From positions 62,001 to 126,000 of the IMG/VR virus record IMGVR_UViG_3300047510_001256: DNA of 64,000 bases. One strand, given 5' to 3'. Made by a program: the position numbers and the translations under genes. The notes below the pieces were generated by a model that was not told where the DNA came from, searched no databases, and was given only the letters and a program-made list of their open reading frames with translations. Shown here one piece after another: positions 1 to 64,000 of this stretch (within the stretch, counting starts at the first letter, position 1; every line of letters begins with the position of its first letter). Source of the DNA: a virus.

Positions 1-157
1 ATCCTGCCATGTTTGGAAATTTTTTCTTTATTTCATCGGAAGTAATGTCCACATTAAGAACATATTTTTTATAGTCAGTGATCTTAGCCATCTCCATAAG
101 AGTTAAGGCTTTTTTGCACCAAGAGCATCCAGGAGAAGTATATATTTCAATGTTCAT
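1..157 (-). CDS. Glutaredoxin, 3' part cut by window start
   Basis: Partial gene: the ATG is at 157-155 and the frame stays open to base 1 (about 52 residues seen). The N-terminus reads MNIEIYTSPGCSWCKKAL, with a dithiol CSWC site right after the first beta strand, as in glutaredoxins. Members reduce disulfides with glutathione and can feed electrons to class I ribonucleotide reductase, which this phage also encodes (37.8-41.3 kb). A sigma70-like promoter sits at 210-238, overlapping the psbA stop, so the gene can be transcribed separately from psbA. The C-terminal half, with the expected cis-Pro, lies outside the window. Confidence 0.85.
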   Translation of the reverse strand, partial: MNIEIYTSPGCSWCKKALTLMEMAKITDYKKYVLNVDITSDEIKKKFPNMAG

Positions 158-183
158 TTTGATCAAAAAGATATTTAGAGAAT

Positions 184-208
184 AAAAAAGAGGGCCTTGC
201 GACCCTCT
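184..208 (-). terminator. Intrinsic terminator after psbA
   Basis: On the minus strand AGAGGG and CCCTCT pair around a short loop (189-208), followed by a run of T (template A at 184-189). It lies just past the psbA stop and before the glutaredoxin gene. Confidence 0.75.
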
Positions 209-209
209 C

Positions 210-238
210 AGTATATCAGATTTGAATCTGCTTGTCAA
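210..238 (-). promoter_or_regulatory. Sigma70-type promoter for glutaredoxin gene
   Basis: TTGACA (238-233), 17 bp spacer, TATACT (215-210). The -35 box covers the psbA stop codon. The predicted start, about 7 nt past the -10, falls in the first arm of the psbA terminator, so this transcript should lack an intact terminator hairpin. Confidence 0.7.
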
Positions 239-1314
239 CCGATTGCCGGTGCGGTGAGAGCCACTGGAGTGGATTCAGCGGTGGCAAGATCCAAGGGGAA
301 GTTGTGAGCATTTCGTTCATGCATAACTTCCATCCCAAGTCCTCCTCGGTTAAGGATATCGGCCCAAGTCGGGATGACACGGTTCTGACTATCAACAATA
401 CTCTGGTTGAAATTGAAACCATTAAGGTTAAAGGCCATAGTAGACACGCCAAGAGCAGTGAACCAGATACCAACAACAGGCCAAGCAGCCAGAAAGAAGT
501 GAAGGCTACGAGAGTTATTAAACGAGGCATATTGGAAGATCAAACGACCGAAGTAACCATGAGCAGCTACAATGTTGTAGGTCTCTTCTTCTTGTCCGAA
601 CTTGTATCCATAGTTCTGGGACTCGGTTTCTGTAGTCTCACGAACGAGACTAGAGGTGACAAGAGATCCGTGCATAGCAGAGAAAAGAGAACCACCGAAG
701 ACACCAGCAACTCCCAGCATGTGGAAAGGATGCATAAGAATGTTGTGTTCCGCCTGGAAAACAAGCATGTAGTTGAAAGTTCCCGAAATCCCCAGAGGCA
801 TCGCATCAGAGAAGGATCCCTGACCGAAGGGATAGACCAGAAACACTGCGCTAGCAGCAGCAACGGGTGCGCTGTAAGCAACACAAATCCAAGGACGCAT
901 ACCCAGTCTGTAAGAAAGTTCCCATTCGCGTCCCATGTAGGCATAGATACCAATCAGAAAATGGAAGACGACCAGTTGGAAAGGTCCACCATTATATAGC
1001 CATTCATCAAGAGAGTTGGCTTCCCAGATGGGATAGAAGTGAAGACCAATAGCATTGGATGAAGGAACAACAGCACCAGAAATGATGTTGTTACCATACA
1101 TCAGAGAACCAGCAACAGGTTCGCGGATCCCGTCAATGTCAACGGGGGGAGCAGCAATAAAAGCAACAATGAAACAGATAGTAGCAGCGAGAAGGGTAGG
1201 AATCATCAGGGTTCCAAACCAACCGACATAGAGGCGGTTGTTGGTAGATGTTACCCACTCACAGAACTCGTTCCAAACATTGCTTTGTCGCTGTTGAGCG
1301 ATGGTAGCAGTCAT
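235..1314 (-). CDS. psbA: Photosystem II reaction-centre protein D1
   Basis: 359-residue, full-length D1, the PSII core subunit that carries the redox-active tyrosine and part of the manganese cluster. It is unmistakable along its whole length, for example [10 protein letters not shown] near the N-terminus and the HFYPIWEA segment. Residue 130 is Glu (YMGREWEL), the form associated in cyanobacteria with high-light D1. The C-terminal tail after NFPLDLA is kept, so processing by the host CtpA peptidase is expected. In cyanophages psbA replaces turning-over host D1 to sustain photosynthesis during infection. A strong sigma70-type promoter lies at 1378-1407 and a terminator follows the gene. No psbD is present in the window. 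Confidence 0.99.
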
Positions 1315-1377
1315 AGTTTTAAAAGTTCGTAAGGTTTAAAGTATGTGAAGAAATGTTTCCATTCCTTAACAATATTT

Positions 1378-1407
1378 AGTATACCCCATCACCAATTGGT
1401 CTGTCAA
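1378..1407 (-). promoter_or_regulatory. psbA promoter
   Basis: TTGACA (1407-1402), 18 bp spacer, TATACT (1383-1378), about 65 bp before the psbA ATG. This is a near-consensus host sigma70 site, consistent with early/middle expression by host RNA polymerase. Confidence 0.8.
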
Positions 1408-1453
1408 GCCCCAAAGATAGGTATTTGTGCCTGTTCTCCAAGTGTCCACCCCA

Positions 1454-1465
1454 GATAAATAAATA
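1454..1465 (+). promoter_or_regulatory. T4-type late promoter box
   Basis: Overlapping GATAAATA (1454-1461) and AATAAATA (1458-1465), about 30 bp before the plus-strand virion gene at 1494. It matches the TATAAATA-like late box read by the gp55-type sigma factor. Confidence 0.6.
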
Positions 1466-1493
1466 GTTTTATCAGGAAAACATAGGTATAATA

Positions 1494-2660
1494 ATGGCAA
1501 GTCGCTATCCATTAGTTGTCAACACAGCAATTCCAAGAATAGAAGAGCTAAAGGGTGTAGATGATCTGAATCTATCCAATAGTCTGATTGAACTTAAGAA
1601 TGGATTGCCAACTGCCACCAATCAGATTCCAAGATACGATGGTGCTGACCTCTCTTGGATCAGTGGAAATACTTTTGTTTTAAATGTTGTTCCAGACCTA
1701 GTTAGAACAGCAACAACACAGACTCTTACCAACAAAACTATTGATGGTGGAACAAATACTCTACAAAATATTCCAAACTCATCTCTGGTAAATGATTCTA
1801 TTACTATTGATGGCACAGAAGTTTTCCTTGGTGATAGTATTGGAAGATTAGATACTGATACTAAGTATGAATTTAGTGGCACATCAATTGTTAACCAAGT
1901 CAGTATCAAATTACAAGCATATGATATTGAAAATAATACTGTAACTAATCCTGTTCCTAATGGTGACAGCACAATTAGATTCGTTGGATCTGGTGCTACT
2001 ACAGTGTCATGGAATGGAGTATCAAAAACAGTTACTATTTCATCCACAGATACAGATACAAACTCCACATACTCAGCACTTGCTAGTGGTGGTATTGCTC
2101 AAACTGGATCGGCATTCTCTCTGAATGGTTCAGGATCTTTTACAACCAACAGAGTTCTGAAATGGAATGGAACATCATTCAGTTTACAGAATAGCAATAT
2201 CACAGATACCGGATCACTAATTACTCTGTCTTCAGCAACAGAAATCAGCAGCACACTCAGAACAACTGGAGATGTAACTTTTGGATCTGAAACACCATCT
2301 CCTTCTCTTAATCTCAGAGGTGGAGTTCTTACAGTTGGTGGTAACGCAAACATTGTAGTCAGACAGACAACAAATGGTCTGGGTGTGACACTCACAGATA
2401 CAAGATTAATTTATGATGCCACCACTGGTGCTAAGGGATGGAAGATTGTAGAGGAAGGTGATGTAGCACAGGCAAGAACAATCTCATCTGTGACTACAAT
2501 CATGCCAGCAGCAGCTAACCCACAAAATAGTTCTTTAGCAGCAGCTCCTGCTACAAATGGTGCCATTGGTAGGGCAGGAGAAGTTAGATGGGATACTGGG
2601 TTTGTTTATTTTTGTGTAGCAAACAATAACTGGATTCGTGTTGTAAGAAGTGCCTTCTAA
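1494..2660 (+). CDS. Putative virion structural (tail-fibre-like) protein
   Basis: 388 residues, rich in Ser, Thr, Asn and Gly with beta-type composition and no transmembrane segment, as in cyanophage tail appendage proteins. The N-terminus (MASRYPLVVNTAIPRIEELK) and the motif TATTQTLTNKTIDGGTNT (around residue 74) belong to a class of phage fibre linkers. The C-terminus (VRWDTGFVYFCVANNNWIRV) looks like the small terminal domain often found at fibre tips. It is transcribed against its minus-strand neighbours from a late box at 1454-1465 and ends in a hairpin shared with hli. The exact virion position is not known from sequence. Confidence 0.75.
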   Translation: MASRYPLVVNTAIPRIEELKGVDDLNLSNSLIELKNGLPTATNQIPRYDGADLSWISGNTFVLNVVPDLVRTATTQTLTNKTIDGGTNTLQNIPNSSLVNDSITIDGTEVFLGDSIGRLDTDTKYEFSGTSIVNQVSIKLQAYDIENNTVTNPVPNGDSTIRFVGSGATTVSWNGVSKTVTISSTDTDTNSTYSALASGGIAQTGSAFSLNGSGSFTTNRVLKWNGTSFSLQNSNITDTGSLITLSSATEISSTLRTTGDVTFGSETPSPSLNLRGGVLTVGGNANIVVRQTTNGLGVTLTDTRLIYDATTGAKGWKIVEEGDVAQARTISSVTTIMPAAANPQNSSLAAAPATNGAIGRAGEVRWDTGFVYFCVANNNWIRVVRSAF

Positions 2661-2664
2661 TAAA

Positions 2665-2698
2665 AAAGACCTCCCTGTTATTTGGCAGGGAAGTCTTT
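2665..2698. terminator. Bidirectional hairpin terminator
   Basis: AAAGAC-C-TCCCTG pairs with CAGGGA-A-GTCTTT around an 8-nt loop. It lies between the convergent virion gene (plus) and hli (minus); T/A runs on both sides allow it to act in both directions. Confidence 0.7.
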
Positions 2699-2729
2699 AA
2701 GCGGCCGACGATATTCAGTTGTATTTATA

Positions 2730-2849
2730 TCACCAAACGCCAGGGATGATCTGACCAGTGGTGAAGTAAGTGCCGATAGCAATGACAAAACCAAGCATTG
2801 CCAGACGAGCATTGAGGATCTCTGCCTCAGGGGTGAATCCGAATTTCAT
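2730..2849 (-). CDS. hli: High-light-inducible protein (short Hlip)
   Basis: 39 residues, starting MKFGFTPEAEILNARLAMLG. It carries the chlorophyll-binding ExxNxRxAMxG motif at residues 10-20 followed by a single hydrophobic helix and the end TTGQIIPGVW, common in marine picocyanobacterial and cyanophage Hlips. Hlips bind chlorophyll/carotenoid and protect photosystems under excess light. A good ribosome site (AGGAGAA) precedes the ATG. The gene follows petF by 19 bp and ends near the shared hairpin at 2665-2698. Confidence 0.93.
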   Translation of the reverse strand: MKFGFTPEAEILNARLAMLGFVIAIGTYFTTGQIIPGVW

Positions 2850-2868
2850 AATAGTTCTCCTAAATTAG

Positions 2869-3159
2869 TTAAAGGTTTTCTTCTTGTTCAGTTAAAATTA
2901 CACAATCGCTAACAGGATAAGCAACACAAGTGAGAATGAATCCCTCTTCCATTTGCTCATCATCCAAGAATGATTGCTCGCTATTATCTACAGTTCCACT
3001 GATAAGTTTACCAGCACAGGTAGAGCAAGCGCCAGCACGGCAGGAATAGGGAAGATCAATTCCTGCCTCGTCAGCAGCATCAAGAATGTATTGGTCATCA
3101 GGGCACTCAAAAGATTGTTCAGTGCCGTCAGGTGATTGAAGGGTAATATTAAATGCCAT
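2869..3159 (-). CDS. petF: Plant-type [2Fe-2S] ferredoxin
   Basis: 96 residues, the usual length for soluble photosynthetic ferredoxin. The cluster ligands are visible: CRAGACSTC (CxxxxCxxC) near residues 40-48 and the distant Cys in ILTCVAYP. It carries electrons from photosystem I to acceptors such as bilin reductases, FNR or thioredoxin reductase; cyanophage ferredoxins probably keep reducing power flowing during infection. The ATG shares its A with the stop (TAATG) of a small upstream reading frame at 3159-3245. A second promoter (TTGACA/TACAAT, 3223-3251) lies directly upstream. Confidence 0.97.
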
Positions 3160-3245
3160 TAGTATGTTTCAGAAAGTTTTTCTACAGAGTATGCCAGCAA
3201 AACTAAAAAGCTGACACCAGTAATTGTAAACAGGATTTCAGTCAT
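3159..3245 (-). CDS. Possible 28-residue single-helix membrane peptide
   Basis: The frame [20 protein letters not shown]... then VEKLSETY and stop gives one hydrophobic helix and a short charged tail, the size and shape of small photosystem or cytochrome b6f subunits. I cannot match it to a named one. Its stop overlaps the ferredoxin ATG by one base, suggesting coupling. Against it: no clear ribosome site, and a sigma70-type promoter for ferredoxin has its -10 inside the frame. It sits between two photosynthesis genes, so a photosynthetic role is possible but unproven. Confidence 0.42.
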
Positions 3246-3251
3246 TGTCAA
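3223..3251 (-). promoter_or_regulatory. Sigma70-type promoter for petF-hli
   Basis: TTGACA (3251-3246), 17 bp spacer, TACAAT (3228-3223). It lies over the start of the 28-residue frame and would give a short leader for ferredoxin. Confidence 0.6.
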
Positions 3252-3258
3252 TCAATTG

Positions 3259-3462
3259 TCAGAAGATGCCGAAAAAGAGTTTGCCAGTGCCAATATAAGA
3301 AACGAGCCCAGCAATAATACCGACCATAGCCCAGCGTCCATTATACATCTCCGTAGTTTGCATTGGGGTCATCAGACCTTTGCGATTGTATTCCTGATAG
3401 ACCATCTCAGGTTCTTTGGCGAACATGTTCATTTGTCCATGTTCATTAGTCGTTACAGTCAT
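3259..3462 (-). CDS. hli: High-light-inducible protein (67 residues)
   Basis: The start chosen is ATG at 3462 (MTVTTNEHGQMNMF); a TTG further upstream is in fact the -35 box of the promoter. The chlorophyll-binding motif is EMYNGRWAMVG (residues 38-48), followed by one membrane helix and TGKLFFGIF. The N-terminal extension before the helix makes it longer than the other Hlip in this window, so the two are distinct types. It is expected in thylakoids, protecting PSII together with phage D1. Confidence 0.93.
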   Translation of the reverse strand: MTVTTNEHGQMNMFAKEPEMVYQEYNRKGLMTPMQTTEMYNGRWAMVGIIAGLVSYIGTGKLFFGIF

Positions 3463-3489
3463 TATCGTTTTATTACGAAGTGTTACAAT

Positions 3490-3519
3490 AGTATATAGGT
3501 GAAGGGGGAGTCTTGTCAA
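3490..3519 (-). promoter_or_regulatory. Promoter for hli (67 aa)
   Basis: TTGACA (3519-3514), 18 bp, TATACT (3495-3490). The -35 lies between runs of G and C (GGGGG...CCCCC) that can pair, so the box sits in the loop of a hairpin just past the upstream gene's stop. Confidence 0.75.
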
Positions 3520-3869
3520 CCCCCCCTGTCAGGAGATTCTAATTGTTTTCTTTTCCTTACTTGCTTTGCACTCCAAGCAGCGAATGCCATGATAGCAAAG
3601 TAGAATAGGTAGTCATCAATCATAACCAAAAAGAAAATAATAGATCCACCTATCCTCAAATAGTCCGGCATCGGAATCTTAGTAAAGATCCAACGAACCT
3701 GTTTCTCGAAGAGAAAGTATAGTGGTATGAGTGCAGTGACTACAAACTCACTATACGGAACTACGAAATACAGAGAGAGCAATACAAAGATTGGAAAGTA
3801 TTGTCTCTCTGGTATCCTCTTCAAGTATGAAATATATAAATCAATTGATCTCTTGAAGAGTTTTTTCAT
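3516..3869 (-). CDS. Hypothetical membrane protein
   Basis: 117 residues, not recognised. About three hydrophobic segments: residues 24-52, 72-84 and 86-100, with a basic N-terminus (MKKLFKRSIDLY) and a basic C-terminus (KQVRKRKQLE). The topology suggests a small inner-membrane or thylakoid protein. It is 6 bp from the porin gene and may be co-transcribed with it from the promoter at 5418-5446. Its stop codon overlaps the -35 box of the hli promoter. No function can be assigned. Confidence 0.65.
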   Translation of the reverse strand: MKKLFKRSIDLYISYLKRIPERQYFPIFVLLSLYFVVPYSEFVVTALIPLYFLFEKQVRWIFTKIPMPDYLRIGGSIIFFLVMIDDYLFYFAIMAFAAWSAKQVRKRKQLESPDRGG

Positions 3870-3875
3870 GTTCTA

Positions 3876-5351
3876 TCAGAACGTGAACTTGGTCTGGATT
3901 ACACCACCCCACTTGCTGCTGTCCTGGTAACGCTGATTGTTTTCAACGTAGAACAGAGCGGGAGTGATGCTGATGTTGTCGGTAACTTGGAACTTGTAGA
4001 AGAACTCAAGCATCGTAGCATCAGATACACCAACGGTTTCAGCAGAAGGTGCTTGACCGACAGCAATACCAGCGGTATTACCAGCAACAAAAGCATCTGC
4101 CCACTGAAGACCAACGAACCACGAATCGGAATCAGTGGCATCAGTAGCACCAGGAGCACCACTTACGAAATTATATCCGTAACCAGCACTGACAGAAGGA
4201 ACCCAACCAGATTCAGAAGGTTGCCAATAAGCATTAAGAGCAATGGCATTAGACTCCTGACCATCTACCAGGGCACCATTGGCACCTAGTAGACCGTTGT
4301 AGGAGCGAGGACGGGTGCCCTCAGAACCGTAACGATAACCAGCACCAACACCCCAGTTAGATCCTTTGTAACCAACTTGAGCAAGGAAGTTCAGAGCACC
4401 ATCAGAATCAAAGACACCAGTGGAGCTATCATCACCTTCTTGAGCAACATAGTTTAGACCAGCAATGAATCCACCTTTGCCGACATACTGAGCACCAACA
4501 CCAGCACCAGTTGCCTTGTTATAGACACCAGGAGCACCAGCAACTTGGAAGAAGTCAAGGATTTCCGACTTATAAGCAGAAGGAACCCATGCCATCTCAG
4601 TGTTACGGACCTTAGGACCAGCAGTAATAGTCACACTATCACCAACAGGGAACTGATAGTAGAGACGATCAAGAACAACATTGTCTCCAGTCAGAGCAGT
4701 AGTGTTGTCTGCCTTGTCCAGTTTGAACAGGGAAGACGAAGAACCGAAAGGATCACTGCTGAAGTTAGCAGAACGCAGACGAGTGCGAAGGAGATCACGA
4801 CCAGTGAACGAGGTGTCAAAGTTCAGACGGACATCATAATTAAATGCGGTGTTGCCAACGTTTCCACCAGCATTAGTTTCAAGTCCAGGAACTCCACCCA
4901 GAACAAAGGTTGCTTCACCCTTCAGTTTGGTAGTGGTAGAGAATTGAGTTGCCTCAAGTTGACCTACCTTTGCTTCCAAACCATCCACACGACCCTTGAG
5001 AACAATCAGTTCTTGTTCAAATTCAACAAGAAGTTTACGCAGTTCATCGGTAGTTTCGGTTACACGATCCAAGCAAGCATTGAGAAGTGCTGCTGCCTCA
5101 AAACGAGTCATTGCCTTACCACCACCATAGGTGCCGTTAGGATAACCAGCAACGCAACCATAACGGGATACGAGATTGCTGAGTGCCTGATACGCCCAGT
5201 CGGTAGGTTGAACATCAGAGAATTGACTGATGCTTGTGACTTGCTCTGACGAAGCATACTGATTTACATCAGTAAGATTAAGTTCTGCTGCCATAGATGC
5301 GGTAGGAATGACCGAAACCGCACCGGCAACAATCAGAGATTGTAGTTTCAT
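3876..5351 (-). CDS. Cyanobacterial SLH-domain outer-membrane porin
   Basis: 491 residues. Signal peptide at 1-22 (cleavage after SMAA), an S-layer-homology domain at about 43-100 (FSDVQPTDWAYQALSNLV, RYGCVAGYPNGTYGG, MTRFEAAALLNACLDRV), a short coiled coil at 105-137, then a beta-barrel with many Gly/aromatic strands ending ...IQTKFTF with C-terminal Phe. This is the architecture of Som/OprB-type porins, the main outer-membrane channels of marine Synechococcus. The SLH domain binds peptidoglycan-linked polymer and the barrel passes small solutes. Its own promoter lies at 5418-5446. It is clearly host-derived; it may alter nutrient uptake or mask the surface in infected cells. Confidence 0.93.
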   Translation of the reverse strand: MKLQSLIVAGAVSVIPTASMAAELNLTDVNQYASSEQVTSISQFSDVQPTDWAYQALSNLVSRYGCVAGYPNGTYGGGKAMTRFEAAALLNACLDRVTETTDELRKLLVEFEQELIVLKGRVDGLEAKVGQLEATQFSTTTKLKGEATFVLGGVPGLETNAGGNVGNTAFNYDVRLNFDTSFTGRDLLRTRLRSANFSSDPFGSSSSLFKLDKADNTTALTGDNVVLDRLYYQFPVGDSVTITAGPKVRNTEMAWVPSAYKSEILDFFQVAGAPGVYNKATGAGVGAQYVGKGGFIAGLNYVAQEGDDSSTGVFDSDGALNFLAQVGYKGSNWGVGAGYRYGSEGTRPRSYNGLLGANGALVDGQESNAIALNAYWQPSESGWVPSVSAGYGYNFVSGAPGATDATDSDSWFVGLQWADAFVAGNTAGIAVGQAPSAETVGVSDATMLEFFYKFQVTDNISITPALFYVENNQRYQDSSKWGGVIQTKFTF

Positions 5352-5417
5352 ATATGTGTAGTACTAAACAACTATTGGACTCTTGCGAGTAATTGAGGCG
5401 TGAGTCACAACATAGGT

Positions 5418-5446
5418 AATATAGGATAGAAGAGTTGGATTGTAAA
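5418..5446 (-). promoter_or_regulatory. Porin promoter
   Basis: TTTACA (5446-5441), 17 bp spacer, TATATT (5423-5418), about 67 bp before the porin ATG. Confidence 0.65.
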
Positions 5447-5454
5447 GGGGGCTT

Positions 5455-5476
5455 GTGCCAGTTTGTTTACTGGCAC
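5455..5476. repeat. Inverted repeat between divergent genes
   Basis: GTGCCAGT ttgttt ACTGGCAC, an 8-bp perfect stem lying between the porin promoter and the late box of the plus-strand gene. It could insulate the two transcripts or be an operator. The left arm GTGCCAGTTT recurs in two other intergenic spots. Confidence 0.5.
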
Positions 5477-5482
5477 GACATA

Positions 5483-5490
5483 CCTAAATA
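5483..5490 (+). promoter_or_regulatory. Putative late promoter box
   Basis: CCTAAATA, 29 bp before the ATG of the plus-strand giant structural gene; similar to the CTAAATA/TATAAATA late boxes of T4-like cyanophages. Confidence 0.5.
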
Positions 5491-5518
5491 CTCAATAGGG
5501 TAATAGTAAAAAATACAA

Positions 5519-8500
5519 ATGGCAAAGATCTTTGCGAAATTTGGAGCAGTTAGAGACGAAAATCTCAATGATTTAACATCTGGTGAAGTAGCATTAAACA
5601 TTCTGTTGAACAGAATTAAAGGTGGTGCTGAAAGTTTTACATCAGCAGATTTAGAATTAATCAGAGGTTTGTTTAGCACTAACGTTACCTCAGGAACTCT
5701 TGACTCAGCTGCTGATGCAACTGTAACTGTAACTGGATCAAACGGATTGCAAACTGTCTATGATCCTTTAATTACCCTAGCAAATAGATTCGATAGAGCT
5801 TATTTTACTACATCAGAACCATATTTTCTTGGCGGTGATGGACCAACCGCTAGATATTTCGACAACAATCAAATCATTAGATCTGGTGCTGGAGCGACAA
5901 CAAATTTCTTAGGATTTAATCAGGTTTTCGATACCGAAGATGGTAGAGTAATACCAAATCCAGCTACAGGAATAGAACTAGCATCTGATGTAGATAATTT
6001 TTGGGAAGAAGGAGATTTTTATTATGGAAATAAAATTAGAAATAAACTTCTCAGTGCATACGGTGGTGTAGAATGGACTGGGTATTTTAAACCAACAGTG
6101 ACAGGAAACTGGTCATGGGTTATAAACACTACTGGTTATGTAAAAGTAGAGTTTGATAACAGAGAAGCACCAAGTAAAGGATTTACTTTTAATCCATCGA
6201 CAGGAACATTCAAACTTAATGATACTGACTTCAGAAATCCACAAGGATTGACAACTCTAGTTGACCAAACTAAGTTATCGGATGCTGGTATACCAATATC
6301 TGCTAGTATTTCAGGAAACATAACCAATGCTACAGACAAAGGTGTAAATTATGGAAGATTTGGATCAGGAGGAACTGCTTTTCTGAGTCAAACTACAACT
6401 GGGTCGGGAATTTATTTTAATATTGGTAGAGATATTGCAAATGGAAATCTAGTTATTACATCTACATTTCCCACAACTGGTGGCATTGATGGATATAATG
6501 TTGGAGATACATTTACCATAAGTGGATCATTAGTTGGACAAACTGGCAATGATATAACATTAACACTAACAGATGTTGGTGGATATTATATTTTCAATAG
6601 TGTTACTAATCAACAGTTGGGAACAGCAACAATAGGAACAAATAGAGAATTAACTATTAACTTAGGAGATTTAGTAGCATACGAAGCATATAAATTTAGG
6701 ATATCATTCTTTATCGATGAAGATTCTGTTGATAAAATGAATGAGATTCAGGTCAGTGGTCCAATCATAAAGCAAATTATTTTTGATAGAAGACCTCCGG
6801 ATGTCACTACAACCACATCATCTGCATATGACTTCGACTACAAATATCTTTACGGAGATAGATACTTTGATTTTTATAATATTGGAGACTTCAAAAAATT
6901 TATAGACTCTTCTATCTCTTCAGGGGGAAGCAGAATAGGCAATAAAAGAGCAGTTGGAGATACAACATCGTCAGCAGAAGGTAGTCCTGGTGACAAGTAT
7001 GCAGCACTTCTTAATCTGAATCCAGTAGTTTCATATTACCAAGCACCACTAACAACCTCAGCTGAAGAATTAATTACAATTAGAACTGGAAATGTATCCA
7101 GTTTGACTAGAAATATAGTTCTAGGAAACACCAACCCAACGAATGGGCAACTGCTCCCAAACAAAACTGAAAATATAGAGATAGGAAACTATGTCGTAGG
7201 ACCAGGAATACCAATTGGTAGTAGAGTTGTATCAGTAACAATAAATGATTCCGTACTAATTGATAGAACACCAACATCAACTACGACTTCAGCAACTTTA
7301 AATTTTATTCCACACAAAGGTCTAGTTGGATTTGGTAAAGGAGGATACTATACAGGAAGTGCATCAAATGCAGATGGATTTGCTTTAGGTCAAAGAGCAT
7401 TAAGTTCCCTTTCCATAAAATCTGGTTCAGTAATTAATCTAGCAGAAGCAGGAAGTTCGTATGGAAATTTCTCAAAAGTTATTGGAACTGGATCATTAGG
7501 ATACCAAACAAATTCCAGTGGATCTAATGCTGTAATTAGCGTAGCAAGAAATCAATTTGGTGCATTAACATTTACAATTGTCAATGGAGGAACTGGATAC
7601 AGTAATTATGATTTGATTACCATTGCAGGAAATTATATTGGTCAACCTGGAAATGATTTAACTTTAGAAATTGTCGCATTAAATGATACATTCATTGTAG
7701 GAAGACCTGAATATGTGATCAAACCTGGACAAATATTTAAACACGCAGATCTTCCAGCAAGTTCTAAGATACAATATACTGATAAATTTACAAACCCAAG
7801 TATTAATATCACGAGAACATTTAACGATACTCAAATAATTAAAAGATTATATTCTGCAAGTAATAAAGATACCACATATGCTCTAAGCAATAATACAATA
7901 TTATGGAAAACAAAATTAGTAAACGATTCTGAAATCACAACATTATACAGTGGAGCAAATCCAGGATTAAACAAATATTGGTTCATCTATCAGACATTCG
8001 GATTAAACAACGATGCCCTAGGTGGATATTGCACTGGAGTATTTGATGCAAGAATAGAACAAAAACTGTCAATTATTAATGTAGCAGACGGCAGTGGTAG
8101 TGGTTATGTTAGTAATGTGTTGCCGGTAGGTGCATCACCAACTCCAGCAACAACCACCACATTAAGCGGTTCTGGTTTCGGTATGAAAGTATGGTATAAA
8201 GCTGCTGGAAATATTACTTATGTTTGGATGGCAGAACCAGGACAAAATTATGAAGCCGGAGACAGAATACAAATTAATGGTGGAAATAATAATGCTAGAT
8301 ATACAGTTGGATATCCAAACATCACCAGTAATACAATCACATTTAGAGTAAGCGGTTCAGAAATTGAGTTCAGTAATAATGGATCTGCTGTTAGTGGATA
8401 CTACGCACACTTATTCCCATCGTTAGCATACAATTCACCAACTAATGATGTTAATGATCTAGTAGGTGAAGTAAGAATTTCTAGTGTAGAATACCCAATT

Positions 8501-9013
8501 CTAGGCAGCGAAAATCCTAGTTCTCTTGGAACCTACCTAGACACTGCAGCTTTAGTTACTCTACAACATGAATCTGGTGGTTCAAATGCTGTTCAAAATA
8601 ACGAAATCAGTTATGTTGATAGTGTAGTAACTAGAATTACATTCACACCTCCTGCATCACCAAATCAAAACAAAGAAGTGTGCTTTAGACCAACAGACAC
8701 CTCTCCACCATTTGCAGCAACATCAAGTGGGTTAACTACATCAAATGAAGTTAAGATGGTTCTGTCATTCACTAGTAGTGGTCTTGCGAATGCAGGAACA
8801 TTCAATCCCGGTAGATTAACTTACGACAATATAACTTTAAACACAAACAGATCCTTAAATGAAGTGGCACTAGTAAGTAATCCTCTTCCACAGGATATTA
8901 TATCAGGTTATATTCCGATTACATGCGGCAAAGCTGGTGGAGGAACAGAACAATTTTATCTTCTGCTAGGAAATACTTATAGTTCAGGTGATGGAGCAGT
9001 TGTATCAGGTTAA
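5519..9013 (+). CDS. Large virion structural protein (tail/baseplate appendage)
   Basis: 1164 residues, beta-rich and low in Cys, typical of cyanophage appendage proteins. A segment near 180-215 (GGVEWTGYFKPTVTGNW) resembles a PA14-like carbohydrate-binding fold. Two or more copies of a Gly-rich module with the signature GxGY...GD...I.G follow, for example GGTGYSNYDLITIAGNY (near 697) and PGQNYEAGDRIQINGGN (near 910). The same module is present in the minus-strand giant genes. Its 3' end overlaps the convergent gene by 9 bp. Late expression is expected from the box at 5483. Attachment to the host surface is inferred, not shown. Confidence 0.8.
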   Translation: MAKIFAKFGAVRDENLNDLTSGEVALNILLNRIKGGAESFTSADLELIRGLFSTNVTSGTLDSAADATVTVTGSNGLQTVYDPLITLANRFDRAYFTTSEPYFLGGDGPTARYFDNNQIIRSGAGATTNFLGFNQVFDTEDGRVIPNPATGIELASDVDNFWEEGDFYYGNKIRNKLLSAYGGVEWTGYFKPTVTGNWSWVINTTGYVKVEFDNREAPSKGFTFNPSTGTFKLNDTDFRNPQGLTTLVDQTKLSDAGIPISASISGNITNATDKGVNYGRFGSGGTAFLSQTTTGSGIYFNIGRDIANGNLVITSTFPTTGGIDGYNVGDTFTISGSLVGQTGNDITLTLTDVGGYYIFNSVTNQQLGTATIGTNRELTINLGDLVAYEAYKFRISFFIDEDSVDKMNEIQVSGPIIKQIIFDRRPPDVTTTTSSAYDFDYKYLYGDRYFDFYNIGDFKKFIDSSISSGGSRIGNKRAVGDTTSSAEGSPGDKYAALLNLNPVVSYYQAPLTTSAEELITIRTGNVSSLTRNIVLGNTNPTNGQLLPNKTENIEIGNYVVGPGIPIGSRVVSVTINDSVLIDRTPTSTTTSATLNFIPHKGLVGFGKGGYYTGSASNADGFALGQRALSSLSIKSGSVINLAEAGSSYGNFSKVIGTGSLGYQTNSSGSNAVISVARNQFGALTFTIVNGGTGYSNYDLITIAGNYIGQPGNDLTLEIVALNDTFIVGRPEYVIKPGQIFKHADLPASSKIQYTDKFTNPSINITRTFNDTQIIKRLYSASNKDTTYALSNNTILWKTKLVNDSEITTLYSGANPGLNKYWFIYQTFGLNNDALGGYCTGVFDARIEQKLSIINVADGSGSGYVSNVLPVGASPTPATTTTLSGSGFGMKVWYKAAGNITYVWMAEPGQNYEAGDRIQINGGNNNARYTVGYPNITSNTITFRVSGSEIEFSNNGSAVSGYYAHLFPSLAYNSPTNDVNDLVGEVRISSVEYPILGSENPSSLGTYLDTAALVTLQHESGGSNAVQNNEISYVDSVVTRITFTPPASPNQNKEVCFRPTDTSPPFAATSSGLTTSNEVKMVLSFTSSGLANAGTFNPGRLTYDNITLNTNRSLNEVALVSNPLPQDIISGYIPITCGKAGGGTEQFYLLLGNTYSSGDGAVVSG

Positions 9014-10600
9014 TGGATCAGATCCTGCTCCAGTTCCATTATCATTACCAATATCTTTAGTGAGACAAAGACTGTAAAACTCTCCATCAATTATACAATC
9101 AATTTTGTGTGTAAATCTATACTTCTGTGTATCTATTGCATAAACTTGTGCATTTGATATACCATAATCAGATAGATCTAAACGTCTTTGAGTTCCTGAA
9201 AGAATTTGAACTCCAGAAAAATACTCACCTGGAGTTCTAGTATTTCCACTAGCAATTTCTATGTATCCATTGGATGTATCTCCAATACTTAGATTTCCAA
9301 TTTGCATTTCTTGAGCACTGGCAGATCTAGGAAGATTTGTAATGGGATTCCGCAAAACTTGATACTCCAAGATATCAGGTGGTCCCGCAAGTAATGACCA
9401 TGGCTGTGTATTATCAGAATATGCCCTGAGTTTTGTAATTACAGGTGGATCAACAATAATACTAGAAGCATCTTTATTTAAAATATATACACCGGGACTA
9501 GTATCCTGAAATAAATCGGATACTTCCGAATTAAATATATCAGTATCTGTAGTTGTTATTACACCCTCACTTCCAATTTCAGTTACATCAAATAAATTAT
9601 CTTCGCTAGTCAAGAATTTCTTTTGTCTAAAGAAATTAGCATTATCAAGATATGATTCTAAGTCATCAAAATTATCACCAAATGTTCTATTTAATGCTCC
9701 ACTAGTGAATGTAAAAAACTCGTCTTCAAATACAGGTCTCGCAAGATTCTCTAAATTTTTCTTATTTGTTGCATTTGATCTCTCAAATATAATATTTTTT
9801 GTTGCTAATTCTGAGGTATTAAATCTAAGTTGTTGAATTAATTGAGTTCTACTATAATTTCTACCTACTCTAAATGTAGTTACGGCATCAGAGAATACAA
9901 TATAGTATGTCTGGTCGAAAGATACTTGATCCCCAGTCAATACTGTGGGGAATGGAAAAAATTGACTGGTGCTGTATGGAAAGTAGTCGGTTGGAGCACC
10001 AATATCTCCAACCTGAACAAATTCACCTGGATCATTGACATCCTCAAATCCCAGACTTGGATTATTAGGATCTATAAGTTCAAGTTTTTGTTTATATCCA
10101 ACATCAAATATTCTAAGTTGAGTTGTGCTAGAATATTGAGCACGATAAAATTTTTGATTAAGTGCTGTAGCTACATTAGCAAATAAAGTTCCTTCTAAAG
10201 AAACATAAACTTCTGTTTGAGTAAAAGTTACCTGAGGAATTCCATGAGCACCGCTATAAGTTATAACAAGGGCATCTTGTTGTGCATCTAATAAGTTTCT
10301 AGTAATATTAAATATCGATTGAGCAACTCTAAGTTTTACTGGATCTCCATTGCCAAATGTTGCTAGTTTATCTCTTTGTTCAAATACAGTTCCAGCATCA
10401 GGATCTGATGGGTTAGTAGCGGTAGAGAATACATCCCCAGGTTTAAATATTAATCTTGTTATGTTTGTAGTATTTCCAGCAAACACTTGTAAGTCAGCTG
10501 GAATAGTAACACCATCAGCAAGATTTTCAAATATTTTATTAGCATCTTCTGCTTCAAATAAGTTTAAAGTTCTTACAAACCCTTGATTAAGTAATGCCAT
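9005..10600 (-). CDS. Virion structural protein, 531 aa
   Basis: Starts MALLNQGFVRTLNLFEAED and is rich in Asn, Thr, Phe and beta-prone stretches; no signal peptide, membrane helix or enzyme motif. It is the last gene of a five-gene minus-strand block of giant structural genes, with no gap to its upstream neighbour (stop 10601, start 10600), so it is very likely co-transcribed and virion-associated. Similar baseplate-wedge or tail-associated proteins occur beside fibre genes in cyanophages, but the exact role is unknown. Confidence 0.75.
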   Translation of the reverse strand: MALLNQGFVRTLNLFEAEDANKIFENLADGVTIPADLQVFAGNTTNITRLIFKPGDVFSTATNPSDPDAGTVFEQRDKLATFGNGDPVKLRVAQSIFNITRNLLDAQQDALVITYSGAHGIPQVTFTQTEVYVSLEGTLFANVATALNQKFYRAQYSSTTQLRIFDVGYKQKLELIDPNNPSLGFEDVNDPGEFVQVGDIGAPTDYFPYSTSQFFPFPTVLTGDQVSFDQTYYIVFSDAVTTFRVGRNYSRTQLIQQLRFNTSELATKNIIFERSNATNKKNLENLARPVFEDEFFTFTSGALNRTFGDNFDDLESYLDNANFFRQKKFLTSEDNLFDVTEIGSEGVITTTDTDIFNSEVSDLFQDTSPGVYILNKDASSIIVDPPVITKLRAYSDNTQPWSLLAGPPDILEYQVLRNPITNLPRSASAQEMQIGNLSIGDTSNGYIEIASGNTRTPGEYFSGVQILSGTQRRLDLSDYGISNAQVYAIDTQKYRFTHKIDCIIDGEFYSLCLTKDIGNDNGTGAGSDPLT

Positions 10601-13600
10601 TTAAGTAGTTACCTGTACTGTCCAACCTTTGCTTCTGAGGAATTCTACTGCACCCTGTCCACGTTTGACAGATTTATTAATCAATTGCTGAATGCTAGAA
10701 ACTCTAAATTCCAATGACTGGAAAACGGTGTTTCCAGATTGGTTTACAAATTCAATTGTATTAGAAGTAGTTATAACATCCAGGTTTGCATATCCCTCAC
10801 CAACTGTATTTATTTGAGTTACAGTATAATTCAAATCTCCTGCTCTATAATAATCTGCTTTAATAGCAGAGACAGTGAATGTAGCAGTCAACGTTGACGC
10901 TGTTCCTAGTGCAGGTAATGTAACTGTTAATAACTGATTTAAAGAATATCCTCCATTATCAGGTTTATTTACTACAGTTCCTATGATTCCTCCACCAAAT
11001 CCACCATTAGTGACAGTAACACTTATTTCTGCACCACTACCAGTTGCAGAAGTAGTAGTGTATGTTGCTGTTCCATTAGTATATTCTCTAACATTACCAA
11101 GATTAACCAAGAGATAATTTCCAGACTGCGCTCCGGTCCCTGCAGCATTCATATTCAATACAACTTTGTCAACATTAGATTGTTTCGTGAATCCATCTCC
11201 ACCTTGAACTAAGGCAAGGTTGATTGGATTAAAATTACGACGAACATTAAAACTAACAGTGGCATTTGATGATGGTGAAGAAACACCTCCTGTAATTGGA
11301 GCACCAAGAGTAACAGTTTCTGATCCGCTTGGTATGCCATATCCAGACCCAGCAAATCCACTTACTATTTCAGCAGTGGCAACTCCACCACGAACATTTA
11401 CAGTAAGAACTCTTATTCTTAATCCAGTTCCCGTTCCAGTAACAGAATAAATTGCACCAGCAACATATCCAGTTGCCATATTATTAGTTCCATCATCACC
11501 AGAGCTCACAATACCAACAGTTCCTTGAGGAATACCATCCGCTTCGATTGTAAATGATATGCTTGCTCCTGTTCCGTTAGCAGAATTTGATCCTGCATTA
11601 GTAGAGTCATGAGTAAGAGTATAATTACCAGGAGTTAAAGGAATCGAATTCGATCCGGCAGACCATGAGAATGTTCCAGGAATACTTTGAATTACTCCAG
11701 GTAAAGAAGAAGGAGAGGCGACTGAGTTTACAGAATCAACAACATTCTTTACAGAATTAACATCTACATCAATTGTAAATGTAGCACCAAATCCACTGCC
11801 ACTACTAGTAGTTGCAACTCCAACATAATTTTTCTTAACCGGAATTAAACTAGCATTAATTGCAGTTCCAGTTATCTTTCCTCCTAAACTTGTAATGTTA
11901 CCATTGGAAACTGTTGGATCTGGGGGATCATCAACATCAAGAAGTGTTCCATTAATTGGCGGGAATTGTGATGGTCTAGACATATTGCTTCCCTGTAAAT
12001 TAAGAAGAACACCACCTCTAGGAGAAGCACTATAGTTATCAACAAAATCAAATAGTATTTGATCTATAGCTGATTCCGATAATTTATTATTTGATATGTC
12101 AAATGATATTACTTTGTATAATTTTTTAAAGCATCCCGATATATAATTTGTGAAATTATTATTATTCAATTGAACATATTTTACATTTGGAGTCGAGTCT
12201 GATAGGTTTGGAAATATGCCAGTGGTAGAATCATCTAATCCTGTGGTTGGATTTCTTCCAAATAAATTATTACTTAAGTAAAGATATTCAAGATTAGATA
12301 AAATAATTCCATCTTCAATTGAGGTAAGTTTATTATTACTAATATCGACATAATATAATTCAGGTTTATCAGTTAAATTGAATGGACCACTAAATTTATT
12401 ATCAGATATACGCAAATTACTCAACGCAGTTGCTTGAGAAAACGAAGGTAAAGGTCCGGACCAACCTTGCCCAGCAGAGTATACTGTTCTCAATGCAGTA
12501 TTGTCTTCGATATTAGGGAAACTTCCAGTAATTCTACCATTACTTTCCAATCTAAGGAATGACATTTTATCTTTTAATGGAGCAAATGCATCTGGTTCTA
12601 TTTCTCCCTTAAAATTAACATTATTAATATTAATATCTACACTAGTAATGTTTGTATTTGTGCTGAATTGATCGTTGTATAAAATTTTAGCTGGTTCAGC
12701 TTCTTGTATTTTAAGTTGGACTTCTCCAGTTCCTCCAAGTTCTAATGGCACATTCACCACTACGAATTCATTATTAACATAATCTATTCCTGGTGAAGTT
12801 AATGAGTAAGTAGATATAAATCCAGAAGAATCTGTAACAATTTGAACCTGTGCATTAATGCCACAAAAACTTCCTTTTCCTGTATCAGTTAAAGAGAATG
12901 TACTAGATGGAACAAAATCACCATTATTTGGAGCAATTGCACCGGAAACAACGCTGGTAATATTAATTACTAGATTCTTATTTAAGTTATTAGTATTAGG
13001 TGGATTGAAATTAACTGCACCGAAATGTAATTGATCACTTGTTGTGTAACCAGAACCAGATGATACTATAGTATAACTGGATGGAAATCCATTTGATCCA
13101 ACAACAACTTGCACAACAGCTGGTTGTATTGGATTTGAAAGAGTTCCATCATCTTGAACTGAATAAGTTCCTGGAGTATATCCTGGAGATGATGATCCGT
13201 TTTGGTTTTCGATAATGTAACCACCAAGAGGTTCTAGTATTCCACCCGAATCAAATAACTTAACGATCTTTCTTTTTCCTGGTCTTCCAGATACAATATT
13301 ATTAGTTGCATAATAATCATAAGCTGTCAAAGCTGGACATCCAAAATATCTTGGTAGATATCCTCTAATGTCAGAATAACTGCTGTTGTGTGCAGTTAAA
13401 GCAGCACAGTTAGCAAACTTAAAATTCTCCAAATCTGATCTAGGATAAGTATTATCAAGAATTTTTATTCTAGCATCACCACTACCACCAGGAATTGCTA
13501 TTGTTCCTGTAAGATCTCTTTTATAATCCTCACCACCATCTACAATGGTAGCACTAATAACTTTTCCTGCAGATGTTGTAATATTTAAAATCAAACCAGA

Positions 13601-15526
13601 TCCATCTCCTCCGGTTATTGTAACATTACCATTTACATACCCAGAAGTTCCTTGATTTGATACTTCAATTTCAGTTACTGAACCTCTACCAATATATCCA
13701 TTCCACTGACTATGAACAGATCTCCTATTAGATCCAAAAGTATGAGAATATGATTGCAGAGAAGTAAAGTTTGAACAATTTGCAATAGGTAATGCTGTAT
13801 AAGATGTACTAACGGTTGTTATATTATTTCCGCAGTTAAGAGTAAAGAATTTTTTAGTAGATCCTAGACTTGTATTTGAAGTCAAACCTAAAGAAACAAT
13901 ACTAGTTAATTCTTCAATACTAAGTGTATTAAATACTCTAAGAACTTCAAATACAGGTTGCTGAGCTGTAGGATTTCCAAGTGTCGTAGTAGAGACAGTA
14001 AAAGTATCCCCAACTTGATATGATTTTCCTGGATCTTTTATTTGAATGAAGGAAATAAATCCATTTGAAACTGTTATATCAGCAGTAGCTCCTTCACCAC
14101 TGCCAGTAATATTAACTACAGGAACATTCTGATAGGTTCCGTTAACAAAACTCTGAGCTCCTCCATTGCCAGAGAAATTAGTTTTATATCCTTTTGGTGG
14201 GAAAGTTTGTCCAGAAGGAGGATCAAATGGATTTCTATCTATGCCACCTTGTCTACCAGCTGGAATAGTTCTGAAATCATTATTAGTAAAATCAATTGTT
14301 GCAATCGAATGAGATCCAGAATTTCCAGATATACCATAAAAAGTTGGAAGTTCTCCATTAGGATTAACACTATCGGGATAGAAGTATGCTCCATTAAATA
14401 GAGATCTAGAAGCACTCAAGGTAGTTAAAGATCCGAGATTTCTTAAGGTATGCTGTTCAAATCCTGCTTTGAAACATCCGATAATGTTTAGCGTTCTAAT
14501 TGTGCTCGGAAAATTTCTGGAAACTTCTTCGCTGAAATATCTTTTCTTAGCATCATTAGAATTAAAGAATGGATTATTTTGTATCCTTAGGGTCTGAACT
14601 GCAGGAGTAAAGAAAACAAAATTAGGACATTCAATAAGACCATTACTTTCAAAGGTCAGTGATGAAAGATTGATAAGTCTAGACTTTGGAAGTTCTTGAA
14701 TACTGCAATTACTTAGAGAAAGTGTAGTTATTTCAAGTGGGTTTTTATAAATTTCAATAGTTTTAGATGACGAGAAAGGAGATCCATAATTAAAATTAGA
14801 TGATGAAGAACTCGATATAATATTTGGAAAGTCTTGTATCTGTCCACTACCATCTGTATTATACACCCTCCAACTAACTGGAGCTCCACCACTATACCCT
14901 ACCGAAGAAGAAAAATCACGGAAAAATCCTTTGAATCTAATTGGAATTCCTTTCATTACTAATAAAAATTGTTCAACTCCATTAATTCTTAATTTTATTT
15001 TATGTGTTGGAGTTTCGGATGAGAATGTTCTTTGTTGTGGTATGGGTCTTGTTCTCAAAGAACCTATTGATAACTTTCCGTTGATGGATACATCAGCTCC
15101 ATACACAATAGCATCATTAATTGAACTCCAAGAACTTACACGGGAAGTTGAAATATCTCCCCACCTAAGAATTGGAGTTTGACCGGAGGATTCCAACAAA
15201 GAATATCTAAATGCAGTAGATGATAATGGACCAAGAACTTCTAAGTTTCCTCTAGTTCTAAAATCAACTCCTGCGGAAGAACTTAACTGACCATTATATG
15301 TAAGAACATCAGTAATATATCTATCAAAAGTTCTCCAGATGGGAACATTGAGATTAGATAAAGTCTGCAAATCTAGTGTATCAAATCCAGTAAGAGATAC
15401 TTCACGAATTATATCAATATCTCTAATGTCTAGAGATATGTTAAGCAGTGCCTCTTCTCTATCCGGTATATCAGCTAAAGATAGAGGAACTGCGAGACCA
15501 AAAATTCTTTCGTTTTTAATTGCCAT
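10601..15526 (-). CDS. Leucine-rich-repeat tail adhesin, 1641 aa
   Basis: Two blocks of leucine-rich repeats are visible. The first is at about 268-360 (ITTLSLSNCSIQELP, LSSLTFESNGLIECP, VQTLRIQNNPF), the second at about 985-1165 (LRISDNKFSGPF, LYYVDISNNKLTSI, LEYLYLSNNLF, VKYVQLNNNNF, VISFDISNNKLSE). Between and after them come many copies of the Gly-rich GxGY module (SSGSGYTTSDQLHF, NGGFGGGIIGTV). The C-terminus (LINKSVKRGQGAVEFLRSKGWTV) looks like an anchoring end. LRRs are a protein-binding scaffold that is rare in virions; here they probably recognise a host surface protein. The gene lies in the giant structural block with 2-bp spacing to its neighbour. Confidence 0.82.
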   Translation of the reverse strand: MAIKNERIFGLAVPLSLADIPDREEALLNISLDIRDIDIIREVSLTGFDTLDLQTLSNLNVPIWRTFDRYITDVLTYNGQLSSSAGVDFRTRGNLEVLGPLSSTAFRYSLLESSGQTPILRWGDISTSRVSSWSSINDAIVYGADVSINGKLSIGSLRTRPIPQQRTFSSETPTHKIKLRINGVEQFLLVMKGIPIRFKGFFRDFSSSVGYSGGAPVSWRVYNTDGSGQIQDFPNIISSSSSSNFNYGSPFSSSKTIEIYKNPLEITTLSLSNCSIQELPKSRLINLSSLTFESNGLIECPNFVFFTPAVQTLRIQNNPFFNSNDAKKRYFSEEVSRNFPSTIRTLNIIGCFKAGFEQHTLRNLGSLTTLSASRSLFNGAYFYPDSVNPNGELPTFYGISGNSGSHSIATIDFTNNDFRTIPAGRQGGIDRNPFDPPSGQTFPPKGYKTNFSGNGGAQSFVNGTYQNVPVVNITGSGEGATADITVSNGFISFIQIKDPGKSYQVGDTFTVSTTTLGNPTAQQPVFEVLRVFNTLSIEELTSIVSLGLTSNTSLGSTKKFFTLNCGNNITTVSTSYTALPIANCSNFTSLQSYSHTFGSNRRSVHSQWNGYIGRGSVTEIEVSNQGTSGYVNGNVTITGGDGSGLILNITTSAGKVISATIVDGGEDYKRDLTGTIAIPGGSGDARIKILDNTYPRSDLENFKFANCAALTAHNSSYSDIRGYLPRYFGCPALTAYDYYATNNIVSGRPGKRKIVKLFDSGGILEPLGGYIIENQNGSSSPGYTPGTYSVQDDGTLSNPIQPAVVQVVVGSNGFPSSYTIVSSGSGYTTSDQLHFGAVNFNPPNTNNLNKNLVINITSVVSGAIAPNNGDFVPSSTFSLTDTGKGSFCGINAQVQIVTDSSGFISTYSLTSPGIDYVNNEFVVVNVPLELGGTGEVQLKIQEAEPAKILYNDQFSTNTNITSVDININNVNFKGEIEPDAFAPLKDKMSFLRLESNGRITGSFPNIEDNTALRTVYSAGQGWSGPLPSFSQATALSNLRISDNKFSGPFNLTDKPELYYVDISNNKLTSIEDGIILSNLEYLYLSNNLFGRNPTTGLDDSTTGIFPNLSDSTPNVKYVQLNNNNFTNYISGCFKKLYKVISFDISNNKLSESAIDQILFDFVDNYSASPRGGVLLNLQGSNMSRPSQFPPINGTLLDVDDPPDPTVSNGNITSLGGKITGTAINASLIPVKKNYVGVATTSSGSGFGATFTIDVDVNSVKNVVDSVNSVASPSSLPGVIQSIPGTFSWSAGSNSIPLTPGNYTLTHDSTNAGSNSANGTGASISFTIEADGIPQGTVGIVSSGDDGTNNMATGYVAGAIYSVTGTGTGLRIRVLTVNVRGGVATAEIVSGFAGSGYGIPSGSETVTLGAPITGGVSSPSSNATVSFNVRRNFNPINLALVQGGDGFTKQSNVDKVVLNMNAAGTGAQSGNYLLVNLGNVREYTNGTATYTTTSATGSGAEISVTVTNGGFGGGIIGTVVNKPDNGGYSLNQLLTVTLPALGTASTLTATFTVSAIKADYYRAGDLNYTVTQINTVGEGYANLDVITTSNTIEFVNQSGNTVFQSLEFRVSSIQQLINKSVKRGQGAVEFLRSKGWTVQVTT

Positions 15527-15528
15527 CT

Positions 15529-18500
15529 TTACTGTTGTTCGATGTAGTTTAGAGTTCCAGCAATTGTTGTGTTAGCAATGTCTCTTGACGTTGCAACAAA
15601 GAAGTATGCTGTAGTATTTAGAAGATCAGGCGTAATCGTTTCTCGTTGTGGTCCAAATATCATTGAAAGATCTAACTGTTTTGTTTGATATTGATCATCA
15701 GTGCCATCGGCAGGGTTCCCTAGATTTCCACCAACATAAAATCTATCCACAACTTCATATGGTCTCAATTGTGATGTGCTTTGCGTATCAACTAAAGCAG
15801 AAGACAGTCTATTCTCAGAGGTGAAGTTTGGCGGAGAACTTTCTTGATCTCCTGTTGTGAGAGATGTTTGTCCTATCTCACCAACCTCTAATAATTGACC
15901 ATCAATACTACCATTTTCAAGAGTCACTGAAGGGGATCCAATCCATCTTGGGTTATATGTATTTTGAACTTGAGAAAATTCACGAATTGTTGGAGAATTA
16001 ATCCTACAGTTATCTCTCATTTCCATAAAGAAATAGAGAGGATATGGATTAAAGTCAAAAGATTTCTTAGACAATCTTCTGAAGGACTCTAGGAATACAG
16101 GTATATTATAAATGTAAACATCTGTAGCATTAGTAGCATTTACAAGTCTTCCAGTTAAATTATTGAATACATTTGTTCCTGATAGTTTAACAACAGTAAA
16201 TTGTCCTTGACCTGAGATAGTATATGTAACAAAATCGCTAGCAAATCTAACACCAGATCCTAACTGGGGAATATTATCTGGATCATCAAAGTCCACACCA
16301 TTTTGACTTGGATTTAAATTATTATATCCTATCTCCCCTCCCTGAGCATTGTAATCTAAGAACGGTCCACCAGCTTTTCTCAAGTAATATGCATTTGCAT
16401 CAAATGTAGAGTTCACATCAGCAAAAAGTTCAGCAATACTTTTCCCGGATGATTCATCAACCACACTACTAATAGAAGATGCCGGAATTTGCTGAACAAA
16501 ATTAATCTCAGGAGATCCAACAGTAATATTACAATAAGAACATCTTCCACTATTTGTTCCGGGAGGATCGGGAATACGATAATCTACTGTAAACACTGGA
16601 ACTCTACCATAATCATATTCAGAAATTTCAAATCCTTCTGCATCTCTGAATAATGCCTCAGCGAATCTTTCTGCATATAATTTATATTGCTCAGTAAAAT
16701 TCTCCTGACTTATAACTTCTCCTGTTGCTGGGCGCTCCCATTGAATTGGACTATTTGGAGATGCTTGTGTTGGTTTAAATGGGGTAATTCCAAGTCTAAA
16801 GTCTGCTCGTTGATTTGAACTGAAGGATCCATTATCTACAGAACCTACATTCCTAGGGATTAAAGCAAGAATACTATTGTCTTTACCATAAACTGGGAAA
16901 GTAGAAGCAGCAATAGACTTATACTGACTCAATCTGCATGGATATCTATAAGTAGTTTGCCTTACCTCAGAGTCACCAAATCTCTCAAATTTCTGTAGTG
17001 CTCTTGGAACTTTATACTGGATTGCCTCAAATACCTGTCCCCCAAGTGATCTTATCAGATTTTCATTGACAGTCCATAAAGAAACAAGTGTAACACCGAT
17101 GGCATTTTTATAAGTATCGCCTATTTTAATCTGAGATGAGTAAGTTATACCAGAATTTTCAGCAAAGTCTGTAGTTCCAGGGAAAGGAATATCTAAGTAA
17201 GTTAACCAAACTTTTTCGGCAATCACCTTAGCATTATAATCAAGTTCAAAGAAAAGTAGAGGTTGAATAGTTAATGGTGTTCCTGTGGATGATGAGGGAG
17301 ATGGAATGTTAGTAGTAAATGTGTTATTCGATAAATTAATATCAGTAATATAACAATTCTCTACTCCTTGAGAAAGAAGATATGATTGAGTCCATATTAA
17401 TCTGTCGGGATCTATAACATCTCCAATTCTCAAAAATCTCATGCGATTTCCTGATGTAAATGGTTGTGATTTGTCAGGTTCACCATTTACATCCGCAAAT
17501 CCAAGAACATTTACAAGATTACTACCAGACGATAGAGAAACTTGTCTTCCTAATTTACTAATTTCAAATCTAGCAGCAACTGTTTGCTGTTGATTAATAT
17601 AATCTGGAGTTCCATAATCATATATTGCATCTCCATTTCCATCAGTTCCAATTCTTAGCAACTCAAAATATCTTTCGTCTCCAACATATCCAGATGATAC
17701 ATTAGTCTGATATGTATGTGCAAAACCTGGACACGCAACACACTTAACCAAAGAAATCTCTGTCAATCCATTGGCAGTGAGAGAAAGTTCTCTTGGATAA
17801 ATGGACTGTTTGTTTTTAATAACTTTTCCTAAGGAATTATAGATAACTGTTTTTGGAAGTAACCCAACTACAGTTGTACTTCTAGTCACAGAAGGAGCAT
17901 TTGGATCTGGTAATCCTGTATTTGGATCAATTGCGGTTGTTTCAGTTGGTGCTATTTTTGGTTCACTAGTAACAGAATTAACTTTAATTGTTCCATCATC
18001 TCCGCCATCAATATAGCAAGACGTTCCATACTTATACACAAACTGTGGAGTGTCAACCGATGCCGGACCCTCATTAACAACAGCATACTTAAACTTAAAG
18101 TATGGATCACCCATAGAAGGTCTTCCGATGGAATTTTCAATTACTAAAGTATGAACAGCAACCCATCTAGCTTCATTATTATTGACCGGAACATAAACAT
18201 AAAATTTAACTCCAATGGCACCATACCATCCGAATTCAATCTTATACATGGTAACGTCTTCTATCTTCAAATTCCATCCGGATGGACCATTACCATTAAG
18301 TGGATCGCCATTCCACAAATCTCTTGGTATTTTAGTTTCAAATACCGGCTTGTCTATAAGTCCTGAGAAAGTGCTATCTCCACCACCTTGAGCATCATTA
18401 TTACTATCAAGTGTTGTTATGATTTGATCGCCATCAAAATATGGTTCTATAGCATCAATTTTTTGTGCTACTGATGTATTTTCATCAGTGAGAATATCTG

Positions 18501-20892
18501 CATATGTTGACTCTCTAAATGTTTTAAAGTCTGGAGATCCAGGATTTAATATATTTCTTTCCATTACAGAATCTGATAATGGAACTACACTTCGTCTCAC
18601 TATATTAATATTTGCACCTTCCACTTGGAAGACCAGTTCATCAGTGTCATTTGAGATTCCCCATTCCAATCTAACGGCATTAGTAGTAGCATCTCCAGAT
18701 GCACGAACACCAAAAGTATATCCACTAATTCTACCGGGTTGATATCTAAATGCTTTTCTTGATATTAAAAAAGCTCTAGATACAGATGCTGGTCCTGCTC
18801 CAGGCAAAGAATCATTGATTGGGGATATTGTTAATCCGATTCCAAAATCAATTCCTATAATATACTTAACAATATCAGGTAAATTTTCTACGTCATTGGG
18901 AGTCAGTAATCCTTGACCTGGAATAGTTAATTGTAATCTATTTAATTTTTTCCAAGATGTTTCTAACGTATCGCACTGATTACATAAATCTCCAAAAGTA
19001 TTATATGCTTGATTCAAGGGGAAAACTAAATTCCTAAACATCAATCCTGGAGACTTGAACTGCATGTCACCATTAATATTAACCGTCGATTTACTAGTTT
19101 CGCCAATTACAGTGAAGTAAGTATCATTAGTAGTTCCCGGACGATTTTTCCATTCCGTCCATAAAAATCCAACATCTTCATTAAAATGTATAGTTCCATC
19201 AAATAAACTATATGTTCTTAATGTTCCTATCGGTTCAACTCCCGGTTTTGGAACTCCATCTACAGTATCACCAATGTAATAAATGTTTTCCCCTGCTAAA
19301 AATGGACTGATCAGAGCTTCATTATTATCATAGTATGGGAATTGTTTGTTTGTTATTCTAGGATCATCCCCTAAAACATATTCCAAGTCTGTAGAAGCAA
19401 AACTTGCAACGTAAGGAAAGAAGTTTAATGCATACCCAGTATCAGTTAATCCTGAAGTCGCTGCGCCATCTCCTCTTGCTGGAGATGGTGATGTTGGTTT
19501 AAAATAATCATAAAGTAACATTCCTAACTTAATGAAGTTACAAAATTTCTTATGACTTGTACTAGTTACTGATGTTGTTGAGGATGGACCTGGAGGATAA
19601 GAATAGGAATAAGACTGTGGATATGATCCAATAATAATTGCAGATTCCTCTTTTCCTTCTATGTAAGTGCTTCTATAGTGCTTTCCGTATTCTCTGTTTC
19701 TTCTAGTAACCCATTCAAAGGGACTATTTTCAGATGGATCTGTGCTATAAAAAAGAAAATCATCATTGTCCAATCCATAAGTAGAAACATTAGAAAATAA
19801 TCCTAACTGTGTTTCTGCTTTAGGAATTCCAAGAATACTAGAACTAACTTCACTGAATAAAGGAAACTGTTCTTCTATAGGTAAAACTGGATCAACTTGT
19901 CTAGTGTCTCTACGATAAATTGCACCAACGCCAGAGAATTTTCCAACACCTACACTAACCAATGGTTTTTGATTTGTTACGGCAAGTGATAAAAATACAG
20001 TAGAATCATCTTGAACAGAAGAAACAGATCTAAGTTCATTTGCTGGCACTGTGCTAGCAATAATATTAATTTGTGCGGGGGTGCTTCCAGAAGCAGTTCC
20101 TGTATTTAAAGTTACCGTTCCAGTAACGTATCCTTTACCACCTTGAATGATAGTATAGGAAGCTATTTGACCATTACCAACACTATCAACTCTAATTACT
20201 AATCCATCACCAGTAGCGGCTTTTACTATATCACCTTGATTATAAGAATTACCAGCAGAAACTATTGCGGGAACACCTTTACCAGTAACAACCCCAACTA
20301 GTTCACCAGTAGGAAGAACTAATTTATTTTTTATTTGCAATTCCGATGTGAATTTAGTTCCTTCTCCGGAAACTAACGTTCCAACTCCAGTAATTCTAGC
20401 AACAGCATTGTTTAATGGTTGTCCGGATGGGGATGGAATTGTGAATTGTGTTCCTGCTACATAATTACTTCCACTTGATCCGGTTTTCGGAATGATACTA
20501 CTTAAAGATCCGGTTAGAGAATCTACAATATAAGTAACAACTCCGTTTCCATCGCCATCAGAAGAGAGAACAAAATCCCCACCATTAACAAATCCCCCAC
20601 CAGGATTTATAACTTCTATAGAAAGTATGCTATCATTTAATATAAAGAAATTTTTTCCAGTTAATCTATAATCAATTTGTTTGAAAGTTTTACCCTCATC
20701 AGTAAAAACAATTGATGTTGCTTTGGAAGATACTGCTTCAGATGATAAAGTTATATTTTGTTCTGATACAAGAATTGTTCCGCCAGAGTCTGTTAAAACT
20801 TGTCCTGTTTGTAAATTATAAAGTGGTTGATTACTGGGCACAACCGGAGCTGGTTGCTTGTCGTGCCCTATTCTAATATCTAATCCAGACAT
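15529..20892 (-). CDS. Giant virion structural protein, 1787 aa
   Basis: The largest gene of the window. The N-terminus (MSGLDIRIGHDKQPAPVVPS) is followed by Gly-rich modules (GNSYNQGDIVKAATGDG, QGGKGYVTGTVTLNTG) at about 70-280. The middle is homologous to the next upstream gene: LGIPKAETQLGLFSNV, ISRKAFRYQPGRISGYTFGV, VTMYKIEFGWYGAIGVKFYV, YVPVNNNEARWVAVH and SCYIDGGDDGTIKV each have counterparts there. A conserved segment later has paired cysteines (GRCSYCNI). It is probably a long tail fibre or baseplate-linked component; it spans 2 bp and 3 bp gaps to its neighbours, so one late operon is likely. Confidence 0.8.
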   Translation of the reverse strand: MSGLDIRIGHDKQPAPVVPSNQPLYNLQTGQVLTDSGGTILVSEQNITLSSEAVSSKATSIVFTDEGKTFKQIDYRLTGKNFFILNDSILSIEVINPGGGFVNGGDFVLSSDGDGNGVVTYIVDSLTGSLSSIIPKTGSSGSNYVAGTQFTIPSPSGQPLNNAVARITGVGTLVSGEGTKFTSELQIKNKLVLPTGELVGVVTGKGVPAIVSAGNSYNQGDIVKAATGDGLVIRVDSVGNGQIASYTIIQGGKGYVTGTVTLNTGTASGSTPAQINIIASTVPANELRSVSSVQDDSTVFLSLAVTNQKPLVSVGVGKFSGVGAIYRRDTRQVDPVLPIEEQFPLFSEVSSSILGIPKAETQLGLFSNVSTYGLDNDDFLFYSTDPSENSPFEWVTRRNREYGKHYRSTYIEGKEESAIIIGSYPQSYSYSYPPGPSSTTSVTSTSHKKFCNFIKLGMLLYDYFKPTSPSPARGDGAATSGLTDTGYALNFFPYVASFASTDLEYVLGDDPRITNKQFPYYDNNEALISPFLAGENIYYIGDTVDGVPKPGVEPIGTLRTYSLFDGTIHFNEDVGFLWTEWKNRPGTTNDTYFTVIGETSKSTVNINGDMQFKSPGLMFRNLVFPLNQAYNTFGDLCNQCDTLETSWKKLNRLQLTIPGQGLLTPNDVENLPDIVKYIIGIDFGIGLTISPINDSLPGAGPASVSRAFLISRKAFRYQPGRISGYTFGVRASGDATTNAVRLEWGISNDTDELVFQVEGANINIVRRSVVPLSDSVMERNILNPGSPDFKTFRESTYADILTDENTSVAQKIDAIEPYFDGDQIITTLDSNNDAQGGGDSTFSGLIDKPVFETKIPRDLWNGDPLNGNGPSGWNLKIEDVTMYKIEFGWYGAIGVKFYVYVPVNNNEARWVAVHTLVIENSIGRPSMGDPYFKFKYAVVNEGPASVDTPQFVYKYGTSCYIDGGDDGTIKVNSVTSEPKIAPTETTAIDPNTGLPDPNAPSVTRSTTVVGLLPKTVIYNSLGKVIKNKQSIYPRELSLTANGLTEISLVKCVACPGFAHTYQTNVSSGYVGDERYFELLRIGTDGNGDAIYDYGTPDYINQQQTVAARFEISKLGRQVSLSSGSNLVNVLGFADVNGEPDKSQPFTSGNRMRFLRIGDVIDPDRLIWTQSYLLSQGVENCYITDINLSNNTFTTNIPSPSSSTGTPLTIQPLLFFELDYNAKVIAEKVWLTYLDIPFPGTTDFAENSGITYSSQIKIGDTYKNAIGVTLVSLWTVNENLIRSLGGQVFEAIQYKVPRALQKFERFGDSEVRQTTYRYPCRLSQYKSIAASTFPVYGKDNSILALIPRNVGSVDNGSFSSNQRADFRLGITPFKPTQASPNSPIQWERPATGEVISQENFTEQYKLYAERFAEALFRDAEGFEISEYDYGRVPVFTVDYRIPDPPGTNSGRCSYCNITVGSPEINFVQQIPASSISSVVDESSGKSIAELFADVNSTFDANAYYLRKAGGPFLDYNAQGGEIGYNNLNPSQNGVDFDDPDNIPQLGSGVRFASDFVTYTISGQGQFTVVKLSGTNVFNNLTGRLVNATNATDVYIYNIPVFLESFRRLSKKSFDFNPYPLYFFMEMRDNCRINSPTIREFSQVQNTYNPRWIGSPSVTLENGSIDGQLLEVGEIGQTSLTTGDQESSPPNFTSENRLSSALVDTQSTSQLRPYEVVDRFYVGGNLGNPADGTDDQYQTKQLDLSMIFGPQRETITPDLLNTTAYFFVATSRDIANTTIAGTLNYIEQQ

Positions 20893-20895
20893 ATA

Positions 20896-23800
20896 TCACT
20901 GTTCCTCCCAAGTAATGCTGGCGAGTATGTTCCCGCGAGCTGCGTAATTAGTTCCCTGTAAGTATGTAGACTTGGAAGAAGCACAGATATATAATGTCTC
21001 CTGAACATCGGTTAATGGGAAAGAAAGATAATCTTTATTGTAATCGAAGTATGGAGAAAGTTGATATTCTTCTCCAGAATTTGGAGAGAAAATAGTGGTT
21101 ATAGTAGTTCCAGTTCCTGGAATTGGACTTCTTTGTTCAGTATCTGTTTCGATAGCAGACAATCTTGCCAATGTAGAGGTTGGGAATGGTTGAGTCACAC
21201 CACTCAAATCAGGATTTACTGGAGCTCCATTATCACCAGATGGTCCTCCCCATCTTCCCGCAATTAAGAATTTTCCTCTGATGATAATCTCATCAATTGT
21301 TACTTCATATGCAGAAAAATAATACTTACCAGTATCTGAAGATCTATCCAAAATTCCTAGTGTAGTGAATGCCTGACCAGAAGTATCTCCTAGAACAGTA
21401 TATCTAAACCATCCATATACTCTTTGTCCAGGTTGTAAATAATCTCCACCAGTAACTTGAATGCTTGCATCAGGAAGAAGAATTCTTTTACCTCTCTTTC
21501 CAATATTAATACCATTACTAGCACTAACTGCAAAACTACTTCCAACTCCAGGATTATCAAATGTCTGGAACGCAGGAGTTTTAATTAATTCAACAGCTAA
21601 AGACTCAGAATCAGATGTAACACCAGTAGCGAGACGAGTTGGATAAATTTGAACTCTATTTCTCACGCCATTAATTTCAGTTCTGCACTTAATTCCAACT
21701 AGTGGTTGAGGTCTTCTAACAACAAGACTGATACTGCCAGAAGTTGCATTGATAGTCCTAGTCAAATAAAGTTTTTTATTTACTGGATCCACAAACGATA
21801 CTCTAACATCTTGATCTGTTGGATTTGTGGTGATGACTTTTGCATTCATATAATAATCACTAATTGGAGGTCTGTTGGCAGAAGAACCATTTCCAAAAAA
21901 TTCAGTAGCACTTCCGTTAAATTGTAAATAAGGAGCATTTACATATCCAGATCCAGGAGTATTATCCTGACCATTCCCTGCAAATGTATGCATTGCCCCT
22001 GCACCACTATGATTAATCTCATCGAATACGTATCTAGATCCGCCAATCTCCTTAAGAGTTTCCGAAGCATATGAGAATAGTCTTACAGTTCCTCTATCTC
22101 CACCATCAATATAGTATGAAGCACCATACTTGGTTAACTGCTCTGATGTAGATCCATACCCAGACTCACTATTAAGTCTACGATCTGCATTTAAATATCC
22201 ATAAGCATTCTCATTGCCGCCTCCGTAACACATATATGTGATTGGAAGAGTAGCGTTACCAAGTGAAGCAACCTTCAACTGGTTAGATGCTCTAAGGTGA
22301 TGAACTCTCACCCATCTTGCTTCATTATTTTCTACTGGAACATAGGCTAAGAATGTTGCACCAACAGCACCATACCAGGAGAATTCAATCTTATACATGG
22401 TTACTTTTGTTGGATCTAATTCCCAAATACTATTATAAGTTATTTGTTCATTTGTTGTTGGATCTAATACATCAGATCCAGCTTTATTTGATAGAACATT
22501 ATCACTGTAAACGACTTTAGTTGTTGTTCCGTTTAATTTTTCCTGACTCATTCTGGAGCGAGGAACTCTATACTCATAAACTTTATAATACTTAGGATCC
22601 ACATTGAACCAAACCCAGTTCTTGTAAAGTCTCTTATTTACATAATTAATTTGTCCTTTAATATCGTCAGTATTATTGAAAACAGAATCTATGTATCCAA
22701 CAGAATTTGTTGCTGCTGACTGAGCAGGAGGATAAACGTATGGGAAAGCACCATCCACATATTGTTCTGGGAATCCTTCCTGTCCTGGTCTAGTTTCATC
22801 ACTATATTGACGACCAGCATAGGTTCTTTCATCAGATGGAAGAACAAATACGGTTGGAGTTCTTAATGATAATCCAAGATTTACTATCGTAGAATTCTCT
22901 CCAGATTCAGAACCAATCGCAGTTCCTAAAGAAACATCAGAACCATTCTGTCTAACTGCATCAAGATCAAAAACTTCAATATCTCCATATGCTTTCGTGG
23001 AATCACTTGCCCATGGATTTGTTGTGTTTCCTGATCCATAAATCTCTTCATTTCCTGGATATCTAGAAAATCTTATATACTGATAAATGTTTTGTGATCC
23101 ACTTACTGTCTCAACTCTTTGCTTTATGTCAAGTTGTCCAGTTGTGAATTCAGAAACATACCAAATACTGCCATCTTTAACAAGAGCAGAGGATCCAGTA
23201 TCTCTCAAATCTACATTAACTCCATTTGTTTCAAAAGTAAATCCCTGACCAATTTGTAATAACTCTGCTCCTGCAGGAACTTTTACTTTTAAATATTTGG
23301 ATGTATTGCCATCAATAAGATTGACAATTTCATAGTTAACTCTTGCTTTTAATAAAGAAGGATCAAATGCTGCTGCATGAACCATCACTAATCCATCTCT
23401 AAGAAGAGTTAACTCTCCAGCCGAAGATCCAGTTGGACTTGTTGGGATAGAAGAATAGTTAAAATCTGTATCAAATTTACCGAGAGCTCTCAGTAAAATA
23501 TTGTTTAAAAGATTGTCTACTGCGGAAGATGCTCCCGATTCTATAACACCAATACCAGTCGAAGGTATACCTAATGTAGTTCTAGAAACATAAGTGACAC
23601 TTCCTATATCACCACCACGACTGATTGTAAGTGGCGTAGTTGTTCTTGTTGTATTTGGAGCATTTCCAGCAAAAATATCCTTAATGGCATCAAGGATAAC
23701 ATCATATCTTGCTATCTCATCATTTGCTGTTTTAGATCCAATTCCACTTTGGACATATAATGAAACAGTTCCAGGAACATTTGTATTAAAAAATCTTAAT

Positions 23801-24729
23801 GTATTATAAACAGTAGAAGCATTTCCACCATACTTCAAATCATGTAGAATACCTTCAATAATAAGTCCAGAGTCCTTTCTACATTTTGGAGCATCTCCTG
23901 CTAAAGTTATACTTGTAGCAGCAAGTTCTTGTAAATATGGTTTGTTAGCCTCAAGTAATCTATACGCAACTGGATATGTTGGACTGGAAGTTTGGATTTG
24001 AGGAATACCAGTCCAAGCATAATCTTGATCTTGTGCCCCAGAAACAGATCCAAATGGAAGAGGATTGTCACGAATAATTGATTGTGTTCTTCTTACAACA
24101 GTAAAATTATCGCCACGACCATCGTTTCTTGATTCAAAGTAATACCCATCAAATTTATCAAAGATGCCATACTTTTTAATTGCTGGATTCTTAATTGCAA
24201 CTCCAGTAGTAGCATTATCAGTAACAGTATATGGTGCTCTAGTTAGTTTAACACCAAAGGTAGCTGCAGAAACACGGCCTGGTTGATACCTAAAGAAACG
24301 CTTTGAAGTTAGAATAGTGTATTCATCTGATGGTGCCTCAATCATAGCACCAGCTTCTTCTGCAATGTGAGTTAAACCCCAATCAGCATCTCCAATTAAT
24401 CCCGCATACTTTGGTCTGAGAGTGACTCCATCACTTTGAAAAATTTCTGCAGAAGTAAATTGCTCTGGGAACTGAGACCATTCTGTTGGGTTAACATCAT
24501 ATGTATTAACATCTGCGAATATACCTAAAGCAACTTCAGATCTAGGAATACCTAAGAGTGACAGAGCAACCTCAGACTGTTGCTTATTTTGTTCTTCAAC
24601 CGGAATGGCAGTTTGATCGCTTGCAACAACAACTGGCACAGAATTTGCTGATGTCTGTTGACCAGGAGGAACTGGAGCAGTTCTTCCAACTACAACAACA
24701 GCGGCATTATTATTTACACCTGTAGCCAT
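20896..24729 (-). CDS. Giant virion structural protein, 1277 aa (paralog of 15529-20892)
   Basis: Starts MATGVNNNAAVVVVGRTAPV. Shares a long homologous core with the 1787-aa neighbour: LGIPRSEVALGIFADVNTY, TSKRFFRYQPGRVSAATFGV, VTMYKIEFSWYGAVGATFLA, YVPVENNEARWVRVHHL and ASYYIDGGDRGTVRLFSYAS. The shared order points to an ancient duplication within the operon. The last third differs (ILLPDASIQVTGGDYLQPGQ). A late box (TATAAATA, 24774-24767) lies upstream, so it likely heads a late transcript through 9005. A structural role is supported by context and composition; the position in the virion is unknown. Confidence 0.8.
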   Translation of the reverse strand: MATGVNNNAAVVVVGRTAPVPPGQQTSANSVPVVVASDQTAIPVEEQNKQQSEVALSLLGIPRSEVALGIFADVNTYDVNPTEWSQFPEQFTSAEIFQSDGVTLRPKYAGLIGDADWGLTHIAEEAGAMIEAPSDEYTILTSKRFFRYQPGRVSAATFGVKLTRAPYTVTDNATTGVAIKNPAIKKYGIFDKFDGYYFESRNDGRGDNFTVVRRTQSIIRDNPLPFGSVSGAQDQDYAWTGIPQIQTSSPTYPVAYRLLEANKPYLQELAATSITLAGDAPKCRKDSGLIIEGILHDLKYGGNASTVYNTLRFFNTNVPGTVSLYVQSGIGSKTANDEIARYDVILDAIKDIFAGNAPNTTRTTTPLTISRGGDIGSVTYVSRTTLGIPSTGIGVIESGASSAVDNLLNNILLRALGKFDTDFNYSSIPTSPTGSSAGELTLLRDGLVMVHAAAFDPSLLKARVNYEIVNLIDGNTSKYLKVKVPAGAELLQIGQGFTFETNGVNVDLRDTGSSALVKDGSIWYVSEFTTGQLDIKQRVETVSGSQNIYQYIRFSRYPGNEEIYGSGNTTNPWASDSTKAYGDIEVFDLDAVRQNGSDVSLGTAIGSESGENSTIVNLGLSLRTPTVFVLPSDERTYAGRQYSDETRPGQEGFPEQYVDGAFPYVYPPAQSAATNSVGYIDSVFNNTDDIKGQINYVNKRLYKNWVWFNVDPKYYKVYEYRVPRSRMSQEKLNGTTTKVVYSDNVLSNKAGSDVLDPTTNEQITYNSIWELDPTKVTMYKIEFSWYGAVGATFLAYVPVENNEARWVRVHHLRASNQLKVASLGNATLPITYMCYGGGNENAYGYLNADRRLNSESGYGSTSEQLTKYGASYYIDGGDRGTVRLFSYASETLKEIGGSRYVFDEINHSGAGAMHTFAGNGQDNTPGSGYVNAPYLQFNGSATEFFGNGSSANRPPISDYYMNAKVITTNPTDQDVRVSFVDPVNKKLYLTRTINATSGSISLVVRRPQPLVGIKCRTEINGVRNRVQIYPTRLATGVTSDSESLAVELIKTPAFQTFDNPGVGSSFAVSASNGINIGKRGKRILLPDASIQVTGGDYLQPGQRVYGWFRYTVLGDTSGQAFTTLGILDRSSDTGKYYFSAYEVTIDEIIIRGKFLIAGRWGGPSGDNGAPVNPDLSGVTQPFPTSTLARLSAIETDTEQRSPIPGTGTTITTIFSPNSGEEYQLSPYFDYNKDYLSFPLTDVQETLYICASSKSTYLQGTNYAARGNILASITWEEQ

Positions 24730-24766
24730 GGTTATTCCTCGATGGTGATTACTAGTTCTCTTCTGT

Positions 24767-24774
24767 TATTTATA
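24767..24774 (-). promoter_or_regulatory. Late promoter box TATAAATA
   Basis: Exact T4-type late box about 37 bp before the ATG at 24729. Confidence 0.7.
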
Positions 24775-24775
24775 A

Positions 24776-27700
24776 TTAGAAACTAATACCAACTATACCT
24801 TTTGCGATAGTAAATGTGTTTCTAATAGAGGCATATCCATTGACTGCATTAGTTCCGACAGTGGTTAAAGTGCCAGTGGCAGCTCCAATAACACCCAATG
24901 AATCTTCGGATCTTGCCGAAAGAGTTAGCACATAAGTTGGTCCTGTAGTGACCGCCTTAGTAATGACTTCCCATATTAGAGTTCCAGTTGCTGTAACATT
25001 TGGATTGTAGGTGTGTGAACTGGATATTTTAATATAAGATCCTTGTGATACTGCATCATATAAAACTTTAGATACAGTTAATTTATAATTACCCGACTGA
25101 ACTTCTCCAGAAATAATTGTAAAATTGACATCAGATCCAACATCAACATATCTGATACCAAATGCTCGGTATACATTATACTGATTTGGACCGGGAGGAT
25201 TAGAAGCAATAATTGCATTTGCTCCCGCCTGACCGATATTAAATAAAACTTGACCAATAGTAGGGTCAGTAGTTGCCAATTGACCATTAATAATTCCAGA
25301 AGGTTGATACTGAATTACATCAACTCCATTCAATAATATAGGACTCAGGAAGTTAATAGTTTCTACACCTCCAGAAACAGAAACTGGTAACACTTGTGCT
25401 CTGATATTTACATTTGAAAGATCTACTCCAGAACCATTTTCAATATATTGTAATACTGGAGTGAAATTATCAGAAGCACCTTGTTGAACAATTAAATTGA
25501 CGCCATTAAAATCGCTATCATAACTATCAGGAACAGGAATCCATTCGTCGGCAGGACCAAGAATCAAGTTGTTTAATACGTCAGTTTTACTTGCTCCATA
25601 AATTCTTAATCCGGTTCCACAATTTCTGATTGTGCATCCATTAACAGCGAGTACATTTGTCGAGTTGAGAATTACTGGTCCAGGGAAATCTCGGAATACA
25701 CAGCTAGATATGATAGTTGTATCTCCTTCATCAGCAACAATACAAGGAGTTGCAAATCTTTCAACATCAGCACCATTGTAGAATACACAACTATCAATTG
25801 ATAAGTTTTCGGATCCTCCTGCAACTAAAGCAGGACCAGCAGATTGTCTAATTTTAACATTAGTCATCCTAAAGAACTTACTATTAATTGCATTAATTAC
25901 TGCATCATTAGTTTGCGTTTCTGTTCCAGTATCAAAGTTTGACAATGGACCAAGAACTTGGAATTTAGCAGATCCATCAAATACAATGTCTCCAAGAGAG
26001 CAATCTAGAGCACCTTCTGTGCCAACGTCAGAACCATCAAAATTAATAGATTTAAGCATATTACCACGCTGTCCATCAGCTGATGAACTAGTATCGGTAA
26101 TTCCCTCAGTATTCCAATATTGTCTATGTAATATAGTAGCATCTGCTAACCCTCTTAGAGTAAATCTATCTGGGATTACTAATTGTCTAATTAAATATGT
26201 TCCTCCAGGAATAACTAGGAAATCTCTTCCATTAAACTTAGCAGAATTGATTGCATTTTGTAATGGTTTAGTATCATCATGATACATGTAAACACTTTCT
26301 GTTCCGATGTTATTATAAAGAGTTACAACATTTTCATCCGGATCAGAAAGTGGTTCTTCCGACCATATAGCACCTCTTAAAGTTACTTGATTTGTTGCCA
26401 GATTTATATTTAAAATATCCGAAGAAACAAATCCATGTCTATGCTGCCCTGGATAGTTTGGTGAATGTGGAATATGGATTTCGTCTTCTCTAGGATTTGA
26501 TGGGTTACTTCCAAATGAACCATCATCACCTCTTAAACTATTTGTTGTTACGTCATAACTACCGTAATCCTGATACTGGACGTTGTTTCCACCAGAAAAA
26601 TACTTTGCACCAACAACCGCAATCAATTTAAAATTATCTCTATTCAATCCGCCAATAAGATCTGTTCTTGCATTAAGTGCTGGTTGAAGATCAGATCCTG
26701 GGTCAGCAGCTGCAAATCTATATACCAAAACAGATTGGCGAGAATTTTGTCTCTGTAGTGCGATCGTGTTGTAATTTTCTTCGTTTAAATTATCTGGACT
26801 ATTGTTAAATACAATTTGATTAGTTGATGGAACGGCACATCCAGAGACATCTCCAGTCTCAGTATCAAATACAGCTGTAACATACACATAGCACCAACGA
26901 TTGCCGGTTGGTAGAGGATTAGATGCAACGGTTGATTGTGGAGCAGGAACAGTTCCAAATTTAGTCGAGAGATTTTGTGTGCTGCTTACACCATAAATTT
27001 TAACGTTATGATTTGGTTTAAATTTACTGGCGTCTGGAACTGTAACAACAACTCTAGACAATCCACTGATATTTACGCTTGTAATTGCGCTGACATTATA
27101 TCTATTTGGATCACCACTTGCTCCAAATTCTTCCGGAGCACCAAAGTCGGTTTCCGAAGGCAATAGCATATTATTATAGTTTACACCATCATTTGTAAAC
27201 TGCCATCTACCATCTGACTCACTCCATCTTAATGCTGTATCTAAAAGTGATCCTCGGTTTACTTGAATTACAGCATCATCATCACCAAGACCAGATGGAA
27301 TTTCGCTATCTGGTAAATCGGAATTCAATCTAATTAAATTAGTTCCAACAAATAGATCAGACAATCCAATTTTAGAACCATTAACATTAAGAGATCCTTC
27401 AATTACTAGGTCTCCTGTAAATGTGGATTGTCTCTTAGATTCTGATACATTTACAACAAAAGATGCGTTAGTATTTGCTCCCTGAACAATTGTTACAACA
27501 TCACCATTCTTATAATTTCCATTACCCTGATTATTAATTGTTACACTACTAACTTGACCAGAATTTGTTGTAATATTAACGGTTAATCCAGATCCATTTG
27601 GTGATGTTGTTGATACAGCAGTTCCATTTGTATAACCAGATCCAGGAACTAAACTGTTTACCGCAACACTCTTTCCTTGATATGTTGCATTAGGAACATT

Positions 27701-29023
27701 GGATGATTTAATTACAAATGATGTTGCCGTGTTTATACTTTGAACTATGTAAATTCCATCTAGATGCGGATTACTAGTGTTGAAAATTTTAACCCTATCA
27801 CCAGCAAGATATTCATGCCCTGTTGCATTTACAGTAGCATTTCTAGTTCCATCGGGATTAACGGTAGATGAAACTACAATTGATTGAATATTTACTAATT
27901 GATATGCAGCATTATTTACATGTAAATTTTGAATACTATCAGTTACATCTCCAGTAGTAAAGTTTGGAGATGTATTAATACCCTGATAAATTTCAGATCC
28001 TGGAACAGCAGCAGCAACATAATCAAAAGTTCCGCTAGAAGAATTATAACTTAAACTACCAGTGGCAGTAAACAAACTGCGAATATCTTGTGTTGTGATA
28101 CCTGCGTATGATAGTTGTCCTGTTCCAGTATCTAAATTGATACTACCCCAAGAATAAGCATTATCAGTTTCTGTTAAACCAGTGTTATTTGGATTACCTC
28201 CAACTGTGCTAAATCTCTGTCTAATCTGTGAATCTGATACACCAGTAAATCTAATTTGACCAGCATTAGTTCCAGTTGCACTATAACTTAGTGATCCATA
28301 TCCAGACACATTAGAAACAGATACTGATTGTCTAATTTCTGTCTGTGTTATACCAGTATATTGAAATATTCCTGTCGATGCACTATAAGTAAGCGAACCA
28401 AATCCACCATTATTACTTGGACTTAATGCTGCACGAAAATCAGATCTCTTTGGACCAACGTATGTAAAGACTCCAGAATTATTGTAAGAGAAGGAACCGT
28501 ATCCAGTTGTCTCAGGATCTCCAGTTTGATTAGCAGTATTGTTTACGCTTAGATCATTGAATTCAATGGCAGAATCAGCAGAAATAGAAAGTATATTTCC
28601 AGAATCATTATAGTTAACAGTAATACCAGTGCCACCTTGAATTAAAGCCGCTACTCTATCATCAACTCTCTCATTAGTAAAATATAAATTAGTTCCTTCA
28701 GCAAGATCAAACGTAGTAAACTGAGAAAGATTAAACTCAGTTGCACCCTGAACTTCTAAATTTCCAGTGATAAGAACATTTTTAAATGTTACATCAGATG
28801 TTGGAGAAATTGCTTGCGGAAGAGAAGTCCAGGATACCTGTGAACCACCATTAATGGCAGTAAGATACTGACCTGTGTTACCATCACTTCCAGTACTATC
28901 AATGATAGATCCAGATACCTTCAGATCTTCGCCAGCTGGAATTGTTAGTCCAGTATTAGCAGTAACTTCTCTTGTTACTGCACCATCTAGCGAAGCTAAA
29001 CTATTGACTTTAATAAGGGACAT
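24776..29023 (-). CDS. Tail fibre/spike with beta-helix domain, 1415 aa
   Basis: The N-terminus resembles cyanophage tail fibres, with NLYFTNERVDDRVAALIQGG (about 112-130), a motif repeated in many T4-like fibre proteins. Residues 174-337 hold five imperfect copies of a unit like GxGSLxYxxxTGxFxYxGxTxxxIR. Next is a Gly-rich GxGY module (GSGYTNGTAVSTTSPNG). From about 905 to 1130 the sequence fits a pectate-lyase-like right-handed beta-helix (TKPLQNAINSAKFNGRDFLV, IPGGTYLIRQLVIPDRFTLRG, IISSCVFRDFPGPVIL, VNGCTIRNCGTGLRI), as in spikes that bind or cut surface polysaccharide. Late box at 29055-29062. Confidence 0.87.
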   Translation of the reverse strand: MSLIKVNSLASLDGAVTREVTANTGLTIPAGEDLKVSGSIIDSTGSDGNTGQYLTAINGGSQVSWTSLPQAISPTSDVTFKNVLITGNLEVQGATEFNLSQFTTFDLAEGTNLYFTNERVDDRVAALIQGGTGITVNYNDSGNILSISADSAIEFNDLSVNNTANQTGDPETTGYGSFSYNNSGVFTYVGPKRSDFRAALSPSNNGGFGSLTYSASTGIFQYTGITQTEIRQSVSVSNVSGYGSLSYSATGTNAGQIRFTGVSDSQIRQRFSTVGGNPNNTGLTETDNAYSWGSINLDTGTGQLSYAGITTQDIRSLFTATGSLSYNSSSGTFDYVAAAVPGSEIYQGINTSPNFTTGDVTDSIQNLHVNNAAYQLVNIQSIVVSSTVNPDGTRNATVNATGHEYLAGDRVKIFNTSNPHLDGIYIVQSINTATSFVIKSSNVPNATYQGKSVAVNSLVPGSGYTNGTAVSTTSPNGSGLTVNITTNSGQVSSVTINNQGNGNYKNGDVVTIVQGANTNASFVVNVSESKRQSTFTGDLVIEGSLNVNGSKIGLSDLFVGTNLIRLNSDLPDSEIPSGLGDDDAVIQVNRGSLLDTALRWSESDGRWQFTNDGVNYNNMLLPSETDFGAPEEFGASGDPNRYNVSAITSVNISGLSRVVVTVPDASKFKPNHNVKIYGVSSTQNLSTKFGTVPAPQSTVASNPLPTGNRWCYVYVTAVFDTETGDVSGCAVPSTNQIVFNNSPDNLNEENYNTIALQRQNSRQSVLVYRFAAADPGSDLQPALNARTDLIGGLNRDNFKLIAVVGAKYFSGGNNVQYQDYGSYDVTTNSLRGDDGSFGSNPSNPREDEIHIPHSPNYPGQHRHGFVSSDILNINLATNQVTLRGAIWSEEPLSDPDENVVTLYNNIGTESVYMYHDDTKPLQNAINSAKFNGRDFLVIPGGTYLIRQLVIPDRFTLRGLADATILHRQYWNTEGITDTSSSADGQRGNMLKSINFDGSDVGTEGALDCSLGDIVFDGSAKFQVLGPLSNFDTGTETQTNDAVINAINSKFFRMTNVKIRQSAGPALVAGGSENLSIDSCVFYNGADVERFATPCIVADEGDTTIISSCVFRDFPGPVILNSTNVLAVNGCTIRNCGTGLRIYGASKTDVLNNLILGPADEWIPVPDSYDSDFNGVNLIVQQGASDNFTPVLQYIENGSGVDLSNVNIRAQVLPVSVSGGVETINFLSPILLNGVDVIQYQPSGIINGQLATTDPTIGQVLFNIGQAGANAIIASNPPGPNQYNVYRAFGIRYVDVGSDVNFTIISGEVQSGNYKLTVSKVLYDAVSQGSYIKISSSHTYNPNVTATGTLIWEVITKAVTTGPTYVLTLSARSEDSLGVIGAATGTLTTVGTNAVNGYASIRNTFTIAKGIVGISF

Positions 29024-29054
29024 ATTCTTCCCGCAATATACTATTCCTTCTAGT

Positions 29055-29062
29055 TATTTATA
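29055..29062 (-). promoter_or_regulatory. Late promoter box TATAAATA
   Basis: Exact late box, 32 bp before the ATG of the beta-helix fibre gene at 29023. Confidence 0.7.
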
Positions 29063-29073
29063 AAGTCATTATA

Positions 29074-29144
29074 AGCGGGTGACGGGGATCGAACCCGTGA
29101 CAAGAGCTTGGAAGGCTCGCATGTTACCGCTACACCACACCCGC
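29074..29144 (-). tRNA. tRNA-Gly (anticodon UCC)
   Basis: Acceptor stem GCGGGTG/CACCCGC, anticodon stem GAGC/GCTC with loop CTTCCAA, and T-arm GGGTTCGATCCCC. No 3' CCA is encoded. It reads GGA/GGG codons; GGA is very common in the giant tail genes. Confidence 0.95.
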
Positions 29145-29160
29145 AGAAAAGTCCGAAGAC

Positions 29161-29385
29161 TTAAGTATATTTCCTGTAAGCAGGAACACCATCAGGATCT
29201 AACCATTTGGTGTATTCAAAATCTTCAATTGCAGTTGACATTTGAAGAGAATTATCACATAGATACATGTCTTTATATCTATTCGTGTAAGAATTCATCT
29301 TCTGAATTCTAAAGTCTGGATGACCATTATCTAGTGTACCACATTCAACATAACGATAGGGGAATCTTTCAAGTAAGATTTTCAT
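29161..29385 (-). CDS. Hypothetical protein, 74 aa
   Basis: MKILLERFPYRYVECGTLDN... through WLDPDGVPAYRKYT. Not recognised; small soluble protein with several Tyr and Asp. Its start overlaps the stop of the upstream Phd-like gene by 4 bp (ATGA), suggesting translational coupling in a chain of five small genes (29161-30590). The end TKWLDPDGVPAYRK echoes DYWLDPNGVLWYPDY in the gene at 29560-29964, so the two may share a short fold element. Confidence 0.65.
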   Translation of the reverse strand: MKILLERFPYRYVECGTLDNGHPDFRIQKMNSYTNRYKDMYLCDNSLQMSTAIEDFEYTKWLDPDGVPAYRKYT

Positions 29386-29576
29386 GGAGCATCATCGTGG
29401 TCTGTCATCATATCATACCACTCCTTGTCGGCAATGTCAAGAGCTGGAACGGCAGCAACTGCTCTACCATCAGGCATTCTGATCATAAAGTACTGCTTGT
29501 CCTTCTCTATCTTATCCATATACTCTTCAAAGTTTTCTTCAAACTCTTCTTGTGTAACTTCAATTACTTCGTTCAT
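29382..29576 (-). CDS. Phd/YefM-like antitoxin-fold protein, 64 aa
   Basis: MNEVIEVTQEEFEENFEEYM, then IEKDKQYFMIRMPDGRAVAA and VPA. The pattern (short strand, helix with spaced Phe/Leu, basic loop, then strand with 'G+AVAAVPA') matches the N-terminal DNA-binding half of Phd/YefM antitoxins. The C-terminal toxin-binding tail is short (LDIADKEWYDMMTDHDDAP). No RelE/Doc-like toxin is seen next to it, so it would be an orphan antitoxin or a small regulator. It overlaps both neighbours (4 bp and 17 bp). The assignment rests on the pattern only. Confidence 0.6.
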   Translation of the reverse strand: MNEVIEVTQEEFEENFEEYMDKIEKDKQYFMIRMPDGRAVAAVPALDIADKEWYDMMTDHDDAP

Positions 29577-29964
29577 GTGTGATATCCTCGTAGTCCTGTA
29601 GTATTCCTCGTTTGAAATGTAATTTTAATCGTGGCCATGTTTCCCATGATCCTTTCCAATTTGCCACATGTACTTCAACATATTTTGTAATTAAACAGGG
29701 AACATATCTACCATGTTGTCCGGTAGGAACCCATTCAAAGTTTAAAAACTTCATCTTGGGATCATATCTTGGATCGTCCTCTTCAATAATCTCAAATGTA
29801 TTTGTTCCCCGATAATCAGGATACCATAGAACTCCATTTGGATCTAACCAATAGTCAGTCATTGTGCCACCAATACCATCTTCAATGTCTTTGGTTTGAC
29901 ACACTACATTTGTAAATTGCTCACCCAAATCATATGATGAGCGAAAATAATCAAACATTCCCAT
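29560..29964 (-). CDS. Conserved cyanophage hypothetical, 134 aa
   Basis: Starts MGMFDYFRSSYDLGEQFTNV; includes CQTKDIEDGIGGTMTDYWLD and WPRLKLHFKRGILQDYE. Proteins with this MGMFDY...QTKD start recur in marine cyanophages, but no function is known to me. No membrane segment; high in Trp, Tyr and Asp. It overlaps the thioredoxin-like gene by 14 bp and the Phd-like gene by 17 bp. A second ATG two codons in is an equally possible start. Confidence 0.8.
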   Translation of the reverse strand: MGMFDYFRSSYDLGEQFTNVVCQTKDIEDGIGGTMTDYWLDPNGVLWYPDYRGTNTFEIIEEDDPRYDPKMKFLNFEWVPTGQHGRYVPCLITKYVEVHVANWKGSWETWPRLKLHFKRGILQDYEDITHERSN

Positions 29965-30229
29965 GTTTCTCTACCGTAGCCCTCCAAAAATCAGATGTCA
30001 TGTTATTAGATCCTTCAACCTTGGCAACAATGACACCATCAATTAAAGCAACTAAAGTTGGTGTGGCAACTACACCACAATCATTGGCAAATTGCGTCCA
30101 TTGATTTCCAACTTTAGCATTGGTGATGGTGATAACATTTTCCCAACCTTCAACTTTCTTTAGTTGTGTCTCAGCATACATGCATGGACGGCAACCTTCT
30201 TGAACAAACAAATGAATATCAGTCATCAT
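29951..30229 (-). CDS. Thioredoxin-like protein
   Basis: 92 residues; active site CRPC after the first strand (HLFVQEGCRPCMYAETQLKK), then a long middle and the cis-Pro strand VVATPTLVALIDG, as in the thioredoxin fold. It is shorter than host TrxA (about 105), so it is a minimal phage thioredoxin. Likely a disulfide reductase acting on phage or host enzymes such as ribonucleotide reductase. It overlaps the upstream gene by 11 bp. Two adjacent ATGs make the start uncertain by one codon. Confidence 0.85.
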   Translation of the reverse strand: MMTDIHLFVQEGCRPCMYAETQLKKVEGWENVITITNAKVGNQWTQFANDCGVVATPTLVALIDGVIVAKVEGSNNMTSDFWRATVEKHGNV

Positions 30230-30590
30230 CTAACTCCACATCATCTACAAGATCTGTTAATCTTTTTATAAAGTCTTCATCCATAGGAATGAGTTTTTCT
30301 TCACCACGATCAATACGATCTACCATTTCAAGCAACTCTTCAAGAAAATACTTTGGATAAGTATCATCTTCGCCAAGAGATACCCAAAACCATTCAAGAC
30401 ATTCTTGTTCTGGATCGTCATTTTTGAGTAGAGCATAGTCTTTATAGTTTGATCCCATAAGATCAGCCCAGATTCTAAATGCTCCACGAATAGATTGCCA
30501 ACCAGTCATCCAACAATGACCGATCCAATATTCCCACCAGTTGAGGGTGGTTTTGTTTTTGTTTGTTCCCTTAACTGGTGTGCTATACAT
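30219..30590 (-). CDS. Hypothetical protein, 123 aa
   Basis: Not recognised. The N-terminal half is rich in Trp (WWEYWIGHCWMTGWQSIRG); the C-terminal half is acidic with a likely helix (YFLEELLEMVDRIDRGEEKL) ending in DDVELDDD. No signal peptide. It is separated from the glutaredoxin gene by 1 bp and overlaps the thioredoxin-like gene, so it belongs to the redox/talC operon. Confidence 0.65.
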   Translation of the reverse strand: MYSTPVKGTNKNKTTLNWWEYWIGHCWMTGWQSIRGAFRIWADLMGSNYKDYALLKNDDPEQECLEWFWVSLGEDDTYPKYFLEELLEMVDRIDRGEEKLIPMDEDFIKRLTDLVDDVELDDD

Positions 30591-30591
30591 A

Positions 30592-30837
30592 TCAAATCAT
30601 ACAACAAAGTTCTTTTTCTTTTAGATATTTAATTGATTCTTTGCAACCGCCTAGTGGAATGTCCCCTAATACGATCTGTGGAAATGTTGCTCCTTTACCA
30701 AACTCAGAATAAAACTCTTCTTTTGTAAAGTGCTCTCCCAATTCATAGACAACATAATCTAGACCTTGATGTTGTGCGATGAAAATAAATTTCTGGCAAT
30801 GCGAACATCCTGGTTTTGAATAGATTGTTAGACTCAT
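30592..30837 (-). CDS. Glutaredoxin
   Basis: 81 residues, standard phage glutaredoxin size. Active site CSHC (MSLTIYSKPGCSHCQKF), cis-Pro in GATFPQIVLG and the Gly-Gly pair in PLGGCKES. It would use glutathione to reduce disulfides and is a likely electron donor to the phage NrdA/NrdB. It overlaps talC by 4 bp (ATGA), so it is translated after talC on the same message. It differs from the glutaredoxin at the window start in sequence and context. Confidence 0.93.
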   Translation of the reverse strand: MSLTIYSKPGCSHCQKFIFIAQHQGLDYVVYELGEHFTKEEFYSEFGKGATFPQIVLGDIPLGGCKESIKYLKEKELCCMI

Positions 30838-31502
30838 TTGTTTTGTGCTTCGTAATCTTTGTTGAAAGTTTCAAGTCCCTTATCCGTGAGAACATGACAA
30901 TACATTTTGTCAAAAATCTCTGGGGGCATAGTAACAACATCGGCACCACTCATAAAACAACGCGAAACACTATGCACATCTCGTAAAGAAGCAGCAAGAA
31001 CCTTGGTATTGATGCCGTGTAATTTATATGTATCAGAAATATTTTGTATCAGTTGAACACCATCAAAAGAATTATCATAGACTCTACCAACAAAAGGAGA
31101 AACATAAGTTGCTCCTGCTTTTGCTGCTAGAATTGCTTGTGCTACAGAGAAGATAAGAGTTACATTAGTAGTTATCTTTTTACCATCTGTATTTTCCATG
31201 TCTGCAAAATAAGCACATGCCTTTAGTCCTTCTGGTGTGCATGGAAGTTTGATTGTGACATTTGGAGCGATAGTAAAGTAATCTACCCCTTGTCGTATCA
31301 TACTAGCATAGTCATCTGCAACAACTTCTGCAGAGATAGATTCAAAATCAGGAAAACTATCGACAATTTCTTGAATGACTTCTTGTTGTGTCCTGCCAGA
31401 TTTTAAAATAAGAGTTGGATTTGTCGTGACTCCATCAATTAATCCGGTAGTATATCTTTTATAGATTGCATCAACATCACCTGTATCAAGAAATATTTTC
31501 AT
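30834..31502 (-). CDS. talC: Transaldolase, TalC/fructose-6-phosphate aldolase type
   Basis: 222 residues with the start at MKIFLDTGDVDAIYKRY, the usual N-terminus; an in-frame ATG upstream would add 13 residues without homology. GVTTNPTLI (residues 24-32) is the family signature and the Schiff-base lysine is K85 in VTIKLPCT. In cyanophages TalC drives the pentose phosphate pathway, shifting carbon away from the Calvin cycle to make NADPH and ribose for nucleotides. This fits with phage nrdA/nrdB. It is followed by glutaredoxin with a 4-bp overlap. Confidence 0.96.
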   Translation of the reverse strand: MKIFLDTGDVDAIYKRYTTGLIDGVTTNPTLILKSGRTQQEVIQEIVDSFPDFESISAEVVADDYASMIRQGVDYFTIAPNVTIKLPCTPEGLKACAYFADMENTDGKKITTNVTLIFSVAQAILAAKAGATYVSPFVGRVYDNSFDGVQLIQNISDTYKLHGINTKVLAASLRDVHSVSRCFMSGADVVTMPPEIFDKMYCHVLTDKGLETFNKDYEAQNK

Positions 31503-31568
31503 GGGGTTACTTTGAATTGTAATATTAAATGACGACATATAATTAAAAAATAACAACAATTAGTTGAG

Positions 31569-31642
31569 TCGGGATGATAGGATTTGAACCTACGACTTCT
31601 CGCTCCCAAAGCGAGTGCTCTACCAAACTGAGCTACATCCCG
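31569..31642 (-). tRNA. tRNA-Pro (anticodon UGG)
   Basis: Acceptor CGGGATG/CATCCCG, D-arm AGCTCAGTTTGGTAGAGC, anticodon stem CTCGC/GCGAG with loop TTTGGGA, T-arm with GGTTCAAATCC. Reads CCA. A consensus promoter lies 33 bp upstream. Confidence 0.96.
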
Positions 31643-31836
31643 ATAGACTCTTTATATAGGAATTGTTCTTTGAGATTATAGAACAACTTATGGTGTTTTG
31701 TCAAGAGGTAATATCCAGTGAGATCCTTACCATTATCAGTCCACCCATAAGAAATAACAGGTTCATTAATATCTTGTAGATCAAGTTTACGATCTGTATG
31801 AAGATAGTGATTGAAACGCTGGTGGAGGTTGATCAT
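31633..31836 (-). CDS. Hypothetical protein, 67 aa
   Basis: MINLHQRFNHYLHTDRKLDL... to FLYKESIGM. Unrecognised soluble protein, His- and Tyr-rich. The reading frame ends inside the first 10 bases of tRNA-Pro, and the tRNA promoter (31675-31704) lies inside it. It has its own sigma70-like promoter at 31858-31886. A decent composition supports coding, but overlap with tRNA elements lowers confidence. Confidence 0.5.
   Translation of the reverse strand: MINLHQRFNHYLHTDRKLDLQDINEPVISYGWTDNGKDLTGYYLLTKHHKLFYNLKEQFLYKESIGM
31675..31704 (-). promoter_or_regulatory. Consensus promoter for tRNA-Pro
   Basis: TTGACA (31704-31699), 18 bp, TATAAT (31680-31675). Both hexamers are exact consensus. Position suits a transcript starting just before the tRNA. 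Confidence 0.8.
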
Positions 31837-31845
31837 AATTTGCTT

Positions 31846-31873
31846 GCTTCTGTCAGTATTTTATGACAGAAGC
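31846..31873. repeat. Perfect 10-bp inverted repeat (operator or hairpin)
   Basis: GCTTCTGTCA gtatttta TGACAGAAGC. It overlaps the -10 and spacer of the promoter at 31858-31886 and has no T-run, so an operator or mRNA leader hairpin is more likely than a terminator. Confidence 0.55.
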
Positions 31874-31886
31874 GTGTGAAAATCAA
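31858..31886 (-). promoter_or_regulatory. Sigma70-like promoter for the 67-aa gene
   Basis: TTGATT (31886-31881), 17 bp, TAAAAT (31863-31858). The -10 lies in the loop of the perfect inverted repeat at 31846-31873. Confidence 0.55.
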
Positions 31887-31914
31887 GACATTCTAAAGGA
31901 ATTTTATTATATCT

Positions 31915-32166
31915 TTATCTTTCTTCAAAGTCAAGACGACGCACCTTACGCTTGCGTCTCTGCTCCTGAAACTCCAAATCCTGTCTTGTTAGAACTGAAT
32001 TTTGGTGACGAGGTTTTGCCCCCGAGATTATTTCTACTAGGGACAGGTCCAGTCCACTGATGTTGCCACCACGGATGGATGTAAGGTTCGGACATTGGCA
32101 ACTGCGTAACTGGGATGGGTGCTCCTCTAATACTTTCCCGCAGCTCTTGCATCTGATAGTTAACAT
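31915..32166 (-). CDS. Small Cys-pair protein, 83 aa
   Basis: ATG at 32166 with AAGGA 10 bp upstream. MLTIRCKSCGKVLEEHPSQL then SCQCPNLTSI: two CxxC/CxC pairs, a likely zinc-binding knuckle, followed by NISGLDLSLVEIISG and a very basic helix (QEQRRKRKVRRLDFEER). Proteins with this CKxC...SCxCPN...VDLS...RRxRKVRxLDFE layout recur in cyanophages; function unknown. A nucleic-acid-binding role is plausible. It overlaps, by about 220 bp in a different frame on the same strand, the gene at 31946-32230. Confidence 0.78.
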   Translation of the reverse strand: MLTIRCKSCGKVLEEHPSQLRSCQCPNLTSIRGGNISGLDLSLVEIISGAKPRHQNSVLTRQDLEFQEQRRKRKVRRLDFEER

Positions 32167-32230
32167 TTTCAAGCATTCCTTTTATGTCGTCAAGTTCTTT
32201 ACGAATTTTTAAATAGCGTTCTTTATCCAT
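31946..32230 (-). CDS. Hypothetical protein, 94 aa, overlapping in another frame
   Basis: Start MDKERYLKIRKELDDIKGML at 32230, just after tRNA-Val. Residues 1-35 form a clear helix/coiled coil (VNYQMQELRESI). Then comes a Pro/Trp-rich stretch (YIHPWWQHQWTGPVP) with a low-complexity tail. Most of the last two thirds is shared with the Cys-pair gene in another frame. The N-terminal part is free of overlap and looks truly coding; the tail may be a by-product of the other frame. Confidence 0.6.
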   Translation of the reverse strand: MDKERYLKIRKELDDIKGMLENVNYQMQELRESIRGAPIPVTQLPMSEPYIHPWWQHQWTGPVPSRNNLGGKTSSPKFSSNKTGFGVSGAETQA

Positions 32231-32248
32231 ATTATATATTGGACTATG

Positions 32249-32318
32249 GGCGATACTGGATTTGAACCAGTGACCATCTCCGTGTAAAGGAGGCACTCTA
32301 CCGCTGAGTTAATCGCCC
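32249..32318 (-). tRNA. tRNA-Val (anticodon UAC)
   Basis: Acceptor GGGCGAT/ATCGCCC, anticodon loop TTTACAC between CTCC and GGAG, T-arm CTGGTTCAAATCCAG. Reads GTA/GTG. Confidence 0.93.
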
Positions 32319-32535
32319 TAGAGGGTGGTGAGATTCTATCATACTCACAATCGGGAAGGTCTCACTGATAGTAAGTGTTTTCCCAATACTTTCGGACTCC
32401 TTGATAGTGGATTCTCATACCTCTAGTCTCCTAGTCGTATGGCGGGTATCACCCCTGTCCTAATCTACATTACCCAGTGCTTGACCACATAGGTTATTCT
32501 GTCACACCCAGGAGAAACCCGTCAGTTTCTCCAAG
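32319..32535 (-). other. Structured non-coding spacer in tRNA cluster
   Basis: 217 bp between tRNA-Arg and tRNA-Val with no convincing reading frame or tRNA. Several stems are seen in the minus-strand RNA: GGAGAAAC/GTTTCTCC, GGGAA...TTCCC enclosing CACT/AGTG, and GTGAG/CTCAC. This could be a phage ncRNA, processing signals or remains of lost tRNAs. Confidence 0.4.
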
Positions 32536-32609
32536 CGTCTCGGACAGGACTTGAACCTGTGACCAACTGCTTAGAAGGCAGATGCTCTATCCAACTGAGC
32601 TACCGAGAC
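32536..32609 (-). tRNA. tRNA-Arg (anticodon UCU)
   Basis: Acceptor GTCTCGG/CCGAGAC, anticodon stem TCTGC/GCAGT (four pairs plus an end mismatch), loop CTTCTAA, T-arm CAGGTTCAAGTCCTG. Reads AGA, the main Arg codon in the tail genes. Confidence 0.95.
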
Positions 32610-32617
32610 ATGAGACA

Positions 32618-32646
32618 ATCTTACCATAGACTGGTCGGATTGTCAA
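32618..32646 (-). promoter_or_regulatory. Promoter for tRNA-Arg
   Basis: TTGACA (32646-32641), 17 bp, TAAGAT (32623-32618), sited between tRNA-Tyr and tRNA-Arg. Confidence 0.65.
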
Positions 32647-32728
32647 TGGGCAGGGAGGGATTTGAACCCCCGTAGGCAGAGCCAGTGGATTTACAGTCCA
32701 CCTCCATTAACCACTCGGACACCTACCC
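32647..32728 (-). tRNA. tRNA-Tyr (anticodon GUA)
   Basis: Acceptor GGGTAGG/CCTGCCC with one G-U pair, anticodon stem GTGGA/TCCAC with loop CTGTAAA, a long variable arm (class II) and T-arm GGGTTCAAATCCC. Confidence 0.94.
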
Positions 32729-32814
32729 TAGAGACCTCCCTGTTTGTGCTTCAATGAGAGGCATGGGAGGGGCGAGACTGACGCGAGGTTTGGACCCCCG
32801 CTGCTCATGAAATA
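32729..32814 (-). other. Leader with tRNA-like remnant
   Basis: About 85 bp between the promoter at 32815-32843 and tRNA-Tyr. The minus strand holds GGGGGTCCAAACCTCGC, which looks like a damaged T-arm, but no acceptor or anticodon arm can be folded around it. It may be a dead tRNA or a leader hairpin. Confidence 0.3.
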
Positions 32815-32843
32815 ATAGTAACAGATCACTCCTGGTTTGTCAA
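32815..32843 (-). promoter_or_regulatory. Promoter for the tRNA cluster
   Basis: TTGACA (32843-32838), 17 bp, TACTAT (32820-32815). Its -35 overlaps the 3' end of the membrane-protein gene at 32826. Confidence 0.7.
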
Positions 32844-33269
32844 GGGGCAATCTGGAACCCATGGGGCACAGAGTCGGATCTCTCCTCCCAGTGCCTGACA
32901 CTCCTTAGTATAGCACACAGACTTGTCCACTGGTGCCTCTGAGTATCGTGGTGATGGAATCCTAACAGATCCATCGTCTCCTGTCAAGCGTTCGTATCTA
33001 CGAATTGCTTCATCAACTTCTAGTTCTACCTTAGCATCCAATTGTTTTTGATGATCTACTGGATCTGGAATGTCATTCTTAAGTCCTAGTTTTTCAATGA
33101 GTGCTGTGTATATTTTCCAGAGTTGCTTCTCATCTATTTTAAAATGATCAGAAAATCCAGCAATGATTAAAGCAATAATTGAAATAATAATGAATCCTTT
33201 TATGTGCTTTGGATTTAAAGTTGGCAATACTTTAAACTTTCCTTCTTTGAATTCAAAAAGTTTAAACAT
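32826..33269 (-). CDS. Hypothetical single-pass membrane protein, 147 aa
   Basis: Start at ATG 33269 with GGATGAGG as ribosome site. One hydrophobic segment at about 25-42 (GFIIISIIALIIAGF), then a soluble domain with a helix (KVELEVDEAIRRYERLTG) and a C-terminal Cys-rich patch (VCYTKECQALGGEIRLCAPW, PDC) that may form disulfides outside the membrane. Unrecognised; a role at lysis or in the envelope is possible. It overlaps the upstream gene by 8 bp. Confidence 0.65.
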   Translation of the reverse strand: MFKLFEFKEGKFKVLPTLNPKHIKGFIIISIIALIIAGFSDHFKIDEKQLWKIYTALIEKLGLKNDIPDPVDHQKQLDAKVELEVDEAIRRYERLTGDDGSVRIPSPRYSEAPVDKSVCYTKECQALGGEIRLCAPWVPDCPLTNQE

Positions 33270-33582
33270 TGTCCTCATCCATATTAGTCAGAAAATCTTC
33301 AAGTGCTTGATCTAAAGCATCTTTGGGAGATGTGTATCTTCCTTTGTCTCTAAGTTTTTTAGTATCAAAAGTTAGAGTTGGAGTCACAGATCCGTCTCTC
33401 TCTACTTTAACTTTTGCTCCAAAGATAGTTCCTTTGGGTTGAATGTTTAAGGTGTCAGCAGAGTCTAAAGAAACTTTTATCTTATCGTTCTCTGCTTTTA
33501 AATATCCTGACTTAGCAAGGACATCAACTACATCTCGCTCCCCAGGTAATTCATTATCATCTAGTTGATTAAATTTTGTCAT
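33262..33582 (-). CDS. Hypothetical protein, 106 aa
   Basis: MTKFNQLDDNELPGERDVVD... Soluble, Lys/Asp-rich, with a predicted beta-rich middle (DTLNIQPKGTIFGAKVKVER) and an acidic helix at the end (DALDQALEDFLTNMDEDNV). Not recognised. A late box (AATAAATA, 33618-33611) and a GC hairpin (33588-33608) lie upstream, so it probably starts a late unit with the membrane gene that follows. Confidence 0.65.
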   Translation of the reverse strand: MTKFNQLDDNELPGERDVVDVLAKSGYLKAENDKIKVSLDSADTLNIQPKGTIFGAKVKVERDGSVTPTLTFDTKKLRDKGRYTSPKDALDQALEDFLTNMDEDNV

Positions 33583-33587
33583 AGAAA

Positions 33588-33608
33588 GGGGAGGTGATCA
33601 GTCTCCCC
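33588..33608 (-). terminator. Possible hairpin terminator after the RlpA-like gene
   Basis: GGGGAG actgatcac CTCCCC, followed on the minus strand by TTTC. Weak T-run, and it lies downstream of a late box, so it may equally be a leader hairpin of the 106-aa gene. Confidence 0.4.
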
Positions 33609-33610
33609 AC

Positions 33611-33618
33611 TATTTATT
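33611..33618 (-). promoter_or_regulatory. Late promoter box AATAAATA
   Basis: Late-type box about 29 bp before the ATG at 33582. Confidence 0.5.
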
Positions 33619-33624
33619 ATATAA

Positions 33625-33987
33625 TTAGACCCTACTATAGCAAACACTGGCGACTCCTTGCCCTGGATGAGCAATAGAAGAGAACGCACCATAAGACAAG
33701 TCAAGGGAGCGACCAGCAACGAACGGTCCTCTGTCATTCACATACACAATTACCGACTTACCATTAGATTGATTCGTAACCCGTAGTTTCGTTCCAAATG
33801 GTAGCCATTTATGTGCTACTGATTTTCCATAAGCGTTGAAGCGTTCACCATTAGCAGTAGTCCTGCCATGATATCCATCACCGATTCCATAATGTGAAGC
33901 GAGGGAACATCCGCTCGCTGCCTTTGCTTGAAGGGGTGCTAGTCCCGTAACAGCAACGGCAAGAATTGAAAGTGTTTTAAGAAGCAT
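33625..33987 (-). CDS. RlpA-like double-psi beta-barrel protein, secreted
   Basis: 120 residues from ATG 33987; earlier in-frame codons give a sequence without homology. Signal peptide 1-25 (MLLKTLSILAVAVTGLAPLQ, cut after AKA/A). The mature part has the RlpA core: ASHYGIGDGYHGRTTANGER, LPFGTKLRVTNQSNGKSVIV and VNDRGPFVAGRSLDLSYGAF, i.e. the DRGPF...RxxDLS signature. RlpA proteins bind or cleave peptidoglycan stripped of side chains. Exported to the periplasm it could aid lysis or change the cell wall. Promoter at 34119-34147. Confidence 0.92.
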   Translation of the reverse strand: MLLKTLSILAVAVTGLAPLQAKAASGCSLASHYGIGDGYHGRTTANGERFNAYGKSVAHKWLPFGTKLRVTNQSNGKSVIVYVNDRGPFVAGRSLDLSYGAFSSIAHPGQGVASVCYSRV

Positions 33988-34118
33988 TAATTTGTATTGA
34001 ACTCTACATCCCAATAGAAGGGGGGTATACCGCCCCTCTCGGGGGGCACCTTCCTGGGCTCTAAATGTCACACTCAAAGTCTAATGATAAAGAGGTCTGG
34101 TGTGTTACAGACCCTTAC

Positions 34119-34147
34119 ATAGTATGGCATATTTAGTCATTTGTCAA
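34119..34147 (-). promoter_or_regulatory. Promoter for RlpA-like gene
   Basis: TTGACA (34147-34142), 17 bp, TACTAT (34124-34119). The leader of about 130 nt contains a GCCCC/GGGGC hairpin near 34030-34050. Confidence 0.7.
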
Positions 34148-34181
34148 GCTAAATAGTCCAGATTGAAAACTGGCACACACC

Positions 34182-34334
34182 ATGTATCAGCTACGAGAGA
34201 ATGACATTCACAGACTAATTACTGCCTGTAAGCACTATCAAAACGAGACTGGATCTGAGTTTGTCTGGGCAGAGTATCAAAATTTAGTTGACAAATTAAA
34301 ATTATATCTTGAGCAAAACTTATCACAATCATAA
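34182..34334 (+). CDS. Conserved small cyanophage protein, 50 aa
   Basis: MYQLRENDIHRLITACKHYQ, then NETGSEFVWAEYQNLVDKLK and a short tail. Two amphipathic helices are likely. Proteins with this MYQLRENDI...ACKHYQ...TGSE start recur in cyanophages; function unknown. It begins a plus-strand run of four genes ending in a nuclease. CTAAATA at 34150-34156 may be its late box. Confidence 0.75.
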   Translation: MYQLRENDIHRLITACKHYQNETGSEFVWAEYQNLVDKLKLYLEQNLSQS

Positions 34335-34355
34335 AACATTTTAATCATAAAATGT

Positions 34356-34550
34356 ATGCCAAGAGAATGGAACACTCCGATTAGAGAGCCTTGGAATGCT
34401 CCTATTCACAACACACTAAAGGCAATAGACAACCACACTCAAGAGTATTTTAAGAGTGGTGATGAATGGCATCTAGAAAAAGCAGATATGCTTAGAAATT
34501 ATCTTCACGAACTGAAGACTTGGATACACAAACAAGAGGGTAGATCATGA
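34356..34550 (+). CDS. Hypothetical protein, 64 aa
   Basis: MPREWNTPIREPWNAPIHNT, then helical to the end (HLEKADMLRNYLHELKTWIH). The N-terminus repeats W-N-T/A-P-I motifs. No known family. Its stop overlaps the ATG of the next gene (ATGA), so it is part of the same plus-strand operon. Confidence 0.65.
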   Translation: MPREWNTPIREPWNAPIHNTLKAIDNHTQEYFKSGDEWHLEKADMLRNYLHELKTWIHKQEGRS

Positions 34551-34696
34551 TTCAAGATTTTCCATGGGGAGTAGTAATTATCTTAGGCATGGGATTAATA
34601 TTTACTGCCTATATCATTTACTACATATTAAGATTAGCATATTTGGAGACTAAAGATGTATCAATACAAGATCAAGAAGATCAACAGGGTCATTGA
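34547..34696 (+). CDS. Small membrane peptide, 49 aa
   Basis: ATG overlaps the upstream stop. MIQDFPWGVVIILGMGLIFT then AYIIYYILRLAYLETKDVS: one strong membrane helix (about 8-32) and a polar tail that overlaps the nuclease gene start by 41 bp in another frame. Unrecognised; a small membrane protein expressed before the nuclease. Confidence 0.6.
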   Translation: MIQDFPWGVVIILGMGLIFTAYIIYYILRLAYLETKDVSIQDQEDQQGH

Positions 34697-34994
34697 TGGT
34701 GACACTATTGATGTTGATATTGATCTGGGTTTTAGTATCACACTCTCTCAAAGAGTAAGATTAAAAGATATTGATGCTGCTGAAACTAGAACAACAGACC
34801 TAACAGAAAAAGCAGAAGGTCTAGCAGCAAAAGCATGGCTAGAAAAAGAACTCTCCCGTGAGGGAGAGTGGATTATTGAAACAACAAAAGAGGACAAGTA
34901 TGGAAGAATACTTGGCACTCTTTATCTTGTTGGTGATCCCGTCACATTAAATGAAAGGATGTTGAATGAAGGTATTGCTAAACCTTATTCGTAA
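34656..34994 (+). CDS. Staphylococcal-nuclease-like endonuclease
   Basis: 112 residues, the minimal SNase fold. RVIDGDTIDVDIDLGF carries the metal-binding Asp, RVRLKDIDAAETR the catalytic Arg and Glu, and KEDKYGRILGTLYL the second Arg; the fold ends at NEGIAKPYS. These are the catalytic set of thermonucleases, which cut DNA and RNA in a calcium-dependent way. No signal peptide, so it acts inside the cell, perhaps on host DNA. It ends 10 bp into the convergent proline-rich gene. Confidence 0.93.
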   Translation: MYQYKIKKINRVIDGDTIDVDIDLGFSITLSQRVRLKDIDAAETRTTDLTEKAEGLAAKAWLEKELSREGEWIIETTKEDKYGRILGTLYLVGDPVTLNERMLNEGIAKPYS

Positions 34995-36124
34995 AAGTCG
35001 GCAGCACCAAAATCATCTGTGTAATTTGGAATCTCAAAGTCAATCACTGGTGGTGAAATCTGAGGATCATCATAGTATAGATTATCATCAAATGGTGGAA
35101 TCTCTTCGTGCCAATGATCTCCTGGATTTTGCTCTATGAATCTTCCAATGAAATCATCGTAATGCTCACTAGGAGAAGCATCATTTTCAGCATTATTGTG
35201 AGGCCCTGAATTACCTGGAGCATCATCATCTCCATTTCCCCATCCGTTGTCTTGATGGTTATCAGGTTTTCCTCCACCTCCTCCATTGCCAGGAGAATTT
35301 TCCGAATCATTATTTTGTCCTCCATCATTCTTTGAATCGCCTGGAGGTTGGTTTGGTTCGGGGTCTTGTCCATCTTGGTGATTACCTTTACCTGGATTAT
35401 CGGATGCTCCTGTCTCTCCATCCCATGGCGAGTTACCGACTTCTTTATCATTACCAGGATTACCTTTGCCTGGATCTTCAGGATCAGGCTCCTCAGGATC
35501 CTCTGGGTCTGGGTCTTCTGGATCTTCAGGATCAGGCTCCTCAGGATCTTCAGGATCCTCTGGGTCAACTGGTGGGTCCACAGGAGGATCTACAGGGGGG
35601 TCCACAGGCGGATCAACGGGTGGTTCAACAGGAGGGTCTATAGGCGGATCAACTGGCGGAACAGGGGGGTTCACAGGAGGATCAACTGGTGGGGCAGGGG
35701 GGTCTACAACTTGTTCTTGTTCTGGTAGATCGCCAACAACAATGCTGTCGTCAACATTATTCCCACTCCCAAAAGATATAGTATCAAGATTAAAAGAGAT
35801 GTCATTTTTTCCAACGGGTGTAATGTCTATTCCATAAGCTTTAAATGCTTCTGCTGGAGTGATACTAGTTGGGATAATAGTATCTCCAGAAGATCCAAAG
35901 GATTCTAATGCTGGATTGGAAAAATCAATTCCTGCCGTAACTTCAACTTCACCTACATTAATTGATGGAGCATCTTCTACTGGTGTAGTGATACTTACAT
36001 CACCAACTGGTGTATATCCACCAGGGAAACGAGCAGCAGCAGTAGGATCATGTGGTATTTGATCCTGAGATTGCTGACTCGTCTTGAGTGTTTCTTCGCC
36101 TTGTAATCCTAACTGATCTTCCAT
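34985..36124 (-). CDS. Proline/aspartate-repeat protein, probably virion-associated
   Basis: 379 residues. N-terminal 1-135 is soluble and beta-prone (TPAEAFKAYGIDITPVGKND). About 138-218 is a run of PPVDPP-type units followed by PEDPEDP/EEPDPED units, a stiff extended linker. It is followed by a Gly/Asn/Asp-rich stretch and an acidic C-terminus (YYDDPQISPPVIDFEIPNYT). A late box lies at 36144-36151 and lysozyme is next door, so late expression is likely. It may be a head decoration, fibre linker or lysis-related spacer; nothing in it points to an enzyme. Confidence 0.7.
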   Translation of the reverse strand: MEDQLGLQGEETLKTSQQSQDQIPHDPTAAARFPGGYTPVGDVSITTPVEDAPSINVGEVEVTAGIDFSNPALESFGSSGDTIIPTSITPAEAFKAYGIDITPVGKNDISFNLDTISFGSGNNVDDSIVVGDLPEQEQVVDPPAPPVDPPVNPPVPPVDPPIDPPVEPPVDPPVDPPVDPPVDPPVDPEDPEDPEEPDPEDPEDPDPEDPEEPDPEDPGKGNPGNDKEVGNSPWDGETGASDNPGKGNHQDGQDPEPNQPPGDSKNDGGQNNDSENSPGNGGGGGKPDNHQDNGWGNGDDDAPGNSGPHNNAENDASPSEHYDDFIGRFIEQNPGDHWHEEIPPFDDNLYYDDPQISPPVIDFEIPNYTDDFGAADFYE

Positions 36125-36143
36125 AATTTTGCCTATATAGAAC

Positions 36144-36151
36144 TATTTATT
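36144..36151 (-). promoter_or_regulatory. Late promoter box AATAAATA
   Basis: Late-type box directly between the lysozyme stop and the proline-rich gene, 20 bp before its ATG. Confidence 0.5.
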
Positions 36152-36652
36152 TTATGTTGACCATAAAGCACCTTCTGCTTTTCTTCTTCTCATCAGTCCT
36201 GCTTCTACCTTAGTGCCAGGATTACGATACAACGCTAATGCTCCTGGAACATCATTCCATCTTCCAGATTGTAATGCCTGAGTGATTGTTTTGAAGTCAG
36301 GACTTCCATAGAAGTTAGCGCCAAGATTATAAGCAAAAGATAATAGTGCTCCTCGTTTCTTATCGCTCATCTGATCCCAGTAAGGAATCTTTTTCAACTT
36401 AGGAATGAACTGAGTTTTGATTTGATTAATTAAAAGATCATCTGCTTCTTTTTGTGTGATCTTATCAGTAATTTTAAATGGTTTCCCATCAAAGTTTCGT
36501 GTGCTTCCCCATCCTATGGTGATAGGAAGTCCTCCAGTGTATGGATCGTAGTAGGCATCTAATTCACATCCCTCAAATTCCTTAATTAAAGCAACACCAA
36601 CCAAAGGAACTTCATCAGGATTGTTTGCCCGATTGGAATTTATGGTTGGCAT
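36152..36652 (-). CDS. Phage lysozyme/endolysin, GH24
   Basis: 166 residues, no signal peptide. ALIKEFEGCELDAYYDPYTG followed by LPITIGWGST contains the catalytic Glu27, Asp36 and Thr45 in the T4-lysozyme order; a 3-residue insertion lies between Asp and Thr compared with T4. LLSFAYNLGANFYGSPDFKT and LMRRRKAEGALW are the conserved C-terminal helices. It cleaves the NAM-NAG bond in peptidoglycan at lysis, or as a tail-tip enzyme. It is preceded by a C39-like peptidase gene at a 2-bp distance. Confidence 0.95.
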   Translation of the reverse strand: MPTINSNRANNPDEVPLVGVALIKEFEGCELDAYYDPYTGGLPITIGWGSTRNFDGKPFKITDKITQKEADDLLINQIKTQFIPKLKKIPYWDQMSDKKRGALLSFAYNLGANFYGSPDFKTITQALQSGRWNDVPGALALYRNPGTKVEAGLMRRRKAEGALWST

Positions 36653-36654
36653 GT

Positions 36655-37353
36655 CTACTTTTTTGCTTCAAAGATTCTACCCCAACCATCACTACCTTTG
36701 GGACACCATCGCTTCGCCAGTTCAGATCTCTTATACACAGCACCCTTGCCATTGGTTACGGGTCCAGTATAACCATCGTTGAGAGAACCATATGGATCAT
36801 TCACAACATAGTCTTCACCTTTCTTACCAATAACTACAGCCATGTGCCCACCAGTAGGAGCAGATAAAGGACCACGATGATAGAACCCGATAACAACAGG
36901 TCTCCCAGCAGCAAGCTGACGATCAAGTTCGGCAAAATTAAGATTATACTCAAAGCGTGAATCAATTCCAAAGTCTTTAAGAACTTTGGTTTGAACTGAG
37001 TGATCAGTTGAGTCGCCAATAGCGAATACCTTTCTAACATAGGCATCATCTCCCTTGGGACCAGGCAATGATCCTGGTTTGAAATACTCTAGTGCCATAG
37101 CACAGGCAGATGAATTACAGGTTCTCTGGGCATCTCTGTAGTTATCTGTCTGTGGAAAGAATGGCACATCTAATACTGATGGCACTGCTGGAGCTACTGC
37201 TTTTTCTCTGAATGTTTTAACCCACTCAGCAGTATCTTCCATTTCTTCTGGTGCCTTTGCTTCAAGCACCTTCTCAAGTAATTCTACTCCAGCAATATGC
37301 TTTGGATTCTTTTCATCGTAATGCTTAAAAAAGTTATGTAAATCAATTTTCAT
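36655..37353 (-). CDS. C39-like cysteine peptidase
   Basis: 232 residues from ATG 37353, chosen because GGAGA lies just upstream. After a helical N-terminus of about 60 residues, the papain-like core appears: PFFPQTDNYRDAQRTCNSSA (Gln and catalytic Cys), RPVVIGFYHRG, TGGHMAVVIGKKG (His) and YVVNDPYGS (Asp). This is the Peptidase_C39_2 layout found in phage lysins and tail proteins. It would cut peptides or amide bonds in peptidoglycan, next to the lysozyme that cuts the glycan. It overlaps the upstream nuclease gene by 11 bp. Confidence 0.88.
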   Translation of the reverse strand: MKIDLHNFFKHYDEKNPKHIAGVELLEKVLEAKAPEEMEDTAEWVKTFREKAVAPAVPSVLDVPFFPQTDNYRDAQRTCNSSACAMALEYFKPGSLPGPKGDDAYVRKVFAIGDSTDHSVQTKVLKDFGIDSRFEYNLNFAELDRQLAAGRPVVIGFYHRGPLSAPTGGHMAVVIGKKGEDYVVNDPYGSLNDGYTGPVTNGKGAVYKRSELAKRWCPKGSDGWGRIFEAKK

Positions 37354-37687
37354 TTTTGTCTCCAAATAATTGAATGTAATACTCTGCGTCTACTACAACT
37401 AGTGGTTTCTTACCATTCTTTTTCATAATAACAATAGGTTCATAGTCACCACAATTAGCGGATGCCTGTTCATATGCTTCCCAGATATTTAGTTTCTCCA
37501 CATTTTTACATTCAATGCTGTGAGGAAACTTTGACCTAGCAGCACGAGCCATAATGAGATCTTCTCCACCAGCACCCATGCTACGTGATTCAATATCTTC
37601 TGGATGAACATCAAGCATCTCAATGAGTTTATCTCTCACCCATTGTTGAAGTCTACGTCCCTTTGCCTTTGCCGATTGTGGGCGCAT
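37343..37687 (-). CDS. PD-(D/E)XK-type nuclease, Holliday-junction-resolvase-like
   Basis: 114 residues. MRPQSAKAKGRRLQQWVRDK is basic; SRSMGAGGEDLIMARAARSK followed by FPHSIECKN gives the E/D...ECK core of the nuclease fold. Phage proteins with this GGEDLI...HSIECKN pattern are small endonucleases, perhaps acting in recombination or DNA packaging. A late box (GATAAATA, 37719-37712) lies upstream, which favours a late role. Confidence 0.82.
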   Translation of the reverse strand: MRPQSAKAKGRRLQQWVRDKLIEMLDVHPEDIESRSMGAGGEDLIMARAARSKFPHSIECKNVEKLNIWEAYEQASANCGDYEPIVIMKKNGKKPLVVVDAEYYIQLFGDKNEN

Positions 37688-37711
37688 AATAAAATACCTT
37701 CGTCATGGAGG

Positions 37712-37719
37712 TATTTATC
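37712..37719 (-). promoter_or_regulatory. Late promoter box GATAAATA
   Basis: Late-type box about 25 bp before the nuclease ATG; it begins just at the stop of the 45-aa gene and likely drives nuclease, peptidase and lysozyme. Confidence 0.6.
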
Positions 37720-37856
37720 TAGTCAATTGAACCAGGGATCTGGAATTTTTCCATTAGAATCTTCAGCATCCACCTTTGTTGATAATTTAGATTCTCTATG
37801 TTTTGCTGCTGTTCCTTCAGTCTTTTCAGTATCTTTTCTAGTTTTTTCTTTTTCAC
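37719..37856 (-). CDS. Putative 45-aa coiled-coil peptide after nrdB
   Basis: GTG start overlapping the nrdB stop (GTGA). MKKKKLEKILKRLKEQQQNI then ENLNYQQRWMLKILMEKFQI and PGSID: a basic amphipathic helix with heptad spacing. Other frames here give only low-complexity sequence. The start/stop overlap with nrdB and helix pattern support coding; GTG start and short length limit confidence. No function known. Confidence 0.45.
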   Translation of the reverse strand: MKKKKLEKILKRLKEQQQNIENLNYQQRWMLKILMEKFQIPGSID

Positions 37857-39025
37857 AATTTGAAACCAGCAAATGTATCTTTCTTGATATCCTGCTTAAT
37901 ACCACCGATAACATAACTTTCTACCTCTGTTTCTTGTGGGGCAACTTGAACTTGTCCTGAATTAAACCAATGTTCTGTCCATGGAAGTGGATTGTTCTTA
38001 GCAGAAATATCATAGATGGGTTTCAAACCAATTGCTTTCATGCGACGATTAGCAGTCCATTGAACATATTGCTGGAGCAGTTTAGAATTAAGACCAATCA
38101 TAGATCCATCTTTGAACAGGTAATCCGCCCATGCTTCCTCCTCAGCAACACAATCTTTGAACATCTGAATAACATTCTCTTCTTCTTCATCCGCAATCTT
38201 AACCATATCAGGATCATCACCAGCTAACCATTTGTTGATAACCTTTTGTGTGATGGTCATGTGCTGTGCTTCATCTCGGGCAATAAGTTTGATGATCTTC
38301 GCATTACCTTCCATCTTCTGACGTTCAGCAAAAGCAAAAGAGCAAGCAAATGAAACATAAAAACGAATTGCCTCTAGAATATAAACGTTTACCATAGCGC
38401 GATAGAGTTTGCGCTTGACCTCATACAACTCACTAGTTGCTGCTGGGACACCCTCTAAGGCGTGTTGCCATTGATTACCTGCGCCCCACTGCTGAGCTGC
38501 CTGAACAAAGTCATCGTATGCTCCAGTGACGCTCTGGGCACGTTCTAGGATCTTCTCATCAGTCAGGATGTGATCAAAGACATCAGAAGGATCTGAATAT
38601 ACATTCTTGATGATGTATGTGTAGGAGCGACTATGAATCATTTCCATAGTCTGCCAGATATTCATGGCAGATTCTAGTTCTGGAATAGAGCAGTAAGGAA
38701 TAAATGCCATGCCAGGTGCTCTACCCTGAAGAGAATCAAGCATGATCTGATACTTCAGATTAGAAGTAAAGATGTGCCTCTCAGTATCAGTTAGTTGCTG
38801 ATAGTCAGCACGATCCTTGTTAAGCGATACCTCTTGAGGACGCCAGAAGAGTGACAACTGCTTGTCTGTTAACTTATCAAAGTCAGCATACCTAAAATTA
38901 TCGTATCTCTGAAGACCCTGTGGAGCACCAAAGAACATAGGTTGCTTGGTGGTATCCACAGAGTTGGTATTAAGAACTGTCATACCTTTAATGTCTTCGT
39001 TGAGTTTAAATTTTACAGCTGTCAC
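37853..39025 (-). CDS. nrdB: Ribonucleotide reductase class Ia, beta subunit
   Basis: 390 residues. All di-iron ligands are visible: D97 (YQIMLDSLQG), E128 and H131 (METIH-type, here MEMIHSRSYTYI), Y135 as tyrosyl-radical residue, then a Glu in EAIRFYVSFACS and Glu/His in IARDEAQHMT. It supplies the radical that NrdA uses to turn ribonucleotides into deoxyribonucleotides. C-terminal tail (TFAGFKL) fits the NrdA docking peptide. The ATG overlaps the nrdA 3' end by 20 bp. Part of the primase-nrdA-nrdB operon. Confidence 0.98.
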   Translation of the reverse strand: MTAVKFKLNEDIKGMTVLNTNSVDTTKQPMFFGAPQGLQRYDNFRYADFDKLTDKQLSLFWRPQEVSLNKDRADYQQLTDTERHIFTSNLKYQIMLDSLQGRAPGMAFIPYCSIPELESAMNIWQTMEMIHSRSYTYIIKNVYSDPSDVFDHILTDEKILERAQSVTGAYDDFVQAAQQWGAGNQWQHALEGVPAATSELYEVKRKLYRAMVNVYILEAIRFYVSFACSFAFAERQKMEGNAKIIKLIARDEAQHMTITQKVINKWLAGDDPDMVKIADEEEENVIQMFKDCVAEEEAWADYLFKDGSMIGLNSKLLQQYVQWTANRRMKAIGLKPIYDISAKNNPLPWTEHWFNSGQVQVAPQETEVESYVIGGIKQDIKKDTFAGFKL

Positions 39026-41312
39026 AATCTTCCTCCTGTGAATTTAGAATTTCGTTTAACATATCTTCTATGCTTGTTAGTTGTTCCTTATCGTGATCAT
39101 CCTTTTCCTTTTGGAGATCATTTGTATTCTGGTAGTAAGATGTTTTCCAACCATACTTATAAGTTGTTAGGAAATCATTTGCCATCACTGAAGTAGGAAC
39201 TTCATTATCCGGATAATGCTCCGGATTATAGGACCAGTTTCCAGAAATCGCTTGATCAAAGAATTTTTGGATAACAGCGACAATATTAATATACCCAGAA
39301 TTGCTAGGCATATCCCAAAGGAGCGTATAGTTATTCTTAAGAGTTTGATACTGAGGGACAATCTGCTTGAGTGGACCCTTCTTTGATTTCTTAACGGACA
39401 AGTAACCGCGAGGTGGTTCAATTCCATTTGTTGCGTTTGACACAACGGAACTGCTTTCCGATGGCATTTGTGCGGACAATGTTGAGTGCCTGATACCGTG
39501 AGCCAAGATGGATGTTCTAAGACTTTCCCAATCATATGAATACTCCGGTGCTACCAATTCATCAACATCTCTCTTGTATGTATCAATCGGAAGAATGCCA
39601 TCAGCATACTTAGTTCTAGAGAATCCTTCACATGCTCCTTTCTCAATTGCGATTTGATTAGAAGCCTTGAGTAGATAATACTGGAATGCCTCAGTCAGTT
39701 TGTGAACTTCAGTGAGAGCATTGTCATCATCATACTTGTAACCACACTTTGCCAGGTAGTGAGCTAGACCAATATAACCAACGCCAAGAGAACGACGGAA
39801 CTTAGTGCTGCGCTCTGCTGCCTTAACTGGATAGTTTTGATAATCAATCAGTTCTTCCAGACCGCGAACAGACAGATCACAGAGTTCTTCCAGATCATCT
39901 AGATGCTTCAGTTTACCAACATTCACAGCAGAGAGAATACACAGAGCAATCTCACCATCGGGATCGTCAATGTGTTGAATAGGATCTGTAGGAAGAGTGA
40001 TCTCCTGACAAAGATTACTCATGTAAACTTTATCTTTGAATGAAGAGTGAGAGTTACAATGGTCAATGTTCATGATATAAACACGACCAGTCTCAGCACG
40101 TTCTTTGAGAAGATCTAGAATCAGTTCCTGTGCCCGAACAGTCTTTCTTGGAAGAGACTGATCTCGTTCATAAGACTCATACAAATCGTCAAATCTATCA
40201 GTGCCAAAAGCATCATACAAACGAGGAACGTCATGTGGACTGAAGAGAGAAATCTCTCTATCTTGGATGAAACGTTCATAGAAGAGTTTAGAGATCTGGA
40301 TACTATAATCTAGCTTACGAACTCTGTTATCTTCAGTTCCCTTATTATTTTTTAACACAAGGATATCTTCTATCTCTTGGTGCCAGATTGGAAAGTGGAC
40401 AGTAGCACTTCCACCACGAATCCCGTTTTGTGTACAGCATCTGACAGTTGACTCAAACTTTTTGAGGAATGGGATAACGCCTGTATGAGCAACTTCTCCG
40501 CCCCTGATCTTACTGTTGATGCCACGAATTCTGCCTGCGTTGATGCCGATGCCCGCCCTTTGAGCAACATAGCGACCAATAGCCATGTCGCTGCTGAAGA
40601 TGCTATCAAGGGTGTCATCAGAATCAACCAACACACAACTAGCGAATTGTCGCAGAGGCGTCCTAACTCCTGCCATGATTGGCGTAGGAATGTTGATCTT
40701 GTGCTTGCTGATTGCGTCGTAGTATTTTTTGACATAGTACAAACGTGATTCTGGTGGGTAGTTTGCGAACAATGTGGTAGCAATCAGAATGTACATATAC
40801 TGGGGAGTCTCATAGAGAGACCCAGCACTACGATCTTGAACAAGATACTTATCAACAACCTGCCTTAGTCCAGCATAGGTGAATAGTAGATCCCTATCAT
40901 GATGAACATAAGAATCAATCTTGTCCCATTCTTCCATAGAATATTTACCAAGAAGTTCCCCGTCATAAATGCCTAGGGATACACCGCCAACAAGATGATC
41001 ATGAACATTGGGGAATCCTACTTTCCAACCAGATCCAAAGACCTGCTTATATAGGCCGTACAACAAAAGACGAGCAGCAACAAACTGGTAGTTTGGATTA
41101 TCAAGGCTGATAAGGTCACTAGCTGACCGAACCAAGATTTCTTGGATTTCATTTGTAGTAATACCATCATAAAATTGAATACCTGAATTCATCTCAACTT
41201 CGGAAGATGAGACGCCAGACAAACCATCACAAGCAGACTCAACCATCTTGTGAATCTTTTCAATATCCAGTTGTTCTACATTACTACTACGCTTCTTTAC
41301 AGAAATGCTCAT
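39006..41312 (-). CDS. nrdA: Ribonucleotide reductase class Ia, alpha subunit
   Basis: 768 residues from ATG 41312, which overlaps the primase stop (ATGA). A shortened ATP-cone region (EQLDIEKIHKMVES) is followed by the barrel with RQFASCVLVDSDDTLDSI (first active Cys), MSNLCQEITLP (N-x-C-x-E catalytic loop), IALCILSAVN (second active Cys) and MPSESSSVVSNATNGIEPPR. The C-terminal redox pair is CDSC (C-x2-C), while E. coli has C-x4-C. It makes dNTPs for phage replication, reduced through glutaredoxin or thioredoxin, both phage-encoded here. Confidence 0.98.
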   Translation of the reverse strand: MSISVKKRSSNVEQLDIEKIHKMVESACDGLSGVSSSEVEMNSGIQFYDGITTNEIQEILVRSASDLISLDNPNYQFVAARLLLYGLYKQVFGSGWKVGFPNVHDHLVGGVSLGIYDGELLGKYSMEEWDKIDSYVHHDRDLLFTYAGLRQVVDKYLVQDRSAGSLYETPQYMYILIATTLFANYPPESRLYYVKKYYDAISKHKINIPTPIMAGVRTPLRQFASCVLVDSDDTLDSIFSSDMAIGRYVAQRAGIGINAGRIRGINSKIRGGEVAHTGVIPFLKKFESTVRCCTQNGIRGGSATVHFPIWHQEIEDILVLKNNKGTEDNRVRKLDYSIQISKLFYERFIQDREISLFSPHDVPRLYDAFGTDRFDDLYESYERDQSLPRKTVRAQELILDLLKERAETGRVYIMNIDHCNSHSSFKDKVYMSNLCQEITLPTDPIQHIDDPDGEIALCILSAVNVGKLKHLDDLEELCDLSVRGLEELIDYQNYPVKAAERSTKFRRSLGVGYIGLAHYLAKCGYKYDDDNALTEVHKLTEAFQYYLLKASNQIAIEKGACEGFSRTKYADGILPIDTYKRDVDELVAPEYSYDWESLRTSILAHGIRHSTLSAQMPSESSSVVSNATNGIEPPRGYLSVKKSKKGPLKQIVPQYQTLKNNYTLLWDMPSNSGYINIVAVIQKFFDQAISGNWSYNPEHYPDNEVPTSVMANDFLTTYKYGWKTSYYQNTNDLQKEKDDHDKEQLTSIEDMLNEILNSQEEDCDSCKI

Positions 41313-42301
41313 ACTTTTTTCCATGCGTTAAAACGAATTTGTGCTTCTAGTCCTTTGTAGGTATTTGATTCTACCACAGACTGAACGTTATGTCCAGCCA
41401 TCACCATGTCATTAATATCCTTCTCGGTGATTGAAGAAGGCCAGATGACTACCGGATCTCCGTGCTGTATGGTTTTAGCAATCTTAGCACAGATCTCTCT
41501 GTTGCGTGGTTCGTTGTCGTATACGAAGACGAACTGACAATTATAATTGCTAAGTTCAACATCGCTACCACACATAGCAATGCTGTTTCCAATGAAGGTG
41601 GAATCAAACGGACCTTCTGTGACATATACTAATTCCTCTTTGTTTACTTTATCAAGACCATAAACCTTGGGTTTACTCTCATCAAGAATGATTGTAATGT
41701 ATCTCATCTTTGCTTTAGGAGCAAGAGATCTACCTTGATATCCAAAGAGTTTACCTGTTTCGTCCCTAAGAGGAATTATAATACGTGGACTATCCTGTTT
41801 AAGATTATCAAATGATTTCTTAATGGTGTTGGTCCATTGTTTGAATTTGGGACAATAGTAGAAACTATCTAAATCTTTAATTTGTCTGTTTGTGAGGTAT
41901 TCCCTTGCGGGATGTGTTGTATTTAGTTCTGAAATTTTCTCTAGATCAATATCAACTTGTGTTGATTTGAAGATTGGTGTATCAAAGTCTAGATCATTGA
42001 TGGTTGACTTTCGCTTAGGTTTAGTTGTATTGCTTTTATACTTCTCCATGATGTATTCATCATGAAGCATCTGATTATTATCTTTGAGAAAGTTAGCAAG
42101 ATTCCTACCGGCACCACAATTGTGGCACTTAAAGATCATCTCATTCTGAATGCGAAAGAAGTATCCCCGTGCTTTATCTTGACGCTTCTTACTATCGCCA
42201 CAGTAAGGACAACGAAAGTTATACAGATTGGTCTTCTTCTTTGAAAAATTTTGGAGTTGCGGAGAAACTAATTGTATATACTTAACATCAAGATAACTCA
42301 T
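41309..42301 (-). CDS. 61: DNA primase, T4 gp61-like
   Basis: 330 residues. Zinc-binding domain CPYC...CHNC at about 31-60 (FRCPYCGDSKKR, IFKCHNCGAG), then a Toprim core with ELVYVTEGPFDSTFIGN (catalytic Glu) and CQFVFVYDNEPRN (Asp). It synthesises RNA primers at the fork together with gp41 helicase encoded at 50.4 kb. A perfect consensus promoter lies 27-55 bp upstream at 42328-42356. Start ATG overlaps the upstream stop (ATGA). Confidence 0.95.
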   Translation of the reverse strand: MSYLDVKYIQLVSPQLQNFSKKKTNLYNFRCPYCGDSKKRQDKARGYFFRIQNEMIFKCHNCGAGRNLANFLKDNNQMLHDEYIMEKYKSNTTKPKRKSTINDLDFDTPIFKSTQVDIDLEKISELNTTHPAREYLTNRQIKDLDSFYYCPKFKQWTNTIKKSFDNLKQDSPRIIIPLRDETGKLFGYQGRSLAPKAKMRYITIILDESKPKVYGLDKVNKEELVYVTEGPFDSTFIGNSIAMCGSDVELSNYNCQFVFVYDNEPRNREICAKIAKTIQHGDPVVIWPSSITEKDINDMVMAGHNVQSVVESNTYKGLEAQIRFNAWKKV

Positions 42302-42726
42302 CTAGCATGGGGGGTCGTCGTCTCTCTATTATAGTGACTCTCCATCATGTTGTCAACAAAGGTTGGGACAATTGCTGAAGCGGCCCCAATGACCAACACA
42401 GCAAGGGATCCTATGGTAACTGCCTGCCATCTGAATTTCAATAGATCATCAATTGTTTTTTCAACAGATTCTAATCTACCAATGACTTGATTATGTTCTC
42501 TTGAATTTTGATGCTTAACATCTTCAATCATTTTAACAATGAGTTCATCTGTTCTCACACTTTGTTCTAATTTTTCATCATGTTTGGTTAGTATAGTGGC
42601 AATCTTATTATTAGATTCACCTATCTTGTCCACTGCTGCTTCTAGTTTATCTATCATCTGCTTTGATAAATCTTCGTAGATCTCAAACTTAGATGACAAA
42701 ACTTCTAACTTTGCTTTTCCAAACAT
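42298..42726 (-). CDS. Coiled-coil membrane-anchored protein, 142 aa
   Basis: Residues 1-95 form a long coiled coil (LSKQMIDKLEAAVDKIGESN, VIGRLESVEKTIDDLLKF); residues 98-118 are a single membrane helix (AVTIGSLAVLVIGAASAIV), then a short polar tail. Similar small coiled-coil/TM proteins occur in cyanophages without known function. Its 3' end contains the promoter for the primase-nrd operon and overlaps gp61 by 4 bp. Confidence 0.65.
   Translation of the reverse strand: MFGKAKLEVLSSKFEIYEDLSKQMIDKLEAAVDKIGESNNKIATILTKHDEKLEQSVRTDELIVKMIEDVKHQNSREHNQVIGRLESVEKTIDDLLKFRWQAVTIGSLAVLVIGAASAIVPTFVDNMMESHYNRETTTPHAR
42328..42356 (-). promoter_or_regulatory. Consensus promoter for primase-nrdA-nrdB
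   Basis: TTGACA (42356-42351), 17 bp, TATAAT (42333-42328), both exact, located inside the end of the coiled-coil gene, about 27 bp before the primase ATG. The best promoter match in the window along with the tRNA-Pro site. Confidence 0.8.
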
Positions 42727-42743
42727 GTCTCCTAGTTGTTTTA

Positions 42744-43433
42744 CTAAACGTTACGGATAGCAAAGTCAAGAGCACTTTGATATGACGAAGCGTTCTTGTT
42801 GAGCATATAACGGAAGGCATGTTGATTGTCGCCTTCTAGTCCAGCATATGCTGCGGCAATTTTTCTAGCAGAGAATTGATCCAGGTTCTGAACTCCTCCG
42901 TCAGCAAACTGAATCTTTGCGTATGATGTTTCTGATGTGTTTGTTGGTTTGGTTGCTACATCAACAGCAGCATCAAGAACATCGTTATATTCTAGAATCA
43001 TATTAGTAGTCATTTCAACTTCCTCTTTTTTGAGTTTTTGTGTTTGCGAAGACGCCTTCTTTTTGAAGTCTTGAAGTCTCGCCTTCATCAAGGTATCCAT
43101 TTCTTTTGTCTTATTAATCATTTTCTTTTTCGCTTCATCCTTCTTTTTCTGAAGATCCTTCTGGCGATTGAGCTTCTTCATCTGCCCAATCTGCTTCTGA
43201 GCTCTCTCAGTTTCTGATGGGACTGCTTCGGAAATAATAGTTCCTTCTACTTGCTCTTTCATTTTTTTACGTTGAATGCGTGATAGTAAAGTTTTTGCGC
43301 CTTTAGATCTTCCATCAACAAAGTCTTTTTTATTATTATTTTTCCACGTTCTATGTTTACGTGGATTCACAATAACTAAAGAGGGGGGAATCTCCATACC
43401 TTTAATACCAGGAGAACTAGCATTGTTAATCAT
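42744..43433 (-). CDS. Lys-rich hypothetical protein, 229 aa
   Basis: Highly basic and helical in the first two thirds (KKKDEAKKKMINKTKEMDTL, RLQDFKKKASSQTQKLKKEE), then a more globular C-terminus (ARKIAAAYAGLEGDNQHAFR). Not recognised. High charge and late-cluster position suggest a structural, scaffold or DNA-binding role. It overlaps the following-upstream gene by 4 bp (43430-43433). Confidence 0.65.
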   Translation of the reverse strand: MINNASSPGIKGMEIPPSLVIVNPRKHRTWKNNNKKDFVDGRSKGAKTLLSRIQRKKMKEQVEGTIISEAVPSETERAQKQIGQMKKLNRQKDLQKKKDEAKKKMINKTKEMDTLMKARLQDFKKKASSQTQKLKKEEVEMTTNMILEYNDVLDAAVDVATKPTNTSETSYAKIQFADGGVQNLDQFSARKIAAAYAGLEGDNQHAFRYMLNKNASSYQSALDFAIRNV

Positions 43434-43786
43434 ATGAGATTTAACTCCTCAAGACAACGTTGATCTACTTCATTATTTAGTGATTCAGGTAATCTATCTA
43501 AGAAGCGCATGAACGCTTTTAACATAGACCAATATTGTTTTTCAACTTTATAAAATAACAATGGTGTGGCAGCATCATCAAATACATTATACATGACGAT
43601 GATGTGATTTAGAATTAAATGTGTCTTCAGTTCGCCTGTTGTTTCAAAGCGTTTGAAGAGGCGCTTAATGTATTTGATACGATTAAGATCCTCTTCAAAG
43701 TCTTCTTTTGTTACTGCCGTGGGATTGTAGTAATGTTTAATAGCGAACATCTCCCAGTTGTCTGGGTTCAATTCATGAAAGTTCAT
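43430..43786 (-). CDS. Conserved hypothetical of T4-like marine phages, 118 aa
   Basis: MNFHELNPDNWEMFAIKHYY, then EDFEEDLNRIKYIKRLFKRF and LILNHIIVMYNVFDDAATPL with LFYKVEKQYWSMLKAFMRFL. Nearly all-helical. Proteins with 'RIKYIKRLF...LILNHIIVMYNVF' are widespread in T4-like phages of cyanobacteria and SAR11, function unknown. It follows the Ig-like virion gene by 4 bp, consistent with a late operon and a virion-assembly role. Confidence 0.8.
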   Translation of the reverse strand: MNFHELNPDNWEMFAIKHYYNPTAVTKEDFEEDLNRIKYIKRLFKRFETTGELKTHLILNHIIVMYNVFDDAATPLLFYKVEKQYWSMLKAFMRFLDRLPESLNNEVDQRCLEELNLI

Positions 43787-43790
43787 TTAA

Positions 43791-44510
43791 TTATGGTGTT
43801 ACGTCAACAAGTTTTAATGTAGCAGCATTGGAAGTAACTTCTTCAGCACCATTGTTTGAAGCAACCTTAACTCTATACTGATAGTTATTCAGGTCAAGAT
43901 CTGTCAGTGCTCCAGCAACAACAGTAAGTGTTGCTGTTGTGAATCCAGTATAAGCACTTGAATCAAGTGTTGAAGTAATGTTAACCCAACGTGTCTGATC
44001 TGCTGCCTTACGCTGCCACTGATACTCTAGAGTTCCACCTTCGGTAACTGCTGCTGTCACAGCAAATGTTCTCAGAACAGATGGAACTTCAATATCTGAT
44101 GTTCCGTTACCAACGTTAACTGGTTGAGCAGAAATACTGATAACTGGCATTGGAGCATCAGCAGCAATATCATCATCAGCATCACCAGTGTTAGCAGGTG
44201 CTGATCCCATTGAAACCAACTGCTGTGCCTTGTGGCGTGTCTCGCCAGCAGCATCTGTATATGTCATATACTCCCACCAACCAGGGGAGTTCAGACCTCT
44301 AGAAGTGTTTGCTTCAAGAGTTGCTTCAGACTCGTCAACAAATACAACTCTACGAGCAGCAGTAGCATAACCCTGTGCTCCAGTGACTACACTATCACCA
44401 TCGGTGATTAAAGTATTGTCGTGGTCATACTTATCTACAGAGTTTTTTTCTGTAGTGCTAAGAACTTTTAAACTTTGTGCGTCTGTTTCAGCACGGCTAT
44501 ACAGAGACAT
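43791..44510 (-). CDS. Virion structural protein with Ig-like domain
   Basis: 239 residues. N-terminal half (MSLYSRAETDAQSLKVLSTT, GLNSPGWWEYMTYTDAAGET) is conserved in cyanophage virions; the C-terminal 100 residues form an Ig-like beta sandwich with the W-x-Y pattern LEYQWQRKAADQTRWVNITS and LNNYQYRVKVASNNGAEEVT. Such proteins decorate heads or tails and bind surfaces weakly. Late box TATAAATA at 44539-44546. Confidence 0.85.
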   Translation of the reverse strand: MSLYSRAETDAQSLKVLSTTEKNSVDKYDHDNTLITDGDSVVTGAQGYATAARRVVFVDESEATLEANTSRGLNSPGWWEYMTYTDAAGETRHKAQQLVSMGSAPANTGDADDDIAADAPMPVISISAQPVNVGNGTSDIEVPSVLRTFAVTAAVTEGGTLEYQWQRKAADQTRWVNITSTLDSSAYTGFTTATLTVVAGALTDLDLNNYQYRVKVASNNGAEEVTSNAATLKLVDVTP

Positions 44511-44538
44511 TTACGATACTCCAGCGTTTCCTAAAATA

Positions 44539-44546
44539 TATTTATA
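44539..44546 (-). promoter_or_regulatory. Late promoter box TATAAATA
   Basis: Exact late box 29 bp before the Ig-like virion gene; it abuts the T-run of the terminator at 44545-44571. Confidence 0.75.
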
Positions 44547-44571
44547 AAAAAAAGAGGAACCGAAGTTCCTC
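44545..44571 (-). terminator. Intrinsic terminator with UUCG-type loop
   Basis: On the minus strand GAGGAAC-TTCG-GTTCCTC followed by eight or more T. It overlaps the stop codon of the 50-aa membrane gene. Confidence 0.88.
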
Positions 44572-44722
44572 ATTTAACTAACATCTTTTTCAAGAAGTTT
44601 GTGGTAAAATCTATTACCGTATTTTCTTTGAATCTTTTTGTCTTTCCAAGATACTCAGAAAAACTGAGGAGCAGTGCCAATACAACACTCACTCCCCAAT
44701 TTGCTAACAAACATTCTATCAT
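44570..44722 (-). CDS. Small membrane protein, 50 aa (holin-like size)
   Basis: MIECLLANWGVSVVLALLLS, then FSEYLGKTKRFKENTVIDFT and TNFLKKMLVK. One N-terminal membrane helix followed by the SE-LGxTKxxKENTVIDF motif common to small phage membrane proteins. ATG overlaps the upstream stop (ATGA). It ends in the strong terminator. Holin or pinholin-type function is possible but there is only one helix; treat as unknown. Confidence 0.7.
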   Translation of the reverse strand: MIECLLANWGVSVVLALLLSFSEYLGKTKRFKENTVIDFTTNFLKKMLVK

Positions 44723-44892
44723 GCTTGTGGTTTGAACAGAAGTTCCTTAACAGTTTCTAGAATTGTATTATCAATGCTATTGTCAGTAGTTGAGACATAC
44801 TTCTCAAGAAGAGAAATAACGAGATTCTTAACTGCTTCTGATGTTGCGAGTTTGAGTAAAAATGGTTTTACTAATGCTACGAATGCGTCCAT
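44719..44892 (-). CDS. Hypothetical 57-aa protein
   Basis: Start chosen at 44892 (MDAFVALVKPFLLKLATSEA) because GGAGAA lies 5 bp upstream; an earlier in-frame ATG would overlap that site. Amphipathic/hydrophobic helices through KNLVISLLEKYVSTTDNSID. It is paired with the 50-aa membrane gene by a 4-bp overlap and has a late box (GATAAATA, 44927-44920). Possibly a two-gene membrane/lysis unit. Confidence 0.65.
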   Translation of the reverse strand: MDAFVALVKPFLLKLATSEAVKNLVISLLEKYVSTTDNSIDNTILETVKELLFKPQA

Positions 44893-44918
44893 GATGTTCT
44901 CCATAAGAGTCGGGATAA

Positions 44919-45170
44919 TTATTTATCCTTTTTATTCTTTGCTTTCCAAGCAGTAGCATATGCGATTGACTTTTCCTTGTCGGATAGTCCATCCTTAGAG
45001 TAACCTTTCTTAATATGCTTCACCATTCTTTCATACTTTTTGCCGGGAGGTGCCTTCTCTTCAATAGGTTCTACTTCTTCTTTCTTAACAGATGCCTGCT
45101 TGATATACTTTTTGTGATCAGATGATGACTTTTTATATTCCGCAGAATTTTCGTTTGGAATATTAGGCAT
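44919..45170 (-). CDS. Lys/Glu-rich hypothetical protein, 83 aa
   Basis: Start ATG 45170 with GAGGTG ribosome site. MPNIPNENSAEYKKSSSDHK, then KYERMVKHIKKGYSKDGLSD and KEKSIAYATAWKAKNKKDK. The C-terminal KHIKKGxxKDGLSxKEKSIAYATAWK is a short motif also found at the ends of other phage virion or scaffold proteins. Soluble, unstructured N-terminus. Function unknown. Confidence 0.7.
   Translation of the reverse strand: MPNIPNENSAEYKKSSSDHKKYIKQASVKKEEVEPIEEKAPPGKKYERMVKHIKKGYSKDGLSDKEKSIAYATAWKAKNKKDK
44920..44927 (-). promoter_or_regulatory. Late promoter box GATAAATA
   Basis: Lies over the stop of the 83-aa gene, 28 bp before the ATG at 44892. Confidence 0.5.
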
Positions 45171-45178
45171 CACCTCAA

Positions 45179-45901
45179 CTACTTTTTTGCTTCTTCAATC
45201 TCCTGACGAAGTTCTGCTTCTTCCTTCATTGCCTTCTTCTTATTGATGACGGCACTTACTTTCTTACGACGGGCATGTAGATACTTGTCAGACTTGTCAT
45301 GATCACCATCGTTATCAATATCCTTATCTTCTTTACCTACAGGATCCATCTTCTCAGTGATGATCTCTTCAGCAAGAATTCTATCTGCGAAGTATTCAAC
45401 ATCCTCTTTCTTCATTGGAACGCACTTGTCCTTTCCATTCTCAGTGCCAGCATACTTATATCCTTTCCAGCAAGCCTTGCCGTCAGCACCTTTCTCTTTC
45501 TCAAGAACGAGAGTATAGTTATCAAACTCAATCTCATACATCTCTTTCTTCATCATCTTCTTCCAAGAAGACTTCTTATCCATCTTCTCTCCCTTCCCTT
45601 CCTTCTCACCCTTGCCATGCTCAGGACCGCAAGATTCATCCATCTTCTTCTCGCACTTAGAGCAACCCTTACCATGACAGGATTCACATTCTTTTTTGTA
45701 TCCCTCTGCTGTTACGCCAGGAGCAGACTCCATGCCAACATACTTGGTGGGTTTTTTAATTTCTTTCTTTTTGAGAGTAGTATTCTCAATCTCTGCGCCA
45801 TGAGATTGTGGATCCATTCCATCAAATACTTCTGCTACATCTACAGGTTTGCCAAGGAAACTTGACATAAGGGATTCAGTAAGAGCGTCTCTTTTTGCCA
45901 T
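45179..45901 (-). CDS. Charged protein with zinc knuckle and EF-hand-like loop, 240 aa
   Basis: N-terminus MAKRDALTESLMSSFLGKPV; a Cys cluster CESCHGKGCSKCEKKMDESC at about 72-91 resembling a DnaJ-type zinc site; a central globular part (YEIEFDNYTLVLEKEKGADG); then KDIDNDGDHDKSDKYLHARR, a DxDxDG calcium-binding loop; and a helical C-terminus (EEAELRQEIEEAKK). The last two motifs recur in cyanophage late proteins. Late box at 45928-45935. A scaffold or prohead-associated role is plausible but not established. Confidence 0.72.
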   Translation of the reverse strand: MAKRDALTESLMSSFLGKPVDVAEVFDGMDPQSHGAEIENTTLKKKEIKKPTKYVGMESAPGVTAEGYKKECESCHGKGCSKCEKKMDESCGPEHGKGEKEGKGEKMDKKSSWKKMMKKEMYEIEFDNYTLVLEKEKGADGKACWKGYKYAGTENGKDKCVPMKKEDVEYFADRILAEEIITEKMDPVGKEDKDIDNDGDHDKSDKYLHARRKKVSAVINKKKAMKEEAELRQEIEEAKK

Positions 45902-45927
45902 TGTATCTAAGTGTGTTCTTCGTTTAT

Positions 45928-45935
45928 TATTTATA
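45928..45935 (-). promoter_or_regulatory. Late promoter box TATAAATA
   Basis: Exact late box 27 bp before the ATG at 45901, just after the stop of the 67-aa gene. Confidence 0.65.
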
Positions 45936-46134
45936 CTTCTCGGATATCTTTAACCCAAGCGCGGAACATCTCTCCCTCCTCAGTGACAGCAATCACATAG
46001 TTAACTCCACTACGATGGATTGTTCCCGTTTGACCAGTCGTATTAGACATGATCACATCTCCCTCCTGAAAGATACCTTTGTGTCTGTATCTCTGGTGAG
46101 TTGATTCCTGTCTTAGTTGTTTAAAATTTTTCAT
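45931..46134 (-). CDS. Conserved small protein, 67 aa
   Basis: MKNFKQLRQESTHQRYRHKG, then IFQEGDVIMSNTTGQTGTIH and RSGVNYVIAVTEEGEMFRAW with VKDIREV. The second half has the look of a small SH3-like beta barrel (GDVI...GTIHR.G.NYVI.VTE.G.MFR.W). Similar proteins are frequent in T4-like cyanophages, with no known function. It overlaps the nucleotidyltransferase gene by 4 bp. Confidence 0.78.
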   Translation of the reverse strand: MKNFKQLRQESTHQRYRHKGIFQEGDVIMSNTTGQTGTIHRSGVNYVIAVTEEGEMFRAWVKDIREV

Positions 46135-46682
46135 TTCAATCCCATTCCTTCCCTTACAGCGTTGTATAACGATAAAGTATTTGCTTGTCCTAACGTTTTA
46201 GGAATACCTTTCCTAAAAGTAAGCAGATCCATTTCTTTTGCTGCTTCTCTCATCTTACTAGCAGACATACCAGTAGCACCAGGAGCATCAGGATCTCGTT
46301 CACCAGCAGATACAACTTCCAAGTGTCTATATGTATATTCAACACCATTATATCTACTAATTAAACTTTCATATTCCGGAACTCTATCAGATCCAGCAAT
46401 CAATGTCAAGTCTTCATATGTTCCTTGATATTTTTGAAGTAATTTTATGATAGTATTAATATCTTTATCATAGATGATATGGTCTTTATATTGTGGAAAC
46501 ATAAGATGCATATATTGGACCTTTAAATCTGATGGCAATGGATCCGTTGGTTTTTTCTGAGTGTGCGACGGGTAGATAAAGTAGTCATCCCTCTTAGCAA
46601 TTCTTGCTACCGCATCAATCAATTTTTCGTGACCGATTGTTGGAGGATTAAATCTACCCCAGGCAACTACTACTCTGCTCAT
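46131..46682 (-). CDS. HIGH-family nucleotidyltransferase
   Basis: 183 residues. Clear cytidylyltransferase-like signature GRFNPPTIGHEKLIDA (residues 8-23), middle LTLIAGSDRVPEYE and the second motif GMSASKMREAAKE, equivalent to ISSTxxR. The family transfers AMP or CMP to small phosphorylated substrates, e.g. NMN in NAD synthesis (NadM/NadR) or phosphopantetheine. The substrate cannot be read from sequence. It is 1 bp from the KWDG ligase-like gene, so both may act on the same pathway. Confidence 0.88.
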   Translation of the reverse strand: MSRVVVAWGRFNPPTIGHEKLIDAVARIAKRDDYFIYPSHTQKKPTDPLPSDLKVQYMHLMFPQYKDHIIYDKDINTIIKLLQKYQGTYEDLTLIAGSDRVPEYESLISRYNGVEYTYRHLEVVSAGERDPDAPGATGMSASKMREAAKEMDLLTFRKGIPKTLGQANTLSLYNAVREGMGLK

Positions 46683-47893
46683 TAGTCTCCAGCAACCCAG
46701 TTCTTAGATACATTAAAGTTAGCAACGCTAAATGATAATCTATCCACTAACTTAACCGCATTGGTTCCATTGCTGATAGCAACATAACCTTCAGGAGCAG
46801 TTATCTTATATCCATCTTCAGTTCTAAGGTAAGTTCCAAACTGCTCACCCTTCTCAAGTTTACGAACAAAAAAGTTCTTAGCATTCTGTAATGTAGTATA
46901 TAGTCCAACCGCCTTGAGTAAAGCAGTTTCATTTGATTCAATGAAATCTAATCCAGCGTATAACTTAGCGAGTTTAGCGGCTTTTGCTTTTGGTGTCTTA
47001 ACTTTATCCGCTGCTTTCTTTACCTCATCTTGAAAATATTTCTTAAAGTCATCAACAAATTTCTTAGCACTACTCACTCTTCGTCCCTGACGAACGTATG
47101 TGTTGAAATAAATTTTCAGTCTTGGTCCTACAGTCAGTTGATCGTTCTCTTCAATCTGCTTGGCAACTTCATCTAAAAAATTTCCAGCAACACGAATAAG
47201 ACTAGCTCCAGCAGTTTTCATTCGCATGAGTCTTTGCTTCTCTTGCTTTGTGATGAGAGTATCTTTTCCAAGTTGTCCAGTCTCAGCAGAGAGAACTAAA
47301 ACATCTGGGCTTTTGTTTAACTTAGATATATCATATCCAAATGTAGCATTTAAATTTTCAACTGAGTTACCTTTATATGTGGTATGAAATACCACACCTA
47401 TCTTTGCTCGCTTTGCTTTTTCATAAAATGGAGATCCTTCTGGAATAGCATATGTGATGGTATTAGGTTGAAATGTGATACATCTTTTACCATCAATGGT
47501 TTCGTATTTTTTGTCGTCAGTAAAAAGTAAATCTCCTTGAGCAACTCCTGTAATTCCAAGCGCAGGAAAATATTTTAAAGCATCCTTAAGTTTAGATACC
47601 AATCCAGGAGCATGTCCATGATTCCTATCAACATCCTCCGGAGTTATGTTTATTTTTGCGTCCTTATTAAATACAGATTTTGTTCCCACAAAGAATTGAT
47701 CTGTTCCAGGATACATACCACAAAATATAGCTGGAGCCCCATCCCATTTGGTTGTAATTTTAAAATTATTGTTTCCCTGTCCAGTAAAAGTTTTAGCAAG
47801 TAGATCTAAAAATTTAAACGCATCACTCGCACCTTGCTTACCATCAAGCAAGATACTATCTTCTAAATGTTCTAGGTGTGTGTTCTTACTCAT
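46682..47893 (-). CDS. Putative covalent nucleotidyltransferase (ligase-like), 403 aa
   Basis: The segment NNFKITTKWDGAPAIFCG contains KWDG at residues 49-52, matching ligase/capping-enzyme motif I (KxDG), where Lys carries the AMP. Further possible motifs: ITGVAQGDLLFT (motif III position, with the usual Glu replaced by Gln/Asp), AKIGVVFHTTYKG (motif IIIa-like) and LKIYFNTYVRQGR. The C-terminal part is helical and Lys-rich. Related proteins of unknown function occur in T4-like marine phages. Start and stop are tightly coupled with neighbours (1-4 bp). Whether it ligates RNA, DNA or modifies a small molecule is open. Confidence 0.68.
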   Translation of the reverse strand: MSKNTHLEHLEDSILLDGKQGASDAFKFLDLLAKTFTGQGNNNFKITTKWDGAPAIFCGMYPGTDQFFVGTKSVFNKDAKINITPEDVDRNHGHAPGLVSKLKDALKYFPALGITGVAQGDLLFTDDKKYETIDGKRCITFQPNTITYAIPEGSPFYEKAKRAKIGVVFHTTYKGNSVENLNATFGYDISKLNKSPDVLVLSAETGQLGKDTLITKQEKQRLMRMKTAGASLIRVAGNFLDEVAKQIEENDQLTVGPRLKIYFNTYVRQGRRVSSAKKFVDDFKKYFQDEVKKAADKVKTPKAKAAKLAKLYAGLDFIESNETALLKAVGLYTTLQNAKNFFVRKLEKGEQFGTYLRTEDGYKITAPEGYVAISNGTNAVKLVDRLSFSVANFNVSKNWVAGD

Positions 47894-49722
47894 CTTAGGA
47901 CAGTTCTGATTCCCTTTACTTCCATTTTATTTTTTATTTGTTTATAAAATTGTTTAAAATCAGTCGTGATGAAAACTTGGAACTGAGGAGACGCAGTGAT
48001 GGCCCCTTTATATCTTACCTCCAAATTTAACAAAGGAAGATTATCAAGTCTCATAGTGTAATACAATTTGGCAGCGGATGCCGTAGGTTCAAATGCTTGA
48101 CTCTTACCATTCCAAGTTTCTAACACCATAGCACCAGGCTTCTTAATAGCACTAGGATTACCAATTGAGTTTATTCCCGAAGAAAACATAATATTAAAAA
48201 TTTCTTTCATCAAAGCTGTGCTCTTTTCATCAACTTTTCCCACAACAATTTTTCCAGTTCTCTTATCAATACTTCCCGTTCCAGTAATCAAACTAAAATA
48301 GAAGTGGGAATTTTTGACGTATTCGTTAATATCTAATCTAAAAGCAAGATCTAAAAATTCCCTAAAGTTATTAGGGTCTGACATCACACGACGAAATACT
48401 TTATCTAAAGTTTCAAAGAAAAAATTATTGGGATATTTTGTTCCTCTATATTCTTTTCCTGTAAGTGAAGCATTTTTATCATCTCCAGAGAGAGCATTGT
48501 TTAATTTAGTTTTCCAATCAGAAGCAGGTTTTGTGGGCCAGTTTGTTGGTTCTACATTATCACCTAATTTTTTTCCAGGAGGAAACAATGGAGGTGGTCC
48601 AAGTTTTACCATATAAACTTGCTTCCAAAAATTTTCTTCAGCAGTTTTCATCTCATTTTTTTCATTGCTCTGTGCTTTCAAATAAAGGTATCCAGCTTTT
48701 TGCTTACCACTTGCAGAAGCTTCACCAACCAAAGGTTTATTTAAAAGAGTTGGGTCATCATTCAAACCCGATTTTTTCTTTAAAGATATTCCCCAGTAAT
48801 ATTCAACACTATCTTTAGTAAATTTTATAATTAAATCGGACGAATTGTATGCTTTAATTAATTGATCTTTAGTAGGATCTTTTCCTTGCAACCCAGCTCG
48901 CTTGAGTTCAGCGTCCCATTTAGAACCTGTTTGAAATACTTTATTCACATTAGCATTATTTTTTCTCATTAAAAAATTAACCCAGTTAGAGACAGAAAGT
49001 GCTTTTGCTAAATTTACAATATCTCCCTCAATTAATTTTGCTTCTTTGTTACTATGCCCTATAACTTGTGTATAATTTGAATGAATTTCTTTAGTAATTT
49101 TATTAAGTGCTTCATTTCTATCAGCAACATTCATCGTATTGATGTTTGATACCGGAATAATTTTACCCATAGCAATCAAAGTTCCAGTCATCAATTCATG
49201 AGGATCTCCTTTATCCGATGTAAGACCCTTCGCATAGATCACAAAAAGATTGATTGGACTACCTTCTATATTTCCATCTTCATTGTATTTAAATGCTCTC
49301 AAATAAATTGTGTTTGCTCCGTCAGAGTAAGATGCGTTTCTAGTAAAAGCCCAATCTTCAACAACAACATTCATTAAATTCATCGCAAAGTATGACTGAT
49401 ATTCTAGTCTAATACTTTCCAAGTGTGGTCCCATAGCATTCCACACTTTACTCAATACATTATTTCTCTGATTGTTATTGTGAACAGTTATTTTTAATCC
49501 GTATCCAGACTTTTCCAACTTCCCAACAGACCTATTGTTATCTACTGGATGAGTATAGGCAAAATCATCATCAGATAAACCACTATTGTGTTGAGAAATT
49601 ACTTTAGCAATATCAATTCTCTCAGCAATAATTTTAGATTGTCTCTCGTAAAATTTTTTGGCAACATCCGATGATGGACTTATTTTCCCGACATTATTTC
49701 TAGTAAGTTTTTTTACTGCCAT
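47890..49722 (-). CDS. Large hypothetical protein, possible PD-(D/E)XK nuclease core, 610 aa
   Basis: Start ATG 49722 (MAVKKLTRNNVGKISPSSDV) with TAGGA upstream; longer frames run into tRNA-Ser. Residues near 165-180 read GDPHELMTGTLIAMGK and near 275-300 SSDLIIKFTKDSVEYYWGIS followed by LKKKSG: an E...D...(S)xK arrangement like PD-(D/E)XK nucleases. The C-terminus (NLEVRYKGAITASPQFQVFI) is globular. It overlaps the ligase-like gene by 4 bp. A late-like box AATAAATA is at 49748-49755. The nuclease reading is a pattern match only. Confidence 0.62.
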   Translation of the reverse strand: MAVKKLTRNNVGKISPSSDVAKKFYERQSKIIAERIDIAKVISQHNSGLSDDDFAYTHPVDNNRSVGKLEKSGYGLKITVHNNNQRNNVLSKVWNAMGPHLESIRLEYQSYFAMNLMNVVVEDWAFTRNASYSDGANTIYLRAFKYNEDGNIEGSPINLFVIYAKGLTSDKGDPHELMTGTLIAMGKIIPVSNINTMNVADRNEALNKITKEIHSNYTQVIGHSNKEAKLIEGDIVNLAKALSVSNWVNFLMRKNNANVNKVFQTGSKWDAELKRAGLQGKDPTKDQLIKAYNSSDLIIKFTKDSVEYYWGISLKKKSGLNDDPTLLNKPLVGEASASGKQKAGYLYLKAQSNEKNEMKTAEENFWKQVYMVKLGPPPLFPPGKKLGDNVEPTNWPTKPASDWKTKLNNALSGDDKNASLTGKEYRGTKYPNNFFFETLDKVFRRVMSDPNNFREFLDLAFRLDINEYVKNSHFYFSLITGTGSIDKRTGKIVVGKVDEKSTALMKEIFNIMFSSGINSIGNPSAIKKPGAMVLETWNGKSQAFEPTASAAKLYYTMRLDNLPLLNLEVRYKGAITASPQFQVFITTDFKQFYKQIKNKMEVKGIRTVLR

Positions 49723-49747
49723 TCCTACAAGTACAATGCCACAGGAA

Positions 49748-49755
49748 TATTTATT
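49748..49755 (-). promoter_or_regulatory. Late promoter box AATAAATA
   Basis: About 26 bp before the 610-aa gene and just after tRNA-Ser; it fits late expression of the three-gene cassette. Confidence 0.45.
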
Positions 49756-49758
49756 AAG

Positions 49759-49842
49759 CGGAAAGGGTGGGATTTGAACCCACGGTGCTACTAACACGGC
49801 AGTTTTCAAGACTGCTGCCATAAACCACTCGGCCACCTTTCC
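49759..49842 (-). tRNA. tRNA-Ser (anticodon UGA)
   Basis: Acceptor GGAAAGG/CCTTTCC, anticodon stem CAGT/ACTG with loop CTTGAAA, long variable arm and T-arm GTGGGTTCAAATCCCAC. Reads TCA. Confidence 0.96.
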
Positions 49843-49848
49843 AATAAA

Positions 49849-50022
49849 TCACCAATGCCTGATGACACCAGCGATAATATAACAATTAGTTATAAAGTAT
49901 GTAGCGAACAAAAATGTTCTCATGATGGCAACGGCATCAGATTCTTTATCACAATCACTTGCTTTTTGACCTAATGCCTTTGCCCATATACGCCAGAGGC
50001 GTCTACAGGTCGCCTTCTTCAC
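49849..50022 (-). CDS. Small conserved membrane protein, 57 aa
   Basis: GTG start at 50022 with GAGAA upstream, overlapping mazG by 20 bp. MKKATCRRLWRIWAKALGQK, then ASDCDKESDAVAIMRTFLFA and TYFITNCYIIAGVIRHW. The basic RRLWRIWAKALG amphipathic part followed by a membrane helix and C-terminal VIRHW recurs in cyanophages. No function known; located downstream of the replication genes and upstream of tRNA-Ser. Confidence 0.7.
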   Translation of the reverse strand: MKKATCRRLWRIWAKALGQKASDCDKESDAVAIMRTFLFATYFITNCYIIAGVIRHW

Positions 50023-50407
50023 GATTCTCAGAGTAGTAGATATCAAACTGACCACCAGGATAACGCTTCTCAAGTTTCTTCACATTGCGCTCAAGAACTT
50101 CCTCAAAGGAAACTCCAAGTGCCAGAGTTGCTTGAGCAACATACCACATGATGTCACCGAGTTCAATGATCAGATGCTCGCGGTTATCTTCATTAAAAGG
50201 TTTGCCTTGGAAGATCATCTTCTTAACGATCTCAAGAAACTCACCACCCTCAGCATTAATGCCAACGCCAGCAGTAAGCAGTCGTTCAATATTGGCACCC
50301 TTACGATCCAACTCAACGAGACGATCAGAGAGGGCAACAAAATCTGTTGAAGCATCAGAAGTAACTGCGTCAACAAATGTTTCGTATCGTTTGAAATCAA
50401 TGTTCAT
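50003..50407 (-). CDS. mazG: MazG nucleotide pyrophosphohydrolase
   Basis: 134 residues, single MazG domain. Metal-binding helices: AEGGEFLEIVKKMIF (ExxE) and IIELGDIMWYVAQ (ExxD). MazG proteins hydrolyse nucleoside triphosphates such as dGTP/dCTP or ppGpp; in cyanophages a role in nucleotide pool control has been shown more convincingly than ppGpp removal. It follows gp41 by 2 bp and is part of the gp43-uvsX-gp41 operon. Confidence 0.96.
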   Translation of the reverse strand: MNIDFKRYETFVDAVTSDASTDFVALSDRLVELDRKGANIERLLTAGVGINAEGGEFLEIVKKMIFQGKPFNEDNREHLIIELGDIMWYVAQATLALGVSFEEVLERNVKKLEKRYPGGQFDIYYSENREEGDL

Positions 50408-50409
50408 GT

Positions 50410-51792
50410 TTAATAAAATTCAGAAAATTTACTTATCCTGTTCTTGTTGTCAAAGACTCCAACATTCGCATCCTCTTCTAGGAAATCAAGATCAGATGCT
50501 AGGTCGCTGTCATCTCCAACATTATAGAGCTTCATCTTCGCTCTGTCAATACCCACTTTGAACTTTCGTTTGTCTGTGGGATCGTTGTATCTGTTCTTCA
50601 ACTGCTTCACCATGATGGTGCCTTCCTGTTCTAATTCCTCTGTGGAGATTAAAGCAAACATAAAGTCAGCAGTAGCAGGAAGACCGAATGATTCGGAAGT
50701 GTCAGTCAGTTCCAGATCAGTATTACCAAATCCAGAACGAGTTGTCTGTGTAGCAGAGACCAAAGGCACCTCATACTTCACAGCAAGACCACGAAGTTCT
50801 TCAGCAATAGACTTCACGAAAGTGTAAGAGTTCACAATGGAACCTTTGAGTCTTGCTGAGTTACAGATGTTGAGATAGTCAACAAAGATGATATCCGGTT
50901 TGAATTCTTTCTTAAGAGAAAGTTCATTCAGCAATGCTTGGAAGTGTCCAGCATGTGCTGATGCTGTTGGATACTCTTTGATGATCAATCTACCACGAGT
51001 CTTGCGACTCAGTTCTTCAACAGAACTTTTGAAACGATGCTCAGGAATGCTCACCAGATCCTTGATGTTAGTGTCAAGAAGGTGGGCGTCAATCCGTTCA
51101 GCAATCTTTTCCTCTGCCATCTCTAGAGTGATGTAGAGGACGTTGTAACCATCCATCAAACACGATCCTGCCATGTGGCACATGAACAGAGATTTACCAA
51201 CACCAGTGCCAGCAAGGGCAATGTTCAGTGTCTTCTTAGGCAGTCCACCTTTAGTGATGTAATTAAAGGTGTCAAGATCAAAGGCGATCTTCTCTTCTGT
51301 TTGATGATAGAAGTTGTATCGTTGATCAATACAATCTAGATAGTCGTGTCCGATGTGTTCATCAAACGATACTCCCAGGGCCTCTTGTAGGATACTTGGG
51401 ATCGCATCCTTTGATAGTTTTTTATCACTTCCTTCCGCGATCTTGACTGACTTGAGTAAAGCATTGTAGATTGCTCGCTCCTGACACCATTTCTCTGTGG
51501 CATCAACGAGCCAGGAATAATCAATCTCAGTATCCGAGAATGCCTTGACCATCTCCACAGAGTTTTTAAGATCGTCTTCAAAGACATCTTTACGAGAGTT
51601 AAGTTGAAGAATGACAACTTCTTTCGTCGGGATCTTGTCGTATTTGGTAGAGAAATCATAGATCTCTTCATAGATAAATTTTTCAACTTGTTCAGCAAAA
51701 TAGTCTGGTTTGATATGAGGAATGACTTTACGATAGTATACGGGATCATTCAGCAAGTTGCGAAGAATCGTATTCTCAAGTCGTTCACTCAT
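50410..51792 (-). CDS. 41: Replicative DNA helicase, T4 gp41-like (DnaB family)
   Basis: 460 residues from ATG 51792 (MSERLENTILRNLLNDPVYY); an ATG two codons earlier is possible. Walker A LAGTGVGKSLFM, Walker B DIIFVDYLNIC, and the DnaB sensor region PLVSATQTTRSGFGN. Hexameric 5'-3' helicase that unwinds the fork and recruits gp61 primase. It overlaps uvsX by 8 bp and has mazG after it. Confidence 0.96.
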   Translation of the reverse strand: MSERLENTILRNLLNDPVYYRKVIPHIKPDYFAEQVEKFIYEEIYDFSTKYDKIPTKEVVILQLNSRKDVFEDDLKNSVEMVKAFSDTEIDYSWLVDATEKWCQERAIYNALLKSVKIAEGSDKKLSKDAIPSILQEALGVSFDEHIGHDYLDCIDQRYNFYHQTEEKIAFDLDTFNYITKGGLPKKTLNIALAGTGVGKSLFMCHMAGSCLMDGYNVLYITLEMAEEKIAERIDAHLLDTNIKDLVSIPEHRFKSSVEELSRKTRGRLIIKEYPTASAHAGHFQALLNELSLKKEFKPDIIFVDYLNICNSARLKGSIVNSYTFVKSIAEELRGLAVKYEVPLVSATQTTRSGFGNTDLELTDTSESFGLPATADFMFALISTEELEQEGTIMVKQLKNRYNDPTDKRKFKVGIDRAKMKLYNVGDDSDLASDLDFLEEDANVGVFDNKNRISKFSEFY

Positions 51793-52792
51793 CGTCATCT
51801 ACTCCATACTTAAATTGTTTTGAGATCGCAGTATCAATCTGTTCCAGGACTTCAGGTGTGAAGAACTTTTCAGGATCCTTCATGATCTCCTTACCCCAGA
51901 ACTTCTTGCCATCAATCTCGTAGCGACCACCACTGCTGGGCCACGGAGCATAGTCTAGCAGACCATGATACCTTTGTAAACCCCTTGCGTCAAAGAAGAG
52001 TTGGACCTCTGCCTTGGATCCTTCCTTTGTCAGACGGGACTTTTTCGCCTCGCATTTAATAATGTTTCCGACATGTTCTGTTCCATCTTTCTCTTTCTTC
52101 TTTGATAAGAAGATAATAGTAGAAGAGGCATACTTAAGACCGCTACCACCGCCCATCTCTTTAGTAGGAACATAGGAACCAATTACATCGTAGGTGTGAT
52201 TTGTCATTAACATGGGGATACCTGCCTTACCAAGTTTCATTGTAAGAACTCGGAAGGTAGATTTTACAATCTGTGACTTGGTGAAGTCTCTAGCTTCACT
52301 GCCTTTGATTGCGTCATCAACTTCTTTCTGAGTTGGCAGATTGCCTAGACTATCTAGGACAAACATCATGGGTTTCTTTTCATCTTGCTTCAGATAGTTC
52401 TCAACAATTTTGATTGAGACCTCACGGAATTCTTGAATAGTTTCTACAGGATATAGTAATACGCGAGAAGTATCAATACCTCTAGACTCAAACATGTCAC
52501 TGGAAATAGCAGACTCGCTTTCAAAATAAACGACCATGCCATCAGGATTACTATCAAGGAAATACCTAACGACACTAAGACAAAAATAAGTCTTCCCAAC
52601 GCCGCTCTCTCCTGCCAAAGCGGTGATCTTGTTTGAAGGAATGCCTCCAAAAATTGAACCACTAACGATGGCATTGAGCATGTAAGAACCAGTATCAACG
52701 AAACCGCTGATGTCGCCAGCAGCAACTCCATCGGATACGAATCCAACATATTCATTTTTACTTTCTTTGACTATTTGATTTAAGAATTCCAT
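51785..52792 (-). CDS. uvsX: UvsX, RecA-like recombinase
   Basis: 335 residues. Walker A AGESGVGKTYFCLS (near 61-68), Walker B MMFVLDSLGNLP, and KEMGGGSGLKYASSTIIFL in the DNA-binding loop region. Catalyses strand exchange in recombination-dependent replication and repair. C-terminus is acidic (GVDDDE), as in T4 UvsX. Lies 2 bp after gp43. Confidence 0.97.
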   Translation of the reverse strand: MEFLNQIVKESKNEYVGFVSDGVAAGDISGFVDTGSYMLNAIVSGSIFGGIPSNKITALAGESGVGKTYFCLSVVRYFLDSNPDGMVVYFESESAISSDMFESRGIDTSRVLLYPVETIQEFREVSIKIVENYLKQDEKKPMMFVLDSLGNLPTQKEVDDAIKGSEARDFTKSQIVKSTFRVLTMKLGKAGIPMLMTNHTYDVIGSYVPTKEMGGGSGLKYASSTIIFLSKKKEKDGTEHVGNIIKCEAKKSRLTKEGSKAEVQLFFDARGLQRYHGLLDYAPWPSSGGRYEIDGKKFWGKEIMKDPEKFFTPEVLEQIDTAISKQFKYGVDDDE

Positions 52793-52794
52793 AT

Positions 52795-55296
52795 TTAAAA
52801 GAAGCTAAGAACAGAAGTTGTTTTTTCAGATTTCCACCCAATACATTCTAGCACATTCTGAACTGGTTTGAGAAACTTCTTCTCAAATTGTAGGGAGTAG
52901 TCAACATACTTCTCAAGATTAAACTCCTTTGGAATCTCACCAAAGAAAGCAATCACTGCTTCACCAATTGGATTTGGATCTTTAAGATAAACGTATTTGA
53001 CTTTCTCACCCTCTTGGATGGATTGGTATTTGTATTCAATTTTATGTTTTTTAAGAAGGTAATTATAGATCAGAGATCCCTTGACGGCAATTGGTGTGCC
53101 AGTCTTCTCACCTTTCTTGTAGATTGTATAAGGACTACGATACTTTGCCAGATTATTTACGCCGCTAGGAGTAGCAATCGCAGCATAGTTTTGTGTCTTG
53201 GTATCCTTCTTGACTTCAGCAATGTAATCAATCAGATCTTCATTTGTTTTGTTGATGATGATCTGATATGCCTGATACAATTTGTCTCTGAAGTATTGTG
53301 GAGTTGAGGATCGTGCGGTCTCAAGACCACAGATCTTCAGTTTAGGTTGCTTGTATCTAACACCCTCGCTGTCCCATACATTCAAGGCATAGCGTTTCTT
53401 GGCAGTCCAGAATCCGCGACTAGCGATGTTCTCTCGCTTCATCTTCATCTTCTGTTCGTATGCGTTCACATACTCTGCCAGCGTTTGGTAAGAACTTTCA
53501 ATAAAAGGTTCAAGTTCCATCGCACACACCTTGTCAAGGAAATTAACAATTTCCTCATCAGTTTTTTCTCTTCCTTGGAGTATACATTTGACAAAAGGAC
53601 CAAGGTTAAGATACATGGAATCAGTATCCATAGCAACGACATAATCTTCTCCATCAGTTTTGAGAATCTTATTGAGATGTGCGTTCATACACTTCTCAAT
53701 CCAGCGAATAGAAAGCTGACCAGACAAAGTAATTGCTTCAGCAATCTCCAGCATATAATAGCGGAAGTGCTGGTTTCCAATCGCACCATAGGCAGAGTTG
53801 AGTGAGATCTTCTTTGCCATCTGAATGTTATTGTAGCGAGCAATATCTTTCATCAACTGAATTGTTGGTGTCTTTTCATATTGCTTCTTTGCCTCAAGCA
53901 TCTTCTTCTTATAGATCACACGCTCATCATACATCTTCTTCATCATCTTAGGGAGAAACCCTTGCTTGGTTGTATCGTAATACGTTCCATTGGCGCAGAG
54001 AGTTTTATCCTCAAGATCAGAAAGATTCAGTTCTTGATTAAGCAGTTTGTCTACATTGACAGAAGGATGACGCTGTGGCAGTAGAGTCTCTGGGGAAAGA
54101 TTATACTGCATGATCAAGTGAGGATACAGAGAGTTAAGGTCAAAGGAAATTACCCAGTCATAAATGCCGGGAATAGGTTCCTTGACATATGCTCCAGCAT
54201 ACTTCTTGTCTTTCTCTGATTCAGACTTAGGTGGAATGGCAACTTTATTCTTCAGCAATTCAATGTAAATGTAGTTGTCCCACATACGAACCTGCGAGAA
54301 TACATCCTCAAAGTTTACCTTTGCGTCGTATGCCATAGTGAACGCAAGGTCAAGAAGCTTCATCTTGTCATCAAGTTGATCAACAAGGCGAACGTCATGA
54401 ATGTTATATTCAATAAACTTCTGCCAGTCTTTGGTATAGAACTCTTTGAACGTATCGTATTCAGAGTGATCTAGTTTTGTAGCACCAAGTTCCACAAAGC
54501 AGATGTGATTCAAAGCATATGATTCTTGATTAGTATAAGTAAACTTTTTGTAAAGTTGAATGTAATCAAGAATAGACATGCCAAGAATATCACATGCTGT
54601 CTGCTCTTTATTATTGATTTCAATCTTGCGAGTTGAAACAAGTCTCCACGGCGAAAGCATCCGAAGATACTTGTCACCAAGAATTCTAGTAATACGATTG
54701 GCGATGTAGGGCATGTCAAAGAACTCTACGTTCCAACCTGTGATCACATCAGGATAATTCTCTACCCACCAGTGAACAAAGTTGGTGAGCATTGCCTGCT
54801 CATCTTTGAAATGTAGATAATCTACATCGTCAAACTTATTGTCAAATGGTTTTGCTCCCCAGACAGTGATGCGACCACTATAAGAGTCCTTCAAACTAAT
54901 GGACAGGATTGCTTGGTCTGCTGTTTCAATATCTGGGAAACCATTTTCTGCTGCTGTCTCAATGTCAATATTAAATACACGGATCAGAGAAGCATCGTAT
55001 TTAATCTCATCCTCAGGATGTTCCTCGGCAATGTATTGATAGAGATAGCGTGTGTTTCCATAGACGGGAACATCTGTTTTAGAACAACGCTTTACAAAGT
55101 CCTTTGCTTCCTCAATAGATCCTTGAGGAACAGGGGAAATGAGTTCACCTTGTAATGTTTTCCACTCGGAATAATTACGCGATTTGATATAGAGAGTAGG
55201 GGCAAAAGGAACCTTCTCAGTAATCCTCTTCCCCCCCTGATACCCCACCACCAGCAGGCGGTTCCCCGCCTGTTCTATCTTCGTGTAAAACTTCAT
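52795..55296 (-). CDS. 43: DNA polymerase, family B, T4 gp43-like
   Basis: 833 residues. Exonuclease motifs: VFNIDIETAAENGFPD (Exo I), ITGWNVEFFDMPYI (Exo II); polymerase motifs: SFDLNSLYPHLIMQYNLSPE (A), KKISLNSAYGAIGN (B), VVAMDTDSMYLN (C, DTDS). Proofreading domain is intact. C-terminus ends KTTSVLSFF, which fits the clamp-binding tail of gp43. The first 80 bp overlap the end of the next upstream gene. Co-operates with gp45 and gp44/62 from this window. Confidence 0.99.
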   Translation of the reverse strand: MKFYTKIEQAGNRLLVVGYQGGKRITEKVPFAPTLYIKSRNYSEWKTLQGELISPVPQGSIEEAKDFVKRCSKTDVPVYGNTRYLYQYIAEEHPEDEIKYDASLIRVFNIDIETAAENGFPDIETADQAILSISLKDSYSGRITVWGAKPFDNKFDDVDYLHFKDEQAMLTNFVHWWVENYPDVITGWNVEFFDMPYIANRITRILGDKYLRMLSPWRLVSTRKIEINNKEQTACDILGMSILDYIQLYKKFTYTNQESYALNHICFVELGATKLDHSEYDTFKEFYTKDWQKFIEYNIHDVRLVDQLDDKMKLLDLAFTMAYDAKVNFEDVFSQVRMWDNYIYIELLKNKVAIPPKSESEKDKKYAGAYVKEPIPGIYDWVISFDLNSLYPHLIMQYNLSPETLLPQRHPSVNVDKLLNQELNLSDLEDKTLCANGTYYDTTKQGFLPKMMKKMYDERVIYKKKMLEAKKQYEKTPTIQLMKDIARYNNIQMAKKISLNSAYGAIGNQHFRYYMLEIAEAITLSGQLSIRWIEKCMNAHLNKILKTDGEDYVVAMDTDSMYLNLGPFVKCILQGREKTDEEIVNFLDKVCAMELEPFIESSYQTLAEYVNAYEQKMKMKRENIASRGFWTAKKRYALNVWDSEGVRYKQPKLKICGLETARSSTPQYFRDKLYQAYQIIINKTNEDLIDYIAEVKKDTKTQNYAAIATPSGVNNLAKYRSPYTIYKKGEKTGTPIAVKGSLIYNYLLKKHKIEYKYQSIQEGEKVKYVYLKDPNPIGEAVIAFFGEIPKEFNLEKYVDYSLQFEKKFLKPVQNVLECIGWKSEKTTSVLSFF

Positions 55297-55537
55297 GATA
55301 TGTAAGATACGCTGCTTTTAACTCTGGACCCGGTTCTATCATAGTATCACAATCCATGAACCGGATGGCGCATTGTGACACTTGGTAATCTGGTATGTAT
55401 CTCACCAGTTCTTGATCTTTGACAATCATTGGAGACTTCAGCAGAAGATCTGGATCACCAATTTCGGTTTCCAATTCTTCTGCCTCAGCTATGATCCAAT
55501 CACTCTTCAGTTTCAGCAGGAGTATCAGTTGACTCAT
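55217..55537 (-). CDS. Small protein overlapping polymerase start, 106 aa
   Basis: Start MSQLILLLKLKSDWIIAEAE at 55537 (an ATG 5 codons earlier is possible). ELETEIGDPDLLLKSPMIVK and LELRY-like VRYIPDYQVSQCAIRF follow; the last 27 residues (HEDRTGGEPPAGGG...) overlap gp43 in another frame. The front half resembles small Sm-like barrel proteins seen next to gp43 in cyanophages (KSDWIIAE.EEL..EIGDPD). Function unknown; overlap with both neighbours suggests coupled translation. Confidence 0.75.
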   Translation of the reverse strand: MSQLILLLKLKSDWIIAEAEELETEIGDPDLLLKSPMIVKDQELVRYIPDYQVSQCAIRFMDCDTMIEPGPELKAAYLTYHEVLHEDRTGGEPPAGGGVSGGEEDY

Positions 55538-55871
55538 CTTCGGGGATCTCATCTACAATATCGACAGAATTAAAGTATTCAATTTTTTCAGCAAAGGCAG
55601 CATCAAGATTTGGATCTGGTGCTGTAACACAAACAACCGCATCATAAGGAACTCGGAAAACTCTGTCGAGAGTAAATGGATTCCAACGAGCAAATCTTAC
55701 CTTACTTCTATCAGCAGGATCTTCAGCTTCAGGATTTTCGTAAAGCTCTAGAGCAAAAGGATCACTCAATTGAAGACCAACTCCTTTTCTATCATCTCCT
55801 TCGCCTTGATAAATTTCGCGCACTTCACAGATAATATTCTGTCCAGTTTTCAACGTAACAATGGATGCCAT
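55500..55871 (-). CDS. Sm-like barrel hypothetical, 123 aa
   Basis: MASIVTLKTGQNIICEVREI, then YQGEGDDRKGVGLQLSDPFA and FARWNPFTLDRVFRVPYDAV with VCVTAPDP. The front half (LKTGQ.IICEV.EI...GV.L.DPF) fits an Sm-like fold; the C-terminus is acidic and disordered (EIPEDESTDTPAETEE). Conserved beside gp43 in cyanophages. It starts downstream of a strong early promoter at 55895-55923. RNA binding is plausible, not shown. Confidence 0.72.
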   Translation of the reverse strand: MASIVTLKTGQNIICEVREIYQGEGDDRKGVGLQLSDPFALELYENPEAEDPADRSKVRFARWNPFTLDRVFRVPYDAVVCVTAPDPNLDAAFAEKIEYFNSVDIVDEIPEDESTDTPAETEE

Positions 55872-55894
55872 AATAGTATTCAAACCTCTTAATT

Positions 55895-55923
55895 AGTATA
55901 GCAAAAAATATGGGGGGCGTCAA
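55895..55923 (-). promoter_or_regulatory. Promoter for the gp43 operon, in a terminator loop
   Basis: TTGACG (55923-55918), 17 bp, TATACT (55900-55895). The -35 lies in the loop of the GGGGGGC/GCCCCCC hairpin at 55912-55930. Confidence 0.8.
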
Positions 55924-55930
55924 GCCCCCC
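55901..55930 (-). terminator. Terminator after hsp20 overlapping a promoter
   Basis: GGGGGGC-TTGAC-GCCCCCC (55930-55912) followed by ATATTTTTT. Stops hsp20 transcripts while its loop holds the -35 of the next promoter. Confidence 0.8.
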
Positions 55931-55939
55931 TGAGTTTAT

Positions 55940-56374
55940 TTAGAACCAGTCTTTTCTTTTGTGATGATCAGGAACAATCTTACCCAACATGATTGTTAAG
56001 AGCCCATCCTCAAATTCAACTGATCTAACTTCCGTTTCATCTGTGAGGGTCCAAGATCTGGTGAAAGATCTTTGAGCCATTCCTCTGTGGATAAACGTTG
56101 TGTCTGTTTCTCTGTCTTCTTTTTGTCCTTCCACGAATAGTTTTCCATCTTGGGTATACACGTTAACTTCTTTTTTCTTAAATCCAGCCAACGCAATCTC
56201 AAGTCTAGACTCTACATTACTAATTTCAATGTGATTGTATGGTGGATAGTTGGATGACGTTTCGTGAAGAGTGAAAATTCTATTGAAGTATTCGTCCATA
56301 CCGATGGTATTTTTCGTGATCTTATCCATGAGGACAGGAAGATCATTAGCAGTATAACGCATTAAAGTGTTCAT
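55940..56374 (-). CDS. hsp20: Small heat-shock protein, Hsp20/alpha-crystallin
   Basis: 144 residues from ATG 56374, with AAGGAGAAA as ribosome site. The alpha-crystallin domain is at about 50-140: NVESRLEIALAGFKKKEVNV, GKLFVEGQKEDRE and SVEFEDGLLTIMLG. N-terminal region MNTLMRYTANDLPVLMDKIT is typical of cyanophage Hsp20. An ATP-independent holdase that probably helps virion assembly or protects proteins under stress. A weak promoter (TTGTGA/TAAATT) may lie near 56475-56505. Confidence 0.95.
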   Translation of the reverse strand: MNTLMRYTANDLPVLMDKITKNTIGMDEYFNRIFTLHETSSNYPPYNHIEISNVESRLEIALAGFKKKEVNVYTQDGKLFVEGQKEDRETDTTFIHRGMAQRSFTRSWTLTDETEVRSVEFEDGLLTIMLGKIVPDHHKRKDWF

Positions 56375-56540
56375 TGTTTTTTTTCTCCTTGATAAGCGAG
56401 TGTGTGAATTAGGATCCCTAAGGCATCCGTAGCGTATGGGGGGTGATACCACCTCTCTCCCATCACTACTAATTTATCACACTTTTCAAATTTTCACAAC
56501 CACTGAAAATTACGGATTACTGAAAAATTTAGTTCGGTTC
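56375..56540 (-). promoter_or_regulatory. hsp20 upstream region, 166 bp without gene
   Basis: Contains the hsp20 ribosome site, a G/C-rich stretch (GTGGTATCACCCCCC) and a possible promoter TTGTGA-17-TAAATT on the minus strand. No gene or tRNA seen. Confidence 0.4.
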
Positions 56541-56957
56541 TCACTTCTTACGTCCAATATTATACTTAGACTCAAGAGACCACTCATCCTTTTCCTTGAA
56601 TGCCAACACCTTAATTTGATTCAATGGTGCCAGATCTCCAATTCTTTCTTCTTGAACAACGCTGATCAATCCCCAGTCTGAAAGAAGTTTGGCAATACGA
56701 TTCCTTCTTTGAACATCATTCAAAGAGAGATTAGTTTTCTTGCCATCCAGAGCAAAGAGTTCTTTAAAATGAACAATGTAGTATCTACCCTGCTTGTGTA
56801 GGATGTGGCAAGATTGATAGAGTTTTCTTTCTTTACGAGAGGCAACGCCAATGCGAGTGAGAGTTTCTCTTACTTTTAGAAAATCATCTGGTTCGGTAAG
56901 AACAACCTCCACCATATCAGTAGGTTCCCATTTCACTTCGGTAATTTCAGCAGTCAT
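56541..56957 (-). CDS. regA: RegA translational repressor
   Basis: 138 residues, slightly longer than T4 RegA (122). EVVLTEPDDFLKVRETLTRI and GRYYIVHFKELFALDGKKTN are recognisable. RegA binds the start regions of early phage mRNAs (including gp44, gp45 and its own) and blocks translation. It overlaps gp62 by 4 bp, as in T4 where 44-62-regA are adjacent. Confidence 0.94.
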   Translation of the reverse strand: MTAEITEVKWEPTDMVEVVLTEPDDFLKVRETLTRIGVASRKERKLYQSCHILHKQGRYYIVHFKELFALDGKKTNLSLNDVQRRNRIAKLLSDWGLISVVQEERIGDLAPLNQIKVLAFKEKDEWSLESKYNIGRKK

Positions 56958-57340
56958 TTCATTCCACCTTTATACAATAATTGTCTTATCTTATCTAGTT
57001 GATCTACTGTGAGAATTCTCAGTGCGTCAAGTGCCTTATCGTCATTATAACCATAATACTCCTTGACTAATTCAAGATGCTCAAGAGATTGCTTTTTCAA
57101 CCAAGGAGAGAATCTCTTTCTTGGTTTCAAAGTATTTATAAGGAAATCATACTGCATCTTCTTAGGAAGTTGATGATGCTTATTCATTTCATTTGCATAC
57201 ATCACAGCATCCATGTGACCAGACAAACATTTATTAATAATATATGGAGGATAGGCACTGATAGCCTCAGTGTCATCCCCCATGATATCTTTCTTAGATT
57301 GATTGATGGAATATAAGTAATCTTTTAATTCAGGTTTCAT
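56954..57340 (-). CDS. 62: Clamp loader small subunit, T4 gp62-like
   Basis: 128 residues. SAYPPYIINKCLSGHMDAVM, YDFLINTLKPRKRFSPWLKK and YYGYNDDKALDALRILTVDQ are the family landmarks. Forms a 4:1 complex with gp44 that loads gp45. Overlaps regA (4 bp) and the 47-aa gene (4 bp). TATAAATA inside it (near 57135-57142, minus strand) could be an internal late box. Confidence 0.93.
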   Translation of the reverse strand: MKPELKDYLYSINQSKKDIMGDDTEAISAYPPYIINKCLSGHMDAVMYANEMNKHHQLPKKMQYDFLINTLKPRKRFSPWLKKQSLEHLELVKEYYGYNDDKALDALRILTVDQLDKIRQLLYKGGMK

Positions 57341-57480
57341 TTAAATACGGCAGTGACACCAACAACTTTAGCGGTAGGGTTGCGGGCAAGTGCTGTCTGA
57401 CGAGCATCTTGATAGTTTGCTGCTTCAACAATCTCGTCAAAGACTTTACCGGCAACGTAGAGTTGAACTTTAACTTTCAT
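57337..57480 (-). CDS. Conserved small cyanophage protein, 47 aa
   Basis: MKVKVQLYVAGKVFDEIVEA, then ANYQDARQTALARNPTAKVV and GVTAVFK. A compact beta-alpha-beta-beta unit. Nearly the same protein occurs at this place in many cyanophage genomes. Function unknown. Start chosen at ATG 57480; it overlaps dam by 11 bp and gp62 by 4 bp. Confidence 0.82.
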   Translation of the reverse strand: MKVKVQLYVAGKVFDEIVEAANYQDARQTALARNPTAKVVGVTAVFK

Positions 57481-58336
57481 AATTAATAAGGACGAGTTCC
57501 TTTCGGTCTGCTTGATCCATTGTATACGATCCGGTGGACCGCATGGTGTAGGTGTGTGCAAATTCCGCATCTGTCCACCCGCTGCTGAGGAAGCGGTCTT
57601 TGACCTCGTTTGACGAATTGTAACTGATACACATTGGCATGTTGTGATTCAGATTACATTTGCTAGCAAAGTCAACATGATCAAATGACTTATGCATTGA
57701 ACCTTTACGACCATAAAGATTATCTTTAATGTCATAGGGTGGATCCAAATACATGAATGCCTTGCTGTCACAATCCATCAACATGGAGTAATCCAAGTTT
57801 GTAATGTTCCAGTGCTGAATCAATTGAGAATACTCAGGCAGTTTCTCAATACCATTCAAAGAGAAGTTACTGACACTTGCCTGCTCAGAGAACGAGGAAG
57901 ATTCAGTCAGTCCAGAGAAAGAACATTTGTTCACAATGTAGAAACGAACAGCGCGTTCAAACTGACCAGTTGCTGGATCGTTCAGAATATCTTTTGAAAT
58001 TTTAAACAAACCACGAGCTGCTTCTGTAGTGTCAGAGGTATTCTTGAAGTGAAGAAGATGTGCTCTCAGTTGCTCAGGAAACTGCTGGAGAATGGTCCAG
58101 AAATCGTAGAGAGGACCATACAGGTCATTGACCCACACAGGCATGTATGGGTAGCGTCTAGAGACCTCTAGGGCAACGCTCCCGCCGCCCAGGAAGGGTT
58201 CCCGATACTCGCGGTAGTCCGACAGGTCAGGGAAGTATTGGAACAGCTTGGAGACCGCCCTAGACTTGCCTCCCGGATACCTGAGGGGAGTCTTCAGAGA
58301 TTTGGTAGTCCGCTTGGTTGTATTTAAGGTATTCAT
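57470..58336 (-). CDS. dam: DNA adenine methyltransferase, Dam family
   Basis: 288 residues. Motif I-like YREPFLGGGSVALEV, the N-terminal PLRYPGGKSRAVSK and catalytic motif YLDPPYDIKDN (DPPY). SSFSEQASVSNFSL and YNSSNEVKDRFLSSGWTDAE fit D12-class Dam enzymes such as T4 Dam. It methylates adenine at N6, probably in GATC. It may protect phage DNA from restriction. It sits inside the clamp-loader operon, overlapping neighbours on both sides. Confidence 0.93.
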   Translation of the reverse strand: MNTLNTTKRTTKSLKTPLRYPGGKSRAVSKLFQYFPDLSDYREYREPFLGGGSVALEVSRRYPYMPVWVNDLYGPLYDFWTILQQFPEQLRAHLLHFKNTSDTTEAARGLFKISKDILNDPATGQFERAVRFYIVNKCSFSGLTESSSFSEQASVSNFSLNGIEKLPEYSQLIQHWNITNLDYSMLMDCDSKAFMYLDPPYDIKDNLYGRKGSMHKSFDHVDFASKCNLNHNMPMCISYNSSNEVKDRFLSSGWTDAEFAHTYTMRSTGSYTMDQADRKELVLINYES

Positions 58337-58487
58337 AAAAAATGTGTTTCATTTCACGTTGGGTCATACCGCAATGTTTTGCTGCGGCGGGCAATGTCAT
58401 TCTAGCACGAAACAAAGCTTCGTTTGCTTCTCTCACATTCTGTGGGGTTGTCTTCACAGCATGTTCTTTTAAATGCTCATAGTTCAT
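58260..58487 (-). CDS. Putative small helix-turn-helix-like protein, 75 aa
   Basis: MNYEHLKEHAVKTTPQNVRE, then ARMTLPAAAKHCGMTQREMK and HIFYEYLKYNQADYQISEDS. LPAAAKHCGMTQREMKHIFYEY looks like a helix-turn-helix ('AA..CGMT.REMK'). It overlaps dam by 77 bp in another frame. Conserved in cyanophages at this place; function unknown, perhaps a regulator. Confidence 0.72.
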   Translation of the reverse strand: MNYEHLKEHAVKTTPQNVREANEALFRARMTLPAAAKHCGMTQREMKHIFYEYLKYNQADYQISEDSPQVSGRQV

Positions 58488-58673
58488 TTACTTTTCATCC
58501 ATTTCAAAATCTTCAATTTGATCAGCAGAAACTTCATGCTCACCAGCAATTAGATACCAGTGATGACCAGCGCGTTCTCCAAGGTATTTCATTTGATCTT
58601 CCTCAAAGATATTCTCACGCATCGCTGCTTGAATTTTAAAATGGATTAGTTCTTCTTTAGTAGGGACGTTCAT
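58488..58673 (-). CDS. Hypothetical protein, 61 aa
   Basis: MNVPTKEELIHFKIQAAMRE, then NIFEEDQMKYLGERAGHHWY and LIAGEHEVSADQIEDFEMDEK. Acidic, helical front and a short beta part. Unrecognised. It overlaps gp44 by 4 bp and abuts the HTH-like gene with no gap, so it is in the same operon. Confidence 0.7.
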   Translation of the reverse strand: MNVPTKEELIHFKIQAAMRENIFEEDQMKYLGERAGHHWYLIAGEHEVSADQIEDFEMDEK

Positions 58674-59611
58674 TTGAATTCACAACTCATCATAATTTCA
58701 GTAAGGAAAGCTAGGAGATTAATCTCCTGATCAGCAACTTGCGGCACATAAGTTTGATACTTAGCACAGACTAACACCAACTCAGGAATATATTTTTTGA
58801 CGACATATTCATCCGAGGTGTTATAGATCTTGCTGATCACATTGGTAGGATCATTGTTAAGATTATCAACGACCCACTTCCTGACAGAGGTGTAGTCTTT
58901 ACTCTTCATGGAAGCATACAAAGATTCTACACGAATGTCTGGGATTAAGGCAAGAGCATCAGGACCAATAGTTCCATTAGAAGCAAGTGCCTGAATCTCA
59001 TTAATCAATCTACGCCAGTCAGGATAATACCTTTGGAGTAGTTTGGCAATCACACGATCATCATGTTCAATCTGTTCATGAACAAGAATAGTTTTGATAC
59101 GCTTCAGAAATTGAAGTTGAATATCTTTCTTATCTTCTTCAGGAACTTTGAACTGAACTACAGAACAACGAGAATGAAGTGGTTCAATAATCTTGTTGAT
59201 GAAGTTACAAGTAAAGATGAATCTACAATTACTATGAAACTCCTCTACAGCATTACGCAGCGAAAGTTGAACATCATTGGTGGTGTTGTCTGCCTCGTCA
59301 ATAATGACGACTTTATGCTTAGCACCAGATGTTAAGGAGACAGTTGTGGCGAATTGCCTGACTTTGTTTCGGATGGTATCTAGGAATCTACCTTCATCAG
59401 AACCATTGATAACGATGTAAGAAGCACCAAGTTGTTCACACAATGCTTTCGCAATCGTTGTCTTTCCCACACCAGCAGTGCCAGACAAAAGAAGATTAGG
59501 AATCTCACCCTGATCTAGAAGTCCATTAAAGATATCTTTAATACCATCCGGAAGAATACAATCTTCCACACACTTTGGACGATATTTCTCAACCCACAAA
59601 AAGTCACTCAT
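58670..59611 (-). CDS. 44: Clamp loader large subunit, T4 gp44-like (AAA+)
   Basis: 313 residues from ATG 59611 (MSDFLWVEKYRPKCVEDCIL). Walker A LSGTAGVGKTTIAK, Walker B KVVIIDEADN, and the SRC arginine finger PLHSRCSVVQF. ATPase that opens and loads the gp45 clamp with gp62. RegA is expected to control its translation. An in-frame ATG four codons earlier overlaps the preceding stop. Confidence 0.97.
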   Translation of the reverse strand: MSDFLWVEKYRPKCVEDCILPDGIKDIFNGLLDQGEIPNLLLSGTAGVGKTTIAKALCEQLGASYIVINGSDEGRFLDTIRNKVRQFATTVSLTSGAKHKVVIIDEADNTTNDVQLSLRNAVEEFHSNCRFIFTCNFINKIIEPLHSRCSVVQFKVPEEDKKDIQLQFLKRIKTILVHEQIEHDDRVIAKLLQRYYPDWRRLINEIQALASNGTIGPDALALIPDIRVESLYASMKSKDYTSVRKWVVDNLNNDPTNVISKIYNTSDEYVVKKYIPELVLVCAKYQTYVPQVADQEINLLAFLTEIMMSCEFK

Positions 59612-59613
59612 AT

Positions 59614-60123
59614 TTAAATCCATTCAGGTTTTCGTTGCGGCATACGAAGATAATTAGATGAAGCCCAAGGTTTGGATGCGATATAACGTTTGTAAGCAGT
59701 AAAAGTGTCAATGCTTGTGTCATGTTTAAATTCATCTGGCATCGCACGAACGAAGGGTGTCACCTTATCTAATTTACCTTTTGGGAAAAGGTAGTATGCT
59801 TGGAGCAATGTATTATAGCACGAATGCGTCTTGCCGTAACGCACTGAGTATTCGTCACACAGATTCATTCCCCACTTAATAAGCCAGTAGGAGTTATCCA
59901 CTGACTCCGCTGCCCATTTTGTACATGGATGATTACGGAAAGCACCTTTCTCTGTCTTATAGGGCGTCCCGTCTGTCTTTCCCAAAGTTCCATAAGAATG
60001 ATACCAAGAAGAAGCAATGATGCTAAGCATCTGACAACATTCCAGGGGCATCTTAACAATATGTTTATCGGGAAGACAGATAGCACTTTCAGCAGGGAAT
60101 GGATGTGTGACGAAGATGTTCAT
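59614..60123 (-). CDS. Conserved hypothetical between gp45 and gp44, 169 aa
   Basis: MNIFVTHPFPAESAICLPDK, then HIVKMPLECCQMLSIIASSW and NHPCTKWAAESVDNSYWLIK. The pattern 'CLPDKHIVKMPLE..QML' with later 'HPC..W...S..NY.WL' belongs to a family common in T4-like cyanophages. No enzyme can be named; conserved His, Cys and Trp could form a binding pocket. It overlaps gp45 by 4 bp and lies in the replication operon. Confidence 0.82.
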   Translation of the reverse strand: MNIFVTHPFPAESAICLPDKHIVKMPLECCQMLSIIASSWYHSYGTLGKTDGTPYKTEKGAFRNHPCTKWAAESVDNSYWLIKWGMNLCDEYSVRYGKTHSCYNTLLQAYYLFPKGKLDKVTPFVRAMPDEFKHDTSIDTFTAYKRYIASKPWASSNYLRMPQRKPEWI

Positions 60124-60785
60124 TGTTCAAGAGCTATGTAGTAAACAAGATCCATAGTTTTGTTCTTCCATTGTGAAATACCAGCAGTTGCGATGCTGAC
60201 TTCATAATCACCAGGGAGAAGGACAAGGTTCTCAACCTTCATGTTAACAGAGAAGTCACCAGTGGCATCACCTTGAAACGATTGTTCATAGGTGTTGCTG
60301 GTCTCATCTTCAAGGTCACATACTGTAGCAACTACCTTACCTTCAACAGAAGCGATTGCCATATCCTCAAGATTAAAAATGTTTGCTGCTTTTTTGAGTG
60401 CCTTGATATCATTCTCAGCAACGTCAAATTGAACATCAAATCCAGAAATCTTTACATCACGATTAGGTGCTGCCTTGAGAGTGATCTCAGGATTGCTGAA
60501 GTAATACTTTGAATACCTAGATCCACTACGAATAGTCACATAGTTATCGTTGGTGAAATCCAGAGTGGGATCCTGAAACAGAGTAATTACATTCAGGAAA
60601 TTACTCAGATCATAGATAGCAAAGTCCTTGGGAAATTCTTCAGCACAAGTATACTTAGAAAGGATGTGTTCAGCATTGCTGATTGTCCTCAGTTGATTAC
60701 CAGCACTCACCACAATAGATGGATTGATGCTGGCGTAGTTCGCTAGAATATCCAGTGTTTCTTTACTTAATTTAACTTTACTCAT
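60120..60785 (-). CDS. 45: Sliding clamp, T4 gp45-like
   Basis: 221 residues from ATG 60785 (MSKVKLSKETLDILANYASI). ILANYASINPSIVVSAGNQL, DLSNFLNVITLFQDPTLDFT and FQGDATGDFSVNMKVENLVL are typical. Trimeric ring that tethers gp43 and, with gp33/gp55, activates late transcription. Start overlaps the upstream stop. Confidence 0.96.
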   Translation of the reverse strand: MSKVKLSKETLDILANYASINPSIVVSAGNQLRTISNAEHILSKYTCAEEFPKDFAIYDLSNFLNVITLFQDPTLDFTNDNYVTIRSGSRYSKYYFSNPEITLKAAPNRDVKISGFDVQFDVAENDIKALKKAANIFNLEDMAIASVEGKVVATVCDLEDETSNTYEQSFQGDATGDFSVNMKVENLVLLPGDYEVSIATAGISQWKNKTMDLVYYIALEQ

Positions 60786-61092
60786 AAACCCCATTACGCA
60801 GATCTGTCATGGTAGCAATCTTATGCTCATTCAATTTTTGTTCTTTCTGATCCAACCAATAAATTAGAAGGAAAGCATAGTGAATGACTTTGAACAAATC
60901 CCTACGCCACTGCCCTTTGCTTGGGCGATCAATATATTTTTGAATATTACCAGCAATAAATCCTTCACGCCAGGAAGGACGAATCTTTTCAATAGTCTGA
61001 AGACCATCTTCATCACTATAGTGCTGCTGATAAGTAGAGCTTACATAAGCTTCGTATTCCCTCAGCAATTCATCTTCATTAAACTTAAACAT
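60778..61092 (-). CDS. Conserved protein, DUF3310-like, 104 aa
   Basis: Start MFKFNEDELLREYEAYVSST at 61092, directly after GGGAGGAGTG. IAGNIQKYIDRPSKGQWRRD followed by LFKVIHYAFLLIYWL resembles DUF3310 (K-Y-x-R ... DL.K..HY). Such proteins are found in many phages; role unknown, perhaps nucleotide-related. It overlaps gp45 and a 51-aa gene. Confidence 0.75.
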   Translation of the reverse strand: MFKFNEDELLREYEAYVSSTYQQHYSDEDGLQTIEKIRPSWREGFIAGNIQKYIDRPSKGQWRRDLFKVIHYAFLLIYWLDQKEQKLNEHKIATMTDLRNGVYE

Positions 61093-61247
61093 CACTCCTC
61101 CCATAGAAATAGCATATCTGTATAATAGCACTCTTTAATCTCTCCGTCAAGATCTTGGACTTTGATGCGAGTGTCAACATCAACAATCTTAACGGTCTCG
61201 CCGTCTTTAGTGACGGCGAGAGCACCAACTTCAATATCAGTTATCAT
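61092..61247 (-). CDS. Hypothetical 51-aa protein
   Basis: MITDIEVGALAVTKDGETVK, then IVDVDTRIKVQDLDGEIKEC and YYTDMLFLWEE. A short beta-rich frame (SH3-like, 'G.LAVTKDGE.VKIVDVD'). Its stop overlaps the next ATG by one base (TGATG) and carries that gene's ribosome site; its start overlaps the CobS-like gene by 11 bp. Coding is well supported by arrangement; function unknown. Confidence 0.7.
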   Translation of the reverse strand: MITDIEVGALAVTKDGETVKIVDVDTRIKVQDLDGEIKECYYTDMLFLWEE

Positions 61248-62364
61248 ATTCAACCTCTAAACGAATAGGTTCCAGAGGATCAGCGTCAGGATTCACAGAA
61301 GCATCCATCTTATCATAGAGTTCCATGAACATCTGCTTAGTCTCTTCATCAAATCGGTTGACACAAACATTGATGGACTTCATACGATCATTGAAGATAG
61401 TGAAGGCACGAACAATGTGAGTCAGACGACGAGTAGAAATGATCTCGTCAACACCACCATCTTTGAAAGTCTTACGGATCACATCTGCCCAGTCAGAGAG
61501 TTTCTGACAGAAATCAGAGTCATCACCGCCAAGAGAAGCAAGCAGTTTCTCAAGAATCTTCTGTTCTACTTTGGCAGTAGGATAATCTTGCTCAAAGGTG
61601 AGAGCAAAACGCTCAAGAAATGCCTCGTTAAGAACATTGGTGCCGATAAAACGACCATCATCAGAACCTTTACCTTTGGTATTGGCAGTAGCGATGATGT
61701 TAAAACCAGCAGCAGGTTTCACATAGCGACCGATCTTCTTCAGGAATACACCATTGCCCTCAAGAATAGATTGAAGACAAAGGATCTTGTTAGAGGCAAG
61801 GTCAACTTCATCCAGTAGAAGAATAGCACCACGCTCCAGTGCTTCAATCACGGGACCATTGTGCCAAGCAGTGTTACCATCCTGAAGACGGAAGCCACCC
61901 AGAAGATCATCCTCGTCGGTCTCAATCGTGATGTTGACGCGAATGAGTTCACGCTTCAGTTGAGCACATGCTTGCTCTACAGAATAAGTCTTACCATTAC
62001 CAGACATACCAGTAATGAACAGAGGGAAGAACTTCTTAGATTGGATGATCTTCTTCACATCGGTAAAGTTACCGAACGAAACAAAGTTGTCATCTTTGCT
62101 AGGAATGAGAACTTGATCATGACGCTCCATAACAGCAGGAGCAGCAGGAGGAGCAGCATAGGTTTGCTCAAGTTTCTCTTGAATGGTCAGGTTCCACTTA
62201 CCATGACCAGATTTATATTGCTCAAGACGCTTTTTAACAGTAGGCAGGGAGACACCAAAGTGATCTGCTGCTGCCAGAAGTTGAGGAGTAGCAACTTCGC
62301 TACCATAAGAAATAGTCAGATAGTCAACCAGTTGATCGTTAGTCATAGAAACAAGTCGGGGCAT
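61237..62364 (-). CDS. cobS: CobS-like/MoxR-type AAA+ ATPase
   Basis: 375 residues. N-terminal 1-85 (MTNDQLVDYLTISYGSEVAT, FGVSLPTVKKRLEQYKSGHG) looks like a DNA-binding helix-turn-helix. The AAA+ core has Walker A ITGMSGNGKTYSVE, Walker B ILLLDEVDLAS and sensor NIIATANTKGKG. Called CobS in cyanophages after cobaltochelatase, but it sits directly next to a VWA protein, the MoxR-VWA pairing used as a remodelling machine. Function in infection is not established. Confidence 0.92.
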   Translation of the reverse strand: MPRLVSMTNDQLVDYLTISYGSEVATPQLLAAADHFGVSLPTVKKRLEQYKSGHGKWNLTIQEKLEQTYAAPPAAPAVMERHDQVLIPSKDDNFVSFGNFTDVKKIIQSKKFFPLFITGMSGNGKTYSVEQACAQLKRELIRVNITIETDEDDLLGGFRLQDGNTAWHNGPVIEALERGAILLLDEVDLASNKILCLQSILEGNGVFLKKIGRYVKPAAGFNIIATANTKGKGSDDGRFIGTNVLNEAFLERFALTFEQDYPTAKVEQKILEKLLASLGGDDSDFCQKLSDWADVIRKTFKDGGVDEIISTRRLTHIVRAFTIFNDRMKSINVCVNRFDEETKQMFMELYDKMDASVNPDADPLEPIRLEVEYDN

Positions 62365-62445
62365 TGGTCGTTTGTGTTGATGAAATAAGTATAAGGCATA
62401 CCCGCCGCCATGGGAAGGGGCGGGTGCCAGTTTGTCAGGTGGTCC
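62365..62445 (-). terminator. GC-rich hairpin between cobT-like and cobS-like genes
   Basis: GGCA-ACCCGCC pairs with GGCGGGTGCC (about 62395-62429). A TATACT box follows toward cobS (near 62386-62391), so it may end one transcript and start another. GTGCCAGTTT lies on its plus strand. Confidence 0.5.
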
Positions 62446-64000
62446 TCACGCGATGTGTTGGATAAACGAGGTGAGGATTTTCTTGTTATTCTGTTTAGCT
62501 TTGGTCATCTTCTTGAATGCTTTGGTGATGGCAGTTTTACCAGCACCATCTTTCACATCAAGATCAGCATCTTCATTCATCGCATTGTTAGCGATGGCAT
62601 AAAGAGAAGTGAAAGCAATCGGACTAGGAATAACCACAGAGCGATCTTTCTTCCAATCCTTCATGAGTTTGTCATAGTCTTCGCGCCAACCACCATAACC
62701 GCGAATGAATCCAGTCAGACCAGAACCCTGAACAATACGGAATCCGAGAACATTCACACCAGGATTGCGATCACGAACTTGTTGAATCAGTTGGTTGGTA
62801 AGATTCTCAAATCCATTCTTCAGTTGTTGATACACGCGACCAGTTTTACGATCACGAAGACACCACTGACCATCAATACGATTCGCTCCAACTTTACGAA
62901 CCTCACCATCAGGATCAGCAGCATATGCTTTACCAACAACAGATCCACATGCTTCACCATCAGTCAGAATACAGACATTCACTTTCTGAATATCACTAGA
63001 TTTCCTGAATTGAGGAATGATGTAATTCAGAGAAACAATCGCTTCATTCAAAGGAGTGCCGGAGAGACCGAGACCATGAGTAGCAGAATAGTTAGCATAC
63101 ATGGTTTGAGCATAAACTTCACGCCAGATATTCTTACACTGGCGTTCATATTCACGAGAATTAGAACGAGAAGAAATAAGATTCAGCATAAAGAAAGTCT
63201 TAGGAATGAAGAACTCTTTCTCTTTGATGCCATCGTGGTAGGAGCGAATCTCATCCATGTAGGAGGAATTGTCTGCCTTAGTATTGTTAGTAATGGCACG
63301 ACGAGCAACACCCCACTCATTCGTGAAAGCATAGACTTCAAAAGGAATCTGAACTTTCTTACAGAAGTTGGTAAGGGACAGAAGTTGCTTCAGAGTATTC
63401 AGAAGAACATCCGACATAGATCCAGACCAGTCCAGAACAAAGATCAGACCATGATTCTTACCTTCAGGAATCACACTAATCTTCTTGAAGATATCTTCCC
63501 TGAACATGTAAGTATGAAGCTTGGAAGTGTCAAGAACGCCAGTCTTAGATACAGCAGCACGGGCATACTGATCAGCAGACTTACGCATCTCAAACTCTTT
63601 CACAAGGTAGTTAACTTCCTTGATGGATTCGTTTTTGAACTTACGATACTCAAAATCTACATTAGAATAATCATTCTCAAAATTTGCTGCGTTGGCAAAC
63701 CGAACTTGGTAGGCGTCAATCCAATCATGAACTTCCTTCCAATCAGCAACGATGTTATTCAGATCAACAGACTCAGCAATCTCAAAGTAACGAATGTCAG
63801 AGCGACCAGCATTATTCAGTTGCTCAACTTTCTCGTCAAAATTATCTTGAGTTTTTATCTCGTCAGGATCGTTATGATGACCGCCACCTTGGCTCGTAGA
63901 TTCATCTAGATCATTCTCGCCTTCATCCTCTTGATTATCAGCACCAGCAGAAGGTTGTTGATCAGAAGACTCTTCATCGGAATTAGACTCCATCTCCATC
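62446..64000 (-). CDS. cobT: CobT-like VWA-domain protein, 5' end cut by window
   Basis: About 517 residues seen; the frame is open at base 64000, so the start may be outside. N-terminal acidic, disordered stretch (NQEDEGENDLDESTSQGGG), then coiled regions and a VWA domain at about 195-440: VLDWSGSMSDVLL (MIDAS), GLSGTPLNEAIV and CILTDGEACGS. It ends TSFIQHIA. CobT-like name is from cyanophage usage; partner of the CobS-like AAA+ at 61.2-62.4 kb. Together they may act as an ATP-driven chaperone or chelatase. Confidence 0.9.
   Translation of the reverse strand, partial: MEMESNSDEESSDQQPSAGADNQEDEGENDLDESTSQGGGHHNDPDEIKTQDNFDEKVEQLNNAGRSDIRYFEIAESVDLNNIVADWKEVHDWIDAYQVRFANAANFENDYSNVDFEYRKFKNESIKEVNYLVKEFEMRKSADQYARAAVSKTGVLDTSKLHTYMFREDIFKKISVIPEGKNHGLIFVLDWSGSMSDVLLNTLKQLLSLTNFCKKVQIPFEVYAFTNEWGVARRAITNNTKADNSSYMDEIRSYHDGIKEKEFFIPKTFFMLNLISSRSNSREYERQCKNIWREVYAQTMYANYSATHGLGLSGTPLNEAIVSLNYIIPQFRKSSDIQKVNVCILTDGEACGSVVGKAYAADPDGEVRKVGANRIDGQWCLRDRKTGRVYQQLKNGFENLTNQLIQQVRDRNPGVNVLGFRIVQGSGLTGFIRGYGGWREDYDKLMKDWKKDRSVVIPSPIAFTSLYAIANNAMNEDADLDVKDGAGKTAITKAFKKMTKAKQNNKKILTSFIQHIA

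Follow-up and report, generated by a model that had tools for sequence, protein, structure and literature searches.

A DNA stretch with the sequence features of both an intrinsic terminator and a sigma70-type promoter between hsp20 and the gp43 unit of a T4-like cyanophage

A 36-bp element located at positions 55895-55930 (minus strand), between the hsp20 gene and the small ORF that precedes gp43, combines a terminator hairpin, a T-run and a -10 box in the 64,000-nucleotide stretch of viral DNA that was analysed (the window). The virus record from which the window comes is 144,687 bases long and has a T4-like cyanophage gene set that includes hsp20, gp43, gp44, psbA and hli, among others. In this element, a single stretch of DNA satisfies two sequence definitions at once, intrinsic terminator and sigma70-type promoter, with both signals pointing in the same direction, and both have been selected. 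The arrangement recurs across many related phages in which the letters change while pairing and spacing are kept, indicating that it is a selected regulatory part rather than a coincidence. We consider it very likely that an intrinsic terminator and a sigma70-type promoter acting in one direction are fused in this element, with the U-tract of the former placed in the spacer of the latter.

Structure of the element at the hsp20/gp43 junction

The upstream gene, hsp20 (55940-56374, minus strand), encodes a small heat-shock protein (phrog_432 Hsp20, E 5e-54) and is annotated at the corresponding position in S-SM2, S-SKS1, Bellamy and other phages. Nine bases past its stop codon starts a hairpin formed by the 5′ arm GGGGGGC (55924-55930), the loop TTGAC (55919-55923) and the 3′ arm GCCCCCC (55912-55918), with a stem of 7 bp, all of them GC. 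The RNA of 55930-55912 folds with -17.1 kcal/mol (z -3.4) and is directly followed by the U-tract ATATTTTTTG, with 7 T among its first 10 bases; these features are those of a predicted terminator for hsp20. The loop and the next base (55918) make up the -35 hexamer TTGACG, and the 3′ arm doubles as the first part of the promoter spacer. The stretch ATATTTTTTGC (55901-55911) contributes both the U-tract and the second part of the spacer, and it ends in the TGn of an extended -10 hexamer, TATACT (55895-55900). With a spacer of 17 bp and 10 of 12 consensus matches, this is a near-consensus promoter as judged from its letters. The earlier note had described the hairpin, the T-run and the TATACT box at 17 bp, and its description proved correct to the base. 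It had also assigned the promoter to the gp43 cluster, which holds with the precision that an ORF of the phrog_431 family (55500-55871, minus strand, start at 55871, function not assigned) comes first and is followed by the gene for the 833-aa gp43 DNA polymerase (52795-55296, minus strand); the same gene order is found in S-SM2, Sf-CH8 and Bellamy. The 17-base hairpin core is present as a single copy in the window at 0 mismatches, with 0.03 chance matches expected in the window at up to 3 mismatches.

Each half taken separately has familiar counterparts. Intrinsic terminators likewise show a GC-rich stem, a short loop and a U-tract directly past a stop codon; in contrast to them, the loop or 3′ arm of the hairpin is here also the -35 box of the next promoter, and the length of the U-tract is tied to the 17-bp spacer. 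Similarly, the sigma70-type early promoters of T4-like cyanophages follow the pattern TTGAC-17-TATAAT, often with TGn before the -10 box, whereas a -35 box within a pairing hairpin is found in 28 of 341 such promoters in ten genomes.

Conservation at the hsp20 locus and the candidate late RNA

A set of 80 hsp20 loci, collected by protein alone, provided 69 distinct gaps downstream of the gene. Promoter, hairpin and T-run were scored together in 36 of them, of which 32 are clear; the other four are weak and differ in type, with a palindrome such as GTATCA...TGATAC. The element is lacking from about half of the 69 gaps. The close relatives L001 to L004 keep the element including the -10 box, and in L004, where the stem is one pair shorter than that of the window, an extra T holds the spacer at 17. 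In S-SM2, S-SKS1, SynMITS9220M01, S-SRM01 and Bellamy, the junction between hsp20, the phrog_431-like gene and gp43 carries a long hairpin form, GAGGGGN-AACTGG-CAAAAT-CCAGTT-GAC-NCCCCTC-TTTTTT...TATAAT, in which the -35 box straddles the 3′ arm and a bulge. The -35 box is situated in the loop in the window and in the 3′ arm of a longer hairpin in most relatives. This long form was found in 285 phage records, nearly all of them from cyanophages and mostly once per genome. At the hsp20 site of Sf-CH8 and S-T4, the -35 box is placed in a hairpin that has no U-tract. The trait is not universal, and it comes and goes between lineages. As a separate observation, in L378, L397, L421 and other loci the palindrome GTATCA...TGATAC followed by TATATAAT stands after hsp20 in place of the fused element; the palindrome is present in 17 of the 69 distinct gaps.

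The pairing itself is conserved in relatives, as the earlier note required. In 25 aligned long forms, 99.1% of the pair cells are standard, and 23 two-sided stem changes were counted vs 5.6 in shuffled alignments, a number that was reached in none of 500 shuffles; slid controls gave 0-4. Furthermore, the base after TTGAC co-varies with the base before AACTGG (C-G, T-A, A-T).

The stop codon TAA of hsp20 is included in the motif CTAAATA (55937-55943, minus strand), a T4-type late-promoter-like sequence that may serve as a promoter and that is present at the hsp20 stop in 44 of the 69 distinct relatives. The T4-type late promoter is quoted as TATAAATA, with NATATAATA given for cyanophages (PMC3184105). 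The top two 7-mers enriched upstream of ORFs in the ten genomes were ATAAATA (26 times) and CTAAATA (19 times), an enrichment that fits a T4-type late promoter in its letters. A late transcript from CTAAATA would run straight into the hairpin. An attenuator or riboswitch would lie downstream of the start of the transcript that it regulates; the hairpin is upstream of the start of the sigma70 promoter, and may be downstream of a late start at CTAAATA. A late small RNA or an attenuator from CTAAATA is possible.

These observations raise an alternative in which the main task of the hairpin is to end, within tens of bases, a late transcript started at CTAAATA, which would be a small RNA or an attenuator before gp43, with the sigma70 promoter as the early-phase partner. 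We regard this as unlikely to be the main role; the alternative is compatible with a fused element and partly overlaps with it. It draws on the position of CTAAATA, which ends 6 nt before the hairpin, and on a block, ATATCGTCGNCGC, that is conserved in relatives between the motif and the hairpin. In addition, S-RIM8, ACG-2014b and S-H35 carry the cassette of late motif, block and hairpin at another location, which is not orthologous, and DSL-LC03 and L401 have the block and a terminator without TTGAC. Against it, the ATATCGTCGNCGC block is missing at the hsp20 site of the window. Moreover, 102 of the 893 TAA stops of long ORFs in the ten genomes (about 11%) are followed by ATA, so that the overlap of a late motif with a stop codon is no peculiarity of the hsp20 site; from this frequency, the late promoter [AC]TAAATA may often include a stop codon.

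A related arrangement exists elsewhere in the window (2660-2725, minus strand), where ATAAATA is followed by TATCGTCGGCCGC and by a terminator hairpin (2698-2665) with a T-run and without a -35 box. Many cyanophages have the TATCGTCG block with its terminator after hsp20, and S-RIM8 and S-H35 have it near hli/psbA; the combination can be considered a candidate conserved small RNA from its sequence, and has no Rfam match. A known RNA family was rejected as an explanation, given that no Rfam match was obtained at either site of the window, and at the relatives Rfam yielded only sub-threshold ROSE-like matches located upstream of hsp20. Elsewhere in the window, on the minus strand, Rfam matched a manA RNA (RF01745, 94.9 bits; 32318-32532) set between the genes for tRNA-Val and tRNA-Arg, and an abiF RNA (RF03085, 45.1 bits; 32734-32770) next to tRNA-Tyr.

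Other contacts between late motifs and neighbouring signals were observed. Upstream of psbA (window 1373-1383, minus strand), the -10 box TATACT (1383-1378) overlaps CTAAATA (1379-1373) as TATACTAAATA, a possible early/late double promoter. Late motifs often come straight after the T-run of a terminator: of the 474 terminators, 26 have one no more than 10 nt from the end of the stem. After psbA (172-209, minus strand), for example, the sequence reads GAGAGGGTCGCAAGGCCCTCTT-ttttattct-CTAAATA.

Recurrence before hli and in other phages

A second site in the window, for which the earlier note had proposed a similar frame, resembles the first in part. The hli promoter (3490-3519, minus strand; TTGACA-18-TATACT, spacer 18) is located ahead of the gene for a high-light-inducible protein (3259-3462, minus strand; phrog_178, E 4e-27), and a hairpin, AGGGGGGG-TTGACAAGA-CTCCCCCT (3503-3527, minus strand; -18.8 kcal/mol), does surround its -35 box. 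The T-run is lost, so this hairpin is not a proper terminator. A full terminator-promoter is present at the orthologous hli site in S-SSM4, S-SKS1, S-CAM1, Syn1 and S-H9-2, an example from the hli sites of named cyanophages being GAGGGG-CTTGACG-CCCCTC-TTTTTTT-...TATAAT. In P-RSM6, the hli site keeps the promoter and has lost the hairpin. Taken with the T-run loss in the window, this indicates that the terminator and promoter functions can part and that, at hli, the promoter is the more durable half. It was also observed that the ORF preceding hli ends in a TGA stop (3518-3516, minus strand) that sits within the -35 box TTGACA, inside the hairpin, so that a translating ribosome would cover that hairpin.

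The presence of TTGAC in GC hairpins of other cyanophages, which the earlier note had suggested searching for, was borne out by its recurrence at hsp20 and hli, with two restrictions: it is not universal, and the motif is often in the 3′ arm and not in the loop. Among 128 distinct viral sites, 34 precede hli, and the remaining ones precede glutaredoxin, gp44, gp32, thyX, psbA and genes of no assigned function. The upstream stop codon is mostly 5-45 nt before such elements, and the downstream start is often about 20-30 nt past the -10 box. The design is not restricted to cyanophages, since three such elements were found in the Stenotrophomonas jumbo phage RAS14. Bacterial and archaeal genomes (257 Gb) gave 21 strict matches, few of them with a T-run, a figure that allows no exact ratio to the viral one given that the size of the viral collection is not stated; these 21 matches in 257 Gb argue against a widespread bacterial element acquired by phages. 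Blast matches in Staphylococcus phage 2638A and Acinetobacter phage AB1I1M-1 were terminator-like without TTGAC and were not counted.

Viral contigs were also scanned for GGGGG.TTGAC.CCCCC with no -10 box in the query, which returned at least 107 distinct sites. Taking as -10-like any hexamer that departs from TATAAT at no more than one of its six positions, 50 of the 107 distinct sites listed have one at 16-18 bp, 40 of them at exactly 17, compared with 0-6 in the other three-base spacing classes among the listed sites, and 48 of these 50 also have a T-run. No -10 spacing peak was seen on the opposite strand of the 107 listed sites, where T-runs are also far less common than on the TTGAC strand. 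As neither T-runs nor -10 boxes accumulate on the opposite strand, a bidirectional terminator was ruled out. The composite pattern including the -10 box gave at least 120 matches in viral contigs, vs 0 when the -10 box was shifted seven bases away.

Promoters and hairpins were counted in ten whole or nearly whole genomes: the record of the window, one related contig taken from the composite scan, and eight named cyanophages picked by hsp20 similarity and not by the hairpin. Of 474 terminator-like hairpins, 25 contain a -35 box with a -10 box at 16-18 bp (score of at least 10/12), 20 of them at exactly 17, and the other spacing classes hold 1-5. TTGACA ranks first of its 180 letter permutations (28 vs a mean of 2.2), the runners-up including frame shifts of the same TTGACA site. 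The -35 box is in a hairpin in 28 (about 8%) of the 341 TTGAC...TATAAT promoters, strongly so in 23, whereas 1000 swaps of arms between the 341 promoters gave a mean of 8.3 and a maximum of 17 for all hairpins and a mean of 2.9 and a maximum of 9 for strong ones. For TTGAC without a -10 box, enclosing hairpins were found in 44 of 3735 cases and strong ones in 17 of 3735. The stems vary between sites of the ten genomes (AGGAACCC/GGGTTCCT, AGGGCACC/GGTGCCCT, AAGGAGGG/CCCTCCTT and others), which indicates that the pairing and not the letters is kept. Altogether, the spacing, permutation, arm-swap and covariation controls rule out a chance origin. The proposal that a repeated arrangement reflects a selected compact design is sustained by spacing specificity, arm pairing, covariation and recurrence at hsp20 and hli.

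These counts bear on two further alternatives. The first is that only the promoter is functional and the G-run/C-run frame around the -35 box serves DNA-level purposes (cruciform, spacer shape, duplex stability) with no termination. The hli sites of P-RSM6, with a promoter and no hairpin, and of the window, with a hairpin and no T-run, would agree with it, as would the early promoters of phage RB49, which have GC hairpins in the spacer and no T-run. We consider this explanation improbable in view of the T-run that directly follows the stem in 115 of the 128 distinct viral sites, the much higher frequency of T-runs on the TTGAC strand, the location of the sites just past a stop codon, and stem letters that vary freely with the pairing kept. 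The second, that the element is only a terminator in which TTGAC and TATACT arose by chance from a frequent loop sequence and an AT-rich flank, can appeal to the abundance of terminators (474 in ten genomes) and to the resemblance of T-rich tails to -10 boxes, and is made very improbable by the spacing peak at exactly 17, the first rank of TTGACA among 180 permutations, the zero matches at shifted spacing, the -10 box kept in close relatives and the TTGAC kept while the surrounding stem changes. The fused terminator and promoter is the reading retained below.

The RB49 early promoters (L454, L455, L456) were themselves compared: a GC hairpin fills the -35/-10 spacer, as in TTGACGGGGATCGGGAGATCCCCTATAAT, and a T-run is lacking. 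With its hairpin between the two boxes this design is a different one, and they were not taken as instances of the same one.

Known systems, proposed function and significance

Short GC hairpins are part of the promoter in N4-type promoters for virion RNA polymerase, in which the hairpin would suffice and a -10/-35 pair would not be needed. The present element differs from these in that it retains a -10 box at the distance typical of sigma70 while its stem can vary in sequence, and nothing suggests single-strand recognition. In the accessible part of Sullivan et al. 2010, promoters and terminators of cyanophages were predicted as separate features, with no fusion described (PMC3037559). The available portion of a Mycoplasma transcriptome paper, considered as a possible precedent, does not describe the fusion either. 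No description of a fused terminator-promoter with fixed geometry and recurrence was found in the literature searched, where subscription journals are thinly covered, so this absence is weak evidence.

On the proposed mechanism, RNA polymerase leaving hsp20 would make the hairpin GGGGGGC-UUGAC-GCCCCCC and the U-tract and stop there. In duplex DNA, TTGACG would be read as the -35 box, the 3′ arm and U-tract as the 17-bp spacer, and TATACT with its upstream TG as the -10 box. Transcription of the gp43 unit would then begin about 7 bp past the -10 box, at a distance of about 20 bp from where the hsp20 transcript ends. Since the upstream RNA would already have ended where the downstream RNA starts, the two signals overlap in the DNA and not in the RNA. 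We infer from these sequence features that both signals probably work in vivo and that the element, at a minimal cost in DNA, probably keeps read-through from hsp20 out of the gp43 unit.

In vitro, polymerase that stays on the DNA once intrinsic termination has taken place can start again from a promoter close by (Kang et al. 2020, PMC6978380). The template of that study resembles the present element in that an intrinsic terminator is followed by a promoter of the same orientation; unlike here, where the two signals overlap, its terminator and promoter are separate (PMC6978380). The overlap implies that a released polymerase would already lie on the promoter, and by analogy we speculate that polymerase released at the U-tract could restart there; occlusion of the promoter by incoming polymerase would be the opposite possibility. 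A more extended relay may be envisaged, in which the terminated polymerase is handed to the promoter, and transcription from upstream would thereby either supply the following unit or block it. In this relay, a late-promoter-headed cassette of many cyanophages would in addition produce a short, conserved late RNA, and the early promoter of the operon that follows would lie in the terminator of this RNA. We hold this relay to be doubtful and put it forward tentatively.

The fusion explains overlapping calls by promoter and terminator predictors in these genomes, and offers a natural setting for the open question of polymerase re-initiation after intrinsic termination in cells. It also provides a model from nature, tested by evolution, for gene junctions that are both compact and insulated. 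Promoters and terminators are usually annotated separately; here, a single short stretch is under both constraints in a large number of phages, and it stands before major gene units, those of gp43 and hli and also those of gp44, gp32, glutaredoxin and thyX.
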